64,000 bases of DNA, from the NCBI RefSeq assembly GCF_007991635.1, contig NZ_BJYS01000020.1:1-64000 (forward strand). Reading direction: 5' to 3'. Under the pieces are notes generated by a model. The model had not been told where the DNA came from. It did not search any database and saw only the letters and a program-made list of their open reading frames with translations. The position numbers and the translations under genes are program-made. Shown here piece after piece: positions 1 through 64,000 of this stretch (its first letter is position 1; each line of letters starts with the position of its first letter). The DNA comes from Adhaeribacter aerolatus (GTDB lineage Bacteria; Bacteroidota; Bacteroidia; Cytophagales; Hymenobacteraceae).

Positions 1-61
1 AGTTGCTTTATCGGTTTAAGTGGGTGGCGTTTATGAAAACATCTGAGATCGGGACATGGTT

Positions 62-397
62 TTAGGTTAGAGCGCGCCGGCAAAAATAACCGGATAAGGC
101 AGCCAAGCCGCCTACCAGCCCACCTAGTAGAGCAGTAACTACCAGGAGCAGCCAGGACTGAGGCAAAGTAAACAGCGTTGCTACCCGGCTTGTGAGGAGG
201 CCATCGTTACGCAGATGAAAAAACAAGCTTAAACCGAGCCACCCTAAACCTATTCCTCCAAAACCTGCCCAGAAAGCGTCGCCCGCCCGTTGCGCCAGCC
301 AAAAGGCCAGCACAAAAGCTGCTATGGCCAGTATCCACCAGGGTAATACCCACTGCAAAGCAAAACCCAGAACTAAAAGCAACAGAAATAATCGCAT
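62..397 (-). CDS. Small multi-pass membrane protein
   Basis: Encodes 111 residues that are almost entirely hydrophobic, with about four predicted membrane segments (roughly residues 1-15, 18-36, 43-60 and 78-105) and few charged residues, ending in an Arg-Arg motif that suggests a cytoplasmic C-terminus. No family is recognised. It starts at an ATG and lies downstream of nothing visible on this strand; the acylase gene on the same strand ends about 100 bases upstream, so the two could be co-transcribed. Function unknown; an inner-membrane protein is the safest statement. Confidence 0.6.
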   Translation of the reverse strand: MRLFLLLLVLGFALQWVLPWWILAIAAFVLAFWLAQRAGDAFWAGFGGIGLGWLGLSLFFHLRNDGLLTSRVATLFTLPQSWLLLVVTALLGGLVGGLAALSGYFCRRALT

Positions 398-494
398 GAA
401 CTTGGCTGTAAAAGGTTAGAAATTAAAGGTTAATGGTTGAAGGTTTGAAATGTAAGCGATGTAATACAAGCGATCAATAATTAAATTAAATCCC

Positions 495-2927
495 CTATTT
501 TTTCTGCAAACTTAATTTAGAAATAATTTGGGCAGATGCTTCGGCCGGCGATTGTAAATATACCAGTTCGCGCAGTTTGCCCTGACGCCAGGTTTCCAGC
601 AGGTTATCGTAATAAAAGCTACCGGGGTTGCCCGATTGGCCACCGGGGTAAATACCGTAACCTTTTACCTGCGGCCCCAAAGCCACTACCATGCGCCACG
701 ATGGCCCATTCCGCTCCGAAGTGGCATTAACAATATTGCGTCCTCCGCCTATAAATATGTTTTCGTGACCAAAGCCGGGCAACTTAGCCAAATGCTGCAC
801 CGAAGTGCCTTTGTGGTTGGCCCATTGCCATTTTTTACCCATCGGTCCGTGCTGTTCCGCTAACGAATCGATGGTAGAGATAAAGGTTTGTTGCGCCAAC
901 AGCGGCAGCGTTTCTTTGGCCGGGGTGTTAATATTATCGTACCATTTGGCCTGCGGATCCTGCAAAATCAAATGCCAGGTGCGGTCGCGGTTGGGGTAAC
1001 GCATTTGCAAGCCTGTTTTGCTGCCAAATTCATCATCCCAGATGGCTTTGCTTAGCGCTTGCCACCATACTTCAAATAAGGTCGGACTAATCAGGTGGGG
1101 GTGGTTATAATATTCCCAATCCGAAAGCTCCCGCAATGCCATTAGCTGGGTTTTGTTCAGTTTATTTTTATCTAACTGAGCGAGCAGCGCAGGCAGCACG
1201 GTTTGGGCATTAATATTAAAATTGTCGTTCTGCAACTGGCGCATACTATCCGGCGATATTTTCTGCATAGCGCTCAGTCGCTGGTTTATCCGGATTGCCC
1301 GGTCAGCCGGAGCAAACTCCCAGTTAATGTAATACGGGTAATCGGGACCGGCCGAAAACTGGTTGGCCGAGGAAACAAATCCCTGCGCCGGATTTTTCAC
1401 GTGCGGATGGTGGGCCGGCGGTACCCAGCCTTGCCAGTCGTGTTTCGTATCGGTGCCATCCAAGGTAAACTTGCCCTGGTTCTTCCATTTCAGCGGATAC
1501 CGGCCGTTGGGCCACAAAGCAATATCCTGGTGCACATCGGCGTAAACAAAATTCTGGGCTGGCGCTACGTAATATTGCAAGGCCTGCTGGTAATCTTGGT
1601 AATTGCGGGCGCGGTTAAGTAAGTAAAAAGTGCGGAGCTCGTTCGATTTGTCGTGGGCTATCCAGCGCATGGCGTGGCTTACCGGGGTTTGCTCATTAAA
1701 GGCTTTTTCCGGCCGGTCGTATACTACCGGGCCGTGGTGGGTATAATAAACCGTATCGGAGCGGGTAGCGCCGCCTCTTATTTTAAATTTTTCAATTACC
1801 CGTCGCACCGGTTTCCACTGGTTATCGTGCCAGTAAAGTTTTTTGGCAGCATCTTTAAACTTAATCTGGTACCAATCCATCACGTCGGCATCTACGTTGG
1901 TTACGCCCCAGCTTACCTCTTTGTTAAACCCAATAATAACGCCGGGTGCGCCCGGAATAGAAACGCCGTACACGTTTACGCCCGGTGCCACCAGTTGCAA
2001 CTGGTACCAGATAGAAGGTAAATTTAATTGCAAATGGGGGTCGTTGGCCAGCATGGGATAACCCGTGGTGGTTCTGGTTCCGGCTACGGCCCAGTTATTA
2101 CTACCTAGCTCAGCGGGTGGCTCCTGCTCCAGCACCTTATTGGAGAACGCCGCAGTAAAATTCTCCGGGGCGGCCGGTATCTGCAACGGGGTAAAATCTA
2201 ATGGGGTACCTACCGGCACAATGGGTTCTTCGCGGAACGGATAATCCGGAAATAAATCGTGCACCACTTCCGGACCGTACTTTCGCAGAATATTGGTCAT
2301 GCGCAAATCGTTGGAGCGGCCGGCCAAATCGTACGCCATAACTTTTAGCAGCAAAGCGCATTTTAACGGCGTCCAGGGTTCGGGGCCGTAATCCAGTAAT
2401 TTATATTCCAGGGGGTACGTTTTATGCGTAAGCTGGGCGATGTAGGCGTTTACCCCGGCCGTATAACTTTCCAGCATAGCTCGGGTAGTCGGGTCGGCCA
2501 TCATGCCGGTCAGCGATTGCTGCGCGCCGTATACCATGCCCATCCGCCGCTGAAACCGGTCGAAGTCGATGGCCTGGCTGCCAATAATTTCGGAGATGCG
2601 CCCGGCCGCCGCATGGGTCTGGAATTCCATTTGCCACAAGCGGTCGCGGGCCGTTATGTAGCCCTGGGCAAAATATAGGTCGTGGTCATTCTGGGCAAAA
2701 ACGTGCGGAATACGACTCTGGTCGAACAGGATAGTAATATTTCCTTGTACGCCAGTCAGTGTTAATTCTGTTTCGGCCATCAGTTGCTTGCTTTCGGCCT
2801 GCTGCCAGAAACCTGTAAACGGACTCAAAAATTTACCAACCGGCGGAACACTGCCAATTTTGGTATCGAGCACAAATATTAAAGCCAAAAGAACAATTAA
2901 GGAGAGAACTGCCCGAAACCACTTCAT
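495..2927 (-). CDS. Penicillin acylase family protein (peptidase S45, Ntn hydrolase)
   Basis: An 810-residue secreted N-terminal-nucleophile hydrolase that cleaves amide bonds of acylated compounds such as beta-lactams or acyl-homoserine lactones; the real substrate cannot be told from sequence. Residues 1-20 form a signal peptide or membrane anchor. The A-chain region (about 50-270) carries the family pattern HVFAQNDHDLYFAQGY and ARDRLWQMEF. The motif GSNNWAVAG places the autocatalytic cleavage before Ser276, which would become the N-terminal nucleophile of the B chain (about 535 residues). Asn-rich and Arg motifs typical of the B chain follow (LANDPHLQL, NGPSWRMV). Length is normal for the family and the gene is intact. 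Acylase-type amidase is firm; substrate is open (quorum-signal acylase is a reasonable alternative to antibiotic acylase). Confidence 0.93.
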   Translation of the reverse strand: MKWFRAVLSLIVLLALIFVLDTKIGSVPPVGKFLSPFTGFWQQAESKQLMAETELTLTGVQGNITILFDQSRIPHVFAQNDHDLYFAQGYITARDRLWQMEFQTHAAAGRISEIIGSQAIDFDRFQRRMGMVYGAQQSLTGMMADPTTRAMLESYTAGVNAYIAQLTHKTYPLEYKLLDYGPEPWTPLKCALLLKVMAYDLAGRSNDLRMTNILRKYGPEVVHDLFPDYPFREEPIVPVGTPLDFTPLQIPAAPENFTAAFSNKVLEQEPPAELGSNNWAVAGTRTTTGYPMLANDPHLQLNLPSIWYQLQLVAPGVNVYGVSIPGAPGVIIGFNKEVSWGVTNVDADVMDWYQIKFKDAAKKLYWHDNQWKPVRRVIEKFKIRGGATRSDTVYYTHHGPVVYDRPEKAFNEQTPVSHAMRWIAHDKSNELRTFYLLNRARNYQDYQQALQYYVAPAQNFVYADVHQDIALWPNGRYPLKWKNQGKFTLDGTDTKHDWQGWVPPAHHPHVKNPAQGFVSSANQFSAGPDYPYYINWEFAPADRAIRINQRLSAMQKISPDSMRQLQNDNFNINAQTVLPALLAQLDKNKLNKTQLMALRELSDWEYYNHPHLISPTLFEVWWQALSKAIWDDEFGSKTGLQMRYPNRDRTWHLILQDPQAKWYDNINTPAKETLPLLAQQTFISTIDSLAEQHGPMGKKWQWANHKGTSVQHLAKLPGFGHENIFIGGGRNIVNATSERNGPSWRMVVALGPQVKGYGIYPGGQSGNPGSFYYDNLLETWRQGKLRELVYLQSPAEASAQIISKLSLQKK

Positions 2928-3258
2928 AATTTAAGTTTATAGCGGATTCAAGATACTTAATTTATAGAAATAATAAAGAGGATAATATTTTTCTAAAGCG
3001 GGTAGTACCGCATGGCTTTGTTAGCGGACGTTTCGCCAGGCTCCTGTTGCGGCCTGGTTACCCGCAACAGGAGCCTTAATGCTAAACTATTAATTGATGC
3101 CCAGAAGTGAGTGCCACCAGTAAGGAAATACTTTATTTTCTATATATAAAAGTTTATATGGTATATTCGTTGGTTCAGGTGCGTTTATACAATCTTATTG
3201 TCTATATTAACACTAGTAGTGCATATATACCGTAGAAAATGGATATCTAAACACCATT
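2928..3258. other. Intergenic region with a strong 15-bp hairpin
   Basis: No gene is seen in this 331-base stretch between divergent genes. It holds a perfect stem of 15 bp (arms 3038-3052 and 3062-3076, loop of 9) with no T-run on either side, so it does not look like a terminator. Just before it is TTTGTTAGCGGACG, whose GTTAGC core resembles the end of the cassette-like site at 25471-25478. An AT-rich segment follows (3115-3245). Confidence 0.6.
3038..3076. repeat. Perfect 15-bp inverted repeat
   Basis: Arms AGGCTCCTGTTGCGG and CCGCAACAGGAGCCT enclose a 9-base loop. The GC-rich stem stands in an AT-rich intergenic region and has no poly-T on either side. It may be a REP-like or recombination-related palindrome; it is upstream of the acylase gene on its strand and so could also lie in that gene's 5' region. 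Confidence 0.7.
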
Positions 3259-3300
3259 ATGGTGTTTATACACAAGTTGGGCGGTAGTAAAAGAAAAAAA

Positions 3301-3645
3301 ATGCTGACTATTAGTGAACTAGAAGATGCTGTCGAAAGAGATACTGAAACGAGTAGAATAAAAGAGTTGGCCGTTCTTTTGATTTCAGCGATGAGAGATT
3401 GGCCAACTTTTAATCAAGTATTGATTAATGATTTTGTAAGAGAGGCAAAGGCATATTTCGGAAATCCTTTAACAATAAAACAAATTGAAAGTAAAGAATT
3501 TATTCTTGAAGAAGAACTTTCAGCTTGGAGAGCAGAGGCAGGCTCAGCATTAGCCGAAATGATTGATATATCCAGCAGGTTCGAAAACGAAGATAATTTT
3601 GACAGAATAATCGAAAATATACTTAAAAAGTATAAAGAAAAATAA
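3301..3645 (+). CDS. Orphan hypothetical protein (cassette-like gene)
   Basis: Encodes a 114-residue acidic, probably helical soluble protein with no signal peptide and no family I recognise. An in-frame upstream ATG at 3259 would add 14 residues, but that ATG sits inside an 8-bp perfect hairpin (arms 3248-3255 and 3261-3268), so the start at 3301 is preferred. The gene is clearly more AT-rich than its neighbours, which suggests transfer. Its stop codon is followed after six bases by an attC-like palindrome, the arrangement of an integron gene cassette (orphan gene plus recombination site). No function is proposed. Confidence 0.6.
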   Translation: MLTISELEDAVERDTETSRIKELAVLLISAMRDWPTFNQVLINDFVREAKAYFGNPLTIKQIESKEFILEEELSAWRAEAGSALAEMIDISSRFENEDNFDRIIENILKKYKEK

Positions 3646-3651
3646 GCCATC

Positions 3652-3719
3652 GCCCAACACCGTGTATACTAAACCCCTGCTTCGCTACGGGTTTCGCATA
3701 CACGCGGTACGTTAGTTGG
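3652..3719 (+). repeat. attC-like recombination site (integron cassette type)
   Basis: Begins with GCCCAAC (3652-3658), which fits the attC end consensus RYYYAAC, and ends with GTTAGTT (3711-3717), close to GTTRRRY. Between them the arms pair imperfectly: AAACCC 3671-3676 with GGGTTT 3689-3694, GTGTAT 3662-3667 with ATACAC 3698-3703, then CC with GG and AAC with GTT, leaving unpaired bases mostly on the right arm. Size (about 66 bp), end motifs, extrahelical bases and position six bases after a stop codon all match attC architecture. No integron integrase is in the window, so this would be an isolated (CALIN-type) site or a look-alike repeat. Confidence 0.5.
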
Positions 3720-3765
3720 TATTAAAAAATATGTAAGTTCTTAATCACTGTAAATCAACCCAAAA

Positions 3766-4023
3766 ATGAAACCGAAGATATCAGAAGTTATAGAGGGTTA
3801 TACTATCAAATATCACGCAAACGGCGAAACCATATGGTCTAAGGGCAAGATTATAGATGGCCGACCGGACGGCTATTGGGAATGGTATAGAATTGACGGC
3901 ACGATAAAGCGCTCAGGGCATTTTAACCAGGGAGAGCCGATTGGTGAATGGACCACCTATGACGCATCAGGAAAGGTTTATAAGGTGACAAAGAAAAAAC
4001 AACAAACGCTCAATAAAGTATAA
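3766..4023 (+). CDS. MORN/YwqK-like small protein
   Basis: An 85-residue cytoplasmic protein with two to three degenerate repeats of the MORN-2/YwqK type (about residues 14-75): HANGETIWSKGKIIDGRPDGYWEWY, DGTIKRSGHFNQGEPIGEWTTY, DASGKVYKV. Such beta-hairpin repeats are common in Bacteroidota proteins annotated as YwqK-family antitoxins, but that label says little about function. The gene lies just after the attC-like site and on the same strand as the preceding orphan gene, so it may be the next cassette or the resident gene downstream of one. The start ATG follows an A-rich leader, usual for Bacteroidota. Confidence 0.75.
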   Translation: MKPKISEVIEGYTIKYHANGETIWSKGKIIDGRPDGYWEWYRIDGTIKRSGHFNQGEPIGEWTTYDASGKVYKVTKKKQQTLNKV

Positions 4024-4102
4024 AAAAAACAGACTTGGTACGGCTTCAAGAGCTAAGAGTTAGCAAGCTTACGCTTAACCTTAATTAACAACAGTTAATA
4101 AA

Positions 4103-5176
4103 CTAATTACCCAAAACGCCGCCCCGCAGGTTGTACACCTCGCCGGTAAAACCGGCTTCCTGCACCAAAGTGGCCGCGGCCAAACTGCGCTGGCCCGTGC
4201 CGCAACAAAATACAATGGTTTTGTCGGCGGGCAATTGCGTTAACTGCTCCGGTAAATCAGCGAACGGAATATTGACGCCACCCAGGTTATAAGAGGTAAA
4301 CTCCTGGGGTTCCCGCACATCTACCAGGTAAGGCTGATCTTCTTCCTGCTCCAGCCACTCGGTTAGCTCCATTAAAGAAACCTGGGCTACGGGGGGTTTG
4401 GTTACCTGGCAGCTTTCCGGAGCGGCAGTTTGTGGCAATGGCTGGTCGGCCGCCGCACTCCGCCGGACCGTAAAAATACTCGTGCGGGCTTCCAGGGCAT
4501 CCAGCAACAATAACTTACCCGAGAGCGGAGTTCCAATACCACAAATAAGTTTAATTACTTCGTTGGCCATGTACAAACCGATGAGGCCGGGCAGCACACC
4601 CACTACGCCAATGTCGGCGCAGTTCGGCGATTCGTCGGCAGCGGGCGGCGTGGGATACAAACAGCGGTACGTGGGGCCGCCCTGGTAATTAAACACTGCT
4701 ACCTGCCCGTCGAACTTAAACACCGATCCAAACACCAGCGGTTTGTTCAGGGCTACGCAGGTATCGTTTACCAAATAACGCGTCGGGAAATTATCAGAGC
4801 CATCTACAATCAAATCGTACGGCTGGAAAAGCGCTGCAGCATTATCCGGGGTAAGCCGCACCGGCTGCACCTGGAATGAGACGAAAGGGTTTAGCGCAGC
4901 TAGTTTTTCGGCGGCTACTTCGGCTTTTTTACGGCCTGCATCGGCGGTAGAGAATAAAATCTGGCGCTGCAAATTGCTGTAATCCACCACATCATCATCT
5001 ACCACGCCCAAGGTACCCACCCCAGCCGCCGCTAAATATTGCAGCACCGGGCAACCCAGGCCACCCGCTCCAATTACCAGCACTTTTGCAGCCTTCAGTT
5101 TTTCCTGGCCGGCATAGCCTATTTCGGGTAATATCAGGTGCCGGTTATAGCGTTTAAGTTCTTCTTTTTGCAGCAT
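4103..5176 (-). CDS. moeB: MoeB/ThiF-family sulfur-carrier adenylyltransferase fused to rhodanese
   Basis: A 357-residue E1-like enzyme that adenylates the C-terminus of a ubiquitin-like sulfur carrier (MoaD or ThiS) for molybdopterin or thiamin synthesis. Residues 1-240 are the ThiF/MoeB domain with the nucleotide-binding GAGGLG (36-41), DxDxVxxSNLQRQ (60-72) and GSDNFPTR (126-133); Cys186 in SPNCADIG is the likely catalytic cysteine. Residues 264-357 are a rhodanese domain with active-site loop CGTGQR (Cys325-Arg330) that would pass sulfur. Unusually, the structural zinc CxxC pairs of E. coli MoeB are incomplete: TYRC keeps only Cys172 and the second CxxC is missing. It stands alone here, so MoeB, ThiF and HesA roles cannot be separated. 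Symbol is provisional. Confidence 0.88.
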   Translation of the reverse strand: MLQKEELKRYNRHLILPEIGYAGQEKLKAAKVLVIGAGGLGCPVLQYLAAAGVGTLGVVDDDVVDYSNLQRQILFSTADAGRKKAEVAAEKLAALNPFVSFQVQPVRLTPDNAAALFQPYDLIVDGSDNFPTRYLVNDTCVALNKPLVFGSVFKFDGQVAVFNYQGGPTYRCLYPTPPAADESPNCADIGVVGVLPGLIGLYMANEVIKLICGIGTPLSGKLLLLDALEARTSIFTVRRSAAADQPLPQTAAPESCQVTKPPVAQVSLMELTEWLEQEEDQPYLVDVREPQEFTSYNLGGVNIPFADLPEQLTQLPADKTIVFCCGTGQRSLAAATLVQEAGFTGEVYNLRGGVLGN

Positions 5177-5328
5177 ATCTTCTTTTTATACAAAATAAGG
5201 CGGTAAATTAAATTACTACCACGCTAAGATGCCCAAAATTCAATTAATTCAAACGAGAATTGTCTGGTGTTTTCCGGCAGAATAACTTTTTTACGGACAA
5301 CAAGTTTTTTTTCTCGCTGAACCACCCG

Positions 5329-5754
5329 CTAAGGTTTGGCTTCTTCTACCTGGCTGATTTCCGCCATTAGTTTTGCCAGTTTGGAATTTGGTTGCTGGCC
5401 ATCAAAATACCCGCTGTTGTAAGAATTACTGGTGGTTTTAATCGTAATAGAAGAATATCGGGCCGCATCGCGTTCGCGGTTATTCGTAGGCGCCGGCAAA
5501 TTAGTTAAGGCGGCCAGTTTATAGCCCGCAACCGCTTGCAGCAAATTAGCCCAGTCCTCTGCTTTGGTTTTTCTTTTAACTGATTTATCCGGTTGATTCA
5601 GCTCTTTTATAAAAGTACTATCGGCCCGGATAACAATGGTTTTCCGATACCCTCTCGTAAAAGTTTCATAGGAAAAAGCCGTTATTTTCTCGGCCTGGCC
5701 AACCAGCCAGGTCCAGACAAAAAACAAACAAAACGTAGCGAGGATTATTTTCAT
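5329..5754 (-). CDS. Secreted hypothetical protein
   Basis: Encodes about 141 residues from the ATG at 5754; a longer reading would need a TTG at 5772. Residues 1-20 (MKIILATFCLFFVWTWLVGQ) form a signal peptide without a lipobox cysteine, so a periplasmic protein is likely. The mature part has TFTRGYRKTIVIRADSTF and a segment SSITIKTTSNSYNSGYFDGQQP that look like beta strands. It resembles small Bacteroidota proteins of unknown function. Same strand as the moeB-like gene downstream (about 150 bases away). Confidence 0.65.
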   Translation of the reverse strand: MKIILATFCLFFVWTWLVGQAEKITAFSYETFTRGYRKTIVIRADSTFIKELNQPDKSVKRKTKAEDWANLLQAVAGYKLAALTNLPAPTNNRERDAARYSSITIKTTSNSYNSGYFDGQQPNSKLAKLMAEISQVEEAKP

Positions 5755-5935
5755 ATTAAACCGGGGCAGCAACCGGTAAATTCGGCGTTTACCAGCTATA
5801 TGTTACTTAACGATTGTATTACCAGGAAAATTTTAACTGTTCTTAAAAGACAGCTCTTTGCCATCCTCAATGATTTATTAATCTGCACCAGCTTAAATCA
5901 TAAAACTACTACACTTTCTTTAAAATAATAAGAAA

Positions 5936-5964
5936 CAAAAAAACCTGCTAGCAGCAGGCTTTTT
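5936..5964 (-). terminator. Rho-independent terminator of the fasciclin gene
   Basis: On the minus strand a CCTGCT/AGCAGG stem with a three-base loop is followed by seven T residues. It lies about 25 bases downstream of the fasciclin gene stop. Confidence 0.8.
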
Positions 5965-5989
5965 GGCAAATATAAATATAACTATGGGT

Positions 5990-6559
5990 TTATTGAGGAG
6001 GCAGCACGACGCCATCAAGTACATGGGTAACGCCATTGCTGGAAATAACATCGGCAGTAGTTACGTTAGCGCCATTTATCATTACCATATTGCCTTGGCG
6101 GGTAACAGTTAAGGCAGCACCATTTACCGTAGTCAGTTTCTGACCATTTTTTAAATCTTTGGCCTGTAAACGGCCAGGTACAACGTGATAAGTCAGGACG
6201 GATGCCAGCTTTGCTTTATTTTCGGGTTTTAGTAAAGTTTCGACTGTGCCAGCCGGTAATTTTTCGAAAGCTGCGTTGGTAGGGGCAAAAACGGTAAAAG
6301 GACCGCTACCCATTAAAGTTTCGGCCAGGCCTGCCGCTTTAACAGCCGCTACCAGGGTGGTATGCTCGCTGGAACCAACCGCATTCTCGACAATATTTTT
6401 AGAAGGCACCATCATGGCGCCACCTACCATTACACCCTCCTTTTTTTCGATACCAGTGGTTTTGGCCATTTTGGTTTTGGCGGCTGTTTGGGCAATAGCC
6501 GTAAAAGAACCGAAACCGGTAATTCCGGCTAACGCCACGGTTAAAATTAGTTTTTTCAT
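5990..6559 (-). CDS. Fasciclin (FAS1) domain protein, secreted
   Basis: A 189-residue exported protein: signal peptide at residues 1-23, a linker, then one FAS1 domain (about 55-189) with the diagnostic NAVGSSEHTTLVAAVKAAGL, FTVFAPTNAAFEKLP, LTYHVVPGRL and final THVLDGVVLPP. FAS1 domains mediate adhesion or bind small ligands. Length is normal for single-domain bacterial proteins. It is followed by its own terminator and appears monocistronic. Full-length and intact. Confidence 0.93.
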   Translation of the reverse strand: MKKLILTVALAGITGFGSFTAIAQTAAKTKMAKTTGIEKKEGVMVGGAMMVPSKNIVENAVGSSEHTTLVAAVKAAGLAETLMGSGPFTVFAPTNAAFEKLPAGTVETLLKPENKAKLASVLTYHVVPGRLQAKDLKNGQKLTTVNGAALTVTRQGNMVMINGANVTTADVISSNGVTHVLDGVVLPPQ

Positions 6560-6780
6560 AATTATTGGAGTTTTAAAATATCTGTTAAGGCCAGACCTAC
6601 GAAGTAACCGGCTGCTTTGGATTGGGTTACTAAAAATAAAGTTTGACGAGGAGGTTGCCCGGCTGCTTAACCGAACTTTTATATAGCCCGATTTAACCAG
6701 AACAGACCGCCCGGCACCGGCGGAATTACGCCGGCTTTGCTTTACCGGCAGCTTAATTGGTGGTGAAAGAAAGTAGAGAA

Positions 6781-7557
6781 TTACTTCAGGAAAGAATCGT
6801 AGGCAAATTTAAAAATAATGGCACTGACAATAATCAGGAAAAAGATGCGTACAAAACCGCTGCCTTTGGCAATGGCCAACCGGGCGCCTACCTGCGAACC
6901 CAGAATATTGCAAACGGCCATAGGAATGCCGATGTGATATAATATTTGCCCGGTGTACGCGAAATAAGCCAGGGCCGATAAATTAGTAGCCACATTTACC
7001 AATTTAGCCGAAGCCGAAGCCGCCAGAAAGCTAAATCCAAAAATACCCACAAACGCAAAGATGAGAAAGCTACCGGTACCCGGGCCAAAAAAGCCGTCGT
7101 AAAAACCAATACCTACGCCCAGTAAAACCGCATACAATTTTTCTTTGGCCGGCGTTAGCCGGGGCGCGTGCAGCGAACCTAAATCTTTTTTAATGAAAGT
7201 ATAAATTGCTACGCTTACGAGCAAAACCAACACCACCGGCCGCAACGCCTCCGAAGGAATATGGCTAACGGCTCGTGCCCCGATAAAAGAAAAAATAAAA
7301 GCCGCTACGGCCGCCGGCAGAATAGAGCGCCAGTTAATTTTTACCGACCGGCCGTATTGCAGCAACGCCGAGGTAGTACCCGCAATGCCCGACACTTTAC
7401 CGGTACCAAATAAGGTAGGAATAGGCACGTGGGGTAAAAACACCAGCATAGCGGGCGTCTGAATCAGGCCACCGCCACCCACAATAGAATCGATAAAACC
7501 GGCCAGGAAGGCAAAAAAGCACAAAAAAACCAGGTCGGTGGTTAAAACAGCGTCCAA
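6781..7557 (-). CDS. TSUP/TauE-SafE family anion permease
   Basis: A 258-residue inner-membrane protein with about eight membrane segments in two repeats typical of the TSUP (sulfite exporter TauE/SafE, DUF81) family. The N-terminal repeat motif IDSIVGGGGLIQTPAM (about 22-37) and the second GVGIGFYDGFFGPGTGSFLIF are characteristic. The family moves sulfite, sulfoacetate, sulfide-related or other small anions; the substrate here is unknown. The start is TTG at 7557, because a stop codon lies directly upstream in frame and no ATG comes before the first membrane segment. Complete. Confidence 0.88.
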   Translation of the reverse strand: MDAVLTTDLVFLCFFAFLAGFIDSIVGGGGLIQTPAMLVFLPHVPIPTLFGTGKVSGIAGTTSALLQYGRSVKINWRSILPAAVAAFIFSFIGARAVSHIPSEALRPVVLVLLVSVAIYTFIKKDLGSLHAPRLTPAKEKLYAVLLGVGIGFYDGFFGPGTGSFLIFAFVGIFGFSFLAASASAKLVNVATNLSALAYFAYTGQILYHIGIPMAVCNILGSQVGARLAIAKGSGFVRIFFLIIVSAIIFKFAYDSFLK

Positions 7558-7586
7558 TTACCCGAAATAAAATTTCGGCAAAGATA

Positions 7587-9041
7587 TTAGTTCTGCCGGC
7601 TAAAACGGCGCTTTAAGGCAATATTTAAACCCAGCGAATACGGCCGTAAGCCCAAAGGCTCCCGCTCTTTAAAGGTAGAACCCATAAAATAATTGAGCGA
7701 AGGCATCAGCATCAGTTCAAAGTGCTGCCCCAACCGGGTATTATAGCCCGCACCTACCAACAAGTTATAGTTTGCCTGTTCCAATATATTGGCCCGCGAC
7801 GGGAACACTACTTTTCTTACATATTGCCCGTTCTGGTACTCCTGGGTTTCGCCTTTAATAAGCAGATTTATGCCGCCCGCCACACTAAAGTTAAAGCGCC
7901 GCCGGCCGTTATTCCAGAAATAATAACTAGCACCCAAACGCCAGCCGCCGTAGGCGTAAGAACTGGCGAGCCGTCGTTCTTCCATTTTGTAAACCGGGTT
8001 AATGCGGGTCTGGTTGGTAGTTGCCGTAACCACAATGGTATCGATGGTACCGTTGGTGTAGGTATAAGTTAAATTTTCTTTTAGCTGCAGCCAGGCAAGT
8101 CCGGTTTCTACATACAGGTTTTGGGTTAAAGCGCGGGCTAAATTAAAGCCAAACTCATAACCCAACCGCTCCGGATTAGACTTGTTACGGGTATTAACCT
8201 GCGTAATAAAAATATTATCTGAAGCATTGGGCGTAAACTGCCGGAAAGCATAACGGGAAGCAAAAGAGAATCCGGCTTCCCAAACGTTGGGTTTGTTCTT
8301 CTTTTCCGCTTCTTCGGTTTTTTGTTCCTGGTCCAAGGCCTTGTTCTCCGGTACCACCGAATCTTTTTTGGCGGCTACCAGCACCGAGTCCGGTTGAATG
8401 GGCTTTACCAGATTGCCTGCCGAATCGGCTCCCGCCGATTCGGCAGGCTTATTCTTAGCGATATCACCCGGTTGGGCCAGTGCAGGTTGCCTCTCCGGCT
8501 GGTTCATCGTATCTGCTAGTATTAAAGTAATGCTGTTGTCGGCTTTTACCGGCACAGTTCGCCGGGTACCTCCTTCTCCCGCAGTTCTTCCAGCATTTAA
8601 CTTATCGCCTGGGCTTACCTTTACCTGAATAGTTTTATCCTTTAAAGAAGTGATCGCAGACTTATTTGTTTTGATAGATAATGCAGGTGGTTGGCTTAGC
8701 TTGGATGATTTTGGAGCTATTTTATTATTTCTTTTAGCAATGGTGCTGTTCTCTTTTTGAACATCTGGGTTAACACTAGCAGCTACCGGCGTATTCTTTT
8801 TGTTTTCAGTAATCGTTAAAGTTTCATCAGGTTTTTTAACTGAAGATTTGTTTGTATAGTAATAAATGCCGGCACCGGTAAGGAGCAGCAGCAAAGGCCC
8901 AATCCACCACCAAATAGCACGGGGCTTTTTAGGCGGCTTAATGTCGGCAGCAATTTTTTTCCAGCCATCAGCCGGCGGCGCTTCGTCGAGCGCCGCCATT
9001 TTTTGGCGGATTAAGTCTTCAAATTCTTTATCTGGTAACAT
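7587..9041 (-). CDS. Anti-sigma-like inner-membrane segment fused to C-terminal beta-barrel domain
   Basis: A 484-residue protein in three parts. Residues 1-42 are a short, charged cytoplasmic segment (EFEDLIRQKMAALDEAPPADGWKKI) like those of Bacteroidota anti-sigma proteins; residues 43-62 are one membrane helix (WWWIGPLLLLLTGAGIYYY). Residues 65-250 are a Lys/Pro/Ser-rich disordered linker. Residues 250-484 have the alternating strands of an outer-membrane porin-type barrel (FGFNLARALTQNLYVETGLAW, YNLLVGAGYNTRLGQHFELMLMPSLNYF). Its start overlaps the ECF sigma gene by 14 bases, so the two are translationally coupled. Probable role is to control that sigma factor in response to an envelope signal (inference). 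The placement of a barrel behind an inner-membrane anchor is odd. Confidence 0.75.
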   Translation of the reverse strand: MLPDKEFEDLIRQKMAALDEAPPADGWKKIAADIKPPKKPRAIWWWIGPLLLLLTGAGIYYYTNKSSVKKPDETLTITENKKNTPVAASVNPDVQKENSTIAKRNNKIAPKSSKLSQPPALSIKTNKSAITSLKDKTIQVKVSPGDKLNAGRTAGEGGTRRTVPVKADNSITLILADTMNQPERQPALAQPGDIAKNKPAESAGADSAGNLVKPIQPDSVLVAAKKDSVVPENKALDQEQKTEEAEKKNKPNVWEAGFSFASRYAFRQFTPNASDNIFITQVNTRNKSNPERLGYEFGFNLARALTQNLYVETGLAWLQLKENLTYTYTNGTIDTIVVTATTNQTRINPVYKMEERRLASSYAYGGWRLGASYYFWNNGRRRFNFSVAGGINLLIKGETQEYQNGQYVRKVVFPSRANILEQANYNLLVGAGYNTRLGQHFELMLMPSLNYFMGSTFKEREPLGLRPYSLGLNIALKRRFSRQN

Positions 9042-9576
9042 GGTCGGAAATTGAATATTGTTGCAGCAATTTCTTTAACAGGCTCTTGCCTTTGGCTAAC
9101 TGCGATTTGGAAGTGCCTTCGGCAATATTTAAAATTTCGCCAATCTCGCGGTGGTTGTATCCTTCTATCACGTACAGGTTAAAAACCAGCCGGTAACCTT
9201 CGGGTAGCTGGTTAATCAGCACCAGCAACTCCTGGGCCGAGATAGTACTTAAAACATCGTCAGCGGCCGGTACGCTTTCTTCCATGGCACTATAATCGAG
9301 TTGCGCTTGGTATTTGCGGTTTTTGTGATAATGGTTAATAGCCGTATTTACAAAAATGCGCTTCATCCAGCCTTCAAAAGAGCCGCCCTCGTGCGTACTA
9401 ATGTATTTAAATACCTTTACAAAAGCCTCATGAAAAATATCTTCCGCCTCAAAACGACTGTTGGTATAACGCACGCAAATCGCCATCATTCGCCGGGAAT
9501 AAAGCTGGTAAAGCTTTTCCTGGAAATGCGGTTTCCCTTGTTTGCACCCGGCAATTATTTCGTCTTCTGCGTGCAC
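9028..9576 (-). CDS. ECF RNA polymerase sigma factor (sigma-70 family)
   Basis: A 182-residue sigma factor with region 2 at about 22-90 (LYQLYSRRMMAICVRYTNSRFEAEDIFHEAFVKVF, then WMKRIFVNTAINHYHK) and region 4 at about 115-170 (LINQLPEGYRLVFNLYVIEGYNHREIGEILNIAEGTSKSQLAKGKSLLKKLL), the helix-turn-helix that reads the -35 element. It lacks regions 1 and 3, as ECF sigmas do. The start is GTG at 9576; an in-frame stop lies six codons upstream. Its end overlaps the putative anti-sigma/beta-barrel gene by 14 bases. Target promoters are unknown. Confidence 0.93.
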   Translation of the reverse strand: MHAEDEIIAGCKQGKPHFQEKLYQLYSRRMMAICVRYTNSRFEAEDIFHEAFVKVFKYISTHEGGSFEGWMKRIFVNTAINHYHKNRKYQAQLDYSAMEESVPAADDVLSTISAQELLVLINQLPEGYRLVFNLYVIEGYNHREIGEILNIAEGTSKSQLAKGKSLLKKLLQQYSISDHVTR

Positions 9577-9724
9577 GTAGCGTAGGTACGATTAGGTATG
9601 TAATTTAAATTCTTCCTGCTCTTTAATAATATAGCAAAATTCGTTTTATGATTTTACCCTGTACTGTCAATTATTAATTTCATACCTGAACAGCCATTTT
9701 AAGGTAAATTCTTATGAAGGTAAA

Positions 9725-10420
9725 TTAAGGCGTGGCCTTCACCCGGATGGTAATCATATTTTCGAGGTAATTGGTATTGTCGGTATAAATGCGGTATCTC
9801 AGAAAATCGTCGCCTACAAAATCTTTGGGCGGATAATACACCATTACGGTGGCTTTGGGACTACCTGAATAACGGTAATCGCTGTAATTACCCAGTTGAG
9901 GCTTAAAGTAAGACCGGTTACCAGCTGTCGGACAAATAATATCCTTCCGGTGAATCCGGATATCTATCGGGCTGTTTTTTAGGGTTTCAACGGTGAAAGA
10001 GGTTAAACGGGTAGTGCAGTTATTGGGGTCGAGCCGGTTTTCTATTACAAAAATCATTTTTTCTGTTTTACAAATATTTTCGGTGCATACCTCGTAGGTC
10101 ATGCTATCCAGCCCTACATAATTCAGTTCGTGTTCGTAGTACAAATAATTACCTTCCTGAAATACGCGGCCGTGGCGGGGCTCGCCGTAAGTTACCGTAG
10201 CATGTACTTTTAGGCTATCATTTACCAGCGGATTTATCAAGAGTGGCCAGTCGGTGGATTGTTTCCGGACGTAGGTGAACGCAGAATCGCGCTTCAGTTC
10301 AAACTGCTGAAAAGAGATAGGTACCACATCGGCTTCGTAGGTGTCGCACCCAGGCAAAAAAATTAATAAGCTTCCGGCTAACAGCCAGAACAGCTTAATA
10401 CAACAAATCTTATTCATCAT
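9725..10420 (-). CDS. Lipoprotein with cadherin-like/tandem-95-type Ig domain
   Basis: A 231-residue lipoprotein: lipobox FLPGC with Cys25 as the lipidated residue after a hydrophobic segment. The mature protein has the pattern NPLVNDSLKVHATVTYGEPRHGRVFQEGNYLYYEHELNYVGLDSMTYEVCTENICKTEKMIFVIENRL, which matches the tandem-95/cadherin-like repeats (GxxxxxGxxxYxPxxxFxGxDxxxYxV) found in adhesins, and a second copy ends with YYPPKDFVGDDFLRYRIYTDN. Two repeats, about residues 40-130 and 135-231. Probably surface or periplasmic. Exact role unknown. Start could be either of two adjacent ATGs. Confidence 0.75.
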   Translation of the reverse strand: MMNKICCIKLFWLLAGSLLIFLPGCDTYEADVVPISFQQFELKRDSAFTYVRKQSTDWPLLINPLVNDSLKVHATVTYGEPRHGRVFQEGNYLYYEHELNYVGLDSMTYEVCTENICKTEKMIFVIENRLDPNNCTTRLTSFTVETLKNSPIDIRIHRKDIICPTAGNRSYFKPQLGNYSDYRYSGSPKATVMVYYPPKDFVGDDFLRYRIYTDNTNYLENMITIRVKATP

Positions 10421-10866
10421 AGCTCACATCATGGTGTTTAGGATCGGGGTTCTGAGGAGTAGACAAGCGGTAAGGCGGAACCGTTGCCTCATAAAAATTT
10501 TTTTAAGCCCTGGCCGGTATATTTCTTAGCGATTTCGGGAATGCGGGATAATTAATACCAAAATAAAATTACTGGTGCGCTTTCTCTATTGTTATCGCCA
10601 GCGTCCCGCTGATGATGATTTCTGCCGACCTCTGGCCGCTATAATGAGCGAGTTAATTATTAATAACTACAACAGCGTCCAGCGGCCGGAAAAAGAAGAC
10701 ACGGACGAAGACGCCCACGCTATGTACCACCCGAGGCTTAATCACTTCAGCCAGGATTAAAGCAATTTTGAAATAAAAGCAGATTTATTTTACTATTTTA
10801 ATAGGTTTAGGCGGCAGCTTGAAGCCTCTAATTCAGTAAATAACCTGTAGAGAATAGAATAATATA
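10421..10866. other. Intergenic region, no convincing gene
   Basis: 446 bases between two minus-strand genes. A short plus-strand reading frame from ATG 10644 to 10760 (38 residues, start MSELIINNYNSVQ) is possible but has no supporting context. The part 10770-10865 is AT-rich. No hairpin with a T-run is evident. Confidence 0.4.
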
Positions 10867-13455
10867 TCAGAATTTAGCGCCTACTACTACCGTTTCCTTA
10901 TAAGTTCTTACCTGGCCCTGCAAGCTAAACAGTTCAATATACAAAACGTAATAACCCACCGGCACTTTGCGGCCGCGTTCGTCGAGGCCATCCCACCGGA
11001 AGAAGCCATTCTGGCCCAGTAGTTCGTTTTTAACCAGGCGCCTTACTTCCCGGCCGGCGGCATCAAAAATGGTAATATTTGTAATATAACCGGCGGCTTC
11101 GGTGCGGTAATTAATGGTGGTAAAATCTTTGTCCCCATCCTCGTCCGGGGTAAATATTTCGGGGTCGATGGTAAAAAATTGGCTGGCGGGCGTTTGCTCG
11201 TGGTACTGCGAGTTTTTGTAACCCGGTGTAGCATAACCCACTGTGCTGGCCGCCGAATGCCAGTTAACGGCGCTGCTATCGCCATGCAACCGGATACGCT
11301 CCAGCGACACGCCATTGCGGTCGCGCAGCAATTTATAATGCATTTCCTCGTGGTAGGCGAAGCGGTCTATAAGTTTCCGGCTGTTGTCAAACAAAAGTAC
11401 GGTGCCCTGGTCGTCGGAAAAACCGGGCAGCCGGTTCATTTTTACAAAAGCCAATTGGTTAGCTGCCGGATAGTGGGCTTGCACCAGGTCGGGGCGGGTA
11501 GTCAGCACCAGGTACTGTTGCGGCGCTATTACCAGGGGTTCGCCCGTTATGGCACTAACATCCGCAACGGAGTCGGGCCTGATATTGCCTAACTGCCAGC
11601 CATTTAAATCGATATATTTTATTGAGCGGTTTACAATCTCAAGAAAATCAACACCGCCACTGCGCGGATTAAAGAGTACTTCGTTAATAATCACGTCGCC
11701 GGTAACAGCCGGTTCGGGCAACACAACCGTAGCTTTGGCCTCGTTTAAAATATTGCCGGCACAATCGCGCACCTGGCGCACGGTAATTTCATAAACATGA
11801 CGGGGCTGCAGATTACCCGCTAAGGAAAGTACCACCTCCTGGTAAGCCGTACCTGTAAAAGTTGCCGCCGTTACGTTCAGGCCCGGAGAAACAGTATAAC
11901 TGGAAATATTCCGGGCACTTAAACTATCCAGGCTTTCAGAGAAGGTGAGCTTTATACGGCCAGAAGAAATTAAATCGGCTTTAAGCAATGCGGGCGGCTG
12001 CGTATCGGGCGTGTTGTTGAATACAGCATTTTGCTTGCCGGGGGTACCGCCGCTGGGGTCGGTGGAGACAGTCCAGTTAGATGCTTCGGCACAGGTAAGT
12101 ATTGGGTTAATAAGTTCCAGGCTCCAGCCGCCTTCGGCTTTGCGGGTGTCCCGGTACCAGGCGGTGGTATAGCTGATTTTATCGATTAATTTACCGGTAT
12201 TATCAAATAGCTTTACCTCGTCTCCGCTGTCGTTCAGCGCCGGGAAAACAGTTAAGCCCAGCACCTTACCGTAGGGCCGGAAAACGGCCGTATCAGCGGC
12301 CCGGCAAAGCAACACATAACTGCCGGGCGTTAAGACAAAAGCCGGCAAAGTACCCCGCGCGTTGGAAGCATCGGTGAATTGCCAGCCCTGGAGGTTTATG
12401 GTTTTCTGGCTACTGTTGTATAATTCGATAAACTCCGCGGCGGGCAAACCAACTCCAGGACTAACATCGGCCAGTACTTCGTTAATCCGGACTTCGCGAT
12501 AATTTACTTCTACGGGCGGCGTGTAAGAGAACGAACTGGCGGACGAAGTTACCATCCGGTTCCCGTATAAATCAGTTAAGCCCGAAAGGGAAAGCGTATG
12601 CGTGCCGGCCGAAAAAGTTTGGTTAAAAGTAAGGTGTACCAGAGCCGGATTAGATAAATCCCGCACGGCGGCTACCGGCGAGCCCACCTGTTGCAGGTGG
12701 TAATTACCGGTTTCCTGGGCTTGCGGCAAAGCTACCGGCTCGTTGAATAAAACAGAAATAGTTCGGTTATTTATTACCTGCACCTGCCGGAGCAACGGTG
12801 GCGCATTATCGGTTACCGTGAAATCATCGAATAAAAAACGCTGGCCATTGGCCGCGGAATATTTTACCTGCACCCCAAAGAAGTTCGACTGCTGGTAGGT
12901 GGCATCCAGGGCTTGGCCTTCTTCCCAGTAATCCTGACCGGTGCCGGAAAAATCGAGCGCCAAAATCCAGCGGGAATTAATATCGCGGCTAATTTTTACC
13001 CGAACCACGTTGTTCGTACTTGCACCAATGGTACCATCGCGGCCGTTAATTAAATACACCGGGCTGGCACCGGCATCCTTCCGGAACAGGCTTACTTCGT
13101 CGGGGGTACCGCCAATCCGCACAAAATACCCGCTGTTACGCCCTTTAAAATTAGCCGAATCCGAAACCAGGTAAACATCGGCGTAATTTCCCAAAGAAGT
13201 GGCCAGGTTTAACCGGGCATAAAATTCCCAGGTGGTACCGGTTACGGCCTGGCAATTGGCAGCCAGTTGCAACTCGGTACCGGTTATGGCCGGGCCGTTG
13301 CTTTGTAATTGCCCGGCAGCATTTACGGTAAAAAAATCAGTATCGCCCAGCCAGGTAGGGTTCCGGGTAAAGTCGCCGTCCGAAAAACTTTCCTGCAGTT
13401 GCGCATAAGTGTAAAAATGACATAAAAAGAACCACAGGAGCAAAATTTTTCCCAT
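10867..13455 (-). CDS. Secreted lamin-tail-domain protein with FlgD/CHU-like C-terminus
   Basis: An 862-residue exported protein. Residues 1-18 are a signal peptide (MGKILLLWFFLCHFYTYAQ). Residues 20-210 resemble a jelly-roll ligand-binding domain. Two lamin-tail (LTD) domains are visible: about 317-430 (VRINEVLADVSPGVGLPAAEFIELYNSS, INLQGWQFTD) and about 585-700 (VIINEVLFNPRSGGVDFLEIVNRS, IDLNGWQLGN). Ig-like (Big_5 type) modules lie between. The C-terminal 100 residues (FTPDEDGDKDFTTINYR, ITIFDAAGREVRRL, FFRWDGLDERGRKVPVGYYVLYIEL) form a FlgD-like Ig fold seen at the ends of Bacteroidota surface proteins exported by type IX secretion. LTD proteins are often with nucleases, but no nuclease domain is present here. 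Likely cell-surface or extracellular. Confidence 0.85.
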   Translation of the reverse strand: MGKILLLWFFLCHFYTYAQLQESFSDGDFTRNPTWLGDTDFFTVNAAGQLQSNGPAITGTELQLAANCQAVTGTTWEFYARLNLATSLGNYADVYLVSDSANFKGRNSGYFVRIGGTPDEVSLFRKDAGASPVYLINGRDGTIGASTNNVVRVKISRDINSRWILALDFSGTGQDYWEEGQALDATYQQSNFFGVQVKYSAANGQRFLFDDFTVTDNAPPLLRQVQVINNRTISVLFNEPVALPQAQETGNYHLQQVGSPVAAVRDLSNPALVHLTFNQTFSAGTHTLSLSGLTDLYGNRMVTSSASSFSYTPPVEVNYREVRINEVLADVSPGVGLPAAEFIELYNSSQKTINLQGWQFTDASNARGTLPAFVLTPGSYVLLCRAADTAVFRPYGKVLGLTVFPALNDSGDEVKLFDNTGKLIDKISYTTAWYRDTRKAEGGWSLELINPILTCAEASNWTVSTDPSGGTPGKQNAVFNNTPDTQPPALLKADLISSGRIKLTFSESLDSLSARNISSYTVSPGLNVTAATFTGTAYQEVVLSLAGNLQPRHVYEITVRQVRDCAGNILNEAKATVVLPEPAVTGDVIINEVLFNPRSGGVDFLEIVNRSIKYIDLNGWQLGNIRPDSVADVSAITGEPLVIAPQQYLVLTTRPDLVQAHYPAANQLAFVKMNRLPGFSDDQGTVLLFDNSRKLIDRFAYHEEMHYKLLRDRNGVSLERIRLHGDSSAVNWHSAASTVGYATPGYKNSQYHEQTPASQFFTIDPEIFTPDEDGDKDFTTINYRTEAAGYITNITIFDAAGREVRRLVKNELLGQNGFFRWDGLDERGRKVPVGYYVLYIELFSLQGQVRTYKETVVVGAKF

Positions 13456-13609
13456 ACATAGTTATAGCTGTTGAAAAAGTCTTTAATTTGCGGCCCAAAT
13501 TGCTGAACCCGAACTGCGTACGGGTTACGCCATACAAAAATCGTGTAATTGGTATCGGACCGGGTCAGCAGGTAATATATAATTTTTTAAATTTTTATCC
13601 ACTAAAAAA

Positions 13610-14599
13610 ATGAAAGTAGCAGTAGTAGGAGCCACCGGCCTGGTAGGCGGTGAAATCTTAAAAGTACTGGAGGAGAGAAACTTCCCCGTAGATGAATTAT
13701 TATTGGTTGCCTCCGAGAAATCTAAGGGTACCAAGAAAACTTTTAAGGGCCAGGAAATTACTGTTATTGGTGTAGACGAGGCCATTGCGGCCAAACCCCA
13801 GATTGCTATTTTTTCGGCGGGTGGCAGCACTTCTACAAAAGAAGCCCCTCGTTTTGCCGAAGCTGGTATCACCGTAATCGATAATTCTTCGGCCTGGCGC
13901 ATGGACCCGACCAAGAAACTGGTAGTACCGGAAATTAACGCGAAAGAATTAACCAAAGAAGATAAAATTATTGCCAACCCCAACTGTTCTACCATTCAGA
14001 TGGTGGTGGCTTTGCACAAGCTGCACGATGCTTTTAAAATGAAGCGGGTGGTGGTTTCGACGTATCAATCGGTAACCGGTACCGGTAAAAAAGCCGTGGA
14101 CCAGCTCATGAACGAACGTGCCGGCAAAGAAGGCGAAATGGCTTACCCGTACCGCATCGACCTGAACGTGCTGCCACACATTGATGTGTTTACCGAAAAT
14201 GGCTACACCAAAGAGGAAATGAAAATGGTGAATGAAACCAAAAAAATCCTCAGCGACGATAGCGTAAAAGTAACCGCTACTACTGTTCGGATTCCGGTTA
14301 TGGGTGGCCACTCCGAATCGGTAAACGTGGAGTTCGAAAAAGATTTTTCTTTGGATGAAGTATACCGAATACTGGAGCAAACCGAAGGTGTACTGGTAGT
14401 GGACGACGTTAAAAACCTGAAATATCCCATGCCGATGGATGCGCACCAGAAAGACGAAGTACTCGTTGGCCGCGTACGCTGGGACGAAACCCAACCCCGC
14501 ACCATTAACATGTGGATTGTGGCCGACAACCTCCGCAAAGGTGCTGCCACCAACGCTGTACAAATTGCCGAATATTTAATTAAACACAATTTGGTGTAA
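13610..14599 (+). CDS. asd: Aspartate-semialdehyde dehydrogenase
   Basis: A 329-residue NADP-dependent enzyme that reduces beta-aspartyl phosphate to aspartate semialdehyde, the branch point to lysine/diaminopimelate, threonine and methionine. The nucleotide-binding motif GATGLVG (7-13), the SAGGSTS phosphate-binding region (69-75), and the catalytic Cys126 in NPNCSTIQ are all present, as is the C-terminal RIPVMGGHSESVNVEF with the conserved histidine. Length is normal for the family. It is monocistronic, flanked by divergent and downstream terminator sequences, and starts at an ATG after an A-rich leader. Confidence 0.97.
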   Translation: MKVAVVGATGLVGGEILKVLEERNFPVDELLLVASEKSKGTKKTFKGQEITVIGVDEAIAAKPQIAIFSAGGSTSTKEAPRFAEAGITVIDNSSAWRMDPTKKLVVPEINAKELTKEDKIIANPNCSTIQMVVALHKLHDAFKMKRVVVSTYQSVTGTGKKAVDQLMNERAGKEGEMAYPYRIDLNVLPHIDVFTENGYTKEEMKMVNETKKILSDDSVKVTATTVRIPVMGGHSESVNVEFEKDFSLDEVYRILEQTEGVLVVDDVKNLKYPMPMDAHQKDEVLVGRVRWDETQPRTINMWIVADNLRKGAATNAVQIAEYLIKHNLV

Positions 14600-14613
14600 G
14601 GTATTAATCAGTT

Positions 14614-14656
14614 AAAACAAAAGAGCCACGGCAATTAGCTGTGGCTTTTTTGTTTT
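14614..14656. terminator. Terminator downstream of asd
   Basis: A stem AGCCAC/GTGGCT, extended by A-run/T-run pairing, with six T residues right after the plus-strand arm and an A-run before it. It lies about 20 bases past the asd stop and could work in both directions. Confidence 0.85.
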
Positions 14657-14807
14657 AGCATGATTACTTTTTAGGATTAAACATTGTCGGCTAATATATT
14701 TATCTGCCTATACTGGCAAAATGCTCCTAGTAGGTTTAGCTTGTTCAATTAGAATCAGGGTAACCCATTTATAACCAGAAAACATTAAAAAAACCAAACC
14801 ATCCAAT

Positions 14808-15272
14808 ATGAAACAAGTTTTCCTATTAATTTCTTTTATGTATCTACTTGTCGCCTGCAAGAAGGACGACAAAGTTTATCCGATTAAAACCTATTTAATT
14901 GAAAGCAATGAACAAATAACTAAAATGGATAATAATTGGACAGATTATTTAACTAAGGAAATCCAGATTGTTAAAGGTAATAAATCAGTACACATAAGTC
15001 TTGATATGTCTGCTACTGGGGTAGAAGGAACGCCGGAAATTGCTTTTAGAGCCAAAGTAGGAACTCAATATTCCAATCCTTCTCTGGTGAAGTGGGTAAC
15101 TTATAATGCCCTTGAGAAACCACACGCCGAATTTTTAATTGAGAATGTAGCAGCAGGCAAATACGATATTGGCATACAATGGAAAGCAATAACGGGAAGT
15201 ATAACTACAAGTCAGTTTCACCAGTCCGACTCTTACAACAGGGTATTTATTGTTGAATATCCAAGAAATTGA
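14808..15272 (+). CDS. Hypothetical lipoprotein
   Basis: A 154-residue lipoprotein. Signal peptide MKQVFLLISFMYLLVAC with lipidation at Cys17, followed by lysine/aspartate (KKDD). The mature part has alternating strands (KSVHISLDMSATGVEGTPEIAFRAKVG, AEFLIENVAAGKYDIGIQWKAITGSITTSQF) and could be a small beta-sandwich. No family recognised. The gene is more AT-rich than its neighbours and sits alone between the asd terminator and a convergent oxidase gene. Confidence 0.7.
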   Translation: MKQVFLLISFMYLLVACKKDDKVYPIKTYLIESNEQITKMDNNWTDYLTKEIQIVKGNKSVHISLDMSATGVEGTPEIAFRAKVGTQYSNPSLVKWVTYNALEKPHAEFLIENVAAGKYDIGIQWKAITGSITTSQFHQSDSYNRVFIVEYPRN

Positions 15273-15344
15273 GAAGAATAGTGTTCTCTACCAAGGTCTG
15301 CGCCCACACAGCCCTTAGGAATACCGCTGACAACTGACTTTCTT

Positions 15345-15368
15345 TCGGTTGGTGAGGGCACCAACCGA
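15345..15368. repeat. REP-like perfect hairpin between convergent genes
   Basis: CGGTTGGTG and CACCAACCG form a 9-bp perfect stem with a four-base loop at 15346-15367. There is no T-run. Hairpins of this GGTTGGT...ACCAACC type occur scattered between genes in Bacteroidota (recollection, not a search). Confidence 0.6.
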
Positions 15369-15402
15369 GGAGTGGAATCTTCTCCAAAGTTCTCATTCTT
15401 CT

Positions 15403-16710
15403 CTAGCGCAGCATTTCCTGAGCCGCTTCGAGGCCGCTCGCGAGGGCAGCCTCTACAGTTCCCATGGCGTGCCCCCGGTACAAACCTTCGCCGGCAAAAA
15501 ACAAGGTATTATTTACAGGTTTGGCTACGATGGCCTGGGCTTCGGCAGCCGAAACAGTGGCATAGGCGTAGGCGCCACGGGCAAAGGGGTCGGCGGCCCA
15601 GTTAAAAACCACGCTGGCTTTTAATATTTCCCGCAAATAAGCTACCGAAGTGTTAAAAATATCGGCCAGGTTGGTCAGGGCTTCGGTAATCAGAGCATTA
15701 TCGGGTAAATCTTTATATTTTTCGGCGGGTGGGCCGGCCAGCCAGGCGGTAAGCAAGGGCGTTTTACTGGGTAATTGGGTCCACCAGGCGGTAAAAAGGT
15801 GCGAATCGGAAAACAGAAAAGCCAGTTCGGGCGCTAGATTTCCGTTTTGCTTGGCAAAAGCGGACTCTTCCCAGAAAGCGAAATTAAACTCAAAGCAAAC
15901 CTTGATAACGGCTCCAAAACCCAATTGTGCCAAGGCCTGTTGTTTTTCGGGCAGCGCCGGCGTTAAATGAATATACCCGGGGTTATCCGGTTTTGATTGC
16001 AGTACACCAATAGGCACGGTTATTAATACTTGCGGACTTACGTAGGTCTGGCCTCCTTGGGCGATAACGTTTGCCTGGCCCGGCTCCCACCGGACTTCCC
16101 GCACCGGTGTTTGAAGCATAATGTTTACATCACTGGCTTTCGCAGTAGCAGCCAAGTAATCTATCAGTTGGCTGTAGCCGCCCTGCGGATGATAAGATGT
16201 AGCCGCCCCGCCGGCACTCCACTCTTCCCGCAAAGCCAAAGTACTTACTTTCCGCGTATCGGCGGCATCGTAACCTTCGGCAAACCTAATTACGGTACGG
16301 CGCAATTCCTGGTATTTTTCCTCACCTAAATATTCATCCAGAAAGTCTGCCAATGGAAGGTCGTCTGCCAATAGTTCCAGTTTCTCCAGCAGCAACGGAA
16401 AATCCTCTATAAACTCGCCGGATTCGTGTAAGTAACCGTTTTTTACTTCGTACGAGATACCGGTCATGAGCTGGCACGCCACGCCAGCTTCGGCCAGCAC
16501 GGCTTGGGTAAGTGGTAAATCGCCGTGCACAAACTCGGCTCCGGCCTCTACCGGCCCGGTAAATTGGCTTAGCGGGGAGGTAAAAATGCGTCCTCCCAAG
16601 CGGTTCCGGGCTTCCAGCACCAATACTTTTCTCCCGGCCCGGCTTAATTCCCGCGCCGCCATTAAGCCGCAAGCTCCGGCCCCAATAATAATCACATCTG
16701 CGTTATTCAT
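15403..16710 (-). CDS. FAD-dependent amine oxidase (monoamine oxidase family)
   Basis: A 435-residue flavoenzyme of the amine oxidase superfamily, which oxidises primary or secondary amines to the imine using oxygen. The N-terminal dinucleotide-binding fold has GAGACG (10-15) and [11 protein letters not shown] (about 31-41); the C-terminal FAD motif [23 protein letters not shown] (about 405-427) includes the usual GEG...GTVEAAL. No signal peptide, so cytoplasmic. Substrate is unknown (polyamine, tryptamine or similar). Length is normal. Starts at ATG. No partner genes are adjacent. Confidence 0.92.
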
Positions 16711-16975
16711 AGCTGCTTTTTACGGAAGCCAAACCAACCCGATTAAGTTTTGTCCGGCAATTAGTAGCCATTGGTTTAGAAAAATATTGACTACCCAAAT
16801 TGGAATAGCTAACCCAAAGGATTTTTCTGAGGTGATTAAACCTAATATCAACTCCAATAATTATTCCGAAGGAATCTGTTTAAACATTAGCTTAGCTATC
16901 CTGTTCATTTGTTTATACTAGTGCGGCGGGCACTTGCTATCTCCTGGACATATTAACCCTTCCGCCCTCCGGGCA

Positions 16976-16996
16976 CCTTCCCTAAATTAGGGAAGG
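16976..16996. repeat. Perfect 21-base palindrome
   Basis: CCTTCCCTAA and TTAGGGAAGG flank a single A, giving a fully symmetric element. It sits inside a gene-free stretch and has no T-run, so it may be a REP-like repeat or a binding site. Confidence 0.6.
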
Positions 16997-17358
16997 AGTT
17001 CGGCCGAACCGGAACATTATGGATTAGCTTTGTTGAAAGAGGCTTTGTTTATATTGTAATTGAACCTGGCAAGGCATCAGCTACGCAGCAAACTACATCA
17101 GTTTGGGCGATGAGGGCCTTTTGGAAGATGCTCTTCTGGGTTTCCGGTGCGCAGCATTGCGAGGTACGAGCAAAGGAAAGATGAGCAGCCCGAATGACCA
17201 AACGGGCCCCGCCGGCCGCGAGGCAACTTAGGCAGAGAATAACAGTTAGCACCTGCCATTGAAAGATGTAATCTTTCAAAAGAAGACCGATATAACTGAC
17301 CATTTTTGAAGTATCCTTTAGACGAACTGGTATAAAGGATTTTGCTGCGTATATAAAT

Positions 17359-17394
17359 TAAAATCCCGGCTACTTTTATGACCGGGATTTTTTA
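17359..17394 (-). terminator. Terminator of the BNR/T9SS protein gene
   Basis: AAAATCCCGG and CCGGGATTTT pair around a short loop, with T-runs in both directions, about 25 bases past the stop codon of the minus-strand gene. Confidence 0.8.
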
Positions 17395-17417
17395 TCTCTA
17401 TTAATTTATTATAAGGC

Positions 17418-20312
17418 TTATCGCAGCAGCAGCATCTGTTTCGATATTTGTTCTTTATCTACCTGAACGCTGTAGATATAAATGCCATTAGCTAAATAAT
17501 CGCCACGCTGGCTTATTCCGTTCCAGGTTACCCGATAATCGCCGGCCGGCTGGTTCGCATCTACCAGATTAGCAACCACACGCCCGGCCAAATCATAAAC
17601 TTTAACCGATACCTGTCCGGATTTTATTAAAGTATAAAGGATTGTGGTTATAGTGCTGGAGCCTGGTCTATCTCTTCCGAATGGATTTGGCTTATTTTGT
17701 TTTACCGTAAAGTTCCCATTTTCTTCAGGGTCCGGCAACGTAATGGCTGCTGTGTATTTGAGACTATATACCCCGTTGCCGTGCGTTCCTACCAGTACTG
17801 TATTATCTGTAGCGCGGCTGATTACCATTTCTACGGGTGCGTTGCCAATGGTAGCGCCGCCTTCTTTTACCCAAATAGTATTATTGTCGCTTAAGGCCGG
17901 ACTGGCATATAAACCGGTGCTGGTACCTACAAAATATTTAGTATCGCCGCGGATAGAGGGTAAAATGGTTGCCCACCGCACCGAAGGCCCGTTGCCTGTA
18001 CCATCGGTATTTTGTTCCAGGTTGCCGCCCACAGCTGTCCAGGAAGTACCGCCATCCGTGGTTGCGAACAGGCTCATCACGTTGTAATTAGAGAAAACGA
18101 CAACGGCGTGATTGGCATTCGTGGGGTCCACTGCAATGCAATTAATATAACCGTCGGCCGGGAAATTGGTGCCGGTTATTTCGGTGCGGGGCGGGTTATC
18201 GCTGGCCAGAGCATTGGTTAGTTTATAAAGCTTACCTCCGCTGGTACCAAAATAAACAATATTAGCCGGGGTTTTGCTTACCGCAATGGCACTGATATCT
18301 TCGTCGGTGTTGGTGTTGGAAATTATTTTCCAGTTGGTGGTTTGCTGTTCTTCAAAATTGTCGCCGGTACCTACCGGAATAGCCTCAATATTGTTGTTGC
18401 GCCACAAAGAATCGCCGGCGGGCAAGTACATCACATACTGGTTATTGGGATCTATTACGTAGGGGTTAACAAAAATATATCCGGTGCCACCTCTTGGGTC
18501 GATGCGGGCATAACCCTGGAATTGTCCTGTATTGGTAAAAGCATACCGGTAAATAAAGCCATTCTGCGCCGATACAATTAAAGAGTTAGCCACGGCCGCG
18601 CCATAAGCACCATCGCCCGTTAATAAAGAATACCACTCGCTCTTGGGATCCGCTTCATCCGCCGCAAAGGTGCCGTTATCCTGCATCCCTCCCATCACAA
18701 ATTCGTCGCGATTATCTAAATCCATGGCCACCGAAGTAAACTGGGTGGTTAAGTAGCCCCGGTTCAGGCTTTCCCAACGCACGGTATCGGTAGCCATGCT
18801 GTTTTGGGTGCGGCTCAATCCGCCGTCGTGCGCCGACACCACCCGTGCCGGATTAGAAGGATAAAAAGCCAGGGCATGCTGGTCCGGGTGATGCGCCGGA
18901 TACATGGCAGCCGTATTTTGTAAGGTATAACCGCCAACCCATTTAATATTATTGCGGGTAGCAAAACCATCGGTAGACCGGTACAAATTAGTGCCGCCGA
19001 TGAAAACGATATTGGGGTTATCGGGCCGAACCTCCACCATCATGTTGTAACTGTCCTGGTGATCGTAATTACCCACTAACCCGCCAAAAGCCGGCACGTT
19101 GGCCGAACGGTTTTCCCAAACGCCGCCCGCACCGCTGCCATTTCCCGACACATAGGTATATTTCCACAAGTTCGTATCAAACCGTCCGGAGCCCGGCGTA
19201 TCTGCCAGAAAGTAAACCACATTGGGGTTACTCGGCGCAATATCCAGCACTACGCGCCGGTACACCTGGGGCCAGTTATCCGGGGTTATATCGGCCCAGT
19301 TAACGCCATCGGTGGAGCGGTAAATGCCGCGCCGGGAGGCAGAGCCGGTACCCGTATTAGTGGCTTGGCTCAAAGTGGCATACATTACGCCATTAGGTGC
19401 TATTTCGATATCGGTATAACGGGTTTGGTTATTGGCCTGAGCCACATTGCCGGTACCCAGCACATTGGCCCAGGTATTGCCGCCGTTTACCGAGCGCTGA
19501 ATACCCCCAATGGTAGCGGCTAATACTTCGTCATGGGTTGTATTGGCCGGATTGGTTCTTACCCGCCAAACCCACTGAAATATATTATTAAAAGTGCTGA
19601 CATCGCTGGTTACAGTGGCTGGCAGAGCGGTCCAGGTTAAGCCGTTGTTCGTAGATTTGTAGATACCGTTGCCCCGGTAAGGCGCCCCGGTCACCGAAGC
19701 CGAATTACCTTCCAGTTCACCGGTACCATAATACCAGATATTGGTTTTGCCGGCGCGGCGGTCCTGATCAACGGTAGTTACACTTTGGATAATGGCCGGA
19801 TCGGTGGTTTTGGTCCAAGTACTGCCGTTATTAGCAGAGCGCCACATGCCACCCGAAACGCCCCCGGCCAGAATAATATTTTCATTAGCTACATCTATCG
19901 CCAGGGCCCGGGTACGGCCACCTAAGTTGTAAGGGCCCCGGCTATCCCAGTCCTGCACCATACCACGGGCATTACGGCCGTATTTATTCAGGTTGATTAC
20001 TTGGGCCGTAGGGATGCTGGCCGAAAATATTAATTCTTTCTGCCGGATATTGTCGGGAATCCTGCCGGTTTTGGGGTCGCGGAGCCGCTTTACCTGGAAT
20101 TCGTAGCGGGCCTGCGGATCTTCGGGTGTGCGGATGCTGGACTTTAATTTTTTCCGGATTTTTTTCATGGCCATCACGGCGGCCTGCAAATCTTTTTTGC
20201 TTGCGGTAGAGCGGCCGGGCAAAAGCGCATAAAAATAAAAAGTACTACAAAATAGCAGCAACAAGCATAATACCACGGCCGCTATTCTATTATTTATTAA
20301 AGGTTGGTTCAT
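17418..20312 (-). CDS. Large secreted BNR/VPS10-type repeat protein with T9SS sorting tail
   Basis: About 964 residues from ATG 20312 (an adjacent TTG would add one). A signal peptide (about 1-28) is followed by a prodomain-like region and a beta-propeller region (about 120-860) with many Asp-box/BNR repeats, e.g. STNNGLTWTALP, SVNGGNTWANVLG, STDGVNWADIT and TTDGGTSWTAVGG, as in sialidase-type and VPS10-type propellers. The last 90 residues (KPNPFGRDRPGSSTITTILYTL, VSVKVYDLAGRVVANL, GDYRVTWNGISQRGDYLANGIYIYSVQ, KQMLLLR) are a type A type-IX-secretion C-terminal domain, so it should be exported and anchored to the surface. Catalytic function is unproven; glycosidase or carbohydrate binding are possible. 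Confidence 0.9.
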   Translation of the reverse strand: MNQPLINNRIAAVVLCLLLLFCSTFYFYALLPGRSTASKKDLQAAVMAMKKIRKKLKSSIRTPEDPQARYEFQVKRLRDPKTGRIPDNIRQKELIFSASIPTAQVINLNKYGRNARGMVQDWDSRGPYNLGGRTRALAIDVANENIILAGGVSGGMWRSANNGSTWTKTTDPAIIQSVTTVDQDRRAGKTNIWYYGTGELEGNSASVTGAPYRGNGIYKSTNNGLTWTALPATVTSDVSTFNNIFQWVWRVRTNPANTTHDEVLAATIGGIQRSVNGGNTWANVLGTGNVAQANNQTRYTDIEIAPNGVMYATLSQATNTGTGSASRRGIYRSTDGVNWADITPDNWPQVYRRVVLDIAPSNPNVVYFLADTPGSGRFDTNLWKYTYVSGNGSGAGGVWENRSANVPAFGGLVGNYDHQDSYNMMVEVRPDNPNIVFIGGTNLYRSTDGFATRNNIKWVGGYTLQNTAAMYPAHHPDQHALAFYPSNPARVVSAHDGGLSRTQNSMATDTVRWESLNRGYLTTQFTSVAMDLDNRDEFVMGGMQDNGTFAADEADPKSEWYSLLTGDGAYGAAVANSLIVSAQNGFIYRYAFTNTGQFQGYARIDPRGGTGYIFVNPYVIDPNNQYVMYLPAGDSLWRNNNIEAIPVGTGDNFEEQQTTNWKIISNTNTDEDISAIAVSKTPANIVYFGTSGGKLYKLTNALASDNPPRTEITGTNFPADGYINCIAVDPTNANHAVVVFSNYNVMSLFATTDGGTSWTAVGGNLEQNTDGTGNGPSVRWATILPSIRGDTKYFVGTSTGLYASPALSDNNTIWVKEGGATIGNAPVEMVISRATDNTVLVGTHGNGVYSLKYTAAITLPDPEENGNFTVKQNKPNPFGRDRPGSSTITTILYTLIKSGQVSVKVYDLAGRVVANLVDANQPAGDYRVTWNGISQRGDYLANGIYIYSVQVDKEQISKQMLLLR

Positions 20313-20455
20313 CAAAAGGGTGAATTTTTAGATTATCCGCAAAGCGCTATTTTCAAAACTTAAACTGTAATCTACTCAGGCTATTGTGCTAAATTATTAA
20401 TATTTATGATAACCCGTTCGGGCCGGTATGGTTAAGGCAAAATTAAAATTAGATT

Positions 20456-21001
20456 TTATTTTTTAAGCGTATAGCTATAAACTTGCAAGGCCCCTTCTTT
20501 CTCTTCCGCACCATCAACTGCCCGGGTAACATCAGCCTGAAAAACATCACCCGCCTGCAGGCCGGGAAGCGGTGTAGTAAGCTCGGGAAAGTAGCGCTGA
20601 CTAGGGCTTAAGGTAAAAACAAAATAAACTTTTATTTCCTGATCTTGGGCTAAAGGTTTCCCAAAAGCCGAACCGTAACCCAGTATACGTTCTACCTTTA
20701 CCACTGCCCGGCAAGGTACCTGACCGCAGGGAGTATTTTTAGCCGGCTCCAGGTCGGGTAAAACCGAAATTACTCTACCTACCACCCGGCAGCTGCCGGG
20801 TGCCAGGCGCTCCGGAGCACTTGCCTGGGCAGGCAACGAAACAGCCTGTTTCGGGGATGATTTTTTGGGCGCCATAACCGGTTTTTGCCTGGTAGTTTCG
20901 GGTGCGGCTTGGGTAGCAGCAGGCGGATTCTTACTGCCGCAAGCCGCCAGTACCAGCAGGCTGCTACAGATTAAACACAAATACTTTTCGCTGGAAACCA
21001 C
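20456..21001 (-). CDS. Hypothetical lipoprotein
   Basis: A 181-residue lipoprotein from a GTG start at 21001 (an in-frame stop lies two codons upstream). The signal peptide ends in LVLAAC with Cys21 lipidated. A proline/alanine-rich spacer (about 25-65) leads to a compact domain (70-181) with SCRVVGRVISVLPDLEPAKNTPCGQVPCRAVVKVERILGYGSAFGKPL, including a CGQVPC pair that could form a disulfide. The pattern resembles NTR/OB-like folds but is not assigned. Stand-alone gene. Confidence 0.65.
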   Translation of the reverse strand: MVSSEKYLCLICSSLLVLAACGSKNPPAATQAAPETTRQKPVMAPKKSSPKQAVSLPAQASAPERLAPGSCRVVGRVISVLPDLEPAKNTPCGQVPCRAVVKVERILGYGSAFGKPLAQDQEIKVYFVFTLSPSQRYFPELTTPLPGLQAGDVFQADVTRAVDGAEEKEGALQVYSYTLKK

Positions 21002-21099
21002 TCGTTAAAAATAATTGTAATATTAAACGCCTGGTTGAGTAATTAGTTAAGCCCCTAATAATTTGCGCTTAAATATGGCCGGCTTCTATCTTAAATGCA

Positions 21100-21134
21100 A
21101 AAATCCCATTGCCATTAACGGCAATGGGATTTAC
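21100..21134. terminator. Bidirectional terminator downstream of GroES-like gene
   Basis: AAATCCCATTGCC and GGCAATGGGATTT form a perfect 13-bp stem with a six-base loop, about 25 bases past the stop of the co-chaperonin-like gene. Confidence 0.85.
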
Positions 21135-21157
21135 AATATCCAGGCTTAGGTATAAGG

Positions 21158-21541
21158 CTAAACTAAGTCTTCTTCGCGTACCAGCATCAGAATGGCCGAT
21201 TGCGGTACAATAAAATATTTTTCACCGTGGTAAATAATTTCAACGGCGTCACGCTGCAGGTAAATGGCTAAATCGCCTTCTTTGGCCTGTAACGGAATAT
21301 ACCGTACCGGCTCCTGGTCTTCCTGGTTCCAGATTTCGTCGTCTAAACCATAATCGGCCGGAATGGGGTAACCCGGACCAACCTTCATGATGTAACCTTC
21401 CTGTACTTTTTCTTTTTCCTGCACCCCCGGCGGCAAAAACAACCCGCTTTTGGTTTGTTCTTTCGCCGTTTTCGGCTTAATTAATACCCGGTCGCCAACT
21501 ATTATTACGCTTTCCAGTTTATTCGTTTCCAAAACTCGCAT
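21158..21541 (-). CDS. GroES/Cpn10-family co-chaperonin-like protein
   Basis: A 127-residue protein whose core matches Cpn10: IIVGDRVLIKPKTAKEQTKSGLFLPPGVQEKEKVQEGYIMKVGPG (mobile-loop region about 31-55), then GDLAIYLQRDAVEIIYHGEKYFIVPQSAILMLV at the C-terminus, as in GroES (residues about 88-120). It is longer than true GroES (about 95) because of an insert PIPADYGLDDEIWNQEDQEPVRYIPLQ (about 66-92). No groL lies nearby, so it is a divergent paralogue rather than the main co-chaperonin. A TATATTTG box lies about 20 bases upstream of the ATG. Confidence 0.85.
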   Translation of the reverse strand: MRVLETNKLESVIIVGDRVLIKPKTAKEQTKSGLFLPPGVQEKEKVQEGYIMKVGPGYPIPADYGLDDEIWNQEDQEPVRYIPLQAKEGDLAIYLQRDAVEIIYHGEKYFIVPQSAILMLVREEDLV

Positions 21542-21561
21542 GCATTATTTTAAACAGGGCG

Positions 21562-21569
21562 CAAATATA
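21562..21569 (-). promoter_or_regulatory. TAnnTTTG promoter box upstream of GroES-like gene
   Basis: TATATTTG on the minus strand, about 20 bases before the ATG at 21541, fits the Bacteroidota -7 consensus TAnnTTTG. A matching -33 TTG at the usual spacing is not clear. Confidence 0.45.
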
Positions 21570-21834
21570 CATATAAACTTAGGTTTGTAGATTATCCGCG
21601 CAAACTTTATCGGGTGGGCTGGCAAAACAATAACAAGCAGCCAAGACTAAAACCAGACCGGAAATATTAAAAATTTTAAAGGCAAAAGTATAAGGTGCTT
21701 CAGCTTAATTATCGGCTATAAACCTATTTGTACCCGCTCTATGCCTCGGAAGTAACTTCCGTGTCTTCCCTAAGTAGCGCCTCTAGCATAGAAGTAGCTT
21801 CCACGCTAGCAGAAGTAACCAAAGTACAGGCAAT

Positions 21835-22368
21835 TTACAGCGGATCGGCGGTTACTCTAAAGGTAATATCTACTTTAACGGTTACATCGTTCAGCACTAC
21901 TTCATCGGCGGTGCCGCGGGTGCGCAGCGTAATACTCGGTGCTTTAATATATTTATCCAGCTTTACATTGTTCGAGGTTAACTCCAGTGTTTTGCCGGCA
22001 TCGGCCGGAATATTCTTCAGATACGCGATACTTACTTCCGGCAAATTATCAGCCGCCAATAAAAGCTCAACTTCTTTTAAAAAACCAAAATCCTCGTTTG
22101 CCGGGCTTTCCACGTTCATCACAATTTTGGTAACAACTACATCTTTTACCAACTCGGCAGCCGTATTTTGCCTTCTGAATTCCTCTTTGGTATCGGCCGA
22201 AATAACTACCGGCGGCCCCAGAACACCCAAATTAGGAATAACTGCTTCTTTGGGTACCGTAATGGTCTGCGACCGGTTAATGTTAAAAGTCAAAAGCTTA
22301 TCTATTTGCTTACAACCCGAAAAAGCCAGAAAAACCCCGATAAAAAATACAAAAACAGTTCTATTCAT
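21835..22368 (-). CDS. Hypothetical lipoprotein
   Basis: A 177-residue lipoprotein: signal peptide with lipobox FSGC, Cys19. The mature part is rich in beta strands (VVVTKIVMNVESPANEDFGFLKEVELLLAADNLPEVSIAYLKNIPA, TLELTSNNVKLDKYIKAPSITLRTRGTADEVVLNDVTVKVDITFRV), a layout like LEA/WHY or similar small domains. Not identified with a named family. Start is ATG at 22368. No obvious operon partners. Confidence 0.7.
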   Translation of the reverse strand: MNRTVFVFFIGVFLAFSGCKQIDKLLTFNINRSQTITVPKEAVIPNLGVLGPPVVISADTKEEFRRQNTAAELVKDVVVTKIVMNVESPANEDFGFLKEVELLLAADNLPEVSIAYLKNIPADAGKTLELTSNNVKLDKYIKAPSITLRTRGTADEVVLNDVTVKVDITFRVTADPL

Positions 22369-22469
22369 AATCTATAACCCTGAAGCAAACTTAAAAAAAT
22401 TATATTTAAATAAAAACTATCCCGACAGCAATTGTCAATATCGGTCAAATATGCTGCCAGACCTGCCGG

Positions 22470-23627
22470 TTACTGCCAGCTCATCGGATAATTTTCGTCT
22501 ATATACGGCAATGCGTCCTCGGTGAGGTACAAAGGCCGGAAAGTATCAACCATTACGGCCAGTTCGTGGGTTTCTTTTTTACCAATGCTGGCCTCTACCG
22601 TACCAGGGTGCGGGCCGTGCGGAATACCACCCGGGTGCACGGTAAACGAAGCCAGGTCTACGCCTTTCCGGCTCATAAAATTACCCGCCACGTAGTACAG
22701 TACCTCGTCGGAGTCTACGTTAGAATGGTTGTAGGGTGCCGGAATAGCCAGCGGGTGGTAATCGAATAAACGCGGCACGAACGAGCAGATGACAAAATTG
22801 TGGCCTTCAAAAGTTTGGTGTACCGGCGGCGGTTGGTGAATGCGGCCGGTGATGGGTTCAAAATCATGAATAGAGAAAGCGTAGGGATAAAAATAGCCAT
22901 CCCAGCCCGCCACATCAAAAGGACTATGGTTATAAAAAAACTGATGCAAAAAGCCTTCTTTTTTAATTTGCACGCGGTACTCACCGGTTTCGCGCTCGGT
23001 AATTAAAGTGGCCGGTGGGCGGAGATCGCGCTCGCAGTACGGGGCGTGCTCTAATAATTGTCCGTATTGGTTGCGGTAACGGCGCGGGGTTTCTACGGGG
23101 CTAAAAGATTCGATTATCAGCAAACGTACGGGCGCTTCTCTGAACCGGAACTGGTGAATAATTGTGCGGGGAATAACGAGGTAATCGCCGGGCCCAAAAG
23201 CAAGGCTGCCCATTTGGGAACGCAGTTCCCCGCTACCTTCGTGCACAAAAACTACCTCATCGGCCTGAGCATTTTTGTAATAATAATCCGTGTTTTGCGC
23301 CGAAGGGTTACAGATGCTGATACTTACATCATTGTTCAAAAGCAGGGTTTGGCGAGCGGCCAGGTAATCGGGACCGGTAGTTTTTTGCGCCAGCGTTTTC
23401 AGGTGCGTAGGTGCCAGCGGCCAGTCCTTTAGCGGTTTGGCTCCGTAGGGTACCGGCTCGCCCAGGCGGGCAATGCGGGTAGGCGGATGCAGGTGGTACA
23501 ACAGCGAAGAAACTCCGTGGAAGCCTAGCGTACCCACCAGTTGTTCGGCGTAAAGCGTGCCGTCCGGCTGCCTGAACTGGGTGTGCCGTTTTGCTGGAAT
23601 TTCTCCTAATCGGTAGTAAAAGCCCAT
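22470..23627 (-). CDS. Homogentisate 1,2-dioxygenase family protein
   Basis: A 385-residue cupin-fold dioxygenase; the family opens the ring of homogentisate to maleylacetoacetate in tyrosine and phenylalanine breakdown, using Fe(II). The C-terminal iron-binding region EVLYYVAGNFMSRKGVDLASFTVHPGGIPHGPHPG, and FVHEGSGELRSQMGSLAFGPGDYLVIPRTIIHQF in the N-terminal cupin, match. The N-terminus is slightly shorter than in eukaryotic enzymes (about 440). No hmg partners such as fumarylacetoacetase are adjacent, so function in tyrosine catabolism is likely but not proven; a related aromatic dioxygenase is the alternative. Confidence 0.85.
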   Translation of the reverse strand: MGFYYRLGEIPAKRHTQFRQPDGTLYAEQLVGTLGFHGVSSLLYHLHPPTRIARLGEPVPYGAKPLKDWPLAPTHLKTLAQKTTGPDYLAARQTLLLNNDVSISICNPSAQNTDYYYKNAQADEVVFVHEGSGELRSQMGSLAFGPGDYLVIPRTIIHQFRFREAPVRLLIIESFSPVETPRRYRNQYGQLLEHAPYCERDLRPPATLITERETGEYRVQIKKEGFLHQFFYNHSPFDVAGWDGYFYPYAFSIHDFEPITGRIHQPPPVHQTFEGHNFVICSFVPRLFDYHPLAIPAPYNHSNVDSDEVLYYVAGNFMSRKGVDLASFTVHPGGIPHGPHPGTVEASIGKKETHELAVMVDTFRPLYLTEDALPYIDENYPMSWQ

Positions 23628-23744
23628 CGTATAAAGTAGTTAAAGTTTACCTTTTTCTTTATACCTATACGAACTTTCGGGTATTTGCGGTAACCGGCGG
23701 GCAGCAGCTATTTTAGATAGCCTGAGCTGGTTGCTCTTGTTGCC

Positions 23745-24236
23745 TTATTCATCTTCTGTTTCCTGGTTAAGTCTTTTCTGGGTCTTTTTGCCTTTTATGG
23801 TGCCGCGCAGACAATATTCGCAATTACAAGGCTTTTTATTATGACTGCCCGGAAAATAACGCCAACCCAGAGTTTGCGGCAAATGCCTTATTTTGGTGAT
23901 TTCTTCCGGAGCTATTTTCCGGTCCAGGATGAGTTCATAACCCAGCGGGTCTGCTAAGCTTAATATTTCCTTTATAGCTTCGCCCAGCGTAATGTGCCGG
24001 TGCTTTTGCCCATATTTACCGGCAAACACCATTTCAGCCGAAGGCACCTTAAAATATACGCCTACATAAGATTTCGCGCCGCTCCTTTTTAACTCCCGCA
24101 ACCACTGATGGCTGACATAAAAGTTTTGTAAAACGGGCATACAATAAACACCATTCCCGTATTTGCCAGTTTTAATTCCGTTTTTAATAATCTTCAGACT
24201 ATTCTTTTCGTCGGCCAGGTGCACCAGGGTAGGCAT
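23745..24236 (-). CDS. ADP-ribosyltransferase-like protein with C-terminal CxCxxC cluster
   Basis: A 163-residue soluble protein I do not recognise as a named family. Its N-terminus (VHLADEKNSLKIIKNGIKTG, then GNGVYCMPVL) has the H...GVY pattern of the ADP-ribosyltransferase fold shared by DarT and the tRNA 2'-phosphotransferase Tpt1/KptA: His6, Tyr31 and possibly Glu101 or Glu111/112. The C-terminus SHNKKPCNCEYCLRG carries Cys137, Cys139 and Cys142 that with a histidine could bind zinc. It opens a run of minus-strand accessory genes. If the fold is right it could modify protein or nucleic acid; no antitoxin is recognised beside it. Fold assignment is inference. Confidence 0.6.
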   Translation of the reverse strand: MPTLVHLADEKNSLKIIKNGIKTGKYGNGVYCMPVLQNFYVSHQWLRELKRSGAKSYVGVYFKVPSAEMVFAGKYGQKHRHITLGEAIKEILSLADPLGYELILDRKIAPEEITKIRHLPQTLGWRYFPGSHNKKPCNCEYCLRGTIKGKKTQKRLNQETEDE

Positions 24237-24393
24237 AGAAGTATTCTAATAAGTCAGCCGGGAATATTTAATGAATATTTCTTAAACAAGTTCGGACAGG
24301 CATAAACAGAATGTGAATTAGGTTAAGCGAGTAGTTAAATAATTAATCGCGCGGCATATTAGTATAAATTCTTTACGGCTCGGAGGGTTTACA

Positions 24394-25302
24394 TTATTTA
24401 CTTACTGATTTTAGCATAATAACTTTATAAGTTTCAATGGGCATCATGCCCATTCCCATTCTTCTCTTATCCAAGTTCTCCAAATCTTCTGTTAAAGCTA
24501 ATTCAGCAACTTTGTTTACCGGATCTACTTTGGCAAATTGGGTACCATATAACTGCTTTTCCCCGCTATTAATCTTAATGCGGTCGTACAGGTAGGCATA
24601 GCGTTGGCCATCCATATCTCCTTTCTTTACCGCATTCTCAACCTTCGGCAATTGCGCTTGCTGCCATTCTTTATCCGCATCGGCATGCTGAATTATAAAA
24701 AATATTCCCTGCATGGCATCCTCCCCAACCATCTTCCTGGTCGGAAAGCCATACTTTGCAAAAATCTCTTTTAACTGCTTCCTATTCTCGGCATCGGTGC
24801 TCATGTTATCTTTGCCATACACAACCTCTTCCTTTGTTAATTTGTACGTCGTAATTATGGCATCCATGTTCCCGCTTCTGGAAATTTGGTCGTTTATGTA
24901 CATTTTTATTAATTGTAATTGCAACGCAGGATTATCTGCTTCATAATTAAAAGACTTACAACGTTCAAGTTTAGTTGCCGCGCTGCTGAGAACAGGCTTG
25001 TTACACAAGAATTCTAATGTTTCATTATCCAGGTTCTGAAGCACTTGTTTGAACTTTTCATCTTTATTTTTATGCTTCAATATTTCTAAACCCGTCAGAA
25101 CAAACCGCTTATCTATTTTAGATTTTGTAGCCAACAAAGAATCTAACTGAAGTTCTCCTAAATCATAATCCTTCTCCATAGAAGAAATAACCATTCGCCA
25201 GCCAAGCTTCCATTTCTCAGTTTCTGATAATTTTGGTTCGCGGTCAGTTTCTAAAGCAAAATGCCAGAAGGTAAATAGGAAAATTGAAAATATTTGTAGC
25301 AT
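24394..25302 (-). CDS. DUF6624-type hypothetical protein
   Basis: A 302-residue protein, mostly helical. N-terminal residues 1-16 are hydrophobic (MLQIFSIFLFTFWHFAL), a likely signal peptide without a lipobox. The C-terminal half (about 180-302) has the DUF6624 pattern: KYGFPTRKMVGEDAMQGIFFIIQHADADKEWQQAQLP, then GQRYAYLYDRIKINSGEKQLYGTQ and RRMGMGMMPIETYK. The family is of unknown function. AT-rich relative to the flanking chromosome, which fits the accessory character of this run. Start is ATG at 25302. Confidence 0.7.
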   Translation of the reverse strand: MLQIFSIFLFTFWHFALETDREPKLSETEKWKLGWRMVISSMEKDYDLGELQLDSLLATKSKIDKRFVLTGLEILKHKNKDEKFKQVLQNLDNETLEFLCNKPVLSSAATKLERCKSFNYEADNPALQLQLIKMYINDQISRSGNMDAIITTYKLTKEEVVYGKDNMSTDAENRKQLKEIFAKYGFPTRKMVGEDAMQGIFFIIQHADADKEWQQAQLPKVENAVKKGDMDGQRYAYLYDRIKINSGEKQLYGTQFAKVDPVNKVAELALTEDLENLDKRRMGMGMMPIETYKVIMLKSVSK

Positions 25303-25357
25303 AGTTATTGGATTTTATTTTCATTTAATATTCAGAAGCGTTGGCAGCCTGGCGGTG

Positions 25358-25474
25358 CGGTTATTGCCAAAGGCGGGGCTTTTCAGCCCTGCCTCTGATG
25401 CAATTTACAAACGTTGAACTACTTTCATCTGCTCCATAGTATTGGGTAAGCCCCTTTTTGGCAATACCTTGTTA
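25358..25474. repeat. Long imperfect inverted repeat with inner hairpin, overlapping the DHFR-like gene's stop
   Basis: Left arm 25359-25379 (GGTTATTGCCAAAGGCGGGGC) is nearly reverse-complementary to right arm 25450-25468. An inner stem-loop is at 25372-25393 (GGCGGGGCT with AGCCCTGCC). On the minus strand the stop codon of the DHFR-like gene lies inside GCTAACA at the right edge. The layout recalls long cassette-associated sites, but both ends read GTT on the same strand, so it is not a regular attC. Confidence 0.5.
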
Positions 25475-26038
25475 GCGGTTGGTTGTTTTTCCGTTGGTTG
25501 GTTCATAGTACAGCGTTACTGCACCACCACTAAAAGTTTTAGTCTTTATGAATTTAAGAATAGTCCTGTCGGTTATTTTTTCAAATAATGGCAAACCGCT
25601 TCCAGCAACAACAGGGTGAACACAAAGTTGGTATTCATCAATTAAATTAAGTTTCATTAGCTGTATAATTAAGCTCCGACTGCCAACTAAAATATCTTTA
25701 CCCGATTGTTGTTTCAGTTCTAAAACTTCTTCTTCAATATCTCGGTTAGCCAGTTTTGCACTGTCCCATTCTGTATTAGTAAGGGTGTGGGAAAAAACAA
25801 TTTTAGGGACTCTGTCTATGGCCATAGCAAAGTCGTCCATTGACTTTTCACCAGAAGGATTTTTTAACAGCTTTTGCCAGAATTGCATCAATTGATAGGT
25901 TATCCTTCCATATAGAATCACGTCTGCGTTATCTAACAGGTCAGCGTAATGTTGATGTATTTCATCGTCGGGAATTCCTGCTGTATGGTCGCAGAATCCG
26001 TCAAGGGTCATATTGATTGCTGCAATTATCTTTCTCAT
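25472..26038 (-). CDS. Dihydrofolate reductase family / RibD C-terminal-like protein
   Basis: About 188 residues from ATG 26038; a TTG at 26053 would add five. Fits the RibD_C/DHFR-like family: N-terminal RKIIAAINMTLDGFCDHT, ADVILYGRITYQLMQFWQKLLK, KIVFSHTLTNTEWDSAKLAN, DILVGSRSLIIQLMKLNLIDEYQLCVHPVVAGSGLPLF and the closing SGGAVTLYYE. Such proteins are probably NADPH-dependent reductases of unknown substrate; they are common in Bacteroidota and are not folA. The gene is AT-rich, and its stop overlaps a large inverted repeat, typical of an accessory cassette. Confidence 0.85.
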   Translation of the reverse strand: MRKIIAAINMTLDGFCDHTAGIPDDEIHQHYADLLDNADVILYGRITYQLMQFWQKLLKNPSGEKSMDDFAMAIDRVPKIVFSHTLTNTEWDSAKLANRDIEEEVLELKQQSGKDILVGSRSLIIQLMKLNLIDEYQLCVHPVVAGSGLPLFEKITDRTILKFIKTKTFSGGAVTLYYEPTNGKTTNR

Positions 26039-26089
26039 TTTTTTATTTTTCAATCCTTTAAATTACTTGCGGTGCCGCGTTACCATAAC

Positions 26090-26144
26090 CACTAACTTAT
26101 TGGGCCAGGCAGCCGAACAGCTGCCGTACAGGCTTTGTTGGCAG
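26090..26144 (-). repeat. Possible attC-like hairpin between NTF2-like and DHFR-like genes
   Basis: On the minus strand the stretch runs GCCAAC ... GTTAG, enclosing GCC/GGC and the perfect inner stem GGCAGC/GCTGCC (26108-26113 with 26120-26125, 6-base loop). It lies about 30 bases past the NTF2-like gene stop. End motifs fit the attC pattern loosely; the site is 55 bases long. Confidence 0.35.
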
Positions 26145-26174
26145 CAGGCTTAATTATTTTACAGATTATTACTA

Positions 26175-26627
26175 TTAATCTGAACATACATTATTAGCGT
26201 GTCGAACCGTTAACTTCCACGAGTCATTTTTATTCATCCACACATTTGTATATCTCCGTTTCAGCTTTTTCCCGGCATTTGGGGCTCCTTTGGCCGGCGT
26301 AACTTCTTCGCTTCCCATTACTATCACCATGTCCTTAAAGAATAAAAATTTTTCTGGATACCTTTTAAAGGAGGTGTATCGAATAACCCCGCTTTTTATA
26401 AGACGAAGCAGTTCCGCCTTTTCATTCACTATTTTATTGGTGGGATGATTAACAGTTACCTCTTGGTCCATTAATTTGTCTAATGCTATCGCATCACCTT
26501 TATAAATAGCTTCTGCGTGAGCGAGATCAAGCTTTTCAATTTTCTGTTTGAGTGCATTATTTCCCTGTCCAAAAGCCACGGGATAAGAAAACAACAGCAT
26601 TAAAAATGTGAGTATGTACGGCTTCAT
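26175..26627 (-). CDS. NTF2-like (SnoaL/DUF4440-type) secreted protein
   Basis: A 150-residue protein with an N-terminal signal peptide (MKPYILTFLMLLFSYPVAFG) and a cone-shaped NTF2-like domain: KIEKLDLAHAEAIYKGDAIALDKLMDQEVTVNHPTNKIVNEKAELLRLIKSGVIRYTSFKRYP, then MVIVMGSEEV and YTNVWMNKNDSWKLTVRHANNV. This matches DUF4440/SnoaL-like proteins, whose roles range from enzymes to ligand binding; the substrate is unknown. Complete. It is part of the minus-strand accessory run and precedes the DHFR-like gene. Confidence 0.85.
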   Translation of the reverse strand: MKPYILTFLMLLFSYPVAFGQGNNALKQKIEKLDLAHAEAIYKGDAIALDKLMDQEVTVNHPTNKIVNEKAELLRLIKSGVIRYTSFKRYPEKFLFFKDMVIVMGSEEVTPAKGAPNAGKKLKRRYTNVWMNKNDSWKLTVRHANNVCSD

Positions 26628-26766
26628 AATAGATATAATTTAATACATGAAGGAAAACCAATTTTTTAATGCTGTTAAGATGAACTGAAGATTACCTCCA
26701 GCGGCTGGGCTATGGCACGCTTTAATGTGCTTTAGGTTTTGTTTGCAGATGGGTTTTTATCCTTTT

Positions 26767-27132
26767 TTACCTCAAATGGTACAAGTAAATAGCAAAATTT
26801 ATCATACCTCTTAATTCATCCTTATCTAGCTTATTATATTTAAGGAAATAATTTTCAGTCATTCCATTAATATCGAAATCAGCTAAGTCAGCATAGTTTG
26901 ATTTACTCTTGTTGAAATATTTTGATTTTGTAGTTTTAGATATTTCAGAATATAAGTCATTCTTTAATTCTCTAATGTATTTAACTCTTTCCTGGTTATA
27001 TTCACCCAATTCATAATATTTGAGTCGTCTTTTAATTTTCTTCTCAGCTTCTTTCTTATCAGAAAAGTCAAATTCGTAAGCTAAGTCTGTAAAACAGATG
27101 AAATTATATGACTGAGCGGATTCTTCTTTCAT
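26767..27132 (-). CDS. Orphan hypothetical protein
   Basis: A 121-residue, Lys/Tyr/Asp-rich protein with no signal peptide and no family I recognise. Predicted mostly helical, with charged segments EAEKKIKRRLKYYELGEYNQERVKYIRELKNDLYSEISK. The gene is markedly AT-rich (AAA, TAT, TTT codons), unlike the neighbouring housekeeping genes, which suggests recent acquisition. Just upstream on its strand is ATTAGTTGGCAGT, close to the GTTAGTTGGTATT that ends the attC-like site at 3.7 kb. Confidence 0.6.
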   Translation of the reverse strand: MKEESAQSYNFICFTDLAYEFDFSDKKEAEKKIKRRLKYYELGEYNQERVKYIRELKNDLYSEISKTTKSKYFNKSKSNYADLADFDINGMTENYFLKYNKLDKDELRGMINFAIYLYHLR

Positions 27133-27656
27133 TTTATCTTACTGCCAACTAATAGCTAAACAGAAATATTAGGTTTATTTGCAATATGGCTGGCATAAGT
27201 TCTGCTATATTTCCGGCAAAAACGGGCACATTTCAGATTTCTTCTTAACTTTTTATAGGATAGCTAATATATAGATATTTTGCAAATATCCGGCAAGCAG
27301 ATTAGTTTATTCCGGATTGGTGTTGTCCCGCGCTTTTGCCTGGTTTCTTCGCAGTAATCTTAATTACAAATATTAGCTTTCCGGGTTGTAACAGCAGCCA
27401 TAATCCTCCGAAATGGTTAAATAGGCTTATTTTATTTCTGATTGGCCCTTGCATCATGATTTAGGAAGAACCAAATTTCTGGATGTGACGGCTAAAATTT
27501 ACAAATTGTTATAACCCATATACTTACCAATATCTTGGGCCTTTGGGTGGGGAAGTAAAGAGGCTTAAATTATTAAAAGCTAACCTTTTCTGTTGAAAGC
27601 AGTATTAAAAATTATATATTCAGCTTTAAGGATAAAGGCCGGCCGCTGGAAAAAAC
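27133..27656. other. AT-rich intergenic region, no gene seen
   Basis: 524 bases between divergent genes. It has short AT-rich runs and no long open frame, hairpin-with-T-run or repeat that stands out, apart from the ATTAGTTGGCAGT motif at its left edge (27141-27153, minus strand). Confidence 0.5.
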
Positions 27657-27680
27657 ATGTATAGCTATTATTATAAAATT

Positions 27681-27866
27681 ATGAAAAATCTAAAGCCAAT
27701 TTTATCGCTTCTAATCGTATTAATTTCCTTTACCATGAGCAGTTGCGAACTGCTTGGCGATGTAATGGAGTTTACCATGTGGACTACCCTAATTGTGGTG
27801 GGTATAGTAATATTGCTAATTATGTGGATAGTGCGGAAAATACGCGGACCGCGCAATCGGTATTAA
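27681..27866 (+). CDS. Small membrane lipoprotein
   Basis: A 61-residue protein from ATG 27681 (a longer reading from 27657 is less likely because it adds YSYYYK before the signal). Signal peptide MKNLKPILSLLIVLISFTMSSC with lipidation at Cys22, then a short linker (ELLGDVMEFTMW) and a membrane helix (TTLIVVGIVILLIMWIV) ending in a basic tail RKIRGPRNRY. It would be anchored in the membrane twice. Function unknown. It is followed directly by a terminator. Confidence 0.7.
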   Translation: MKNLKPILSLLIVLISFTMSSCELLGDVMEFTMWTTLIVVGIVILLIMWIVRKIRGPRNRY

Positions 27867-27901
27867 GCCAGGCAAGATTATTAATAGCCAAATAATTAAA
27901 T

Positions 27902-27936
27902 AAAAAAGGGTAGCTTATACAGAGCTACCCTTTTCT
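27902..27936. terminator. Bidirectional terminator between convergent genes
   Basis: AAAAGGGTAGCT and AGCTACCCTTTT form a 12-bp stem with a seven-base loop, with A-run and T-run on the two sides. It serves the small lipoprotein gene on the plus strand and the hydroxylase gene on the minus strand. Confidence 0.85.
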
Positions 27937-27958
27937 ATTATCACTAACTTATCTGTTA

Positions 27959-28567
27959 TTACTTGTTCCGTTCCGGCATGGTGCCCAGCAGCCAATCCCA
28001 CAGAGGCGAAGATACGCCAAAGGCGCGTTCATCGTCTTTGTAATGATGGATGCTATGGTGAACCCATAGAATTTTCAGGAAGTTTTTAGGTGGCGCGAAC
28101 GCATGTACCGCGTAATGCACAAACAGGTAAACGGCATAACCAAATAAAAGCCCCGATACAATACCAAACACAAACTGCCCGAATATCAGCTTAAAAACAA
28201 AGAAAAACATAGAGGCAATAAACAGGCTCATGATAGGTGGCATGGCCAAACGCTCTTTGTCTTTGGGGTACTCGTGGTGATTGCCATGAAAGGTATACTG
28301 AATATTTTTCTTCAGGTCCGTATTCGTATCCATGTGAAACAGGTACCGGTGGGCGATGTACTCTATAAATGTAAAAATAAACCAGCCCAGAAAGAATAAC
28401 CCGATAGCTGATAAAACAGTGATAAAGCCGTGAATGTAGCCATAAGTAATAAGACCGATGGCAATAATAATAAAGATGGAAATAGGTACTGCAATGTGCG
28501 TACGCGTTAGTTTTTCCAAAAGCGGGTTCTGGAAAAGTTGGGCGGTGCCTTTGTGATTAGGTTTCAT
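27959..28567 (-). CDS. Fatty acid hydroxylase / sterol desaturase family protein
   Basis: A 202-residue integral membrane di-iron oxygenase. The histidine boxes are visible: HRYLFH (73-78), HGNHH (94-98), HYAVH (about 151-155) and HHSIHH (about 170-175), which bind the two irons. Membrane helices at about 26-48 and 50-72, plus 110-145. The family hydroxylates acyl chains, e.g. 2- or 3-hydroxylation of membrane sphingolipids or fatty acids, or desaturates carotenoids or sterols. The substrate is not known; lipid or carotenoid hydroxylation are both possible in Cytophagales. A TAAGTTTG box lies about 30 bases upstream. Confidence 0.9.
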   Translation of the reverse strand: MKPNHKGTAQLFQNPLLEKLTRTHIAVPISIFIIIAIGLITYGYIHGFITVLSAIGLFFLGWFIFTFIEYIAHRYLFHMDTNTDLKKNIQYTFHGNHHEYPKDKERLAMPPIMSLFIASMFFFVFKLIFGQFVFGIVSGLLFGYAVYLFVHYAVHAFAPPKNFLKILWVHHSIHHYKDDERAFGVSSPLWDWLLGTMPERNK

Positions 28568-28598
28568 AGTTGTTTTTTTTAGGTCATTAAATTTTCGG

Positions 28599-28606
28599 CA
28601 AACTTA
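28599..28606 (-). promoter_or_regulatory. TAnnTTTG promoter box upstream of the hydroxylase gene
   Basis: TAAGTTTG on the minus strand, about 30 bases before the start codon at 28567; matches the Bacteroidota -7 consensus. Confidence 0.4.
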
Positions 28607-28671
28607 ACACATTATTCATAAATAGCCTGCCGCTATGCTGCTATAACCCGTTCTGCCCGCCTTCTCTGGTT

Positions 28672-29205
28672 TCAACACATGGTCTCTAACCGCGCAATCA
28701 GGCGGCAAAGGTCGGTTACATCACGCTCCCGGGTCAGGTTCTGATAGGTTATGTGAGCCGCTCCATAAAACTGAATTCGGTTAGCCAGGGTTACAGTTAA
28801 AAATTCTTTTACCTCTTCGTTGCTTTTACCGGCTACCAAAGGCCGGTGCTCCCGGCCGTGCCCTGTAAGGCGCTCCAGCAACACATCCACGGGCACCTTT
28901 AGGTAAACGGTTGTGCCCTGCCGGTTCATAAAATCCATGCTGCCATGGAAACAGGGCGCACCGCCCCCGGTGGCTATTACACTACCCGGAGCTTCTTCGG
29001 TTAATGCCCGCAGAGCGCTTGCCTCGGCCTGTCGGAAATATACTTCGCCTCGTGTAGCGAATATTTCGCGTATGGGTACACCTTCTTTTTCTTCCAGGTA
29101 ATCGTCCAGATCATGAAAAGGCACCTCTAAAGTAGCAGCCAATTTTCGGCCAATAGTTGACTTACCGGCACCCGGCATACCTACTAAAAATATGGGTCGG
29201 CTCAT
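28672..29205 (-). CDS. aroK: Shikimate kinase
   Basis: A 177-residue P-loop kinase that phosphorylates shikimate at O3 with ATP, the fifth step of the shikimate (chorismate) pathway. Walker A GMPGAGKST (9-17), shikimate-binding DLDDYLEEKEG (about 32-42) and ATGGGAP (about 78-84) match aroK; the lid region GREHRPLV follows. Length is normal. Cytoplasmic. Starts at ATG 29205 and stands alone. Confidence 0.95.
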   Translation of the reverse strand: MSRPIFLVGMPGAGKSTIGRKLAATLEVPFHDLDDYLEEKEGVPIREIFATRGEVYFRQAEASALRALTEEAPGSVIATGGGAPCFHGSMDFMNRQGTTVYLKVPVDVLLERLTGHGREHRPLVAGKSNEEVKEFLTVTLANRIQFYGAAHITYQNLTRERDVTDLCRLIARLETMC

Positions 29206-29358
29206 TTTATGTACAGTTAAACGAATATTTGTAGTATTTAGATTTTAAAAATTATAATTTAAGTAAGAAACACTGATTACTAGGTATTTATGCGGAAGAA
29301 TTATCAGCAGGTTTGCCGGAAGAGGTAATATTTAACGGGCTAAAAGCCCAAGCCGGTT

Positions 29359-30417
29359 TTACAATTTTACCCGTGGGTCTATCAGGGCATATAATACATC
29401 TACCAGGATATTAATCAGCACAAATAAAAATGCAATAAATAAAGTTGCGCCCATTACTACCGGAAAATCCAGGTTCTCGACGGCGTGAATGGTAACCGCA
29501 CCAATGCCCTTCCAATTAAAAATATACTCAATAAAAAAAGCCCCGGCCATGAGCGAAGCCAGCCAACCCGAAACGGCCGTTATTACCGGGTTTAACGCAT
29601 TTTTGAGGCCGTGCCCCATTACCACCCGATAACCCGGCAAGCCCTTGGCCCTAGCCGTACGTATATAATCCTGTGAAAGCACCTCGATCATAGAGCTCCG
29701 GGTAAGCTGGGTAATTACCGCCAGGGGCCGGATACCCAAGGCCACCGCCGGCAAAATTAAATTACGCAACACCAGGTGCTTGCCCGTAAAAGCATCTATT
29801 TCGTACAACTGACCGGTTAAACTCAGGCCGGTTAAGTGGCTCCAGTAAAAACCAAAGGTGATGGCAATTATTATAGCGGCCACAAACGAAGGCACCGAAA
29901 TACCCAGTACTGAAGTAGAAATAAGCAGATGGTCGAGGAAGCCATGGGGCTTTAGCGCCGCGATTACGCCAAACGAAATGCCTAACCCGGTAGCTATAAG
30001 CATAGCCGCCCCGGCCAGCCACAAAGTACCGGTCAGGTGATCGAGCAGAATAGCGGTTACTTTTTTATTGCTCTGGAAGGACCGACGCAAATAAGGCGTT
30101 TTGAGCACCAGCACATTCTCTCCTACCTGCAGCAGCGGCGTGTAGTTGTATTTCTCTTGGTTGGCAGGTGTGGCTTCGTGCACCGAAACCGGCGAAATAT
30201 CATTCAGGTAAAAAGATAATTGTTCGGGTAAGGGTTTATCCAGGCCCAGTTCAGCCGAGATGGCTTCGCGGGTAGCTAAATCGCTGCGCTGCCCGGCGAG
30301 CAAGGCTACTGGGTCGCCGGGCAATACGTTAAACAGAAAGAAAATGGCTACTACTACCCCCAGCAAAATGAGCACACCGTGCCCCAAGCGGTTGAGCAGA
30401 AAGCCAATTATTCTCAT
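29359..30417 (-). CDS. ABC transporter permease (DppB/OppB type)
   Basis: About 352 residues from ATG 30417, which overlaps the stop of the upstream DoxX gene as ATGA, so it is translationally coupled; a longer reading would start inside that gene. The N-terminus (FLLNRLGHGVLILLGVVVAIFFLFNVLPGDPVALLAGQ) and the EAA-type loop (DYIRTARAKGLPGYRVVMGHGLKNALNPVITAVSG) are those of DppB/OppB permeases with six helices. It transports oligopeptides or nickel in a complex with a second permease, ATPases and a binding protein, none of which is seen here. Partner identity and substrate remain open. Confidence 0.9.
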   Translation of the reverse strand: MRIIGFLLNRLGHGVLILLGVVVAIFFLFNVLPGDPVALLAGQRSDLATREAISAELGLDKPLPEQLSFYLNDISPVSVHEATPANQEKYNYTPLLQVGENVLVLKTPYLRRSFQSNKKVTAILLDHLTGTLWLAGAAMLIATGLGISFGVIAALKPHGFLDHLLISTSVLGISVPSFVAAIIIAITFGFYWSHLTGLSLTGQLYEIDAFTGKHLVLRNLILPAVALGIRPLAVITQLTRSSMIEVLSQDYIRTARAKGLPGYRVVMGHGLKNALNPVITAVSGWLASLMAGAFFIEYIFNWKGIGAVTIHAVENLDFPVVMGATLFIAFLFVLINILVDVLYALIDPRVKL

Positions 30418-31514
30418 AACAATGCCTGTACGGTTTGCAGATCGGGCACGTCGTTGTGGTGCCACTTGCCTACTACTACGCCGTTTTTCAGGAGCATAAT
30501 GCCCGGATTAGCCCGAATCATGGTTTTAAGCACAGTACCATCGGCAAAATAGTACGGCGCGGCCAGGTTTACTTCGTGCCGGAACACATCAAAATCGTGA
30601 CCGCTGCTGGAGGTTAGTACCATGGGTTCTATTTTCTTGGCCGTAACTTTTTCAGCTCCGTTAATCAGGTTACTAATTTCGTTAAAGCTTTCGGGGTGCG
30701 ACTTTCGTACATCCTGCACAATAATGAGTAATTTATTCCCCTGGAATACCTGCTGGGTAAAATCGCCACTGTCGTTCCAGACGTTAAAATCGGTTATTTT
30801 GGGTCCGGCCTCAGGATTCAGGGCTACCATTTGTTTAAACTTAAAGGTAGTATCGGTTGGGTAGGTGGTAAACTCCTGGGTTTCCCCATTTTTTTCCATA
30901 ATGTATTTGTACTTCAGTTGCGCCGAAGGCTTCATCAGTGCCGGAATATTATTGCCTACTTTATACGCCCGGAAATCGATAAAAGGCTCGTGCAGGTAAG
31001 CGTAAATACCAATGCCAAACGCAATAATAGCTGTTATGGCTACGGCCCAGCCAGCCGTAGCTTCGCGGCCGGGTTTGGGCAGGTAACGCTGCGTAACCAG
31101 TAAAATCAGGATCATGACCAGCAGCACCACGTCTTTCGTAAACGACTGCCACGGGGTAAGCTTAATGGCATCGCCAAAGCAACCGCAATCGGTTACTTTG
31201 TTAAAGTAAGCGGAGTAGAACGTAAGGAAAGTAAAGAACACAATAATCACGAGCAGACTTACCAACACCTGCCGCAAGCGCCACCGGAGCAGCAAAGCTA
31301 CGCCCAATATTATTTCGAGCGCGCTCAGAAAAATAGATAAATATAACGCATACGGCTCCAGCGCTAAGAATATTGGCGAGAAATCGGTAGCAAAAACTTC
31401 AAAATATTCTTCGAGCTTAATGGCCGTACCCACCGGGTCATTTATTTTTATCAGGCCCGAAAAAATAAACAGACCTCCTACCAACAGCCAGCAAATTCTG
31501 CTAATGAGTTTCAT
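30414..31514 (-). CDS. BT_3928-family DoxX-type membrane protein with periplasmic/thioredoxin-like tail
   Basis: A 366-residue protein: four membrane helices of the DoxX/MauE type (about 1-140: RICWLLVGGLFIFSGLIKINDPVGTAIKLEEYFE, YSAYFNKVTDCGCFGDAIKL with a CGC pair), a fifth at about 150-170, then a soluble domain (about 175-366) with strands VWNDSGDFTQQVFQGNKLLIIVQDVRKS and LKNGVVVGKWHHNDVP that resemble a thioredoxin-like fold. This layout is the BT_3928 family, usually found beside DUF1599 in Bacteroidota, as here. Overlaps the DUF1599 gene by 14 bases and the permease gene by the ATGA. Redox or membrane role is inferred. Confidence 0.85.
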   Translation of the reverse strand: MKLISRICWLLVGGLFIFSGLIKINDPVGTAIKLEEYFEVFATDFSPIFLALEPYALYLSIFLSALEIILGVALLLRWRLRQVLVSLLVIIVFFTFLTFYSAYFNKVTDCGCFGDAIKLTPWQSFTKDVVLLVMILILLVTQRYLPKPGREATAGWAVAITAIIAFGIGIYAYLHEPFIDFRAYKVGNNIPALMKPSAQLKYKYIMEKNGETQEFTTYPTDTTFKFKQMVALNPEAGPKITDFNVWNDSGDFTQQVFQGNKLLIIVQDVRKSHPESFNEISNLINGAEKVTAKKIEPMVLTSSSGHDFDVFRHEVNLAAPYYFADGTVLKTMIRANPGIMLLKNGVVVGKWHHNDVPDLQTVQALL

Positions 31515-32058
31515 TTGTTGCGAAATTTAATTTTATCAGAACAAAAACAGCGTAGTTAATCATATCGCGGTAATTGGCTTCCACCCCTTCCGAGATCAGG
31601 GTTTGTCCCTGGTTATCTTCTATCTGTTTGGTCCGGTACAGTTTCATTAAAATAATATCGGTAATAGAGCTAATGCGCATGTCGCGCCAGGCTTCGCCGT
31701 AATCGTGATTTTTATTCAGTAGCAGTTCAATATTCTCCGCAATTTCCCGGTCGTACATATTTTCCACTTCCGAAGCCGGAATTTCCAGCTCTTCCCGGCC
31801 CTGCAATTTAAGTTGCATCAAAGCAATTACGCAGTAGTTTACAATACCCACAAACTCCGAAGTAATGTCTTCGTCTACTTTCTGTACGCCCTTTTCCTGG
31901 ATGGATCGGATGCGCTGGGCTTTGATAAAAATCTGGTCAGTGATGGAGGGCAGGCGCAAAATACGCCAGGCCGTTCCGTAGTCACGGGTTTTTTTGATAA
32001 AAATTTCTTTACACGCTTTTATAACCCGATTATATTCCTGGAGAGTTTGATTAATCAA
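31501..32058 (-). CDS. DUF1599 protein (duplicated nucleotide-binding-like repeat)
   Basis: A 185-residue protein with two related halves, each with the motif DYGTAWRILRLPSITDQIFIKAQRIRSIQE (about 23-53) and DYGEAWRDMRISSITDIILMKLYRTKQIED (about 118-148); each is followed by a segment FVGIVNYCVIALMQLKL / YRDMINYAVFVLIKLNF. The duplication is clear. The family is conserved in Bacteroidota; its biochemical activity is unknown. The start is a TTG (32058); no ATG is available. Divergent from folP by only 32 bases; overlaps the DoxX gene by 14 bases. Confidence 0.88.
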   Translation of the reverse strand: MINQTLQEYNRVIKACKEIFIKKTRDYGTAWRILRLPSITDQIFIKAQRIRSIQEKGVQKVDEDITSEFVGIVNYCVIALMQLKLQGREELEIPASEVENMYDREIAENIELLLNKNHDYGEAWRDMRISSITDIILMKLYRTKQIEDNQGQTLISEGVEANYRDMINYAVFVLIKLNFATNETH

Positions 32059-32090
32059 TTTTTTGGCGTTATTTTAAAGGAAAATGCGAA

Positions 32091-32963
32091 TTGTACCCTG
32101 TTTTGAAAGCGAAAGATACAGTTTTTTATAAAAAGAGTACGCTTAATGCCGGCGGAAAAATAGTTTCGCTGGCCAGCCCGGTAGTAATGGGAATCTTAAA
32201 TATTACGCCGGATTCTTTTTTTGACGGAGGCCAATATACCACCTTCGAAAACTATCTGGCGCGGGCCGAAAAAATGCTGGAAGAAGGGGCTACCATTCTC
32301 GATATTGGGGGGTATTCGAGCCGGCCGGGGGCAGTTGATATTGCGCCGGACGAAGAACAAGCGCGGGTAGTACCGGCCATAAAAGCCATTAAGCAGGCTT
32401 TTCCGGATTGTCTGATTTCGATTGATACGTTCCGGGCGCAGGTAGCCGAAGCGGCCGTAAATGCCGGGGCCGATATTATAAACGATATTTCGGGGGGTGA
32501 ATTGGATGCGGCCATGTTCGAAACAGCCGGCCGGCTGCGGGTTCCGTATATTTTAATGCACATGCGCGGAAATCCGCAAACCATGAACCAACTTACCCAG
32601 TATGAAGATATAATACAGGAGTTGGTCCATTACTTTGAACAGAAAACAGCCGCCCTGTATGCATTGGGCCTGACCAATATAATATTAGACCCAGGCTTTG
32701 GTTTTGCCAAAACCATCGATCAGAATTTTGAAGTACTGCGCCGCCTGGATGATCTGAAAATAATGGGCTTGCCCATTCTGGCAGGTTTGTCGCGTAAGTC
32801 GATGACCTATAAAACGTTGAACATACCCGCCTCGGAAGCTTTGGCCGGCACCATTGCCTTAAATACTATTGCTTTAATGCATGGCGCCAATATTCTGCGG
32901 GTGCACGACGTTAAGGAAGCTGTGCAGACCATTAAGTTAATTAAAAAAAGTGTGACCCTTTGA
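32091..32963 (+). CDS. folP: Dihydropteroate synthase
   Basis: About 290 residues; condenses 6-hydroxymethyl-7,8-dihydropterin pyrophosphate with p-aminobenzoate, the sulfonamide target of folate synthesis. TIM-barrel motifs: VVMGILNITPDSFFDGGQY (32-50), ILDIGGYSSRPGA, IDTFRAQVAEAAVNAGADIINDISGGE, LDPGFGFAKT and GLSRKSM. The start is TTG at 32091 or a nearer TTG at 32103 (MKAKDTVFYKK), since the only upstream ATG is out of frame. It overlaps dacA by four bases (TTGA). Confidence 0.95.
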   Translation: MYPVLKAKDTVFYKKSTLNAGGKIVSLASPVVMGILNITPDSFFDGGQYTTFENYLARAEKMLEEGATILDIGGYSSRPGAVDIAPDEEQARVVPAIKAIKQAFPDCLISIDTFRAQVAEAAVNAGADIINDISGGELDAAMFETAGRLRVPYILMHMRGNPQTMNQLTQYEDIIQELVHYFEQKTAALYALGLTNIILDPGFGFAKTIDQNFEVLRRLDDLKIMGLPILAGLSRKSMTYKTLNIPASEALAGTIALNTIALMHGANILRVHDVKEAVQTIKLIKKSVTL

Positions 32964-33796
32964 CGCTGTTGTTTACCATAGGTTTTTTGGATATAGACTG
33001 GCTGGACGTAGTAGACGTTTTGCTGGTTACCATCCTATTGTATCAATTGTACAAAGTATTAACCGGCAGTGTTGCGTTAAAAATATTTGTCGGCTTCCTT
33101 TCTATTTACCTGCTCTACCTGGTAGTAAAAGCCTTGGGCATGGAACTGCTCACCATTATTCTGGGGCAGTTTATGGGCGTGGGTGTGCTGGCCGCCATTA
33201 TTTTGTTTCAGCAGGAAATCAGGCGCTTTTTGCTGATGATTGGTAAAACCACGGCTTTCGACAACGACAAGTTTTTTAAAGGTTTTCCGTGGCGCAAAAA
33301 CGACAATGGCAATCGGCTTAACTTAACGCCTTTTATCGAAGCGGCTAAATCGCTGGCCGGTAAAAACACGGGGGCGCTTATTGTATTTGCGCTTAGCTCC
33401 GAATTAAAAATGTACGCCGAATCGGGCGATTTAATTGATGCAGTTATTTCTAAGCGCTTGCTGCTTTCAATTTTTAACAAGAACAGCCCGCTGCACGATG
33501 GCGCCGTTATTATTGCGGATGGCCGGATTAAAGCCGCCCGCTGTATTTTACCCGTTACCGACAGCAAAGACGTGCCAGCCTCGATGGGTCTGCGGCACCG
33601 CGCCGCTATTGGCCTGACGGAAGTAACCGATAGTGTGGTATTGGTAGTTTCGGAAGAAACCGGGCAAATATCGCTGGTGCGGAACGGGCAGGTTTTCCGC
33701 AATCTGGCAGCCGCCGATTTGCGTTCGCGGTTAAACCATTTTCTTTTCGATATCGAACCGAAGGTACACACCGAAAAATCCGTTTCGGCGGCCTAG
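32960..33796 (+). CDS. dacA: Diadenylate cyclase CdaA (c-di-AMP synthase)
   Basis: A 278-residue membrane enzyme that makes cyclic di-AMP from two ATP. Three N-terminal membrane helices (about 14-85) precede the DAC domain (about 120-245) with the catalytic DGA (180-182) and RHR (212-214). The start is TTG at 32960 overlapping the folP stop, so translational coupling is likely. The folP-dacA pairing recurs in Bacteroidota and may let one transcript link folate synthesis and the second messenger. Full-length. Confidence 0.95.
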   Translation: MTLLFTIGFLDIDWLDVVDVLLVTILLYQLYKVLTGSVALKIFVGFLSIYLLYLVVKALGMELLTIILGQFMGVGVLAAIILFQQEIRRFLLMIGKTTAFDNDKFFKGFPWRKNDNGNRLNLTPFIEAAKSLAGKNTGALIVFALSSELKMYAESGDLIDAVISKRLLLSIFNKNSPLHDGAVIIADGRIKAARCILPVTDSKDVPASMGLRHRAAIGLTEVTDSVVLVVSEETGQISLVRNGQVFRNLAAADLRSRLNHFLFDIEPKVHTEKSVSAA

Positions 33797-33798
33797 CT

Positions 33799-34182
33799 TT
33801 AGTCCGGCCGAATTAATTTTAGCCAGTTGCGGGCCGCTTCTTCTTCGTCGAAATAATGCACCTGGATAACACCCTCGCGCACTACCCGGCGATTAGCGGT
33901 TTCTACGCTTAACTTACCAAAGAAATCTTCGGGTATAATAAAGGCCATGTGCCGGAGTCCAACCCGCTTGGCTTCCGGGTACCAAACATCATCAATCCAG
34001 CGTTGATTTTCCTGTACCATTACTTTCAAATCGCGGGTATCTATCAGGGCTTTGGTTATGCCGGTTTCTTTTACTAATTCCAGGGTTTTGTTACAGCGTC
34101 GCTTAAACTCCTCCGGCTTCATAAAGTCGTCGAAGATCGCCACCAAAGCGCCCAGCTGCCGATCTACGTAATTCGTCTGCAT
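33799..34182 (-). CDS. SpoIIAA-like/STAS-type hypothetical protein
   Basis: A 127-residue soluble protein that resembles the SpoIIAA-like family: a beta-alpha pattern with GALVAIFDDFMKPEEFKRRCNKTLELVKETGITKALIDTRDLKVMVQENQRWIDDVWYPEAKRVGLRHMAFIIPEDFFGKLSVETANRRVVREGVIQVHYFDEEEAARNWL. Such proteins bind lipids or regulate signalling but this one has no defined role. Convergent with dacA: only two bases separate the two stop codons. Confidence 0.7.
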   Translation of the reverse strand: MQTNYVDRQLGALVAIFDDFMKPEEFKRRCNKTLELVKETGITKALIDTRDLKVMVQENQRWIDDVWYPEAKRVGLRHMAFIIPEDFFGKLSVETANRRVVREGVIQVHYFDEEEAARNWLKLIRPD

Positions 34183-34603
34183 TCTTTTTCGACTTTATGT
34201 AAATACAATATACGTATAGAAATAATATGTATAACGTAAATCATCCGGATTAATCTAAATAAATATTCAAAATATTATTAGAATAATCACATAACAAAAT
34301 CCCCTTTATTAGAAACAAAGATGTAGCTATTTTGTTATGGTGGAAATTAATATAGTAAAACCAGAATCTTTCAGAGCAAGACTAGCCGAATGGTTTAAGC
34401 AATATCCATTACCGGGGCTAAGTGCTGATGGATAGTTCAGCACATACAGCCAAAATCAGGCGGGTTTCATTTGGTTAGGCAGGAATGGGGTGCTTTGGGA
34501 TAAATTCCTTTTTCTGGCAAGCCAATAATCATGCTGGGACTTAAGGCCCAAAAGAGCTAGGGAAATCTGTTTTTTAAGACAAATCGGATTTACCAGAAGT
34601 AGC
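34183..34603. other. AT-rich intergenic region
   Basis: 421 bases. It is AT-rich to 34330, with a short plus-strand frame of 32 codons at 34337-34435 (MVEINIVKPESF) that lacks context, and a short unclear segment 34440-34603 before the transporter gene's stop. No hairpin stands out. Confidence 0.45.
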
Positions 34604-35725
34604 CTATTCCTGCCGGACAATATTAATTTCGGTTTTATCAGTTTTAGACGGACTATTCTGGCTGGGAGAAATCTGGCCGGGATAATTGGCTGGTACCTGG
34701 TCGCCGAGTAACTTGCCCCAGGGTTGCAGTTCCTCAATCCGGTCGCAGATTATTTTTATTACCGCAACAAACGGAATGGATAAGAACATACCTGCAAACC
34801 CCCACAAGGCCCCACCCAGTAATACGGCCAGAATAGAAACCAGTGCGTTGAGCTGTACTTTAGAAGAAACAATACGCGGCACCAATATATTATTATCAAT
34901 AAACTGAATAACGGCGTAAGCTCCGATAATAGCCAGTTGGGTAGTGTAGCCTTCTTTGGTAACCGTTGCCATTAACACAGGCAATATAATAGCAATCAGG
35001 CCGCCGATATACGGAATCATATTGAGGATGGCCCCGATGACGCCTAATAAAATACCGTATTTTACGCCTAGTAACGTTAAAGCCACCGAATTCAGCACCG
35101 CAACAATAGAGGCTTCGATGAGCAAACCTACAATATAACTCTGAATGGCCGATTTGGTTTCGTGCAGGATATCGGCTACCGATTGGGTATTTTTATGAGA
35201 GAAAACCTCGAAAAGAAAATTCAGAATTAAAGGCTTGTAATAAAGAAGTAAAAAAATATAGACCGGAATTAAAAACAACAGGCTGAAAATACCCAAAGCG
35301 CTGCTAACGGTTCTGCCGACCACCGCTTTGCTACTGTTGGCCGCGTCTTTTAATATTTGGGTTTGTTTCTGAATACCAATGCCAAAAGTACGCTCAGCCC
35401 AATGCTGCAAATCTGTTAATATTTGGGTAAACTTTTGTTTCAGAATGGGCACCATTTCGCCGAATTGGGCAATCTGGGAAGAAAGGAAATACAAGAGCAA
35501 GCCCAATGCCGTTAAAGCAACTAGCAAGGTTAGCAGAATAGATAATACCTTCGGAATCCGGACCCGTTGAAACCGACTGTTCAGGGGGTTAAGCAAAATG
35601 GCTATCAGCACCGAAAATGCGATGGGCACTAAAATATCGGCCAGCGTGAAAAGCACATATACCAGCAGGATAAATCCAAATAAAATAACGGTGCTTTTCT
35701 TATAAAAGGGGTCGGTTTGGGTCAT
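34604..35725 (-). CDS. AI-2E family transporter (PerM-like)
   Basis: About 373 residues from ATG 35725 (an adjacent TTG at 35731 would add two). Multi-pass inner-membrane protein with about eight helices, the pattern of the AI-2E/PerM family: N-terminal FILLVYVLFTLADILVPIAFSVLIAILLNPLN, middle VYIFLLLYYKPLILNFLFEVF and the conserved C-terminal GGLIAIILPVLMATVTKEGYTTQLAIIGAYAVIQFIDNNILVPRIVSSKVQLNALVSILAVLLGGALWGFAGMFLSIPFVAVIKIICDRIEEL. Family members include Na+/H+ antiporters and putative signal exporters; the substrate is unknown. Confidence 0.92.
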   Translation of the reverse strand: MTQTDPFYKKSTVILFGFILLVYVLFTLADILVPIAFSVLIAILLNPLNSRFQRVRIPKVLSILLTLLVALTALGLLLYFLSSQIAQFGEMVPILKQKFTQILTDLQHWAERTFGIGIQKQTQILKDAANSSKAVVGRTVSSALGIFSLLFLIPVYIFLLLYYKPLILNFLFEVFSHKNTQSVADILHETKSAIQSYIVGLLIEASIVAVLNSVALTLLGVKYGILLGVIGAILNMIPYIGGLIAIILPVLMATVTKEGYTTQLAIIGAYAVIQFIDNNILVPRIVSSKVQLNALVSILAVLLGGALWGFAGMFLSIPFVAVIKIICDRIEELQPWGKLLGDQVPANYPGQISPSQNSPSKTDKTEINIVRQE

Positions 35726-35731
35726 AGCCAA

Positions 35732-36203
35732 ATATCTATTCGTTTGGAGTTTAAGGGAATATTTTGCTAAACCTCAGCCATTCCGGTTGCTCATCTCTAG
35801 CTTACTTATTTTATCGGATTTGGTTAGGGCGCCGCCTATATTTTTGAATCACATGATCACCAGTAAAATATAAATCTTAAAATTTAATTATACCCGCCCA
35901 TCGCACCGTTATCAATACAGGACAAAGCCACCAATAACCATCAAGATATTAATACTCCGGGTGCTATTCCCTTCCACAAAAGTCTGGATTGGTGAAAATT
36001 TTGATACGATACCCGCCAAAAAGAAAAAGCCATTCCGTTACCGGAACAGCTTCCTTAATAAACGAAGGACGGATATTAAACAATAAATATTGAGTTAGGA
36101 TTTCCTTTAGAGGCTATTTAAAGCAGTTAGTCGGTCATAATACACGGTCAGAACGTTACCAAAACCTTGTTTGTAAATCCTGATTTAATAAAAGGCAAAA
36201 TTA
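35732..36203. other. Intergenic region, nothing recognisable
   Basis: 472 bases between two minus-strand genes. No long frame, hairpin with a T-run, tRNA or obvious repeat seen. The composition is AT-rich in places (35860-35890). It probably contains the 5' region of the transporter gene. Confidence 0.5.
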
Positions 36204-37394
36204 TTACTTCAAGACGCCTAACTCCTGCCCTACTTCGGTAAAAGCCCGGATGGCTTTATCCAGGTGCTCCTGGGTGTGCGAGGCCGAAAGCTGCACCCGG
36301 ATACGGGCTTTGCCCTGCGGTACTACCGGGTAGTAAAAGCCAATGACGTAAATACCTTTTTCCAGCAGCCTAGCGGCAAAATCCTGCGAAAGTTTGGCCT
36401 CGTAGAGCATGATGGGCACAATCGGGTGTTCGCCGGGCGTAATCTGAAAGCCGGCCGCCGTCATGTGTTCCCGGAAATATTCCGTATTCCACTCCAGTTG
36501 GTCGCGTAACTCAGTCGTTTCGGAAAGCATTTCTAGCACCGCGATAGAAGCGCCCACAATAACCGGGGCCAGCGAGTTGGAGAACAAATACGGGCGCGAA
36601 CGCTGGCGCAGCATTTCGATTATTTCTTTCCGACCCGAAGTAAAGCCACCCATGGCCCCACCCAAAGCTTTGCCCAGCGTACCCGTAATGATATCGATGC
36701 GGCCCATTACGTTGCGGTATTCGTGGGTACCCCGGCCGGTTTTGCCAATAAAGCCCGAGGAATGGCTTTCGTCTACCATCACCAGCGCCCGGTATTTATC
36801 AGCCAAGTCACAGATTTTATCGAGTTGGGCAATGGTGCCGTCCATTGAGAAAGAACCGTCGGTAACTATAATGCGGTGCTTTAAATCCTGGGCTTCCTGT
36901 AGTTTCGCTTCCAGGTCAGCCATGTCGTTGTGGTTGTAGCGGAAGCGTTTGGCCTTGCTCAACCGCACCCCATCAATAATTGAAGCATGATTCAGCGCGT
37001 CAGAAATAATACCGGAATCTTCGCCCAGCAAAGGTTCAAACACGCCGCCGTTCGCATCGAAAGCCGCTGCATACAGAATGGTATCTTCGGTACCCAGAAA
37101 TTCGGCTAATTTTCGCTCCAGTTCTTTGTGAATATCTTGCGTGCCGCAAATAAAGCGCACCGACGACATGCCAAAGCCGTGGCTATCGATGGTGCGTTTG
37201 GCAGCTTCAATTACCCGCGGGTGCGACGATAAACCCAAATAATTATTTGCGCAAAAGTTGAGTACTTCTTTGCCTTCGGTGGTTCTTATTGCGGCTCCTT
37301 GCGGGGTGGTTATCACACGTTCACGCTTAAAAAGACCGGCTTCCTGTATTTCGGCCAGTTGTTTTTCCAGGTCTGGTTTTAAAGTATCGTACAT
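36204..37394 (-). CDS. kbl: Glycine C-acetyltransferase (2-amino-3-ketobutyrate CoA ligase)
   Basis: A 396-residue PLP enzyme of the alpha-oxoamine synthase family that cleaves 2-amino-3-ketobutyrate with CoA to glycine and acetyl-CoA, the second step of threonine breakdown. PLP-binding Lys242 in [25 protein letters not shown] (208-222) and the [13 protein letters not shown] region all match. Length is the usual 396-398. The epimerase-type threonine dehydrogenase that makes its substrate lies 1.5 kb away on the other strand, which supports the kbl assignment over serine palmitoyltransferase-like members. Confidence 0.93.
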
Positions 37395-37473
37395 TGTTCG
37401 AATTTTAAAGCTAATTTTTAAGCCAACGCTTCCTACTTATAATAATATTAGTATTACTCTAATGTTTTTAAAT

Positions 37474-38685
37474 CTACGCCGATTCACCTGGCTCTTCCGG
37501 CTTGGTCGGACGTTTGAAAATAGGCCTGGGACGCGGCGGCTTCCGGGGCTCTTCGGTTGGTTCCAAAGTTGTTGGTTCTATTGCCGGAGGTGTTTCGGGT
37601 GCTGGCGATACCGGATTTTCCGAAATTGTTTCGGCCATTTCAGATGATTGCGCAACAGGTGGCATGGGCCGGCGTATGATTGGTCGTGGCCGTGGTGGCT
37701 TAACCGCAACTGGCTCTGCTTCCTGTTCTCCTGGAGGAGGTGCCTCGCCAGATGATTCTAAAGTCGGGGCAGTTTCGGAAGGTGGCGGTGTTGCAGGGGC
37801 ACTCACCACCTCGCTGCTGGGTACGCCGGAGTTGTTTTCTTCTGTACCAGTTGGTACTGGTGCCGCCGGCCGCTTAAATATTGGTCTGGGCCGTGAGGGC
37901 TTTGGTGCGGTTGGTGCTGCATCTGTACCAGTAGTTTCCGACTGAACCGGAGTAGCACTAATATCTCCTCCAGTTACAGGCTCCGCCGGCGTTTGAATAT
38001 CTGGTTGTTCCGTTGGATTTTGCAGTGCCGTTGGCCTTTTAATTACCGGACGCGGGCGCGGCGGTTTCGGTGCCGTGGCTTCCGGATCAGGATTGGTATG
38101 AAAAGGCAATTCAGAATTAGTGCCCTCTTGTGCTATTTTAGTTGTATCGGCAGCAGGCTCCACAGTATTATTTGCTGGCGTCGCCGGCTTCCGGAAAACC
38201 GGACGAGGCCGCGGTGCTTTGGGTGCTTCCGCATCCGTCTCCGGAGTAGTAGCCGGTGCTGCTGCCGGAACAATATTTTCCGGTACTACCGGCGGTGGCG
38301 TTTCGGTGCTGGTGGTAATGGCCGGCCGGCGAATAACGGGTCGGGCTTTTGGCGGAGCCGGAGCAGTTGGTGTTTCCGCAGCAGATTCCTTTGGAGCAGG
38401 CTCGGTAGTTGGAGTAACAACAGGTTTTGCAGCACCTGGTATGGCTGCCCGGCGCACAGCCGGTTTAGCGGGTGCTTCGGTAACCGGAGCCGCAACTGAT
38501 TTTACGGCTTCGGCCAGCCAGAAACGGCGACGTACATCGTTCAGTACCATTTTTACGGCCATGTAAAAGCTGTTGGGATGCATTTGGGCGTACATGCGCT
38601 GCCACTCCGCAAAGCGTTCCGGGTCGCCGGCTGCAAAAGCCGCTACATCAATTCTTCGTTTGGTCAGGTCTTCCTCAAAGGTCAT
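37474..38685 (-). CDS. Proline/arginine-repeat protein with a short conserved N-terminal domain
   Basis: A 403-residue protein. The first about 65 residues (MTFEEDLTKRRIDVAAFAAGDPERFAEWQRMYAQMHPNSFYMAVKMVLNDVRRRFWLAEAV) look like a small folded helical domain; the rest is a low-complexity tail of Ala, Pro, Thr, Glu and Ser. The tail carries about six copies of a charged motif of the form PPRPRPxx(K/R)(R/K)P, for example RPRPVFRKP, RPRPVIKRP, RPRPIFKRP, RPRPIIRRP and RPRPIFKRP, spaced by acidic linkers. Such tails are intrinsically disordered and could bind RNA, DNA or SH3-like partners. No signal peptide, so cytoplasmic. Sits between kbl and tdh; function unknown. Confidence 0.8.
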   Translation of the reverse strand: MTFEEDLTKRRIDVAAFAAGDPERFAEWQRMYAQMHPNSFYMAVKMVLNDVRRRFWLAEAVKSVAAPVTEAPAKPAVRRAAIPGAAKPVVTPTTEPAPKESAAETPTAPAPPKARPVIRRPAITTSTETPPPVVPENIVPAAAPATTPETDAEAPKAPRPRPVFRKPATPANNTVEPAADTTKIAQEGTNSELPFHTNPDPEATAPKPPRPRPVIKRPTALQNPTEQPDIQTPAEPVTGGDISATPVQSETTGTDAAPTAPKPSRPRPIFKRPAAPVPTGTEENNSGVPSSEVVSAPATPPPSETAPTLESSGEAPPPGEQEAEPVAVKPPRPRPIIRRPMPPVAQSSEMAETISENPVSPAPETPPAIEPTTLEPTEEPRKPPRPRPIFKRPTKPEEPGESA

Positions 38686-38861
38686 TTGGCGAGAGGCTAC
38701 TCGAAATATGAACGGGTAATTGCCCCGGACGTTGCCGGAACATTATTTTGTATCAGCTTATCTGGCTGAATCGCGGGCAAATATACAAAACCACGACTTC
38801 TTTAATCCGATATTTAGTAAAGTGACGTTTTTAGCTTTATTTTTCGGGAAATCCTGCTCCT

Positions 38862-39827
38862 ATGACCTTCTTTCAAGAAAAAATACTCGTTACTGGTGCC
38901 TGCGGCCAATTAGGCTCAGAACTTACTCTGGAATTGCGTAAGATTTACGGCGAGGCTAACGTCATTGCCTCCGATATTGCTATGCCGCCCAAAGGCGAAT
39001 TAACCGAATCAGGTCCGTTCGAGATTTTGGATGTTCTAACCCGCCATAATCTCGCCGAAAAAGCTTACCGGCATCATATTACCCAAATATACCACTTGGC
39101 AGCAGTTCTTTCGGCTACCGGCGAAAGCCGTCCTAAATTTACCTGGAAAGTAAACATGAAAGGGCTGGAGAATATTCTGGACTTAGCGCTGGATAAAGGT
39201 ATTAGTAAAGTTTACTGGCCCAGTTCTATAGCCGTGTTTGGCCCTAATACGCCCTGTCACAATACACCGCAGCATACCATTATGGATCCCAATACAGTAT
39301 ATGGCATCAGCAAGCAAACCGGCGAACGTTTTTGCGAATATTATGCCCGGCGGTATAAACTGGATGTACGCAGTTTGCGTTACCCGGGCCTCATTGGCTA
39401 CAAAGCCATGCCGGGCGGCGGCACCACCGATTATGCCGTGGATATCTACCACAAAGCTGTAGAAGGCCAGCCCTTCACCTGCTACTTACAGGAAGACGCT
39501 TACATGCCTATGATGTATATGCCCGATGCCCTGAAAGCGACGCTGGATTTAATGCACGCTCCCGCCGAAAATATTACCATCCGGTCGTCGTATAACCTGG
39601 CCGCTATGAGCTTTTCTCCCGCCGAAATAACCGCTTCCATTCAAAAGCACTTGCCAGATTTCCAGGTTACTTACGTTCCGGATTTTCGGCAGCAAATTGC
39701 CGACTCATGGCCCCAGAGCATAGACGATACACCGGCCCGCCAGGACTGGCAATGGCAACCCCAATACGACCTCGACAGTATGACCGCAGATATGCTGGAG
39801 AATTTACGCCGGCTGAAAGGTTTGTAG
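38862..39827 (+). CDS. L-threonine 3-dehydrogenase, epimerase (short-chain) type
   Basis: A 321-residue NAD-dependent enzyme that oxidises L-threonine to 2-amino-3-ketobutyrate, substrate of Kbl. Rossmann motif TGACGQLGS (11-19), NAD-contacting HLAAVLS (78-84) and the catalytic Tyr147-Lys151 in NTVYGISKQTGERF. The pattern KFTWKVNMKGLENILDLAL, SLRYPGLIGYKAMPGGGTTDYAVDIYHKAVEG is that of the extended-SDR threonine dehydrogenases of Bacteroidota, unlike the zinc-type Tdh of E. coli. The DUF3891 gene starts three bases after its stop, so they form an operon. Confidence 0.9.
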   Translation: MTFFQEKILVTGACGQLGSELTLELRKIYGEANVIASDIAMPPKGELTESGPFEILDVLTRHNLAEKAYRHHITQIYHLAAVLSATGESRPKFTWKVNMKGLENILDLALDKGISKVYWPSSIAVFGPNTPCHNTPQHTIMDPNTVYGISKQTGERFCEYYARRYKLDVRSLRYPGLIGYKAMPGGGTTDYAVDIYHKAVEGQPFTCYLQEDAYMPMMYMPDALKATLDLMHAPAENITIRSSYNLAAMSFSPAEITASIQKHLPDFQVTYVPDFRQQIADSWPQSIDDTPARQDWQWQPQYDLDSMTADMLENLRRLKGL

Positions 39828-39830
39828 TGT

Positions 39831-40556
39831 ATGATTGTGAATATGATACCCGAAGGCTGGGAAGTAATTTACCAGCAGGCGCACGCTTTGCTGGCCATGC
39901 AGGTAGCTTTTGCCTGGCGCACCGCCGACCGACCTGAACGCTGGGTTGATACGTTGGCGGCGATTGCTCAGCACGATGATGGCCAGAGATTCTGGGCCGG
40001 CAACATCGGCCTGACACCAGCCGGAGCACCGGCTAACTTTACCATGCTGCCTTTTTCGCTGGAACAGGCCACCCAGGTAATGACCGAAGCCCGTTACCAG
40101 GGCCGCTGGCGGGCCATGCTCACCTCCATGCACCTTTCTTTTCTATACGAAGAACTACGGGGCCAGAACGCCACTACCGATGCCTTCTTAGATGAACAAT
40201 TGGAAAATCAGAAACACTGGCGCCAGGAACTAAAAGTTAATAAAAAGAAAGCGCAGCAGGCTTACGATCTCATGCAATGGTGCGACCGCTTTTCGCTGAT
40301 ATTATGCCGCAGCCAGTTACCCGAAGCCGAACGTACCCTGGAGGTAAGCAAAGGCCCCGACGGTGTGCAGTACCACGTTATTCAGCAAAAAGACGGTTTA
40401 ATCCGGGTAAATCCCTGGCCGTTCGAACCCAAGCGTTTTATTGTTTCGGTGGAGGTTTCGTACTTAACGCAGTTGCAGTTTACCGATGAGGCTGAGCTAA
40501 CCAGTGCCTTAATAAAAGCCCCTATTCGTACTAAAAGTTGGGAAATTTGCCGCTAA
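39831..40556 (+). CDS. DUF3891 family protein
   Basis: A 241-residue soluble protein matching DUF3891: IVNMIPEGWEVIYQQAHALLAMQVAFAW, TLAAIAQHDDGQRFW, DRFSLILCRSQLPEAERTLEVSKGPDGVQYHV. The family is conserved in Bacteroidota and other bacteria and has no known activity; its H-D pair (AQHDDG) hints at a metal-binding HD-like site (inference). Starts three bases after tdh and has no signal peptide; probably cytoplasmic and co-transcribed with tdh. Confidence 0.85.
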   Translation: MIVNMIPEGWEVIYQQAHALLAMQVAFAWRTADRPERWVDTLAAIAQHDDGQRFWAGNIGLTPAGAPANFTMLPFSLEQATQVMTEARYQGRWRAMLTSMHLSFLYEELRGQNATTDAFLDEQLENQKHWRQELKVNKKKAQQAYDLMQWCDRFSLILCRSQLPEAERTLEVSKGPDGVQYHVIQQKDGLIRVNPWPFEPKRFIVSVEVSYLTQLQFTDEAELTSALIKAPIRTKSWEICR

Positions 40557-40674
40557 TAGCGCCACGCTGGCCCGGATAATTAATTTTCTACTAAGCCAGT
40601 CCGAACTATAACTTTTGAACCCCTGTTCAGCAAGTAACTCATATTAAGCTGTAAGGCGACCGGACTAACAAGAG

Positions 40675-42129
40675 ATGAATATTTTGAAAAGAAATATTAT
40701 ACGCGTTTTTTACTGCTGGCTAATTCTATTTTTAGTCAGTTGTACGCAATCCAGCCAGTTAAATCCGCAAGCACCTACCCAGGAAGTAACTGCGCCGGCA
40801 CCCGCGGTTTTTGCGCCCAAGCTTTCTACCATTACCATTCCGGTATCTTTCCGCATCAGCACCCTGGAAGAAAAACTAAACCAGCAGATAACCGGCATTT
40901 TGTATAAAGACGATAACCTGGAAGATGATAACCTGAAGGTAACCGTAGTAAAGGCCGGCAACTTGGCACTACAGGCCAACGGAGATAAAATTTATATAAC
41001 GATACCCCTGCACGTATCGGCTACCGGTCGCTGGCGGTGGGAAGCGTGCAAAAGTTGTCCGCGACTGGAAAAGACAGAAAGTACCAACTTCGACTTAGTT
41101 GTTAAAAGCGAGAGTCAGCTCAGCCTAACGGAAGATTACCAGGTAAAATCTACCAGCATCAGCGATTTCGAGTGGGGCAGTACCAAACCGGTGCTAACCC
41201 TGGGGCCGCTAAAAATTGGTTTAGCCCGGTTTATTGAGCCTTCGCTCCGCTCCCAGATGCAAACTTTGGCCGGCCAGCTCGACCGGGAAGTACAAAACCG
41301 CCTTAAAATAAAAGATTATGTGCAGCAGGCCTGGGCGCAGGTGCAGCAACCTATACCTTTAAACAAAGACCTGGATGCCTGGTTAACCATTATGCCCCAG
41401 GCTATTAAAGTATCGCCATTAATGGCTAATAATGGGAATTTTAATTTGCAAATTGGCTTGAGTTCTTACCTGCAAACCATAACCAACGGCAAGCCTAAAG
41501 TACAACTAAATCCCATTTTACCGCCTTTGGTAACCGATAATCATTTGGTTAATAATGTTCAGATTGGCTTGATGGGCGAAATTTCCTACGACCACGCTAC
41601 TAAAATTCTGAAACAACAGCTCACCGGCAAACAATTTTCTTTTTCAGACGGTCGAGACCAGTTAACGGTGCACGATGTGGCGCTTTCGGGTAGCGGCGAT
41701 AAATTAGTAGTAATGCTGAATGTAACCGGCCAGACAAAAAAAGGCTTTTTCACGAAAAATATGGCTGGCAAAATATTCCTGAAAGCCGTGCCTTACCTCG
41801 ATGCCGAAACCAATAGTATCCGGGTGCGCGACGTAGATTATGACCTCGACACCAAAGACCAGTTACTAAAAGCCGCCAATTGGCTGGCTAAAAATCGTTT
41901 TACCCAAACCATTGAAAGCCAGTTAAGCCTGCCTTTTAAATCGCAGTTGGCAGAAGGCCACAAGTTGTTGCAGCAAAACCTGGATCATGCCGCTGGCCTG
42001 AACGAATCTATAAAGCTTACCGGCCAGATTACCGAACTGGTACCGGATGCCATTTACCTGACGCCTACTTCGATAAAAGCCGTGGTAAATGCCAAAGGCA
42101 ACCTCAGCGCCCAGATTGTTGGGTTTTAA
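40675..42129 (+). CDS. DUF4403 lipoprotein
   Basis: A 484-residue lipoprotein: signal peptide MNILKRNIIRVFYCWLILFLVSC with Cys23 lipidated. Mature protein shows the DUF4403 features: early TITIPVSFRISTLEEKLNQQI, TIPLHVSATGRWRWEACKSCPRLEKTES, then RFIEPSLRSQMQTLAGQLDREVQNRLKIKDYVQQAWAQVQQPIPL. The domain is thought to be a duplicated BPI/LBP-like lipid-binding fold, but the family has no experimental function. Starts at ATG. Follows the DUF3891 gene by 118 bases and may share its operon or be separate. Confidence 0.85.
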   Translation: MNILKRNIIRVFYCWLILFLVSCTQSSQLNPQAPTQEVTAPAPAVFAPKLSTITIPVSFRISTLEEKLNQQITGILYKDDNLEDDNLKVTVVKAGNLALQANGDKIYITIPLHVSATGRWRWEACKSCPRLEKTESTNFDLVVKSESQLSLTEDYQVKSTSISDFEWGSTKPVLTLGPLKIGLARFIEPSLRSQMQTLAGQLDREVQNRLKIKDYVQQAWAQVQQPIPLNKDLDAWLTIMPQAIKVSPLMANNGNFNLQIGLSSYLQTITNGKPKVQLNPILPPLVTDNHLVNNVQIGLMGEISYDHATKILKQQLTGKQFSFSDGRDQLTVHDVALSGSGDKLVVMLNVTGQTKKGFFTKNMAGKIFLKAVPYLDAETNSIRVRDVDYDLDTKDQLLKAANWLAKNRFTQTIESQLSLPFKSQLAEGHKLLQQNLDHAAGLNESIKLTGQITELVPDAIYLTPTSIKAVVNAKGNLSAQIVGF

Positions 42130-42293
42130 TTATTTCCTTTTGATAACTTACTCGTATTATCCAGGAGGTACTTATTTCGTTACCAGCTAAATAGGTCGCT
42201 AGTAAATGACACGCATGGATTTCAAAAAAATAATTCCTGAATAAAATTCAAATACCCTCTAAAAAGCAAAAGTATTGCTACCGGTAAGTAAAA

Positions 42294-43091
42294 TTATTTG
42301 ATTAAAGCTTTATTAACCGGTGTAGGACTGTTAAACACCTCGGCCGGAATATTTTGCGTTACGGCAATATTGCTCATGTTCACGGCTGCATCGCCCCGGC
42401 TGGCGGCCAGCTTAATTTTACCGTATGGCTGATAATCGGTCCAGGTGCGGGTAAAAGAAGGTTTTTCATCGGCGTAGTTCCGAAAGAATGACCACTCCGT
42501 AATTAAGCCCGAAGCTTTATCAATGGCCAGCACATACCGGTTATCGGGCGTTACGCCTACACCTTTAAAAGTAACTTCTATTAAATCGGCGTCGGCTCCG
42601 GTCTGGGTTTTGCCTTCGCCTTTATATTTAAGCGTAACACCGCTGTCCTTCAGTTTAAAGGGCATGGCCAGCCAGTAAGAATCGTTGGCCCAGGAAGGGT
42701 ACATACCGCTAACCAACTTCTGCCGGCGGGCGGGGTCTTTTATTTCTTCTCCATTGCGGTAAGCTACGCCTTCTTTGGTATTTAAATCGGCTATTACCAC
42801 CAGAGAGTCGCCGCGCTCCAGGCGGTAGCGGTTCTGAAATTTATCCCAGATGTGGTATTGGTTGCGCCAGGTCCAGGCAATGTAGTGGGTTTTGTTCCAG
42901 GCATCGTAGCCGCCCATATTTTTTATAACCTTATCGACCAAAGCAATGGCTTTGGCATCGGAGCCGGCCGCATTAAACCCGTCGGCTGCCATTTTATTTT
43001 TCTTCTGCGCCTGGCTAAACAAAGGCAGCAGGCACAGCGCCAATATTATTATCAGCGGAAAACGGTTAAAATTAATATTGATCGTTTGCAT
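42294..43091 (-). CDS. Secreted DUF6503-like protein
   Basis: A 265-residue exported protein: signal peptide ending ...PLFSQAQ (about residues 1-28). The mature part has the pattern ALVDKVIKNMGGYDAWNKTHYIAWTWRNQYHIWDKFQNRYRLERGDSLVVIADLNTKEGVAYRNGEEI, YWLAMPFKLKDSGVTLKYKGEGKT, FKGVGVTPDNRYVLAIDKASGLITEWSFFRNYADEKPSF and FTRTWTDYQPYGKIKLAASRG, an LolA/LppM-like half-barrel type common in Bacteroidota (DUF6503/outer-membrane-lipoprotein-sorting family; assignment by pattern). Function unknown. Stand-alone. Confidence 0.75.
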   Translation of the reverse strand: MQTININFNRFPLIIILALCLLPLFSQAQKKNKMAADGFNAAGSDAKAIALVDKVIKNMGGYDAWNKTHYIAWTWRNQYHIWDKFQNRYRLERGDSLVVIADLNTKEGVAYRNGEEIKDPARRQKLVSGMYPSWANDSYWLAMPFKLKDSGVTLKYKGEGKTQTGADADLIEVTFKGVGVTPDNRYVLAIDKASGLITEWSFFRNYADEKPSFTRTWTDYQPYGKIKLAASRGDAAVNMSNIAVTQNIPAEVFNSPTPVNKALIK

Positions 43092-43303
43092 GATTTTAAA
43101 GAAGATTATCGTCCGGTTTACCGGCCAAAGCCAGTCCTATAAATGTACTAAATTGTTCTTGCTTAAAGTTAGTTTATAATAATTTCCAGGAGCAAAAAAA
43201 TATTGCCTGGCACTACAGCCGCATATATTTTTAACCAAACCCAAAAATTAGCCGTAACTAAGTCAGCTTCTGAAAATAATAGCAAACAGGCTGAGAGAAC
43301 ATC

Positions 43304-44272
43304 ATGAAGATAAAAGTTTCATTCAAAGACGTACTTACGCTTTCCAAGAACACCTTTGGGCAATTTATGGAGAATAATTCTTTCCGGCTAGCGGCTGCCC
43401 TGGCTTATAATACTATATTTTCCCTGCCGCCGCTCCTGCTTATTGTTATTGCAGCGGCCGGCGCTATCTGGGGCGAAGAAGCGGCCACCAATAGTTTAGC
43501 CCACGAAATGGAAGGTATGGTGGGCAAAGAGGCCGCCTTGTCTATTCAGGAGATGATCAAAAATGTTAATAAAACGCAGGCCGGCGGCATAGCTTCGGCC
43601 ATTGGTATTGCTACCTTGGTTTTTGCAGCCACTACTTTTTTTGTGACCCTGCAGGATTCCCTCAACAGCATTTGGAACGTAAAAGCCAAGCCCAAGAATA
43701 ATATTATAAAAGTAGCCAAAGACCGCTTTCTTTCCTTTGGCCTGATATTAAGTATTGCCTTTCTGATGCTTATTTCTTTTGTAATTAGCGCGGTACTTTC
43801 TTTTTTTACCGGTTATCTGGAGAGTATTTTTCCCGCCGGTGCCGTGGTGTTTATTCATATTCTTAATATATCTGTTTCGCTGGCATTTATTACTTTACTA
43901 TTTGCCCTGATTTATAAATATTTACCCGATGCTATTATTCGCTGGAAAGATGTGTGGGTTGGTTCTTTTTTAACTGCTTTGCTGTTTGTATTGGGTCGCT
44001 CCCTCATTAGCTGGTATCTGGGCCAGGGCGATATTGGCTCGGCTTACGGCGCGGCGGGCTCCATTATTATTATCCTGGTCTGGATATATTATTCCTCACT
44101 TATTATTTTCTTCGGGTCGGAGTTTACCCAGCAGTACGCCAACCAATTCGGCGAACGCATCCGGCCGAAAAGCCATGCCGTGGAAATAGAAATCCGGGAG
44201 GTACCTTTCGAAAGCTCCGACGATCAGAAATCCGGCCGTCCACCTGCCCAAGGCCGTTTCCGACCGGCTTAA
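43304..44272 (+). CDS. YihY/virulence factor BrkB family membrane protein
   Basis: A 322-residue integral membrane protein with about six helices and the family motifs FRLAAALAYNTIFSLPPLLLIVIAAAGA (about 27-55), IASAIGIATLVFAATTFFVTLQDSLNSIWNVKAKP (about 92-126) and PDAIIRWKDVWVGSFLTALLFVLGRSLISWYLGQ, SAYGAAGSIIIILVWIYYSSLIIFFGSEFTQQYANQFG. Roles in transport or lipid handling are proposed for the family; not determined. A short inverted repeat TTGCCAAA/TTTGGCAA lies just after the stop. Confidence 0.92.
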   Translation: MKIKVSFKDVLTLSKNTFGQFMENNSFRLAAALAYNTIFSLPPLLLIVIAAAGAIWGEEAATNSLAHEMEGMVGKEAALSIQEMIKNVNKTQAGGIASAIGIATLVFAATTFFVTLQDSLNSIWNVKAKPKNNIIKVAKDRFLSFGLILSIAFLMLISFVISAVLSFFTGYLESIFPAGAVVFIHILNISVSLAFITLLFALIYKYLPDAIIRWKDVWVGSFLTALLFVLGRSLISWYLGQGDIGSAYGAAGSIIIILVWIYYSSLIIFFGSEFTQQYANQFGERIRPKSHAVEIEIREVPFESSDDQKSGRPPAQGRFRPA

Positions 44273-44330
44273 TTGCCAAAGCCCTTATTTTTTATTATAT
44301 TTTGGCAATAATTCAATCCCGAAGGGTTCC

Positions 44331-44735
44331 ATGAAAAAAATATTATTGGCGGTGCTGGTGTTTGTTTGGTGCAGTGCTTTTACCGATTTATCTTCTGCTA
44401 TAAAACTCACGAGTGCCGGCTTGCAGGAAGATACCGAACTGCAGGGCCAAAAGGCCATTAAATTCAGCGAAGGCGTTACCTTTAATGTAAAAGGCAAAGA
44501 GCTTAGCAGTCACATTGCCTTTTACATTAAAAACAAAACTTTGCTGGCCGAAGAATTTGTGGTACTCAAAACCGGACCGGGTCAGGTTATTTCGGCTGAT
44601 AAATTCACCTATAACGAGAGGAAAGAGATTGGCCATTTCAGCGGTAATGTGCAGGTAAAAGCCGGCGCAACCACTTCCTACCAGGCGTTGGACTACAACT
44701 TTAAAACCGGTAAAATCCAGGATCCACAACTGTAG
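44331..44735 (+). CDS. Secreted protein, LptA/OstA-like fold suggested
   Basis: A 134-residue protein with a signal peptide (MKKILLAVLVFVWCSAFTDL) and no lipobox pattern. The mature sequence has the repeating strand pattern of LptA/OstA-like proteins: GVTFNVKGKELSSHIAFYIKNKTLLAEEFVVLKTGPGQVISADKFTYNERKEIGHFSGNVQVKAGATTSYQALDYNFKTGKIQ. LptA carries lipopolysaccharide across the periplasm. Here it is too short for a full Lpt component and has no lpt neighbours, so it is a small paralogue at best. Starts 59 bases after YihY. Confidence 0.6.
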   Translation: MKKILLAVLVFVWCSAFTDLSSAIKLTSAGLQEDTELQGQKAIKFSEGVTFNVKGKELSSHIAFYIKNKTLLAEEFVVLKTGPGQVISADKFTYNERKEIGHFSGNVQVKAGATTSYQALDYNFKTGKIQDPQL

Positions 44736-45101
44736 CCTTATAACCCAAAGGGCGCAATATTTTATTGAACTCTGGAATAATCCTGCTAAAAAAGCCTTTT
44801 CTGGGCTAATAAACAATATTGGCCATTAACGATGGGCTTCACCCATCGCTGACTTATAACGCCCCTTCGGGGCTGCCAGATAATTTGGCGATATATCTTA
44901 TCCGGAGAGCAGCATCTAGTCCATTTCCACACTTTTACTTTCTTTTCCAGCTAATATTGGGCTTAAAACTGACTAGGCTTTTCTTTTAAGTTCTGGCTTA
45001 TTTTTCGGGAAAATATTTTGGCCTATGCAACCATCCTATTAGGGACTGGGTCTACTGATTGAAAACCCTGATAAACCTATACCATTAAATTTTTTACGCT
45101 T
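44736..45101. other. Intergenic region with REP-like double hairpin
   Basis: 366 bases between two plus-strand genes. It contains the paired hairpins at 44831-44873 and otherwise AT-rich spacer. No gene seen. Confidence 0.5.
44830..44874. repeat. REP-like paired hairpins
   Basis: GATGGG/CCCATC with a five-base loop (44831-44847), then GCCCC/GGGGC with a three-base loop (44861-44873), 13 bases apart. The order (GATGGG hairpin, then TTATAACGCCCCTTCGGGGC) matches a repeat seen scattered between genes in Bacteroidota genomes (recollection, no search done). Confidence 0.65.
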
Positions 45102-45512
45102 ATGTTAAAATTATCTGCCAGGCAAAAACGCGAAGTTTATTCCGTATCGAACCTGATTTTTCACCTGGCTATTTTTGTTATTTTACTTTTAACCCTTAAC
45201 TCCTGTACCCAGGCCGAAGATGTACCCGAGGCTAATTGCGGCACTTTAGCCACCGTCAGGAATTTAACCGGATTAGATGGTTGCGGCTTTGTTTTTGAAT
45301 TAGATAATGGTACCAAACTGGAACCTTATATTCCGGCCCAGAACACCACCGACGGACAGCAATCGCCTTTAAAGAATTTTCCGCTGGCCGACGGGCAACG
45401 AGTATCTATTACTTACCAGGTACGGCAAGATGTAGGTTCTATTTGCATGGCCGGGTCCATTGCCGAAATTACCTGCCTCGAAACCGTGACGGTTCCTGGC
45501 GGGAATAATTAA
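45102..45512 (+). CDS. Small lipoprotein
   Basis: A 136-residue lipoprotein. The signal peptide is long; lipobox LNSC with Cys35. Mature part PEANCGTLATVRNLTGLDGCGFVFELDNGTKLEPYIPAQN resembles small Bacteroidota lipoproteins with a cysteine-stabilised fold (five cysteines in the mature domain: NCG, DGCG, ICMAG, TCLE). Function unknown. Precedes the LVIVD-repeat lipoprotein gene by 137 bases and may form an operon with it. Confidence 0.7.
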   Translation: MLKLSARQKREVYSVSNLIFHLAIFVILLLTLNSCTQAEDVPEANCGTLATVRNLTGLDGCGFVFELDNGTKLEPYIPAQNTTDGQQSPLKNFPLADGQRVSITYQVRQDVGSICMAGSIAEITCLETVTVPGGNN

Positions 45513-45649
45513 ATTTTTAACGCGTAAATATCCGGGCTACCCAATTAGTTGCGTTTTAATTCGATATCCGGTAGTAGAAGTCTCCAAGTCAGGTAAGCCT
45601 AACCATTGGGACTGGTGCTGATTCTGAAAAATTTTACAAATAATAAATA

Positions 45650-46984
45650 ATGGAAAAGAAACTTCTACCCACTAACGCCCCTGATTTTAAAACCGGGCAC
45701 CTGCATGTAATTACCCTTGTGCTTTACTTACTGGGCATGCTGAGCCTGTCCTCCTGCACCGACGAATGTGAAACCACCGTTACCTATACCACCCAGGAGC
45801 CTGTTTTATTAAAACGGAGCGATTTGGTAGCAGCCGTCAAATCGGAGCCGGGGAAGGCTTTGGCCACTACCGGAAAAATTTACGCGAAAGACCAGTACGT
45901 TTTTGTAAATGAGTTATACAAAGGCATTCACGTAATAAATAACAGCAACCCGGCCGCTCCTAAAAATATTGCTTTCATTAATATTCCGGGCAACGTAGAT
46001 ATGGCCATCCGGGATAATATTTTGTACGCCGATGCGGGACCTGATTTATTAGCACTGGATATTTCGGACCCAGCCCGGGTAACCGTAAAAAATCATACGC
46101 TCAACCTGTTCCCGACTTTTACCTTTACCGGCACAGCTGGTAACCCGCAGGCCTCCGATTTGCTAACAGTTGGCTACACTACCCGCATTGTTACCGAAAG
46201 CCGTCCGGCAGATTGTGGCAGTTCGGGCTCCGGCGGGTTCATCGACTTTGTACAAAACGATACCAGAAATTTTGCTAGTGCGGCCAGTCTTAATAAAAGC
46301 GCCGGCTCTACCGGCACAGGTGGCTCCATGGCGCGTTTTACCATTACCGGCGATTATTTATACGCGGTAAACACCTCCAGCATACAGGTAGTAAATATTA
46401 CCCAGCCGGCCAGTCCGGTGCGCGGCAGCAATATTCCTACCAGTTGGAATACCGAAACCATTTTCCCTTACCAGGATAAGTTATTTCTGGGCACCAGCTC
46501 CGGCATGCTCATTTACGACAACAGCCAACCCCAGCAACCCAAATTTATTTCGGCTATCAGTCATTTCTTTGGGTGCGACCCGGTGGTAGTAGATGGCAAT
46601 TTTGCCTATGTAACCGTCCGGAACGGTACCGAATGCCGCACGGGCAACAACATTAACCAACTGGAAGTAATCGATATTTCTACTATTCAGAACCCCAGAA
46701 GAATTAAAACTTATACCATGCAAAATCCACACGGCTTAGGCATTGATAGAGAGACTTTGTTTTTGTGCGAAGGCGATTACGGTTTAAAGGTTTTTGATGC
46801 GCAAAATGTGCTTACCATCGATCAGCATAAGTTAGCCCACTTTAAAGATATTCATGCTTTTGATGTAATTCCGTTAGGAAATACTTTACTGGCGGTTGGC
46901 AACGACGGCTTATACCAGTACGACTATTCCGACCCGAAAAACATGAAGTTCCTGAGCAAAATACCGGTTACGAAAGCCCAGTAA
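45650..46984 (+). CDS. LVIVD-repeat lipoprotein (beta-propeller type)
   Basis: A 444-residue lipoprotein, lipobox LSSC with Cys36. The mature part is a beta-propeller built of LVIVD-type repeats: ELYKGIHVINNSNPAAPKNIAFINIPG, NILYADAGPDLLALDISDPARVTVK, DYLYAVNTSSIQVVNITQPASPVRG, NFAYVTVRNG, NTLLAVGNDGLYQYDYSDPKNMKFLSKIPV. Such repeats are typical of Bacteroidota surface lipoproteins of unknown function. Full-length. Starts at ATG 45650, and a gene for a beta-barrel-like protein follows after 41 bases. Confidence 0.85.
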   Translation: MEKKLLPTNAPDFKTGHLHVITLVLYLLGMLSLSSCTDECETTVTYTTQEPVLLKRSDLVAAVKSEPGKALATTGKIYAKDQYVFVNELYKGIHVINNSNPAAPKNIAFINIPGNVDMAIRDNILYADAGPDLLALDISDPARVTVKNHTLNLFPTFTFTGTAGNPQASDLLTVGYTTRIVTESRPADCGSSGSGGFIDFVQNDTRNFASAASLNKSAGSTGTGGSMARFTITGDYLYAVNTSSIQVVNITQPASPVRGSNIPTSWNTETIFPYQDKLFLGTSSGMLIYDNSQPQQPKFISAISHFFGCDPVVVDGNFAYVTVRNGTECRTGNNINQLEVIDISTIQNPRRIKTYTMQNPHGLGIDRETLFLCEGDYGLKVFDAQNVLTIDQHKLAHFKDIHAFDVIPLGNTLLAVGNDGLYQYDYSDPKNMKFLSKIPVTKAQ

Positions 46985-47025
46985 TATTAGTGCGTAAATC
47001 CACTCCATAGCTTAAATTTTTTTTG

Positions 47026-47775
47026 ATGCCGCTTATCCGTTCCTTTTTTTTACCTGTTTTCCTGTTTTTGTTTTTACCTGCATCTTTGCTGGCCCAGAAA
47101 AGGGGCTGGCAGGATGTAGTGTATTTAAAAAATGGCAGCATTATCCGGGGGCATTTGCAGGAAGACTCCTCGCCGGCAATAATCCGGATAGAAACAGTAG
47201 GCCAGAATTTATTTGTTTTTAAACCGGAAGAAGTGGAGCGGGTAGCCAAGGAATATACCAGAACTGATTTTAAATACCCTTATACGCAGGGCTACCAGAA
47301 TATAACGGAGGCTGGTATGAGTGTGGGTTACCGGCCAACCGTAAACGCATTTTCTGACCCTGGCCGCAGCGTAAACTTTACTTTACAAACCTTTAACGGT
47401 TATCAGTTTTTACCGGCCCTGGCGGTGGGCCTGACTACCGCTATTGATACCTACGGCAGTATTACTTTATTGCCAGTCGCGTTGGGCATCCGCGGTGATA
47501 TTACCAAAACCAAGGTGCGCCCTTATTATGGTTTCGATGCCGGCTACGCCCTGGATTGGCTTAGTAACCCCAATTTAGCAGCCAACCAGGATGGTGGTTT
47601 TGTATGGAGCCCTACCTTCGGCTTAAAATTTAATTCTCATAAGACCCACGCCTTTATTTTAAACCTGGGCTACCGCAACCAGCGAGCCACCGCCGAAACC
47701 CGCCAAGGCAATATGCTCACCACGCAACGCAATCATTTTCAGCGCATTCTGTTCCGGATGGGCATTAGTTTTTAG
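47026..47775 (+). CDS. Outer-membrane beta-barrel-like protein
   Basis: About 249 residues from ATG 47026 (the preceding codon, TTG at 47023, is also in frame). Signal peptide about 1-22 (...FLFLPASLLAQ). An N-terminal stretch GWQDVVYLKNGSIIRGHLQEDSSPAIIRIETVGQNLFVFKPEEVERVAKEY (about 25-75) reads like a small repeat domain, then beta-barrel-like strands (VNFTLQTFNGYQFLPALAVGLTTAIDTYGSITLLPVALGIRGDITKTKVRPYYGFDAGYALDW, FSPTFGLKFNSHKTHAFILNLGYRNQRA). Likely in the outer membrane. Starts 41 bases after the LVIVD lipoprotein gene, so operon-like. Function unknown. Confidence 0.75.
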   Translation: MPLIRSFFLPVFLFLFLPASLLAQKRGWQDVVYLKNGSIIRGHLQEDSSPAIIRIETVGQNLFVFKPEEVERVAKEYTRTDFKYPYTQGYQNITEAGMSVGYRPTVNAFSDPGRSVNFTLQTFNGYQFLPALAVGLTTAIDTYGSITLLPVALGIRGDITKTKVRPYYGFDAGYALDWLSNPNLAANQDGGFVWSPTFGLKFNSHKTHAFILNLGYRNQRATAETRQGNMLTTQRNHFQRILFRMGISF

Positions 47776-47824
47776 TCCCGGCGAATAGGGATTGAAAAAA
47801 TATTTTATGATTTTTACAACGAAT

Positions 47825-47856
47825 TTGCAACTTTATTGAAAATATCCGTATATTTG
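47825..47856 (+). promoter_or_regulatory. Strong Bacteroidota-type promoter for the candidate ncRNA
   Basis: A -33 TTG (47825-47827), a 21-base spacer, then a -7 TATATTTG (47849-47856) that fits TAnnTTTG exactly. It lies about 50 bases after the stop of the beta-barrel-like gene and points into a stretch with no coding frame, giving a start near 47862. Confidence 0.7.
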
Positions 47857-47861
47857 TATCG

Positions 47862-48142
47862 AATCAGTTGATAATCTCTATTGCCTCAGCAATATTATTA
47901 AACGATTCGCGTTAGGAGTTTGGTTACTGAAATGGGATGATGCAGAAAGTGCGCATCTTGTAAACCGACCGGATAGAAAAAGGTTATAAGAAATAAATGC
48001 TGGTTTAGCGTTCGGCGCCTGAAAATGCCAACCAACCAGCAATATATAAAGAGCTCCTGATTAAGTTTGGGTGATTTTAATTATTTGTGGTGGATAATTA
48101 AAAACTTAGAAAACAGCTTGCCTTAGGCAAGCTGTTTTTTTT
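47862..48142 (+). ncRNA. Candidate structured non-coding RNA (about 200-280 nt), possibly 6S-like
   Basis: No coding frame exists here, but a near-consensus promoter lies in front and a T-run terminator ends it. Visible pairings: a closing stem AATCAG (47862-47867) with CTGATT (48057-48062); TATTGC (47879-47884) with GCAATA either locally (47889-47894) or at 48039-48044, two exclusive states; TTGGTTAC (47920-47927) with GTAAACCGA (47960-47968, one bulged A), enclosing GATG (47936-47939)/CATC (47954-47957); and TGCTGGTT (47998-48005) with AACCAGCA (48034-48041). It does not fit tmRNA, SRP RNA or RNase P RNA motifs I know. 6S-like is a guess based on size and the long closing stem only. It may use the terminator at 48111-48142, or end earlier. 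Confidence 0.6.
48111..48142 (+). terminator. Strong Rho-independent terminator, overlapping the rlmN 3' end
   Basis: AAACAGCTTGCC and GGCAAGCTGTTT form a 12-bp perfect stem with a TTA loop, followed by a T-run (eight T in total). The loop is the complement of the rlmN stop codon (TAA on the minus strand), so one hairpin ends both transcripts that converge here. Confidence 0.9.
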
Positions 48143-49184
48143 CTTTCGTAGCTAACTGTCCGCAAGCGGCATCAATATCCTTACCGCGGCTCCGCCGCAC
48201 ATTTACCTGCACCCCTCTGTCGGCGAGGTAATACACAAACTTAGATAAGTGGTCTTCATCGGTATTCCGGAAAAGCGCGGCAGCTATCGGGTTATACTCA
48301 ATCAGGTTTACCTTACACGGAATCAGCTTCGTAAATCTTAACAGTTCTTCGGCATCCTGCAGGGTATCATTAAAGTTTTCGAACACAATGTACTCGTAAG
48401 TAACCTTGCGCCCGGTAACCTCGTGGTAATATTTTAAAGCTTCGGTTAATGTTTCCTGCGAGTTGGTTTCGTTAATCGGCATTATTTCGTTCCGCTTGGT
48501 ATCGTTAGCGGCGTGCAACGACAACGCCAGATTGGCTTTAACGCCATCATCAGCCAATTTTTTAATCATTTTGGCAATGCCGGCGGTACTAATGGTAATG
48601 CGCCGGGCGGCCATATTCAGGCCGTCGGGGGCGGTAATGCGCTCTACGCTTTTTACCACGTTGGCATAATTCAGCAGCGGCTCGCCCATACCCATATACA
48701 CAATATTGGTCAGCGGCGTACCGTACTGGGCCATACACTGCTCGTTTATCAGCACCACCTGGTCGTATATTTCGGCGGCATCGAGGTTACGTTTGCGCTC
48801 CATGTAACCGGTAGCGCAAAACTTACAGGTAAGCGAGCAACCCACCTGGCTCGACACACAGGCCGTCATCCGTTCTTCGTGCGGAATTAAAACTCCTTCT
48901 ACAATATTGCCGTCATACAACCGGAAAGCCGATTTAATGGTGCCGTCTTTGCTGATTTGCTGGTTGGCAACTGTTACCAGATTAATAGCAAAATGCGCGT
49001 GCAGCTTTTCGCGCAGCGGCAACGAAACGTTGTTCATTTCAGCAAAAGACTTAGCCGCATGTTTCCAAAGCCACTCGTACACCTGTTTGGCCCGGAAAGG
49101 CTTCTCGCCGTTTTCTACAAACCAGTTCTTCAGTTCGTCGAACGAAAGCTTTCTTATATCTTTTTTAATCTCTGTCGCAATCAT
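48123..49184 (-). CDS. rlmN: Dual-specificity RNA methyltransferase RlmN (23S rRNA A2503 C2-methyltransferase)
   Basis: A radical-SAM enzyme that methylates C2 of A2503 in 23S rRNA (and often A37 of tRNAs). About 353 residues from ATG 49184 (MIATEIKKDIRK); the 40-residue longer reading lacks the conserved start. The CxxxCxxC iron-sulfur motif is Cys116-Cys120-Cys123 in GCSLTCKFCATGYM, with further family motifs MGMGEPLLNYANV and ISTAGIA. A TACCTTTG box lies only five bases before the ATG, so the transcript would be almost leaderless. Length is normal. Confidence 0.95.
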   Translation of the reverse strand: MIATEIKKDIRKLSFDELKNWFVENGEKPFRAKQVYEWLWKHAAKSFAEMNNVSLPLREKLHAHFAINLVTVANQQISKDGTIKSAFRLYDGNIVEGVLIPHEERMTACVSSQVGCSLTCKFCATGYMERKRNLDAAEIYDQVVLINEQCMAQYGTPLTNIVYMGMGEPLLNYANVVKSVERITAPDGLNMAARRITISTAGIAKMIKKLADDGVKANLALSLHAANDTKRNEIMPINETNSQETLTEALKYYHEVTGRKVTYEYIVFENFNDTLQDAEELLRFTKLIPCKVNLIEYNPIAAALFRNTDEDHLSKFVYYLADRGVQVNVRRSRGKDIDAACGQLATKEKKQLA

Positions 49185-49188
49185 ACTA

Positions 49189-49196
49189 CAAAGGTA
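49189..49196 (-). promoter_or_regulatory. TAnnTTTG promoter box close to the rlmN start
   Basis: TACCTTTG on the minus strand, with a TTG 23 bases upstream; only four bases separate its end from the rlmN ATG at 49184. This spacing supports the shorter rlmN start and suggests a nearly leaderless mRNA. Confidence 0.5.
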
Positions 49197-49302
49197 CAAA
49201 AAATAAGAGGTAAGAGTTTCAAATAAGCCTTTTAGCTGCCAACCATTTTTACTACCTGCAACTTCTTTAAAATCAAACAAAAACACCTGGCTCCGAAAAA
49301 AC

Positions 49303-49338
49303 AAAACCGGAAATAGCCTTGGCTATTTCCGGTTTATT
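49303..49338 (-). terminator. Terminator of the small charged-protein gene
   Basis: AAACCGGAAATAGCC and GGCTATTTCCGGTTT share a long stem with a short loop. On the minus strand a T-rich tail (TTTTGTTTTTTC) follows. It lies about 45 bases downstream of the stop at 49384. Confidence 0.8.
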
Positions 49339-49383
49339 CTGGGTAAGCAAATATGATTTTACAATGCCCGTAAAAATGAAATT

Positions 49384-49575
49384 CTATTTATTTTTAGAAG
49401 TATTGTTTTTGCCCCAGGTTAAGGTAGAACTTAATTTACCTATATCTTCACGCTGGTCGAATTCCTTCAATTTTTGTTTAAACGCCTGTTGTTCTTCAGG
49501 CGTTAAGCGAGCGATAAAATCTTCCCGTTCCTTTTCCAGCGCTGCTATCTTCTGCTTAAATCTTTCGCCATTCAT
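49384..49575 (-). CDS. Small charged coiled-coil protein
   Basis: A 63-residue protein, MNGERFKQKIAALEKEREDFIARLTPEEQQAFKQKLKEFDQREDIGKLSST..., almost all helical and highly charged, suggesting a coiled coil over residues 1-45. The frame is closed by its own terminator, which supports it being a real gene. No family recognised. No signal peptide. Confidence 0.6.
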   Translation of the reverse strand: MNGERFKQKIAALEKEREDFIARLTPEEQQAFKQKLKEFDQREDIGKLSSTLTWGKNNTSKNK

Positions 49576-49949
49576 AGAAGCAACCTTTAATATTTATTAA
49601 TATTTTATCTAAAAATCCAAAATAACACAAAATACTTATAATCAACAGTTCAGCACTTAATTAACACCACTCAACCATTTTACCTATCTTAGATAAAGAT
49701 AATTTGTAAAACGTTTTATTAGCTTAAAGGTTCGATTGTAGGGTAGTAGCCCCCTTATCAGCGGGTTTCTGATTAATGCTAAAGTAATTAATTTTACCGG
49801 CGGGTAACCAGAAATAATATTGCAGGAAGTACTTAAATTTTAGTTACTCAATTTTTTTGTAGCCTTGAGAAACTTCCAACAATAAGCTAACCCTTAATAA
49901 CTAATCACTAACGGCTATTTTACCGTACCTTTGTATAAATACTTTTGCT
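49576..49949. other. Intergenic region with DEAD-box gene promoter
   Basis: 374 bases between divergent genes. AT-rich with no frame. A TACCTTTG box lies near the right end. Nothing else is recognisable. Confidence 0.5.
49926..49933 (+). promoter_or_regulatory. TAnnTTTG promoter box of the DEAD-box helicase gene
   Basis: TACCTTTG is 16 bases before the ATG at 49950. It fits the Bacteroidota -7 consensus; no clear -33 TTG at the usual distance is present. Confidence 0.45.
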
Positions 49950-51287
49950 ATGGCTACTACTTTCGAAGATTTTAAATTAAACAAACAACTGCTGACGGCA
50001 ATTACCGAGGCCGGTTACACTATTCCCACTCCGGTGCAGGAAAAAACTATTCCGTTAGTTTTGGCCGGCCACGATGTAATGGGAATTGCCCAAACCGGCA
50101 CCGGCAAAACGGCGGCTTTTGTGTTGCCGTTGCTCATGAAGGTAAAGTATGCGCAGGGTACCCACCCCCGGGCTTTAATTGTGGCGCCTACCCGCGAACT
50201 GGCCATGCAGATAGAAGACCACATAAAAATATTAGGTAAATACACCGACCTCCGCTACCTGGCTATTTATGGCGGTGTTGGCCCTAAAACCCAGATTGAA
50301 AAAATAAAAGCCGGCCTCGATATTTTAATTGCTACGCCGGGCCGCCTGATGGAAATTTACCTGAAAGGCGATTTAATCCTGAAAGAACTAAAAACTTTGG
50401 TGCTGGACGAAGCCGATAAAATGATGGATATGGGCTTTATGCCCCAAATCAGGCGGCTACTGGAAATAATTCCGCGCAAACGCCAGAACCTGCTTTTTTC
50501 GGCTACCATGCACGAACGCGTCGAAAAACTTTCGGAAGAGTTTCTGGAATTCCCGATGAAGGTGGAAGTAACGCCATCGGCCACACCCGTCGAAACCGTA
50601 TCGCAGGTATTGTACCAGGTGCCCAATCTGCCTACCAAAATAAATATGCTCGAATATTTATTCCGGAACGAAGAAGAATTTACGCGTGTGATGATTTTTA
50701 CCCGAAGCAAGAAAAATGCGGAAAATGTTTCGAAATTTCTGGACCGGAAAATTGCGGGTGCAACCCGCGTGATTCACGGCAACAAAGGTCAGAATGCGCG
50801 CATTAACGCCATGGAGGCTTTTAGAAACGGCGGGGTGCGGTTTTTAGTGGCTACCGATGTGGCCTCGCGAGGCATAGATATCAGCGATGTGAGCCATGTT
50901 ATTAATTTTGATGTGCCCGTTATATACGAAGATTACGTGCACCGCATTGGCCGCACGGGCCGGGCTCTGCAAACCGGCAGTTCTATTACGTTTGCCAATG
51001 AGGCCGAAATGCACCACATCCACGAAATTGAGAAGCTGATTAAAATGCAGATTCCGGAAGCGCCTTTACCGCCCGACATAGAAGTAACGGATACGGGATT
51101 TGAAGAGCAACAGGAAATAGCCCGCGACCTGGATAAGCAAAAACGCAAAACTGATCCGGATTTTAAAGGCGCTTTCCATGAGAAAAAAGAAAGATTTCAT
51201 GAAGGCGCAATTGACAAGCGTACCGGCCGCCCCTTTCAGGAAAAGAAGCCAACCAAAATTCGCAGCTTCCGCCGGAATAAATCTTAA
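49950..51287 (+). CDS. DEAD-box ATP-dependent RNA helicase
   Basis: A 445-residue RNA helicase that unwinds or remodels RNA and RNP with ATP. Motifs in order: Q motif FEDFKLNKQLLTAITEAGYTIPTPVQEKTIP, Walker A AQTGTGKT (47-54), PTREL (80-84), TPGR, DEAD (153-156), SAT, and the C-terminal HRIGRTGR. A basic tail (KRTGRPFQEKKPTKIRSFRRNKS) follows the helicase core, as in RhlE-type proteins. Which RhlE/DeaD/SrmB-type it is cannot be settled. Starts at ATG after a TACCTTTG box. Full-length. Confidence 0.95.
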   Translation: MATTFEDFKLNKQLLTAITEAGYTIPTPVQEKTIPLVLAGHDVMGIAQTGTGKTAAFVLPLLMKVKYAQGTHPRALIVAPTRELAMQIEDHIKILGKYTDLRYLAIYGGVGPKTQIEKIKAGLDILIATPGRLMEIYLKGDLILKELKTLVLDEADKMMDMGFMPQIRRLLEIIPRKRQNLLFSATMHERVEKLSEEFLEFPMKVEVTPSATPVETVSQVLYQVPNLPTKINMLEYLFRNEEEFTRVMIFTRSKKNAENVSKFLDRKIAGATRVIHGNKGQNARINAMEAFRNGGVRFLVATDVASRGIDISDVSHVINFDVPVIYEDYVHRIGRTGRALQTGSSITFANEAEMHHIHEIEKLIKMQIPEAPLPPDIEVTDTGFEEQQEIARDLDKQKRKTDPDFKGAFHEKKERFHEGAIDKRTGRPFQEKKPTKIRSFRRNKS

Positions 51288-51656
51288 CTACAGTCAGCAG
51301 TTAACAGTTATTAGTTAGCAGATTGGGGCAAATGCCCTTTGGTAATCGGCTTACTAATTAAATAACTGGCAAACAGAATAGAAATAAAAAAAACTGCGGA
51401 AATAAATATTTACTTCCGCAGCCATATATTTCTTCTTTCCTTACCCGCACTAGATTTGAGTCTCTAATCATTCCATATTTTACTATTTACTGTCAACTGA
51501 AAACAGTAAACCCTGTATTTTCGGCATTCAACCCGCTACTTCTGCCCTTCGCTTAGTATTATTTTTATTCGCCTGCGTGGCGTTGCACCTTTGATCATCA
51601 GGGAACAAAAAAACCTGATATAAATAATACCCCGATCACTAAACCTAAAAAACACT
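51288..51656. other. Intergenic region with an oppositely directed hairpin
   Basis: 369 bases between two plus-strand genes. Holds the hairpin at 51394-51422; the rest is AT-rich. Just before the SH3 gene is GCACCTTTG (near 51585-51593), a one-off match to the -7 consensus. No gene seen. Confidence 0.5.
51394..51422 (-). terminator. Hairpin with T-run on the minus strand
   Basis: CTGCGGAA and TTCCGCAG pair around a 12-base AT-rich loop. The T-run (eight T) follows on the minus strand, while the plus strand has only a loose T-rich tail. If it is a terminator it stops transcripts running opposite to both neighbouring genes. Confidence 0.55.
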
Positions 51657-51950
51657 ATGAAAAAGTTACTCTTTGTTTTGGCGCTTTCCCTACAAACTGC
51701 ATTTGTATTTAGCGCTGATAAAACCGGGCTATTGGTGGCTGCCCGTTATGAAAATGTTAAAATGTATCGCCAGCCCGGCACTTCTACCGAGGTATTAAAA
51801 GCATTAACCCGCACCGACGAAGTCGTAGTGGTGCGCAAGTATAACAACAACTGGGCTATTGTGACTAGCAACGGCCAGGTGGGTTATATGCTTACTTCTG
51901 AACTAACCCAGACCAAACCACAGATGGTTAGAATGTTTGCTAAGAAATAA
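51657..51950 (+). CDS. Secreted bacterial SH3-type domain protein
   Basis: A 97-residue protein with a signal peptide (MKKLLFVLALSLQTAFVFSADK) and one SH3b-like domain: LLVAARYENVKMYRQPGTSTEVLKALTRTDEVVVVRKYNNNWAIVTSNGQVGYMLTSELTQ (about 25-90), which resembles the SH3_3/YgiM type found in cell-wall-associated proteins. Probably periplasmic or surface, with ligand unknown. The leader contains a small inverted repeat ATCAGG/CCTGAT. Confidence 0.8.
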   Translation: MKKLLFVLALSLQTAFVFSADKTGLLVAARYENVKMYRQPGTSTEVLKALTRTDEVVVVRKYNNNWAIVTSNGQVGYMLTSELTQTKPQMVRMFAKK

Positions 51951-52001
51951 ATTTATTTTACCTGATTCCTTTATCCTCAACCCGACCATCTGCTGATAAC
52001 T

Positions 52002-53234
52002 ATGAAAATAATTTCGAGTTCGCTCACTAAATTAATGCTGAACGCCATTTTAATGCTATTTATTTCGAGCTGCGAAGAAACACCCAATCCGGCCCCTGCA
52101 CCCGACCCCGAGCCGTCGGGCGAAACACCAATAGAACGACCATTTACCGCCATTCCGGATGAAATGGTGGGCACCTGGTTTGCCGACCATAACACCGGGC
52201 CGTTAACCGCAAACTGGGAACAAGGCACCTTTCAGGGTGAGTCCGGATTCCGCGAATTCAGAACTTTGGTTTTTACCAAAGATGGCAAAAACGCAGTTGA
52301 ATATACTTCGGAAGTTTTTAATGTAAACGACGAAGTACGGCAACGGCTCTACAAAATAACCGGCACACTGGAGTACAAAACCAATCCAGCCTCCATAACT
52401 TTTCATGCCCAATCTGGTAAAATGCGAATTTTTAGCAACAAATATTCGGGTTACCAGGAATCTAACATCCTCCGGAAAGATCTGGAATCGTATGCTACGG
52501 TATTATTGAATCCCGAAGCTACTACGTTTACTTCATCTACCAACTATCTTACAGCCAAACGTTTGGACGGCAGCATGCAGATCTCCGTAAAATATAAGAA
52601 AGTAGAAGGCACCTCTAATCCCGGCGGCAATCCAAATCCTTCTGACCCTTACGGCACCCCGCCCGCTACGGGCTCTTACGTAAAAATCCGGGAACAATAT
52701 TACCCTACCGTAACCATCGGCGATTTGGAATGGATGTCGGTGAATTACGCTGGTAATGGCGGCATTAAATTAAACTCAAAACCAGAGTACGGTACTTTTA
52801 TTAAATACATGGATTTAAAAGATATTCCGGTGCCGGCCGGCTGGCGGATTCCAACCAAACAATATTATCTCAAATTATTAAGGTCGCAAGGCATCGCATT
52901 TGACGAAGTTTGGGAAACCACCAACGGCTCTGATGTGCAATCGAAAAGACTGTTAGGTCAGTTAATGGCAATATCAGGCTGGCTGAAACAAGATGGTTAC
53001 GCTAATAATAAATCCGGGTTTAATGCGGTGCCGGGCAATCTGCAGGTAACCAACGGCAATCCGCATGGCGAAGGCTCTAACTGCCTGCTCTGGACTTCCG
53101 ATAAAGACAACGAAGACAATCCGGTAGTCTTTAAAATTATTCAGCTCCCGAGCGATACCTTTGCTTCGTTTGGTCCATCGGTAATTGGGTATAACCCGCC
53201 GCACATTCCGCTGCGGTTGGTAAGAAATAAATAA
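52002..53234 (+). CDS. FISUMP-domain lipoprotein
   Basis: A 410-residue lipoprotein: lipobox ISSC with Cys24, followed by a Pro/Glu-rich linker (ETPNPAPAPDPEPSGETP). The mature part 50-205 is unassigned strand-rich sequence. The C-terminal 170 residues have the Fibrobacter succinogenes major paralogous domain (FISUMP) signature: VTIGDLEWMSVNYAGNG, DIPVPAGWRIPTKQYYLKLLRSQG, NAVPGNLQVTNGNPHGEGSNCLLWTSDKDNED, GPSVIGYNPPHIPLRLVR. FISUMP proteins are surface or secreted, role unknown. Starts 51 bases after the SH3b gene. Confidence 0.88.
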   Translation: MKIISSSLTKLMLNAILMLFISSCEETPNPAPAPDPEPSGETPIERPFTAIPDEMVGTWFADHNTGPLTANWEQGTFQGESGFREFRTLVFTKDGKNAVEYTSEVFNVNDEVRQRLYKITGTLEYKTNPASITFHAQSGKMRIFSNKYSGYQESNILRKDLESYATVLLNPEATTFTSSTNYLTAKRLDGSMQISVKYKKVEGTSNPGGNPNPSDPYGTPPATGSYVKIREQYYPTVTIGDLEWMSVNYAGNGGIKLNSKPEYGTFIKYMDLKDIPVPAGWRIPTKQYYLKLLRSQGIAFDEVWETTNGSDVQSKRLLGQLMAISGWLKQDGYANNKSGFNAVPGNLQVTNGNPHGEGSNCLLWTSDKDNEDNPVVFKIIQLPSDTFASFGPSVIGYNPPHIPLRLVRNK

Positions 53235-53433
53235 GTTTTACTTATTTTCTCTGTGGTTGGTGGCTATCTGTGGTGGAGTAGCCGGCCAACCACTTTTTAT
53301 TTTCAAGAAATAAGGCTAATATATTTCGGCTACCCAAATAAATTAAATAACTACTCCCATACCCCCACAACCAGGTTCTGGCGAGACAACAGGAATACTG
53401 GCATAACTATCGGCTACCTTTTATAGCAAAACA

Positions 53434-53895
53434 CTACCGGTGCAAAAAGGGCAGATTTAAATTACCTACCTGCGATACCAATAAGGTTAAAGCTATCCCC
53501 CAGAAAACTGCGCTCCAAAGCATGTGCACCAGTATATGACGCTGGGGTGCACCTAATACCGTGGCCACTACCGTACCAATAATAGGCGTTAAAAGAATAG
53601 GCGTTAAGAAAGCAATGCCGCCCATACCAAAGCGTTGCCAAACCCGCACAATCCGGCGGTTTTTCTTTGTGAAGATTGGTTTCTGCTTCTGGCGTTGCTG
53701 CTGGGCGTACCATTTAGAGAAAAGGGTACCAATGCCCGAAAAAATAAATACGCTGGTCATCATGCCGGCTACGGTTAGGGCCAAGGTGGCGCCAAAAGGC
53801 AAACCCATGGATACCCCGGCCAAAGGCCCGCCGAAGAACTTAACCATGCTCAGTAAAAAAACAGAAACGTATTTTAAAATTTCGGCTGCTACCAC
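53434..53895 (-). CDS. Small multidrug-export-like membrane protein
   Basis: A 153-residue inner-membrane protein with about four helices: EILKYVSVFLLSMVKFFGGPLAGVSMGLPFGATLALTVAGMMTSVFIFSGIGTL, then a basic loop (KWYAQQQRQKQKPIFTKKNRRIVRVW) and FGMGGIAFLTPILLTPIIGTVVATVLGAPQRHILVHMLWSAVFWGIALTLLVSQVG. The pattern is that of the putative small multi-drug export family (DUF2391-like/Sm_multidrug_ex). Start is GTG at 53895 (an in-frame stop lies a few codons upstream), with ATG alternatives further in. Substrate unknown. Confidence 0.75.
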   Translation of the reverse strand: MVAAEILKYVSVFLLSMVKFFGGPLAGVSMGLPFGATLALTVAGMMTSVFIFSGIGTLFSKWYAQQQRQKQKPIFTKKNRRIVRVWQRFGMGGIAFLTPILLTPIIGTVVATVLGAPQRHILVHMLWSAVFWGIALTLLVSQVGNLNLPFLHR

Positions 53896-54031
53896 CTTCT
53901 TAATCTAACACTTGTTTATAATAATCGTTAAACATACGACAATTATTATACAGGAGGCTAAGAATTTTTACGCTAAACCGAAAGTTCTTGAAAAGAATAT
54001 ACCGGATAAAGAAATTGTAATATTGCCGGAT

Positions 54032-54685
54032 TTACAACTTATTACCAAAAGCCAGATCGCCAGCATCGCCCAAGCCCGGAACAATGTAAGCGCGCTCATT
54101 TAGCTTCTCATCCAGGGCGCCCAGCCACAAATTTACATTGGGCAACTCATTTTGTACATACTCAACGCCCTCCGGACTGGCAATAACCGAAGCAATGTGC
54201 ACCTGGCGCGGCTCACCGAAGCGCAACATGGCTTTATAAGTAAGCACCAGCGATTTGCCCGTAGCCAGCATGGGATCTACCAGAATTAGTACTTTTCCGG
54301 AGAGCGATGGTGCCACCAGGTAATCTACATTCACGTTTATTTCGGTAGAGTCCTCCAGGCGGTAAGCTGCCACAAAGGCGCTGCCGGCCTGGTCGAAATA
54401 ATTTAAAAAACCTTGGTGAAAAGGCAAGCCTGCCCGCAAAACCGTAGCCAGCACTGGAAAATCCGTTAAGGTTTGCTCCTCCGTTAGCGCCAGCGACGTC
54501 CGGATTTGCCGGGGCACGTAGTTGAGCTGGGTTGATATTTTGTAAGCCAGAATTTCGCCGATGCGCTCCATGTTGCGCCGGAAACGCAGACTGTCTTTCT
54601 GAATGTGAATATCGCGTAACTCGGCAATAAAATGATTGGCAACAGAAGGTTCCTGGTTTAAAATATAGATCATGGGCAGCGCCAT
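54032..54685 (-). CDS. upp: Uracil phosphoribosyltransferase
   Basis: A 217-residue enzyme of uracil salvage that makes UMP from uracil and PRPP. Motifs: LRFRRNMERIGEILAYKIS, VLATVLRAGLPFHQGFLNYF, the PRPP-binding VLILVDPMLATGKSLV (about 128-143), then HIASVIASPEGVEYVQNELP and YIVPGLGDAGDLAFGN at the uracil-binding C-terminus. Normal length. A TACATTTG box lies 13 bases before the ATG at 54685. Cytoplasmic, stand-alone. Confidence 0.95.
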   Translation of the reverse strand: MALPMIYILNQEPSVANHFIAELRDIHIQKDSLRFRRNMERIGEILAYKISTQLNYVPRQIRTSLALTEEQTLTDFPVLATVLRAGLPFHQGFLNYFDQAGSAFVAAYRLEDSTEINVNVDYLVAPSLSGKVLILVDPMLATGKSLVLTYKAMLRFGEPRQVHIASVIASPEGVEYVQNELPNVNLWLGALDEKLNERAYIVPGLGDAGDLAFGNKL

Positions 54686-54697
54686 TTATAATACCGG

Positions 54698-54705
54698 CAA
54701 ATGTA
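54698..54705 (-). promoter_or_regulatory. TAnnTTTG promoter box upstream of upp
   Basis: TACATTTG on the minus strand, 12 bases before the upp ATG at 54685. Fits the Bacteroidota -7 consensus; the -33 TTG is not clear at the usual spacing. Confidence 0.45.
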
Positions 54706-54977
54706 TTGGCGGGCTAAAGATACATAACCCGTCGGCTTTGCCCCAACGTTCGCTTAAAATTTTGCTATTCTAAAAAAACTGCGGTTAATACAGCGTTTAA
54801 AAAGGAGAAAAAGGATCCTGTAAATAACTCATTCCGCTAACATTCCGCTACAGTCTGGTAATTAGCTCCAGCCCAGTTATACATGCTACCCTAAACAAAT
54901 TTTGCCCGTTCGAGTACAAATTGTGATTTAGAGATATATCTCGTTACTTTAGCCGATTTTACGGACTACTACCGCCT

Positions 54978-56657
54978 ATGAACCAGAAAGAAAACTACTT
55001 CATTTTTATCTTGCTGCTTTTACCGTTTTGCTCCCTGGCGCAGGGAACATACGTACCCCTCGACCGCGAGATTTACCACATCATAGAGCGTTTTCAGGTA
55101 AAATATGGCAACAAAGTACCCGAGTTGCATACCGGCATCCGGCCTTACCGCCGCCTGGATGTAGCCAAACTGGCCGAAGAAGCACACTGGAACCAGAACG
55201 ATTTATCTGAGGCTGATAAGTTTAATAAAGAATATTTACTCAACGATAATTGGGATTATACCACCCGCGAAGCCCGCCATACCGGTAAACCGCTGCTCAA
55301 TTATTTCTTCCGGAACAAAGCCGACCTTTTTCATGTAGATGACCAGGATTATAGCCTGCGGGTTAACCCGGTCCTGCAATTCCAGGTAGGCAAAGACTCC
55401 GACACGGAGGGTTCTCGCTACATCAACACGCGGGGCGTGCAGGTAGAAGGTAATATTAACAACCGCTTAGGCTTTTACACTTTCCTGGCCGACAACCAGG
55501 CCCGTTTTCCGGGTTACGTAGAAGAGCGGGTTGCCCGCGATACCATTGTACCCAACGAAGGCTATTTCAAGCCTTTTAAAACAACTGGCTATGATTTTAT
55601 TACCGCCCGCGGCTACATTAATTACGGCCTCAGCAAAAATATTAACGTGCAGTTTGGCCACGACAAAAACTTTATCGGCAACGGTTACCGTTCGCTGGTG
55701 CTGTCAGATTACTCCGCACCTTATTTTTTCCTGAAGCTGAACACCAAAATCTGGCGGCTGCATTACATGAATTTGTTTTCCGAAATGAGTTCGGATTTTG
55801 AATTTCGCGACCAGTTATTTCCGAAAAAGTATTTTGCTTACCATCACCTGAGCCTGAATATTACCCCCAATATTAATGTAGGTTTATTTGAGTCAGTGAT
55901 ATTTGCGCGGGGCAAAGGCCGCTTTGAGTTGCAATACCTCAACCCCATTATTTTTTACCGCTCGGTAGAGCAACAACTGGGCTCCAACGATAACTCTTTA
56001 CTGGGTTTTGATTTTAAGGCCAATATTCTCCGCACTGCCCAGGTGTACGGCCAGTTTATGCTGGATGAATTTTTGCTGAGCGAAGTACGGGCGGGCAATG
56101 GCTGGTGGGCCAATAAACAATCCTTCCAATTAGGTGCGAAATATTTTGATGTGGCCGGCATTCCGAACCTCGATGCCCAGGGCGAGTTTAATTTTATCCG
56201 GCCGTATACGTACCAGCACGAAGACCAGTTTACGAACTACCAGCACTACCGGCAGCCGCTGGCTCACCCCATGGGCGCTAACCTTTACGAGTTTATCGGC
56301 ATTTTGCGGTACCAGCCTACCGGCCGCCTCTTCCTGACGGGCAAGGCTTTTTACACCAAGCAAGGCGTAGATGCCGACAGCGCCAACTGGGGTTCTAACG
56401 TTCTTAAATCTTATAACCAGCACCCCTATCCATCGCCAAACCTGCAAGAGTACGGTCATACTGTGGCCGGCCGGAATGCAACAAACCTGCTGCACCTGGA
56501 TTTAACCGCCTCCTGGCAACTCCGGCACAACATGTTTATTGATGTAAAACAAATTATCCGGAAACGAGAAAGCGAACTGGCCACCCTAAACAACAATGCT
56601 TCTTTTACCTCGGTATCTTTCCGCTGGAATATTCCGCAACGTTTACAGGAATTTTAA
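54978..56657 (+). CDS. Outer-membrane beta-barrel protein, Wzi/RemB-like
   Basis: A 559-residue exported protein: signal peptide about 1-22 (...LLLPFCSLAQ), then a small N-terminal domain (VPLDREIYHIIERFQVKYGNKVPELHTGIRPYRRLDVAKLAEE), then a barrel region with many amphipathic strands (LRVNPVLQFQVGKDSDTEGSRYINTRGVQVEGNINNRLGFYTFLADNQARFPG, INVQFGHDKNFIGNGYRSLVLSDYSAPYFFLKLNTKIW). This resembles capsule-assembly Wzi-type barrels and the gliding-related RemB of Flavobacterium. A role in surface polysaccharide or adhesion is inferred. No capsule genes lie beside it. Full-length, starts at ATG. Confidence 0.75.
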   Translation: MNQKENYFIFILLLLPFCSLAQGTYVPLDREIYHIIERFQVKYGNKVPELHTGIRPYRRLDVAKLAEEAHWNQNDLSEADKFNKEYLLNDNWDYTTREARHTGKPLLNYFFRNKADLFHVDDQDYSLRVNPVLQFQVGKDSDTEGSRYINTRGVQVEGNINNRLGFYTFLADNQARFPGYVEERVARDTIVPNEGYFKPFKTTGYDFITARGYINYGLSKNINVQFGHDKNFIGNGYRSLVLSDYSAPYFFLKLNTKIWRLHYMNLFSEMSSDFEFRDQLFPKKYFAYHHLSLNITPNINVGLFESVIFARGKGRFELQYLNPIIFYRSVEQQLGSNDNSLLGFDFKANILRTAQVYGQFMLDEFLLSEVRAGNGWWANKQSFQLGAKYFDVAGIPNLDAQGEFNFIRPYTYQHEDQFTNYQHYRQPLAHPMGANLYEFIGILRYQPTGRLFLTGKAFYTKQGVDADSANWGSNVLKSYNQHPYPSPNLQEYGHTVAGRNATNLLHLDLTASWQLRHNMFIDVKQIIRKRESELATLNNNASFTSVSFRWNIPQRLQEF

Positions 56658-56662
56658 ACGGC

Positions 56663-57067
56663 TTAGTCCCAGCGATCGCGGGTAGAAGCTGCATAACGGC
56701 CACCGCCCAGGAAGAATAACGCTAAAGCGCCTAACAGAAACATCATGGGTAGTTCGATGGCCCAACCGCCACTTTGGCCCATCGTTGTGATCTCGGCTGC
56801 GTGAGCAGTAAAAATGGCGACCAGCATGTTAATGACTATTATTATAGCCGCAATGCGGGTTCGGAAACCAATAAGCAGCAGAATGGGTGCTATTACTTCG
56901 CCTACATAAACACCGTAGGCCAATACGCCCGGCAAGCCTTTACCGTCCAGCATGCCCACCAGCCAACCTATGCCGTTTATGAGTTTACTAATACCATGCA
57001 GCAATAGAAGGCCGCCTACCGCCAGGCGAAGTATTAGTCTTCCGGTATCATTTCCTTGTGTATTCAT
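56663..57067 (-). CDS. DoxX-family membrane protein
   Basis: About 134 residues from ATG 57067 (a 12-residue longer reading is possible). Four membrane helices with the DoxX signature: TGRLILRLAVGGLLLLHGISKLINGI (about 8-33), PGVLAYGVYVGEVIAPILLLIGFRTRIAAIIIVINMLVAIFTAH, and the C-terminal GGWAIELPMMFLLGALALFFLGGGRYAAST. The family has been linked to quinone-associated redox processes. Convergent with the Wzi/RemB-like gene: only five bases separate the stops. Confidence 0.88.
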   Translation of the reverse strand: MNTQGNDTGRLILRLAVGGLLLLHGISKLINGIGWLVGMLDGKGLPGVLAYGVYVGEVIAPILLLIGFRTRIAAIIIVINMLVAIFTAHAAEITTMGQSGGWAIELPMMFLLGALALFFLGGGRYAASTRDRWD

Positions 57068-57673
57068 AACATTTAAATATTTCTTTGCATAATAATACCC
57101 CAAAATCTACTTAAAAGTTATGAACTGATAGGCTGATCAGGTTTAACTTCACAAGCCTGTTCAAGAAGAAACCTGGAAATGCCCGCTACCATCGGCTGCA
57201 TTCAATTACCCTGTTTATGCCAAGGAAGCTATACTAACCACCAGTCTTTATTCGCAGAAGCTGTTTAGCATTTTATAAGTTAAATGAAATCACTACCCTT
57301 CCGGGTGTTATCACCACAGCCGTCAGGCAAAGAAATATTTTAGAATATTTTACATCTGCTCGCGCCAGCTTGTAGCTGGTGTGTATGGATGAAAGGAAGT
57401 TTTCAACTTCCGGCCAGTTGAAAACTGGCCCTTATAAGTAGGCACAAGTTACGCTTTGCTAAACTTGCGCCAGCGCTAGTAGCTTAGCCTGACGGGTATG
57501 GTGTTATCACCGGCAAATAGTTGGGCAAAAGTATTAGAATTGGCGGTGACAACACCAATGGCTATTGATTCTGTTCGAAACAGATATACGAAACAGGTTC
57601 TTAGCTAACAAACAGAATAAATAAACCAGGCAAATTTATCTGATAGAAATATTGCTGCTTTTCCGTCAATATA
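57068..57673. other. Long intergenic region full of REP-like and palindromic repeats
   Basis: About 600 bases without a gene. Holds GGTGTTATCACC twice (57304-57315, 57500-57511) plus GGTGACAACACC (57545-57556), an inverted pair CCGTCAGGC (57320-57328)/GCCTGACGG (57487-57495), and three adjacent hairpins at 57365-57430. The rest looks like unremarkable spacer. Confidence 0.6.
57365..57430. repeat. Cluster of three REP-like hairpins
   Basis: CCAGCT/AGCTGG (57365-57379), GGAAGTT/AACTTCC (57395-57411) and GGCCAGTT/AACTGGCC (57412-57430), all perfect with loops of three bases. The second and third touch. CTCGCGCCAGC (57359-57369) recurs at 61862-61872 in the other REP-like block, so one family flanks the sugar-acid cluster. 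Confidence 0.65.
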
Positions 57674-58963
57674 TTATTTCTCCGATAAGGCCTTCGGGCT
57701 GCTTACTTCCGGCACGGCCAATTCCAACGCTGGGGCATCTTCTTCGGCGTAATTTAGGTCTTTGGTAAAGGTTTCTTCCAGGCGCCACAGGGCCAGCAAG
57801 GAGATAGCCATTACCAGTGTGCCGACCGCAATAGCGCCGTTGGTAATGCCCCACTCGCCTTTGGCCAATAAAAACAAAGTTGAAATAGGAATAACCGAAG
57901 CCCGGACAAAATTAGGAACGGTGGTAGCTACCGTAGCCCGCAGGTTGGTGCCGAATAATTCGGCGGCAATGGTTACAAACAAAGTCCAGAATCCGTTGAA
58001 GAAACCGAGGCAGGCACAAATAATATAAAAAGTGGTCAGGCTTTGGGTGGTGGTGAGTAAATATACAAGCATCATGGCGTAAGAGCCCAGCATAAATACC
58101 AGCATCCCTTTTTTACGGCTTTGGAACACCTGGCTCAAGTAACCGCTGATTATATCGCCGAGTACCTGCCCCGCAAAAGCCAGCATCACGGCCTTACCGG
58201 CCACTACGGGTTCGGTTACGCCCAGCGCCTGTCCAAATTCCGGCGAGAAAAATATTAATACTCCCGACACAAACCAGATGGGCATACCCACCAGAATAGA
58301 ACTCATATATTTAGAGAACCGCGCCCAACTCGAAAACAGCATCAGGAAATTACCGCGCTTAACGTGTTTGTTTTTCAAATGCAGAAATATGCCCGACTCA
58401 AATACGCTTACCCGCATTAAAAGCAATACCAATCCTAAACCACCACCCACAAAGTAAGAAGTTCGCCAGCTAAAAATATCGGCCACAAAATAAGCCAGAA
58501 TAGCACCCAATACGCCCACGGTAGCTACCAGTGTGGTACCGTAACCCCGGATTTCTTTGGGCAATATTTCGGCAACCAGGGTTATTCCGGCTCCGAGCTC
58601 ACCGGCCAAACCAATTCCGGCAATAAAACGCAGAAATAAATATTGGTCGAAAGTGGCTACAAAGCCGTTGGCAATATTAGCCAGCGAGTACAGCAAGATA
58701 GAACCAAACAGCACCGAGAGGCGGCCTCTTTTATCGCCCAACACGCCCCATAAAATACCGCCCAGCAACATGCCGGCCATCTGCACATTTAAGATAAAAG
58801 CGCCTTTGGTAAACAATTCCTCCTGGGTTAAACCTAAATCTCGCAGGCTGGGCACCCGCACAATATTAAACAGAAATAAGTCGTACATATCTACCATATA
58901 CCCGAGCGCCGCTACAATTACGGGTATTTTCAGAAGGTGCCGGAGGGGAGCGTTGGCTGTCAT
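57674..58963 (-). CDS. MFS transporter (sugar acid/organic acid type)
   Basis: A 429-residue, 12-helix major facilitator. N-terminal PVIVAALGYMVDMYDLFLFNIVRVPSLRDLGL, GVLGDKRGRLSVLFGSILLYSLANIANGF (the MFS loop 2-3 GxxxDRxGRR-type), and LRFIAGIGLAGELGAGITLVAEILPKEIRGYGTT (the loop 4-5 signature RxGxG...) point to the sugar-porter-like/aromatic or sialic acid groups. Being last in the GH88/isomerase/oxidoreductase cluster suggests it imports an oligo-uronide or uronic acid. About 230 bases from the SDR gene, so may have its own promoter. Confidence 0.9.
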   Translation of the reverse strand: MTANAPLRHLLKIPVIVAALGYMVDMYDLFLFNIVRVPSLRDLGLTQEELFTKGAFILNVQMAGMLLGGILWGVLGDKRGRLSVLFGSILLYSLANIANGFVATFDQYLFLRFIAGIGLAGELGAGITLVAEILPKEIRGYGTTLVATVGVLGAILAYFVADIFSWRTSYFVGGGLGLVLLLMRVSVFESGIFLHLKNKHVKRGNFLMLFSSWARFSKYMSSILVGMPIWFVSGVLIFFSPEFGQALGVTEPVVAGKAVMLAFAGQVLGDIISGYLSQVFQSRKKGMLVFMLGSYAMMLVYLLTTTQSLTTFYIICACLGFFNGFWTLFVTIAAELFGTNLRATVATTVPNFVRASVIPISTLFLLAKGEWGITNGAIAVGTLVMAISLLALWRLEETFTKDLNYAEEDAPALELAVPEVSSPKALSEK

Positions 58964-59197
58964 ACAAATTTTAATTTAAGTGGTGGTGGTTACGTTTTCG
59001 GTTGGCGCAATTAAGCCCCAATAATTTAAGTAAATTTCTAAGCCTGGCAAAAGGATTAGGGTAACTTTAGCCGGATTTCGGGTAAAAAGGAATATTGGGT
59101 TAACTATTTCGGCTGTTTTCTTTACTTCTGATCTATTAATTAATATTTGCCAGGCGCAAGCTATTGCTGTCAGATTCGGGTTTCGGGCACTAATATT

Positions 59198-59968
59198 TTA
59201 CAAGCGCGATAAGGTAAGGCCGCCATCTACCATAATTACCTGACCGGTGGAATAAGGAAAATCGCCTTTGGCCAAAGCAGCCACGGCTTTGCCCACATCT
59301 TCGGGGGTGCCCCACCGTTTTTGTACCGTTAAGCCTTCGGCAATAAGTTTGTCGTATTTATCGGTTACGCCGGCGGTCATGTCGGTGCGGATAATACCGG
59401 GGCGCACTTCGTACACCGGAATATTAAACTCGCCCAGGCGGGTAGCCCACAATTGAGTAGCCATGCTCAGGCCGGCTTTAGCTATGCAATATTCGCCACG
59501 ATTTACCGAAGCCACCGTAGCCGAAATAGACGATACATTTACAATACAGCCGGAAAAGTTGGCGTACTGGCCTTGTTGCTGCAGCATCCAGTTGGCCACG
59601 GCCTGGGTTAAAAAGTAAGGCCCTTGCAGGTTAGTCGTAATCAAATGGGTAAAACTTTCTTCGGTGGCTTCCAGAATATCTTTTCGCTCCCGCGGGGCAA
59701 TGCCGGCATTATTTACCAGCACGTGCAAACGGCCGTAATATTCCTTTATCTCGTTCAACATCCGGGTTCGGGCTTCCGGCGAAGCTACATCGCCCTGCAC
59801 ATAAATCACATCACTCCCTCTGGATTTCAATCCTTCAATAGCTTCCGTAACGGCCTCAAGTGGCCGCACCCCATTAATGGCTAAATCAAACCCGGCCAGG
59901 GCCAGTTGCACGGCAATGCCATAACCAATACCCCGGCTGCCACCGGTAATAAATGCTACTCGCTTCAT
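59198..59968 (-). CDS. SDR-family oxidoreductase (3-oxoacyl-ACP-reductase-like)
   Basis: A 256-residue classical short-chain dehydrogenase. NAD(P)-binding TGGSRGIGYG (8-17), NNAGIAP (about 86-92), the catalytic Ser-Tyr-Lys in VSSIS...YCIAKAG (Tyr about 160, Lys 164), and the C-terminal GGLTLSRL. Its sequence is FabG-like, but the neighbours indicate a sugar or sugar-acid oxidoreductase in the uronate cluster rather than fatty acid synthesis. Starts at ATG. Lies about 105 bases after the Gfo/Idh/MocA gene. Confidence 0.9.
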   Translation of the reverse strand: MKRVAFITGGSRGIGYGIAVQLALAGFDLAINGVRPLEAVTEAIEGLKSRGSDVIYVQGDVASPEARTRMLNEIKEYYGRLHVLVNNAGIAPRERKDILEATEESFTHLITTNLQGPYFLTQAVANWMLQQQGQYANFSGCIVNVSSISATVASVNRGEYCIAKAGLSMATQLWATRLGEFNIPVYEVRPGIIRTDMTAGVTDKYDKLIAEGLTVQKRWGTPEDVGKAVAALAKGDFPYSTGQVIMVDGGLTLSRL

Positions 59969-60073
59969 GTAATATTTTTAAGCTGAATATTTTTCTCCAG
60001 CTTCTGGTAAGGTTACCAGAAGCTGGAGAAAATATAAATAGAACAGAATAATTTTTAAGGTAAGAGAAATGGC

Positions 60074-61225
60074 TTACAACTCTGGAATATCTACCCAGCA
60101 GCGTTTCGCCCAGCTTTCCAGGCCTTTTTCGGCGAGTTGCACGCCTTTGGCGCCTTCGCGTAAATCCCACGGAAACGGTTCGTCTTTTACCACGTGCTTC
60201 AGGAATAATTCCCACTGTACTTTAAAAGCATTTTCAAAAGTTTCCTGCTCCGGTACTTTGGCCCAGCCCTCAAAGAAATTTATCGGCTGCGGAATATCGG
60301 GGTTCCAGGTTGGTTTGGGCGTATTGCCGTAATGCTGAATGTAACACTCGCGCAACCCGGCTACGGCCGAACCTTTGGTGCCATCCACTTGTAACGTCAG
60401 TAAATCATCGCGGCGTACGCGCACGGTCCAGGAAGAGTTAAACTGCGCAATTACGCCGTTCTCTAATTCAAAAGTGGCATAGGCAGCATCATCGGCGGTG
60501 GCTTTGTAAGGTTTGCCCTGCTCATCAATCCGCTCCGGAATATGGGTAGCGCCGAGGCACGAAACGGCTTTTACCTTACCAAAAATATGATCGAGCACGT
60601 AGCGCCAGTGGCAAAGCATATCCACGATAATTCCGCCATCATCTTCCTGGCGGTAATTCCACGAGGGCCGCTGGGCCGGTATGGTATGCCCTTCGAACAC
60701 CCAGTACCCAAACTCGCCCCGCACTGATAAAATCTCACCAAAAAAGCCGTTCTGAATTAAGCGCTTCAGCTTTAACATACCTGGTAGCCACAATTTATCC
60801 TGCACCACGCCATTTTTAATACCGGCTTCTTTACATAACTGGTACAGTTCCATAGCAGTTTCGGTACTGACGGCAGTTGGTTTTTCGCAGTAAACGTGCT
60901 TGCCGGCCTTAACCGCCTGCCGCACACCTTCAGCCCGGCGGCCGGTGGTTTGGGCATCGAAATAAATCTGGTAGTTGGGGTCGTTCATCACGCTGTCCAA
61001 GTCGGTGGTAAATTTCTTCACACCCGAAATATCAGCCAGCTTTTGCAGCTTAATAGCATCGCGGCCGACCAGCACCGGGTCGGGCATAATAAATTCGGAA
61101 GGGCTGACTTTTACGCCGCCTTGTTTAATAATTTCTACGATGGAGCGCAGCAGGTGCTGGTTGGTGCCCATGCGGCCCGTTACGCCATTCATGATAATGC
61201 CTACGTGGTGGATGGTTGGGGTCAT
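60074..61225 (-). CDS. Gfo/Idh/MocA family oxidoreductase
   Basis: A 383-residue NAD(P)-dependent sugar dehydrogenase family protein. The N-terminal Rossmann region (HHVGIIMNGVTGRMGTNQHLLRSI) resembles glyceraldehyde/sugar-type members with an unusual GVTGRMG. The catalytic lysine motif is EKPTAVS (about 114-120, Lys about 115). The C-terminal alpha/beta domain follows (VRGEFGYWVFEG, DDGGIIVDMLCHWRYVLDHIFG). Substrate is a sugar or sugar acid, unspecified. Starts at ATG and is on the same strand as the rest of the cluster. Confidence 0.9.
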   Translation of the reverse strand: MTPTIHHVGIIMNGVTGRMGTNQHLLRSIVEIIKQGGVKVSPSEFIMPDPVLVGRDAIKLQKLADISGVKKFTTDLDSVMNDPNYQIYFDAQTTGRRAEGVRQAVKAGKHVYCEKPTAVSTETAMELYQLCKEAGIKNGVVQDKLWLPGMLKLKRLIQNGFFGEILSVRGEFGYWVFEGHTIPAQRPSWNYRQEDDGGIIVDMLCHWRYVLDHIFGKVKAVSCLGATHIPERIDEQGKPYKATADDAAYATFELENGVIAQFNSSWTVRVRRDDLLTLQVDGTKGSAVAGLRECYIQHYGNTPKPTWNPDIPQPINFFEGWAKVPEQETFENAFKVQWELFLKHVVKDEPFPWDLREGAKGVQLAEKGLESWAKRCWVDIPEL

Positions 61226-61326
61226 GTAAATAGTTAAGAGTTTAGTGTTAAAAGTTAATGCTCAAAACCTGTATGAATTCAGGTCTAAGGTATATTCATT
61301 GAATTTTACTTATAATTTAAATTGGC

Positions 61327-61664
61327 CTATATAAAGATGTCATTCAGAAGGAAACTTGTTAAAATCCGGCAATTAAGAATTGCTACAAGAAAATTCCAGT
61401 TTGGGTTGAATTGGCTAATAATTTCTTCCTTCGCCTTTCTGCTCATCTGTTTTAATTCCTTTTCTCTTTCAATAGCGTGATTTATATCAGTATATCTTTC
61501 AAAGAATAAAAGCCTGTAGCAGTAATACTTTCCAGCAAAAGAATTAGAGTTACCACGATTTTCATAATGCTGTTGCATGCGCGTTACCAAGTTGTTGGTT
61601 ACTCTAGTGTACAAAACTGTCCTTCCTGGATTGTAGTAATATACACGAAGTAATTTCCTTTCAT
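61327..61664 (-). pseudogene. Frameshifted GIY-YIG nuclease-family gene
   Basis: A short GIY-YIG endonuclease-family protein disrupted by a frameshift. Translation from ATG 61664 gives MKGNYFVYITT, then the frame must slip near 61630 to give NPGRTVLYTRVTNNLVTRMQQHYENRGNSNSFAGKYYCYRLLFFERYTDINHAIEREKELKQMSRKAKEEIISQFNPNWNF; without the slip it ends at an early stop. The YVYI/VLYT(R)V pattern is GIY-YIG; the next conserved Arg lies in RMQQH and the Glu in IEREKEL. A single missing base explains the break (sequencing error is possible). Bounded by the 22-bp inverted repeat at 61337-61358 and 61696-61717; interrupts the uronate cluster. Confidence 0.85.
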
Positions 61665-61717
61665 CTGTAATAATAGCCTTTACTCATTCTACCAGCAAGT
61701 TTCCTTCTGAATGACAT
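61337..61717. mobile_element. Candidate mobile unit: GIY-YIG gene with perfect 22-bp terminal inverted repeats
   Basis: The left copy (61337-61358, starting ATGTCATTCAGAAGG) and the right copy (61696-61717, starting CAAGTTTCCTTCTG) are exact reverse complements over 22 bases, 337 bases apart. They enclose almost exactly the GIY-YIG gene; the left repeat even supplies its C-terminal codons. No target-site duplication is evident. This looks like a small self-contained unit, MITE-sized and carrying an endonuclease gene. Confidence 0.6.
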
Positions 61718-61744
61718 ATAATAGTTTGTCTTTAAATACACTTT

Positions 61745-61875
61745 AGCTGGAGCGAGGCTCTGCCTCGTGTCCTTTTATTCTCCGGACTCTGGCCGGCATT
61801 CCATTATTTGCTTACTTCTTCTGCCGCTAGATGCCGGTTGAAAATCGTCACGAGCGAGACGCTCGCGCCAGCAAC
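61745..61875. repeat. BIME-like pair of inverted REP units
   Basis: CGAGGC/GCCTCG (61753-61767) and CGAGCG/CGCTCG (61851-61865) are hairpins that are themselves inverted copies of each other: GCTGG(A/C)GCGAG...CTCGTG reads forward at 61746 and backward at 61872. Inside, CCGGCAT and ATGCCGG also pair. The whole 130-base block is thus palindromic at two levels. It lies between the GIY-YIG unit and the isomerase gene. Confidence 0.65.
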
Positions 61876-61892
61876 TACAGAGGTTCTTTCCC

Positions 61893-62723
61893 CTATGAGT
61901 ATTTTATATAAGCTTCTTTTATTTTATTCAGAAACTCGTGTTGGTCTTGGGCCCAGAATTTATGCGAGAATATTTCTACTTCGTTGTAACCGGTAAAGCC
62001 GGTAGCTTCTACCCAGCCGCGAATTTCTTTCAGGTTGATACAGCCTTCGCCCATCAGGCCCCGGTCGTTCAACAAATCGGTGGTAGGGGTATTCCAGTCG
62101 CAGATATGAAAAGCCATTAAGTTACCATTCTGGCCGCAACGCTTTATCTGATTTTCCAGGTCCGGGTCCCACCACAAATGGTAAACATCTACCGCTATGC
62201 CTACCCACGGGGAATTTAGCGCTTCGGCCATATCGTTGGCCTGGGCCAGGGTGTTTACAGCCGAGCGGTCGTCGGCGTACATGGGGTGCAAGGGTTCGAT
62301 GGCCAGTTTTACGCCAGCGGCAGCAGCATGGTCCAGGCAAGCGGCAATACCCTCCTGAATCTGTTTCCGCGATTCGGTTAAGGGTTGCCCCGGCACGGCT
62401 CCGCAAACCAAAACCACGTGGGGTGCGCCCAAAGCTGCTGCTTCGTCGATGGCTTTTAAATTATCGTCGATGGCGGCTTGTCTTTTGGCGGGTTCCAAAG
62501 CCGGTAAGAAACCGCCCCGGCACAACGATACTACTTCCAGGTTTAAATCCAGAAGCATCTGCCGGGCGTGGTTAATATTTTTACCGGCTAAAGTATCGCG
62601 CCAAACGGTAATACCGCTTACACCGGCTGCCGAAAATTCTTTAGCCGCTTTCTCCAGGGGCCAGGGCTTGGTGGTAATGGTGTGCACACATAACCGCGAA
62701 AAATCAGTTAACGCCTGGGCCAT
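61893..62723 (-). CDS. Sugar phosphate isomerase/epimerase family protein (AP-endonuclease-2-type TIM barrel)
   Basis: A 276-residue TIM barrel of the xylose isomerase-like/AP endonuclease 2 family. The N-terminus DFSRLCVHTITTKPWPLEKAAKEFSAAGVSGITVWRDTLAGKN, then VVSLCRGGFLPAL, VLVCGAVPGQPLTE, AGVKLAIEPLHPMYADDRSAVNTL (metal-binding Glu/His) and WVGIAVDVYHLWWDPDLENQI, AFHICDWNTPTTDLLNDRGLMGEGCINLKEIRGWVE, YNEVEIFSHKFW. Probably isomerises or epimerises a keto-sugar or uronate. Its start overlaps the GH88 stop (TAATG), so translation is coupled. Confidence 0.9.
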   Translation of the reverse strand: MAQALTDFSRLCVHTITTKPWPLEKAAKEFSAAGVSGITVWRDTLAGKNINHARQMLLDLNLEVVSLCRGGFLPALEPAKRQAAIDDNLKAIDEAAALGAPHVVLVCGAVPGQPLTESRKQIQEGIAACLDHAAAAGVKLAIEPLHPMYADDRSAVNTLAQANDMAEALNSPWVGIAVDVYHLWWDPDLENQIKRCGQNGNLMAFHICDWNTPTTDLLNDRGLMGEGCINLKEIRGWVEATGFTGYNEVEIFSHKFWAQDQHEFLNKIKEAYIKYS

Positions 62724-64000
62724 TATTTTACGCAGTTAAAGAATGTATAATAAGGCTCCTGGTTGATTAGCTTTTGCAGGTAAAGCGCCACTTCACGGAT
62801 ATGATAATCACCCCACATACTCGATTCGCCATACGGAATGGTACTGCCATCGGGCACGTAATCCCAGCCGTTGGGCCAATGGTATACCGAATGCAACAAC
62901 AAACCCTGATGGGCGGGGTCGATACTGAGGTATGGCTCCTGCAAAAGCGTTTGCAAAACGGTAAGGCCGGCCTGCCAATATTTATTACCGGCCTCTGTCT
63001 GGCCCGTTTGCTGCAGATAGCGCCCCAATCTTAACAAGCCCTGCGCTGCAATTGCCGCCGCCGAGCTATCTACGGGCTCCTGGTTATTATAAGGGTTGGC
63101 CGGCCGGTTTAAATAATCGCCCAATTTATGTAGGTTAGGGGCACCGGTATCCCAGTAAGGCACGCCATTGGTGGGGGTTTGCTCTATATAAAAATCGCAA
63201 GTAGCCTGGGCAGCTTTCAGCATAAATTCTTCTATTACTTGCCTATCTCCTAAATGGGTTAAATCCTGGTCGGGTATGGTTTGCAAAAATTCCAGTTCTT
63301 CGGCGAAGCCGCACATGGCCCAGGCCAAACCGCGGGTCCAGGTACTGAAGCCGGAATAACCCTGCTGGGTACCGGGGCAGCGGAAATTACCGTCTTTGGT
63401 ATTGAAGATGCTTTCGTGGGCGGTACGGCCCCAAATATCGTAGCGGTCGCGGCCCTCACCGTAGAAAACCGAATATTGCACTGTAGCGTGGCAATGCTGC
63501 AAAGCCCGTTCGAGCAGGTTAATCTTTACATCGTTTTCCCCCTGAAACTGGTGCCCCAGGCGGTAACTAACCATCAGGGCCCGGCAGGAACGAATAGTAT
63601 CGACAAACAAAGAATGTGGCCCGTTAAAGGAATGAATAAAGCCGCCGTTTTTGGTGGTCGTCCAGCGGCTGGCCTGTACGGCGCCGGATATTTTCAGGGC
63701 TAGTTCGTAAAAATTTTTCTCCCACTCGTTAAAGGGCGTTTTGCCTTCGTGCATCAACCGGAGCAGGTTACCGTAAGTGCTTACGTTGTTAAAACCGTGG
63801 TCGTGTACCCCAATGTGGCTGACGTGCGGGGCCATCAGGTTTAAGGTATTCTGGCGGCCGTAATTCAGGAACTCTTCCTCGCCGGTAGCATCAAACTGCA
63901 AAATAGCCGACCCAAACTGGAAACCTTGGGTCCATTCGGTCCAGCCGCGGGTGGTGTAGCGGCCCTGTACCGTAAAAACCGGCGAGCCTTTGCTCACATC
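62723..64000 (-). CDS. Glycoside hydrolase family 88/105-like unsaturated glucuronyl hydrolase (partial)
   Basis: At least 425 residues; the frame stays open at the window edge, so the N-terminus lies outside. An (alpha/alpha)6-barrel hydrolase that removes the unsaturated uronic acid left by polysaccharide lyases. Catalytic-type aspartates are visible in VHDHGFNN and LFVDTIRSC, and the aromatic-rich subsite residues in the family pattern (GYSGFSTWTRGLAWAMCGFAEEL, VDSSAAAIAAQGLLRLGRYL, GESSMWGDYHIREVALYLQKL) match GH88 (unsaturated glucuronyl) more than GH105. A start at GTG 63997 is possible but the frame continues upstream of it. First gene of the cluster, overlapping the isomerase by one base. 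Confidence 0.88.
   Translation of the reverse strand, partial: DVSKGSPVFTVQGRYTTRGWTEWTQGFQFGSAILQFDATGEEEFLNYGRQNTLNLMAPHVSHIGVHDHGFNNVSTYGNLLRLMHEGKTPFNEWEKNFYELALKISGAVQASRWTTTKNGGFIHSFNGPHSLFVDTIRSCRALMVSYRLGHQFQGENDVKINLLERALQHCHATVQYSVFYGEGRDRYDIWGRTAHESIFNTKDGNFRCPGTQQGYSGFSTWTRGLAWAMCGFAEELEFLQTIPDQDLTHLGDRQVIEEFMLKAAQATCDFYIEQTPTNGVPYWDTGAPNLHKLGDYLNRPANPYNNQEPVDSSAAAIAAQGLLRLGRYLQQTGQTEAGNKYWQAGLTVLQTLLQEPYLSIDPAHQGLLLHSVYHWPNGWDYVPDGSTIPYGESSMWGDYHIREVALYLQKLINQEPYYTFFNCVK

Follow-up and report, generated by a model that had tools for sequence, protein, structure and literature searches.

In the stretch of Adhaeribacter aerolatus DNA analysed here (the window, 64,000 nucleotides), the interval between a gene for a barrel-like protein and the convergent gene rlmN raises the question of whether it is transcribed into an RNA of its own and, if so, what such an RNA would do. 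A sequence-only reading had claimed an undescribed structured RNA at this place, with a near-consensus promoter, a terminator built on a 12-bp stem and no coding frame, and these three elements withstood re-examination. TTTG at 47824-47827 is followed after 21 nt by TATATTTG at 47849-47856, an arrangement (TTTG-N21-TATATTTG) which we take to be the Bacteroidota promoter form, and the RNA start is predicted at about 47861-47863. The terminator stem (AAAACAGCTTGCC/GGCAAGCTGTTTT, 48110-48138) proved to be a perfect 13 bp followed by a T-run, and no plus-strand ORF of at least 40 aa was found between promoter and terminator (Table 1). No tRNA or tmRNA was found in the window. As the earlier reading had suggested, we also searched the window against Rfam: no family reached its gathering score, neither 6S nor any other model matches, and under permissive settings the four matches with E < 1 all overlap the terminator while the other 12 have E > 1, none of them being credible. 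None of the titles found by searching the open-licence literature for sRNAs of Adhaeribacter, Hymenobacter, Cytophagales, Flavobacterium and Bacteroides describes this RNA. Judged by its sequence, the interval combines a promoter and terminator of its own with the lack of a conserved reading frame, as the sRNA class demands, and the prediction of an undescribed RNA gene with these signals is well supported by its conservation among relatives. The terminator's loop, TTA (48123-48125), doubles as the stop codon of the minus-strand gene rlmN, so that the last codons of rlmN belong to the terminator stem.

Table 1. Features of the predicted sRNA gene and its neighbours (positions in the window).
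Feature	Position	Strand	Basis and remarks
Barrel-like protein gene (label from the sequence-only reading)	47023..47775	+	Upstream neighbour, not part of the RNA
Promoter TTTG-N21-TATATTTG	47824..47856	+	Sequence; kept in G001 and G007, in G004 with spacer changes
Variable 5' part of the RNA	47862..47997	+	Neither conserved fold nor frame seen; length and sequence diverge among four congeners
Penultimate hairpin TGCTGGTT/AACCAGCA	47998..48041	+	Folds of four 3' parts; counterparts in relatives use other letters
3' targeting module: small hairpin CCTGA/TTGGG plus seed hairpin	48049..48108	+	Near-invariant in G000, G001 and G007; recognisable in G004
Seed hairpin, stem TTTTAATTAT/ATAATTAAAA	48075..48104	+	Predicted folds
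Seed UUUGUGGUGGAU	48084..48095	+	From pattern searches and an analysis of positions; mRNA leaders carry the complementary ATCCACCACAAA
Intrinsic terminator	48109..48142	+	Sequence; compensatory T-A to C-G change in G004
rlmN, convergent neighbour	48123..49184	-	Present in 8 of 8 Adhaeribacter genomes

We compared the locus across eight Adhaeribacter genomes (Cytophagales, Hymenobacteraceae): that of the window (G000), A. rhizoryzae DK36 (G001), A. aquaticus DSM 16391 (G004), the 78% complete MAG Adhaeribacter sp. RYN_302 (G007), and G002, G003, G005 and G006. A DNA search of 59 genomes recovered the region at full length in G001, with 83% identity, and split into two pieces in both G007 and G004, together with short fragments. 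Common to these four genomes are the promoter and a 3' module that hardly varies, made up of the small hairpin, the AU seed hairpin and the terminator (in G000, AAGAGCTCCTGATTAAGTTTGGGTGATTTTAATTATTTGTGGTGGATAATTAAA and then the terminator). What had been called a structured RNA stands as a predicted RNA gene conserved in four of eight congeneric genomes, but its folded 5' part changes freely while the 3' module stays, with predicted RNA lengths of ~280 nt in G000, ~280 in G001, ~400 in G007 and ~200 in G004. As judged from three to four sequences, three hairpins preserve their pairing with changed letters: the terminator, the small hairpin and the penultimate hairpin, in which the counterparts of TGCTGGTT/AACCAGCA are GGCTGCC/GGCAGCC in G007 and TTCTGGT/ACCGGAA in G004. 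In predicted folds, the loop core GUGGU is mostly unpaired in G000, G001 and G004 and mostly paired in the full-length fold of G007. Searching 200 genomes of the family for the module returned the same four, plus G163, where the match has three mismatches and lies inside a long ORF. The exact seed hairpin is present in 31 stretches of the GTDB collection (a search from which the window's own genome is possibly absent), three of which are this RNA (L081, L094 and L102, all Adhaeribacter), the other 28, read by eye, being without the module's surroundings.

The sequence-only reading had missed the seed loop UUUGUGGUGGAU and the presence of its complement before many genes. In the 59-genome search, four short seed-hairpin fragments match elsewhere in G000 and G001, and in all four cases an ATG follows closely and the mRNA strand carries the loop complement. 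We searched for such tags with the seed complement, TATCCACCACAAATAATT, allowing up to three mismatches and using the reversed pattern as control. Matches against control numbered 38 vs 16 in G000 and 41 vs 16 in G001, and in genomes without the module 32 vs 16 (G005), 20 vs 7 (G006), 18 vs 5 (G003) and 15 vs 13 (G002); the totals do not discriminate, and only leader position does. A site was classified as a leader if it lies outside ORFs of 90 codons and an ATG 0-35 nt downstream opens a frame of at least 90 codons or one that runs off the stretch. Start-codon-overlapping sites at L063 (GH88-like), L037 (RbsB-like, TTG start) and possibly L019 were not counted, nor were sites overlapped by another ORF of at least 90 codons (L032, L114, L186, L339). 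Among the 204 matches of the eight genomes (the RNA's own site included for G000, G001 and G007), sites numbered 38, 41, 17, 23, 32, 15, 20 and 18 in G000, G001, G007, G004, G005, G002, G006 and G003, of which, in the same order, 7, 13, 1, 1, 1, 1, 0 and 0 are same-strand leaders and 1, 1, 0, 1, 0, 0, 0 and 0 antisense leaders. With own sites left out, same-strand leaders account for 7 of 37 sites in G000 and 13 of 40 in G001, so that these two module genomes have 20/77 against 2/85 in G002, G003, G005 and G006 (Fisher p = 1.1e-5). Among non-own matches with at most two mismatches, leaders make up 7 of 9 in G001 and 2 of 5 in G000. The conserved seed is complementary to several mRNAs encoded elsewhere, a defining trait of the sRNA class. 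One further tag, present in both genomes (L019 in G000, L192 in G001), overlaps a possible ATG of a signal-peptide-like frame and falls outside the leader rule.

We consider it likely that the gene product is a trans-acting sRNA, pairing with translation-initiation regions and probably repressing sugar-catabolism and uptake genes as a group. What the sequences show is a conserved module, tags complementary to it that have a preferred position and orientation, and a scarcity of tags at this position where congeners have no module. That the RNA is transcribed, that it pairs with mRNAs in the cell, that it represses rather than activates and that it answers to a carbon-source signal is what we infer. 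The interval 47862-48140 would encode an sRNA of ~280 nt, in whose 3' module a weak AU hairpin, immediately ahead of the terminator, would expose the seed in and around its loop. This seed would pair with AUCCACCACAAA(UAAUU) tags up to ~35 nt upstream of, or overlapping, start codons, the weak stem of the seed hairpin could open to give a longer duplex, and pairing would probably block ribosome entry and repress the tagged genes jointly, in the manner of a Spot 42- or FopS-like brake on alternative carbon sources. The FopS family of Bacteroides thetaiotaomicron (14 members of ~65-70 nt, seed in the 5' region) pairs with the translation-initiation regions of mainly susC-type and also glycoside hydrolase mRNAs and represses them (PMC11697453), and GibS, an intergenic Bacteroides RNA with an extended seed, is described as binding around the start codons of metabolic mRNAs and repressing them (PMC7366714); its seeds, R1 and R2, lie in a 5' part without structure, and two of its targets have been shown to be direct. 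We favour repression because both of these RNAs repress by binding translation-initiation regions. A different outcome of pairing with the same leaders, namely activation or stabilisation of the mRNAs or an effect chiefly on their decay, strikes us as unlikely: the sites lie up to 35 nt ahead of the ATG or overlap it, so that the opening of an inhibitory fold is conceivable, but they surround the translation-initiation region, where GibS and FopS repress in Bacteroides.

Orientation also bears on the question. Leaders in G000 and G001 together are 20 sense vs 2 antisense (p = 1.2e-4), or 15 vs 2 when genes common to the two genomes are counted once (p = 0.002), and G002, G003, G005 and G006 together contain 0 antisense leaders. 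It is conceivable in principle that CCACCACAAATAATT in leaders is a regulator's DNA site or a translation element, its complement in the RNA being coincidence or a further copy, and the motif does outnumber its reversed control where no module is present as well; but the one-sidedness of the leader copies, the confinement of their excess to genomes with the module, and the position of the complement around the predicted loop of a conserved module in the RNA make this very improbable.

Taken whole, the region is more stably folded than its shuffles (z = -5.1), whereas the 5' 189 nt (47862-48050) taken alone reach z = -1.37, with 18 of 200 shuffles equally good, and the seed module alone z = -0.93. 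Because the 5' part and the seed module fold roughly like shuffles, the excess appears to come mainly from the terminator, and the folded 5' part is not the element that counts. TATTGC (47879) and GCAATA at 47889 and 48039, the proposed arms of a two-fold switch, are present, but their pairing is broken in G001; likewise the TGCTGGTT/AACCAGCA hairpin named as competitor of the switch exists, but the switch is not conserved. Covariation of the stems across relatives, the check put forward with these claims, gave a divided answer, the closing stem and TATTGC/GCAATA being lost while the TGCTGGTT/AACCAGCA hairpin and the terminator keep pairing. A 6S-like or two-state structured RNA can be dismissed with near certainty, since its likeness to 6S RNA, the long closing stem TTAGGAG/CTCCTGA of one single-sequence fold, is broken in G001 (83% identical over the region), and neither a conserved switch, a covariance-model match in Rfam nor a 5' part that folds unlike shuffles accompanies it.

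G007 and G004 carry the module but show the leader pattern weakly. The seed of G007 is identical, yet strict leaders account for 1 of 16 non-own sites in this 78% complete MAG; the original pattern gives one leader and one antisense leader among the 23 sites of G004. The seed loop of G004 is one base shorter, and a G004-type pattern finds 32 sites there including the own one, seven of the 31 non-own sites being same-strand leaders and none antisense. As this pattern also finds leaders at 3 of 9 loci examined in G000 (21 matches) and 4 of 8 in G001 (30 matches), we do not claim covariation of the G004 seed and tags.

Target families were assigned with Pfam and NCBIfam across the scanned leaders, and many of the tagged genes look like genes of sugar catabolism or uptake. 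Strict leaders precede TonB/SusC-type receptors (L016 and, in G007, L123), tagaturonate reductase (uxaB, L024), Gfo/Idh/MocA oxidoreductases (L028, L177), an SDR (L040), a TIM-barrel isomerase-like protein (L076), a GH95 (L113) and a DUF4440 protein (L190). Matches under the cut-off were obtained for L-rhamnose isomerase-like L039, for L116 (an enolase-superfamily protein, nearest galactonate dehydratases), for EboA-like L201 and, weakly, for heparinase II/III-like L017; L178 gave a weak Tat signal alone and L191 no family. The leaders of G004 belong to an outer-membrane receptor (L335), a ThuA/DUF7133 protein (L343), an MFS protein nearest galactonate transporters (L375), and four genes (L361, L363, L364, L368) with no family in the 127-129 available residues. 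Outside the strict count lie tags of an RbsB-like protein (L037), a sugar-type ABC permease (L326), a GH88-like protein under the cut-off (L063), two Gfo/Idh/MocA proteins (L339, L344), a TIM barrel (L353), a ThuA/DUF7133 protein (L328), a DUF7133 protein (L032), and L186, L330 and L334, for which no family was found. L116 (G001) and L368 (G004) begin alike, as do L328 (G001) and L114 (G007), suggesting that some targets are common to several species. The susC-type leader L055 of G001 has tandem tags, TATCCACCACAAATAATT and ATCCACCC, before one gene.

Between G000 and G001, tags are kept and flanks diverge in the susC-type pair L016/L055, in uxaB (L024/L119), in L028/L110 and in L032/L179; the pairs L017/L069, L174/L076 and L037/L188 are less telling because the nearby leader is conserved too. 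We rejected uxaB as a deeply conserved target, as a tag within 120 nt before the start is found in just two of the nine uxaB genes of the genus (G000 and G001 only), the G007 leader being without one although the module is present. An orthologue comparison for L028 was uninformative: the family is large, and outside G000 and G001 it offers no clear orthologue. Of 27 leaders given, two had starts that were not found; the duplexes predicted for the other 25 have energies between -15 and -44 kcal/mol, and for 20 of these no more than 2 of 100 shuffled leaders do equally well, a test that is not independent because the leaders were chosen by motif. For L174, L186 and L114, 3-7 of 100 shuffles equal the duplex energy, and for L203 and L204, where the site lies inside the first codons, more than 70 do.

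Spot 42 of enterobacteria is one Hfq-dependent sRNA acting on many alternative-sugar catabolic genes. The RNA proposed in Adhaeribacter would likewise be a single sRNA for many alternative-sugar genes, but no Hfq was found in G000, and Hfq was rejected as a partner on this ground; the two sequences were compared through Rfam alone. Bacteroides, the host genus of GibS, is likewise described as having no obvious Hfq (PMC7366714), and the FopS/GibS family is bound by the RRM-1 protein RbpB. The mode of action would resemble that of FopS and GibS, a likeness by description that does not imply kinship. With FopS the Adhaeribacter gene shares a Bacteroidota-type promoter and, as putative targets, susC-type and glycosidase genes, pairing and repression being proposed here from sequence; it differs in having one gene per genome (a single hairpin match in G000 at up to three mismatches), ~280 nt long with the seed in a 3' hairpin, against 14 short copies, and so is not a multicopy family of short RNAs. 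With GibS it has in common an intergenic location, an extended seed and predicted sites around start codons of metabolic genes, and differs from its unstructured 5' seeds, two direct targets and genus. The R1 seed of the FopS/GibS family lies in the 5' region and the seed found in Adhaeribacter at the 3' end, a comparison of positions rather than of letters.

The trans-acting Bacteroidota sRNAs found in the open-licence literature are all from Bacteroides. Here a candidate regulon can be read from sequence in a Cytophagales genus, in a genome without detectable Hfq, with long complementary tags preceding uronate, rhamnose-, ribose- and galactonate-type genes, TonB/SusC-type transporters and glycosidases, so that RNA control of carbon use becomes directly testable in Adhaeribacter.

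In the four congeners G002, G003, G005 and G006, no barrel-like gene shows up within the 1300 bases preceding rlmN, and a shorter gene-like stretch (L272-L275) lies beside rlmN, following a gene that resembles the 444-aa ORF at 45650-46984 of the window. It has a promoter-like TATATTTG, TATCTTTG, TACATTTG or TACCTTTG, an invariant 25-nt TTTGCTTTACTTGTTCACTGTTCAA, and a hairpin with a T-run, and is probably another sRNA. ATTGAAAA upstream in G003 and G006 resembles the G000 sequence, and G003 has ATTGAAAA..TATATTTG at the same place. The complement of TTTGCTTTACTTGTTCACTGTTCAA, at up to three mismatches, gave 8 matches vs 10 for the reversed pattern in G005, 14 vs 6 in G002, 15 vs 7 in G003 and 31 vs 8 in G006; besides the own gene, no match in these four genomes has fewer than three mismatches. 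Among 30 loci examined of 97 genus-wide, one is a leader (L299, G003) and none antisense, and for this reason we see no comparable regulon for the TTTGCTTTACTTGTTCACTGTTCAA module. We advance as a tentative possibility, with the balance somewhat against it, that an ancestral rlmN-side sRNA locus exchanged targeting modules, the UUUGUGGUGGAU sugar regulon with its leader tags against the unrelated TTTGCTTTACTTGTTCACTGTTCAA that follows a similar promoter and has a terminator of its own, and that the regulon switched within the genus; the two rlmN-side genes would then be orthologues with exchanged modules. The gene-like element of the four congeners offers a natural case for studying the rewiring of an sRNA regulon. 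Nineteen of the 31 G006 matches to the TTTGCTTTACTTGTTCACTGTTCAA complement are exact copies of one dispersed repeat, GAACAACGAACAACTAAA, of which G002 has one copy.
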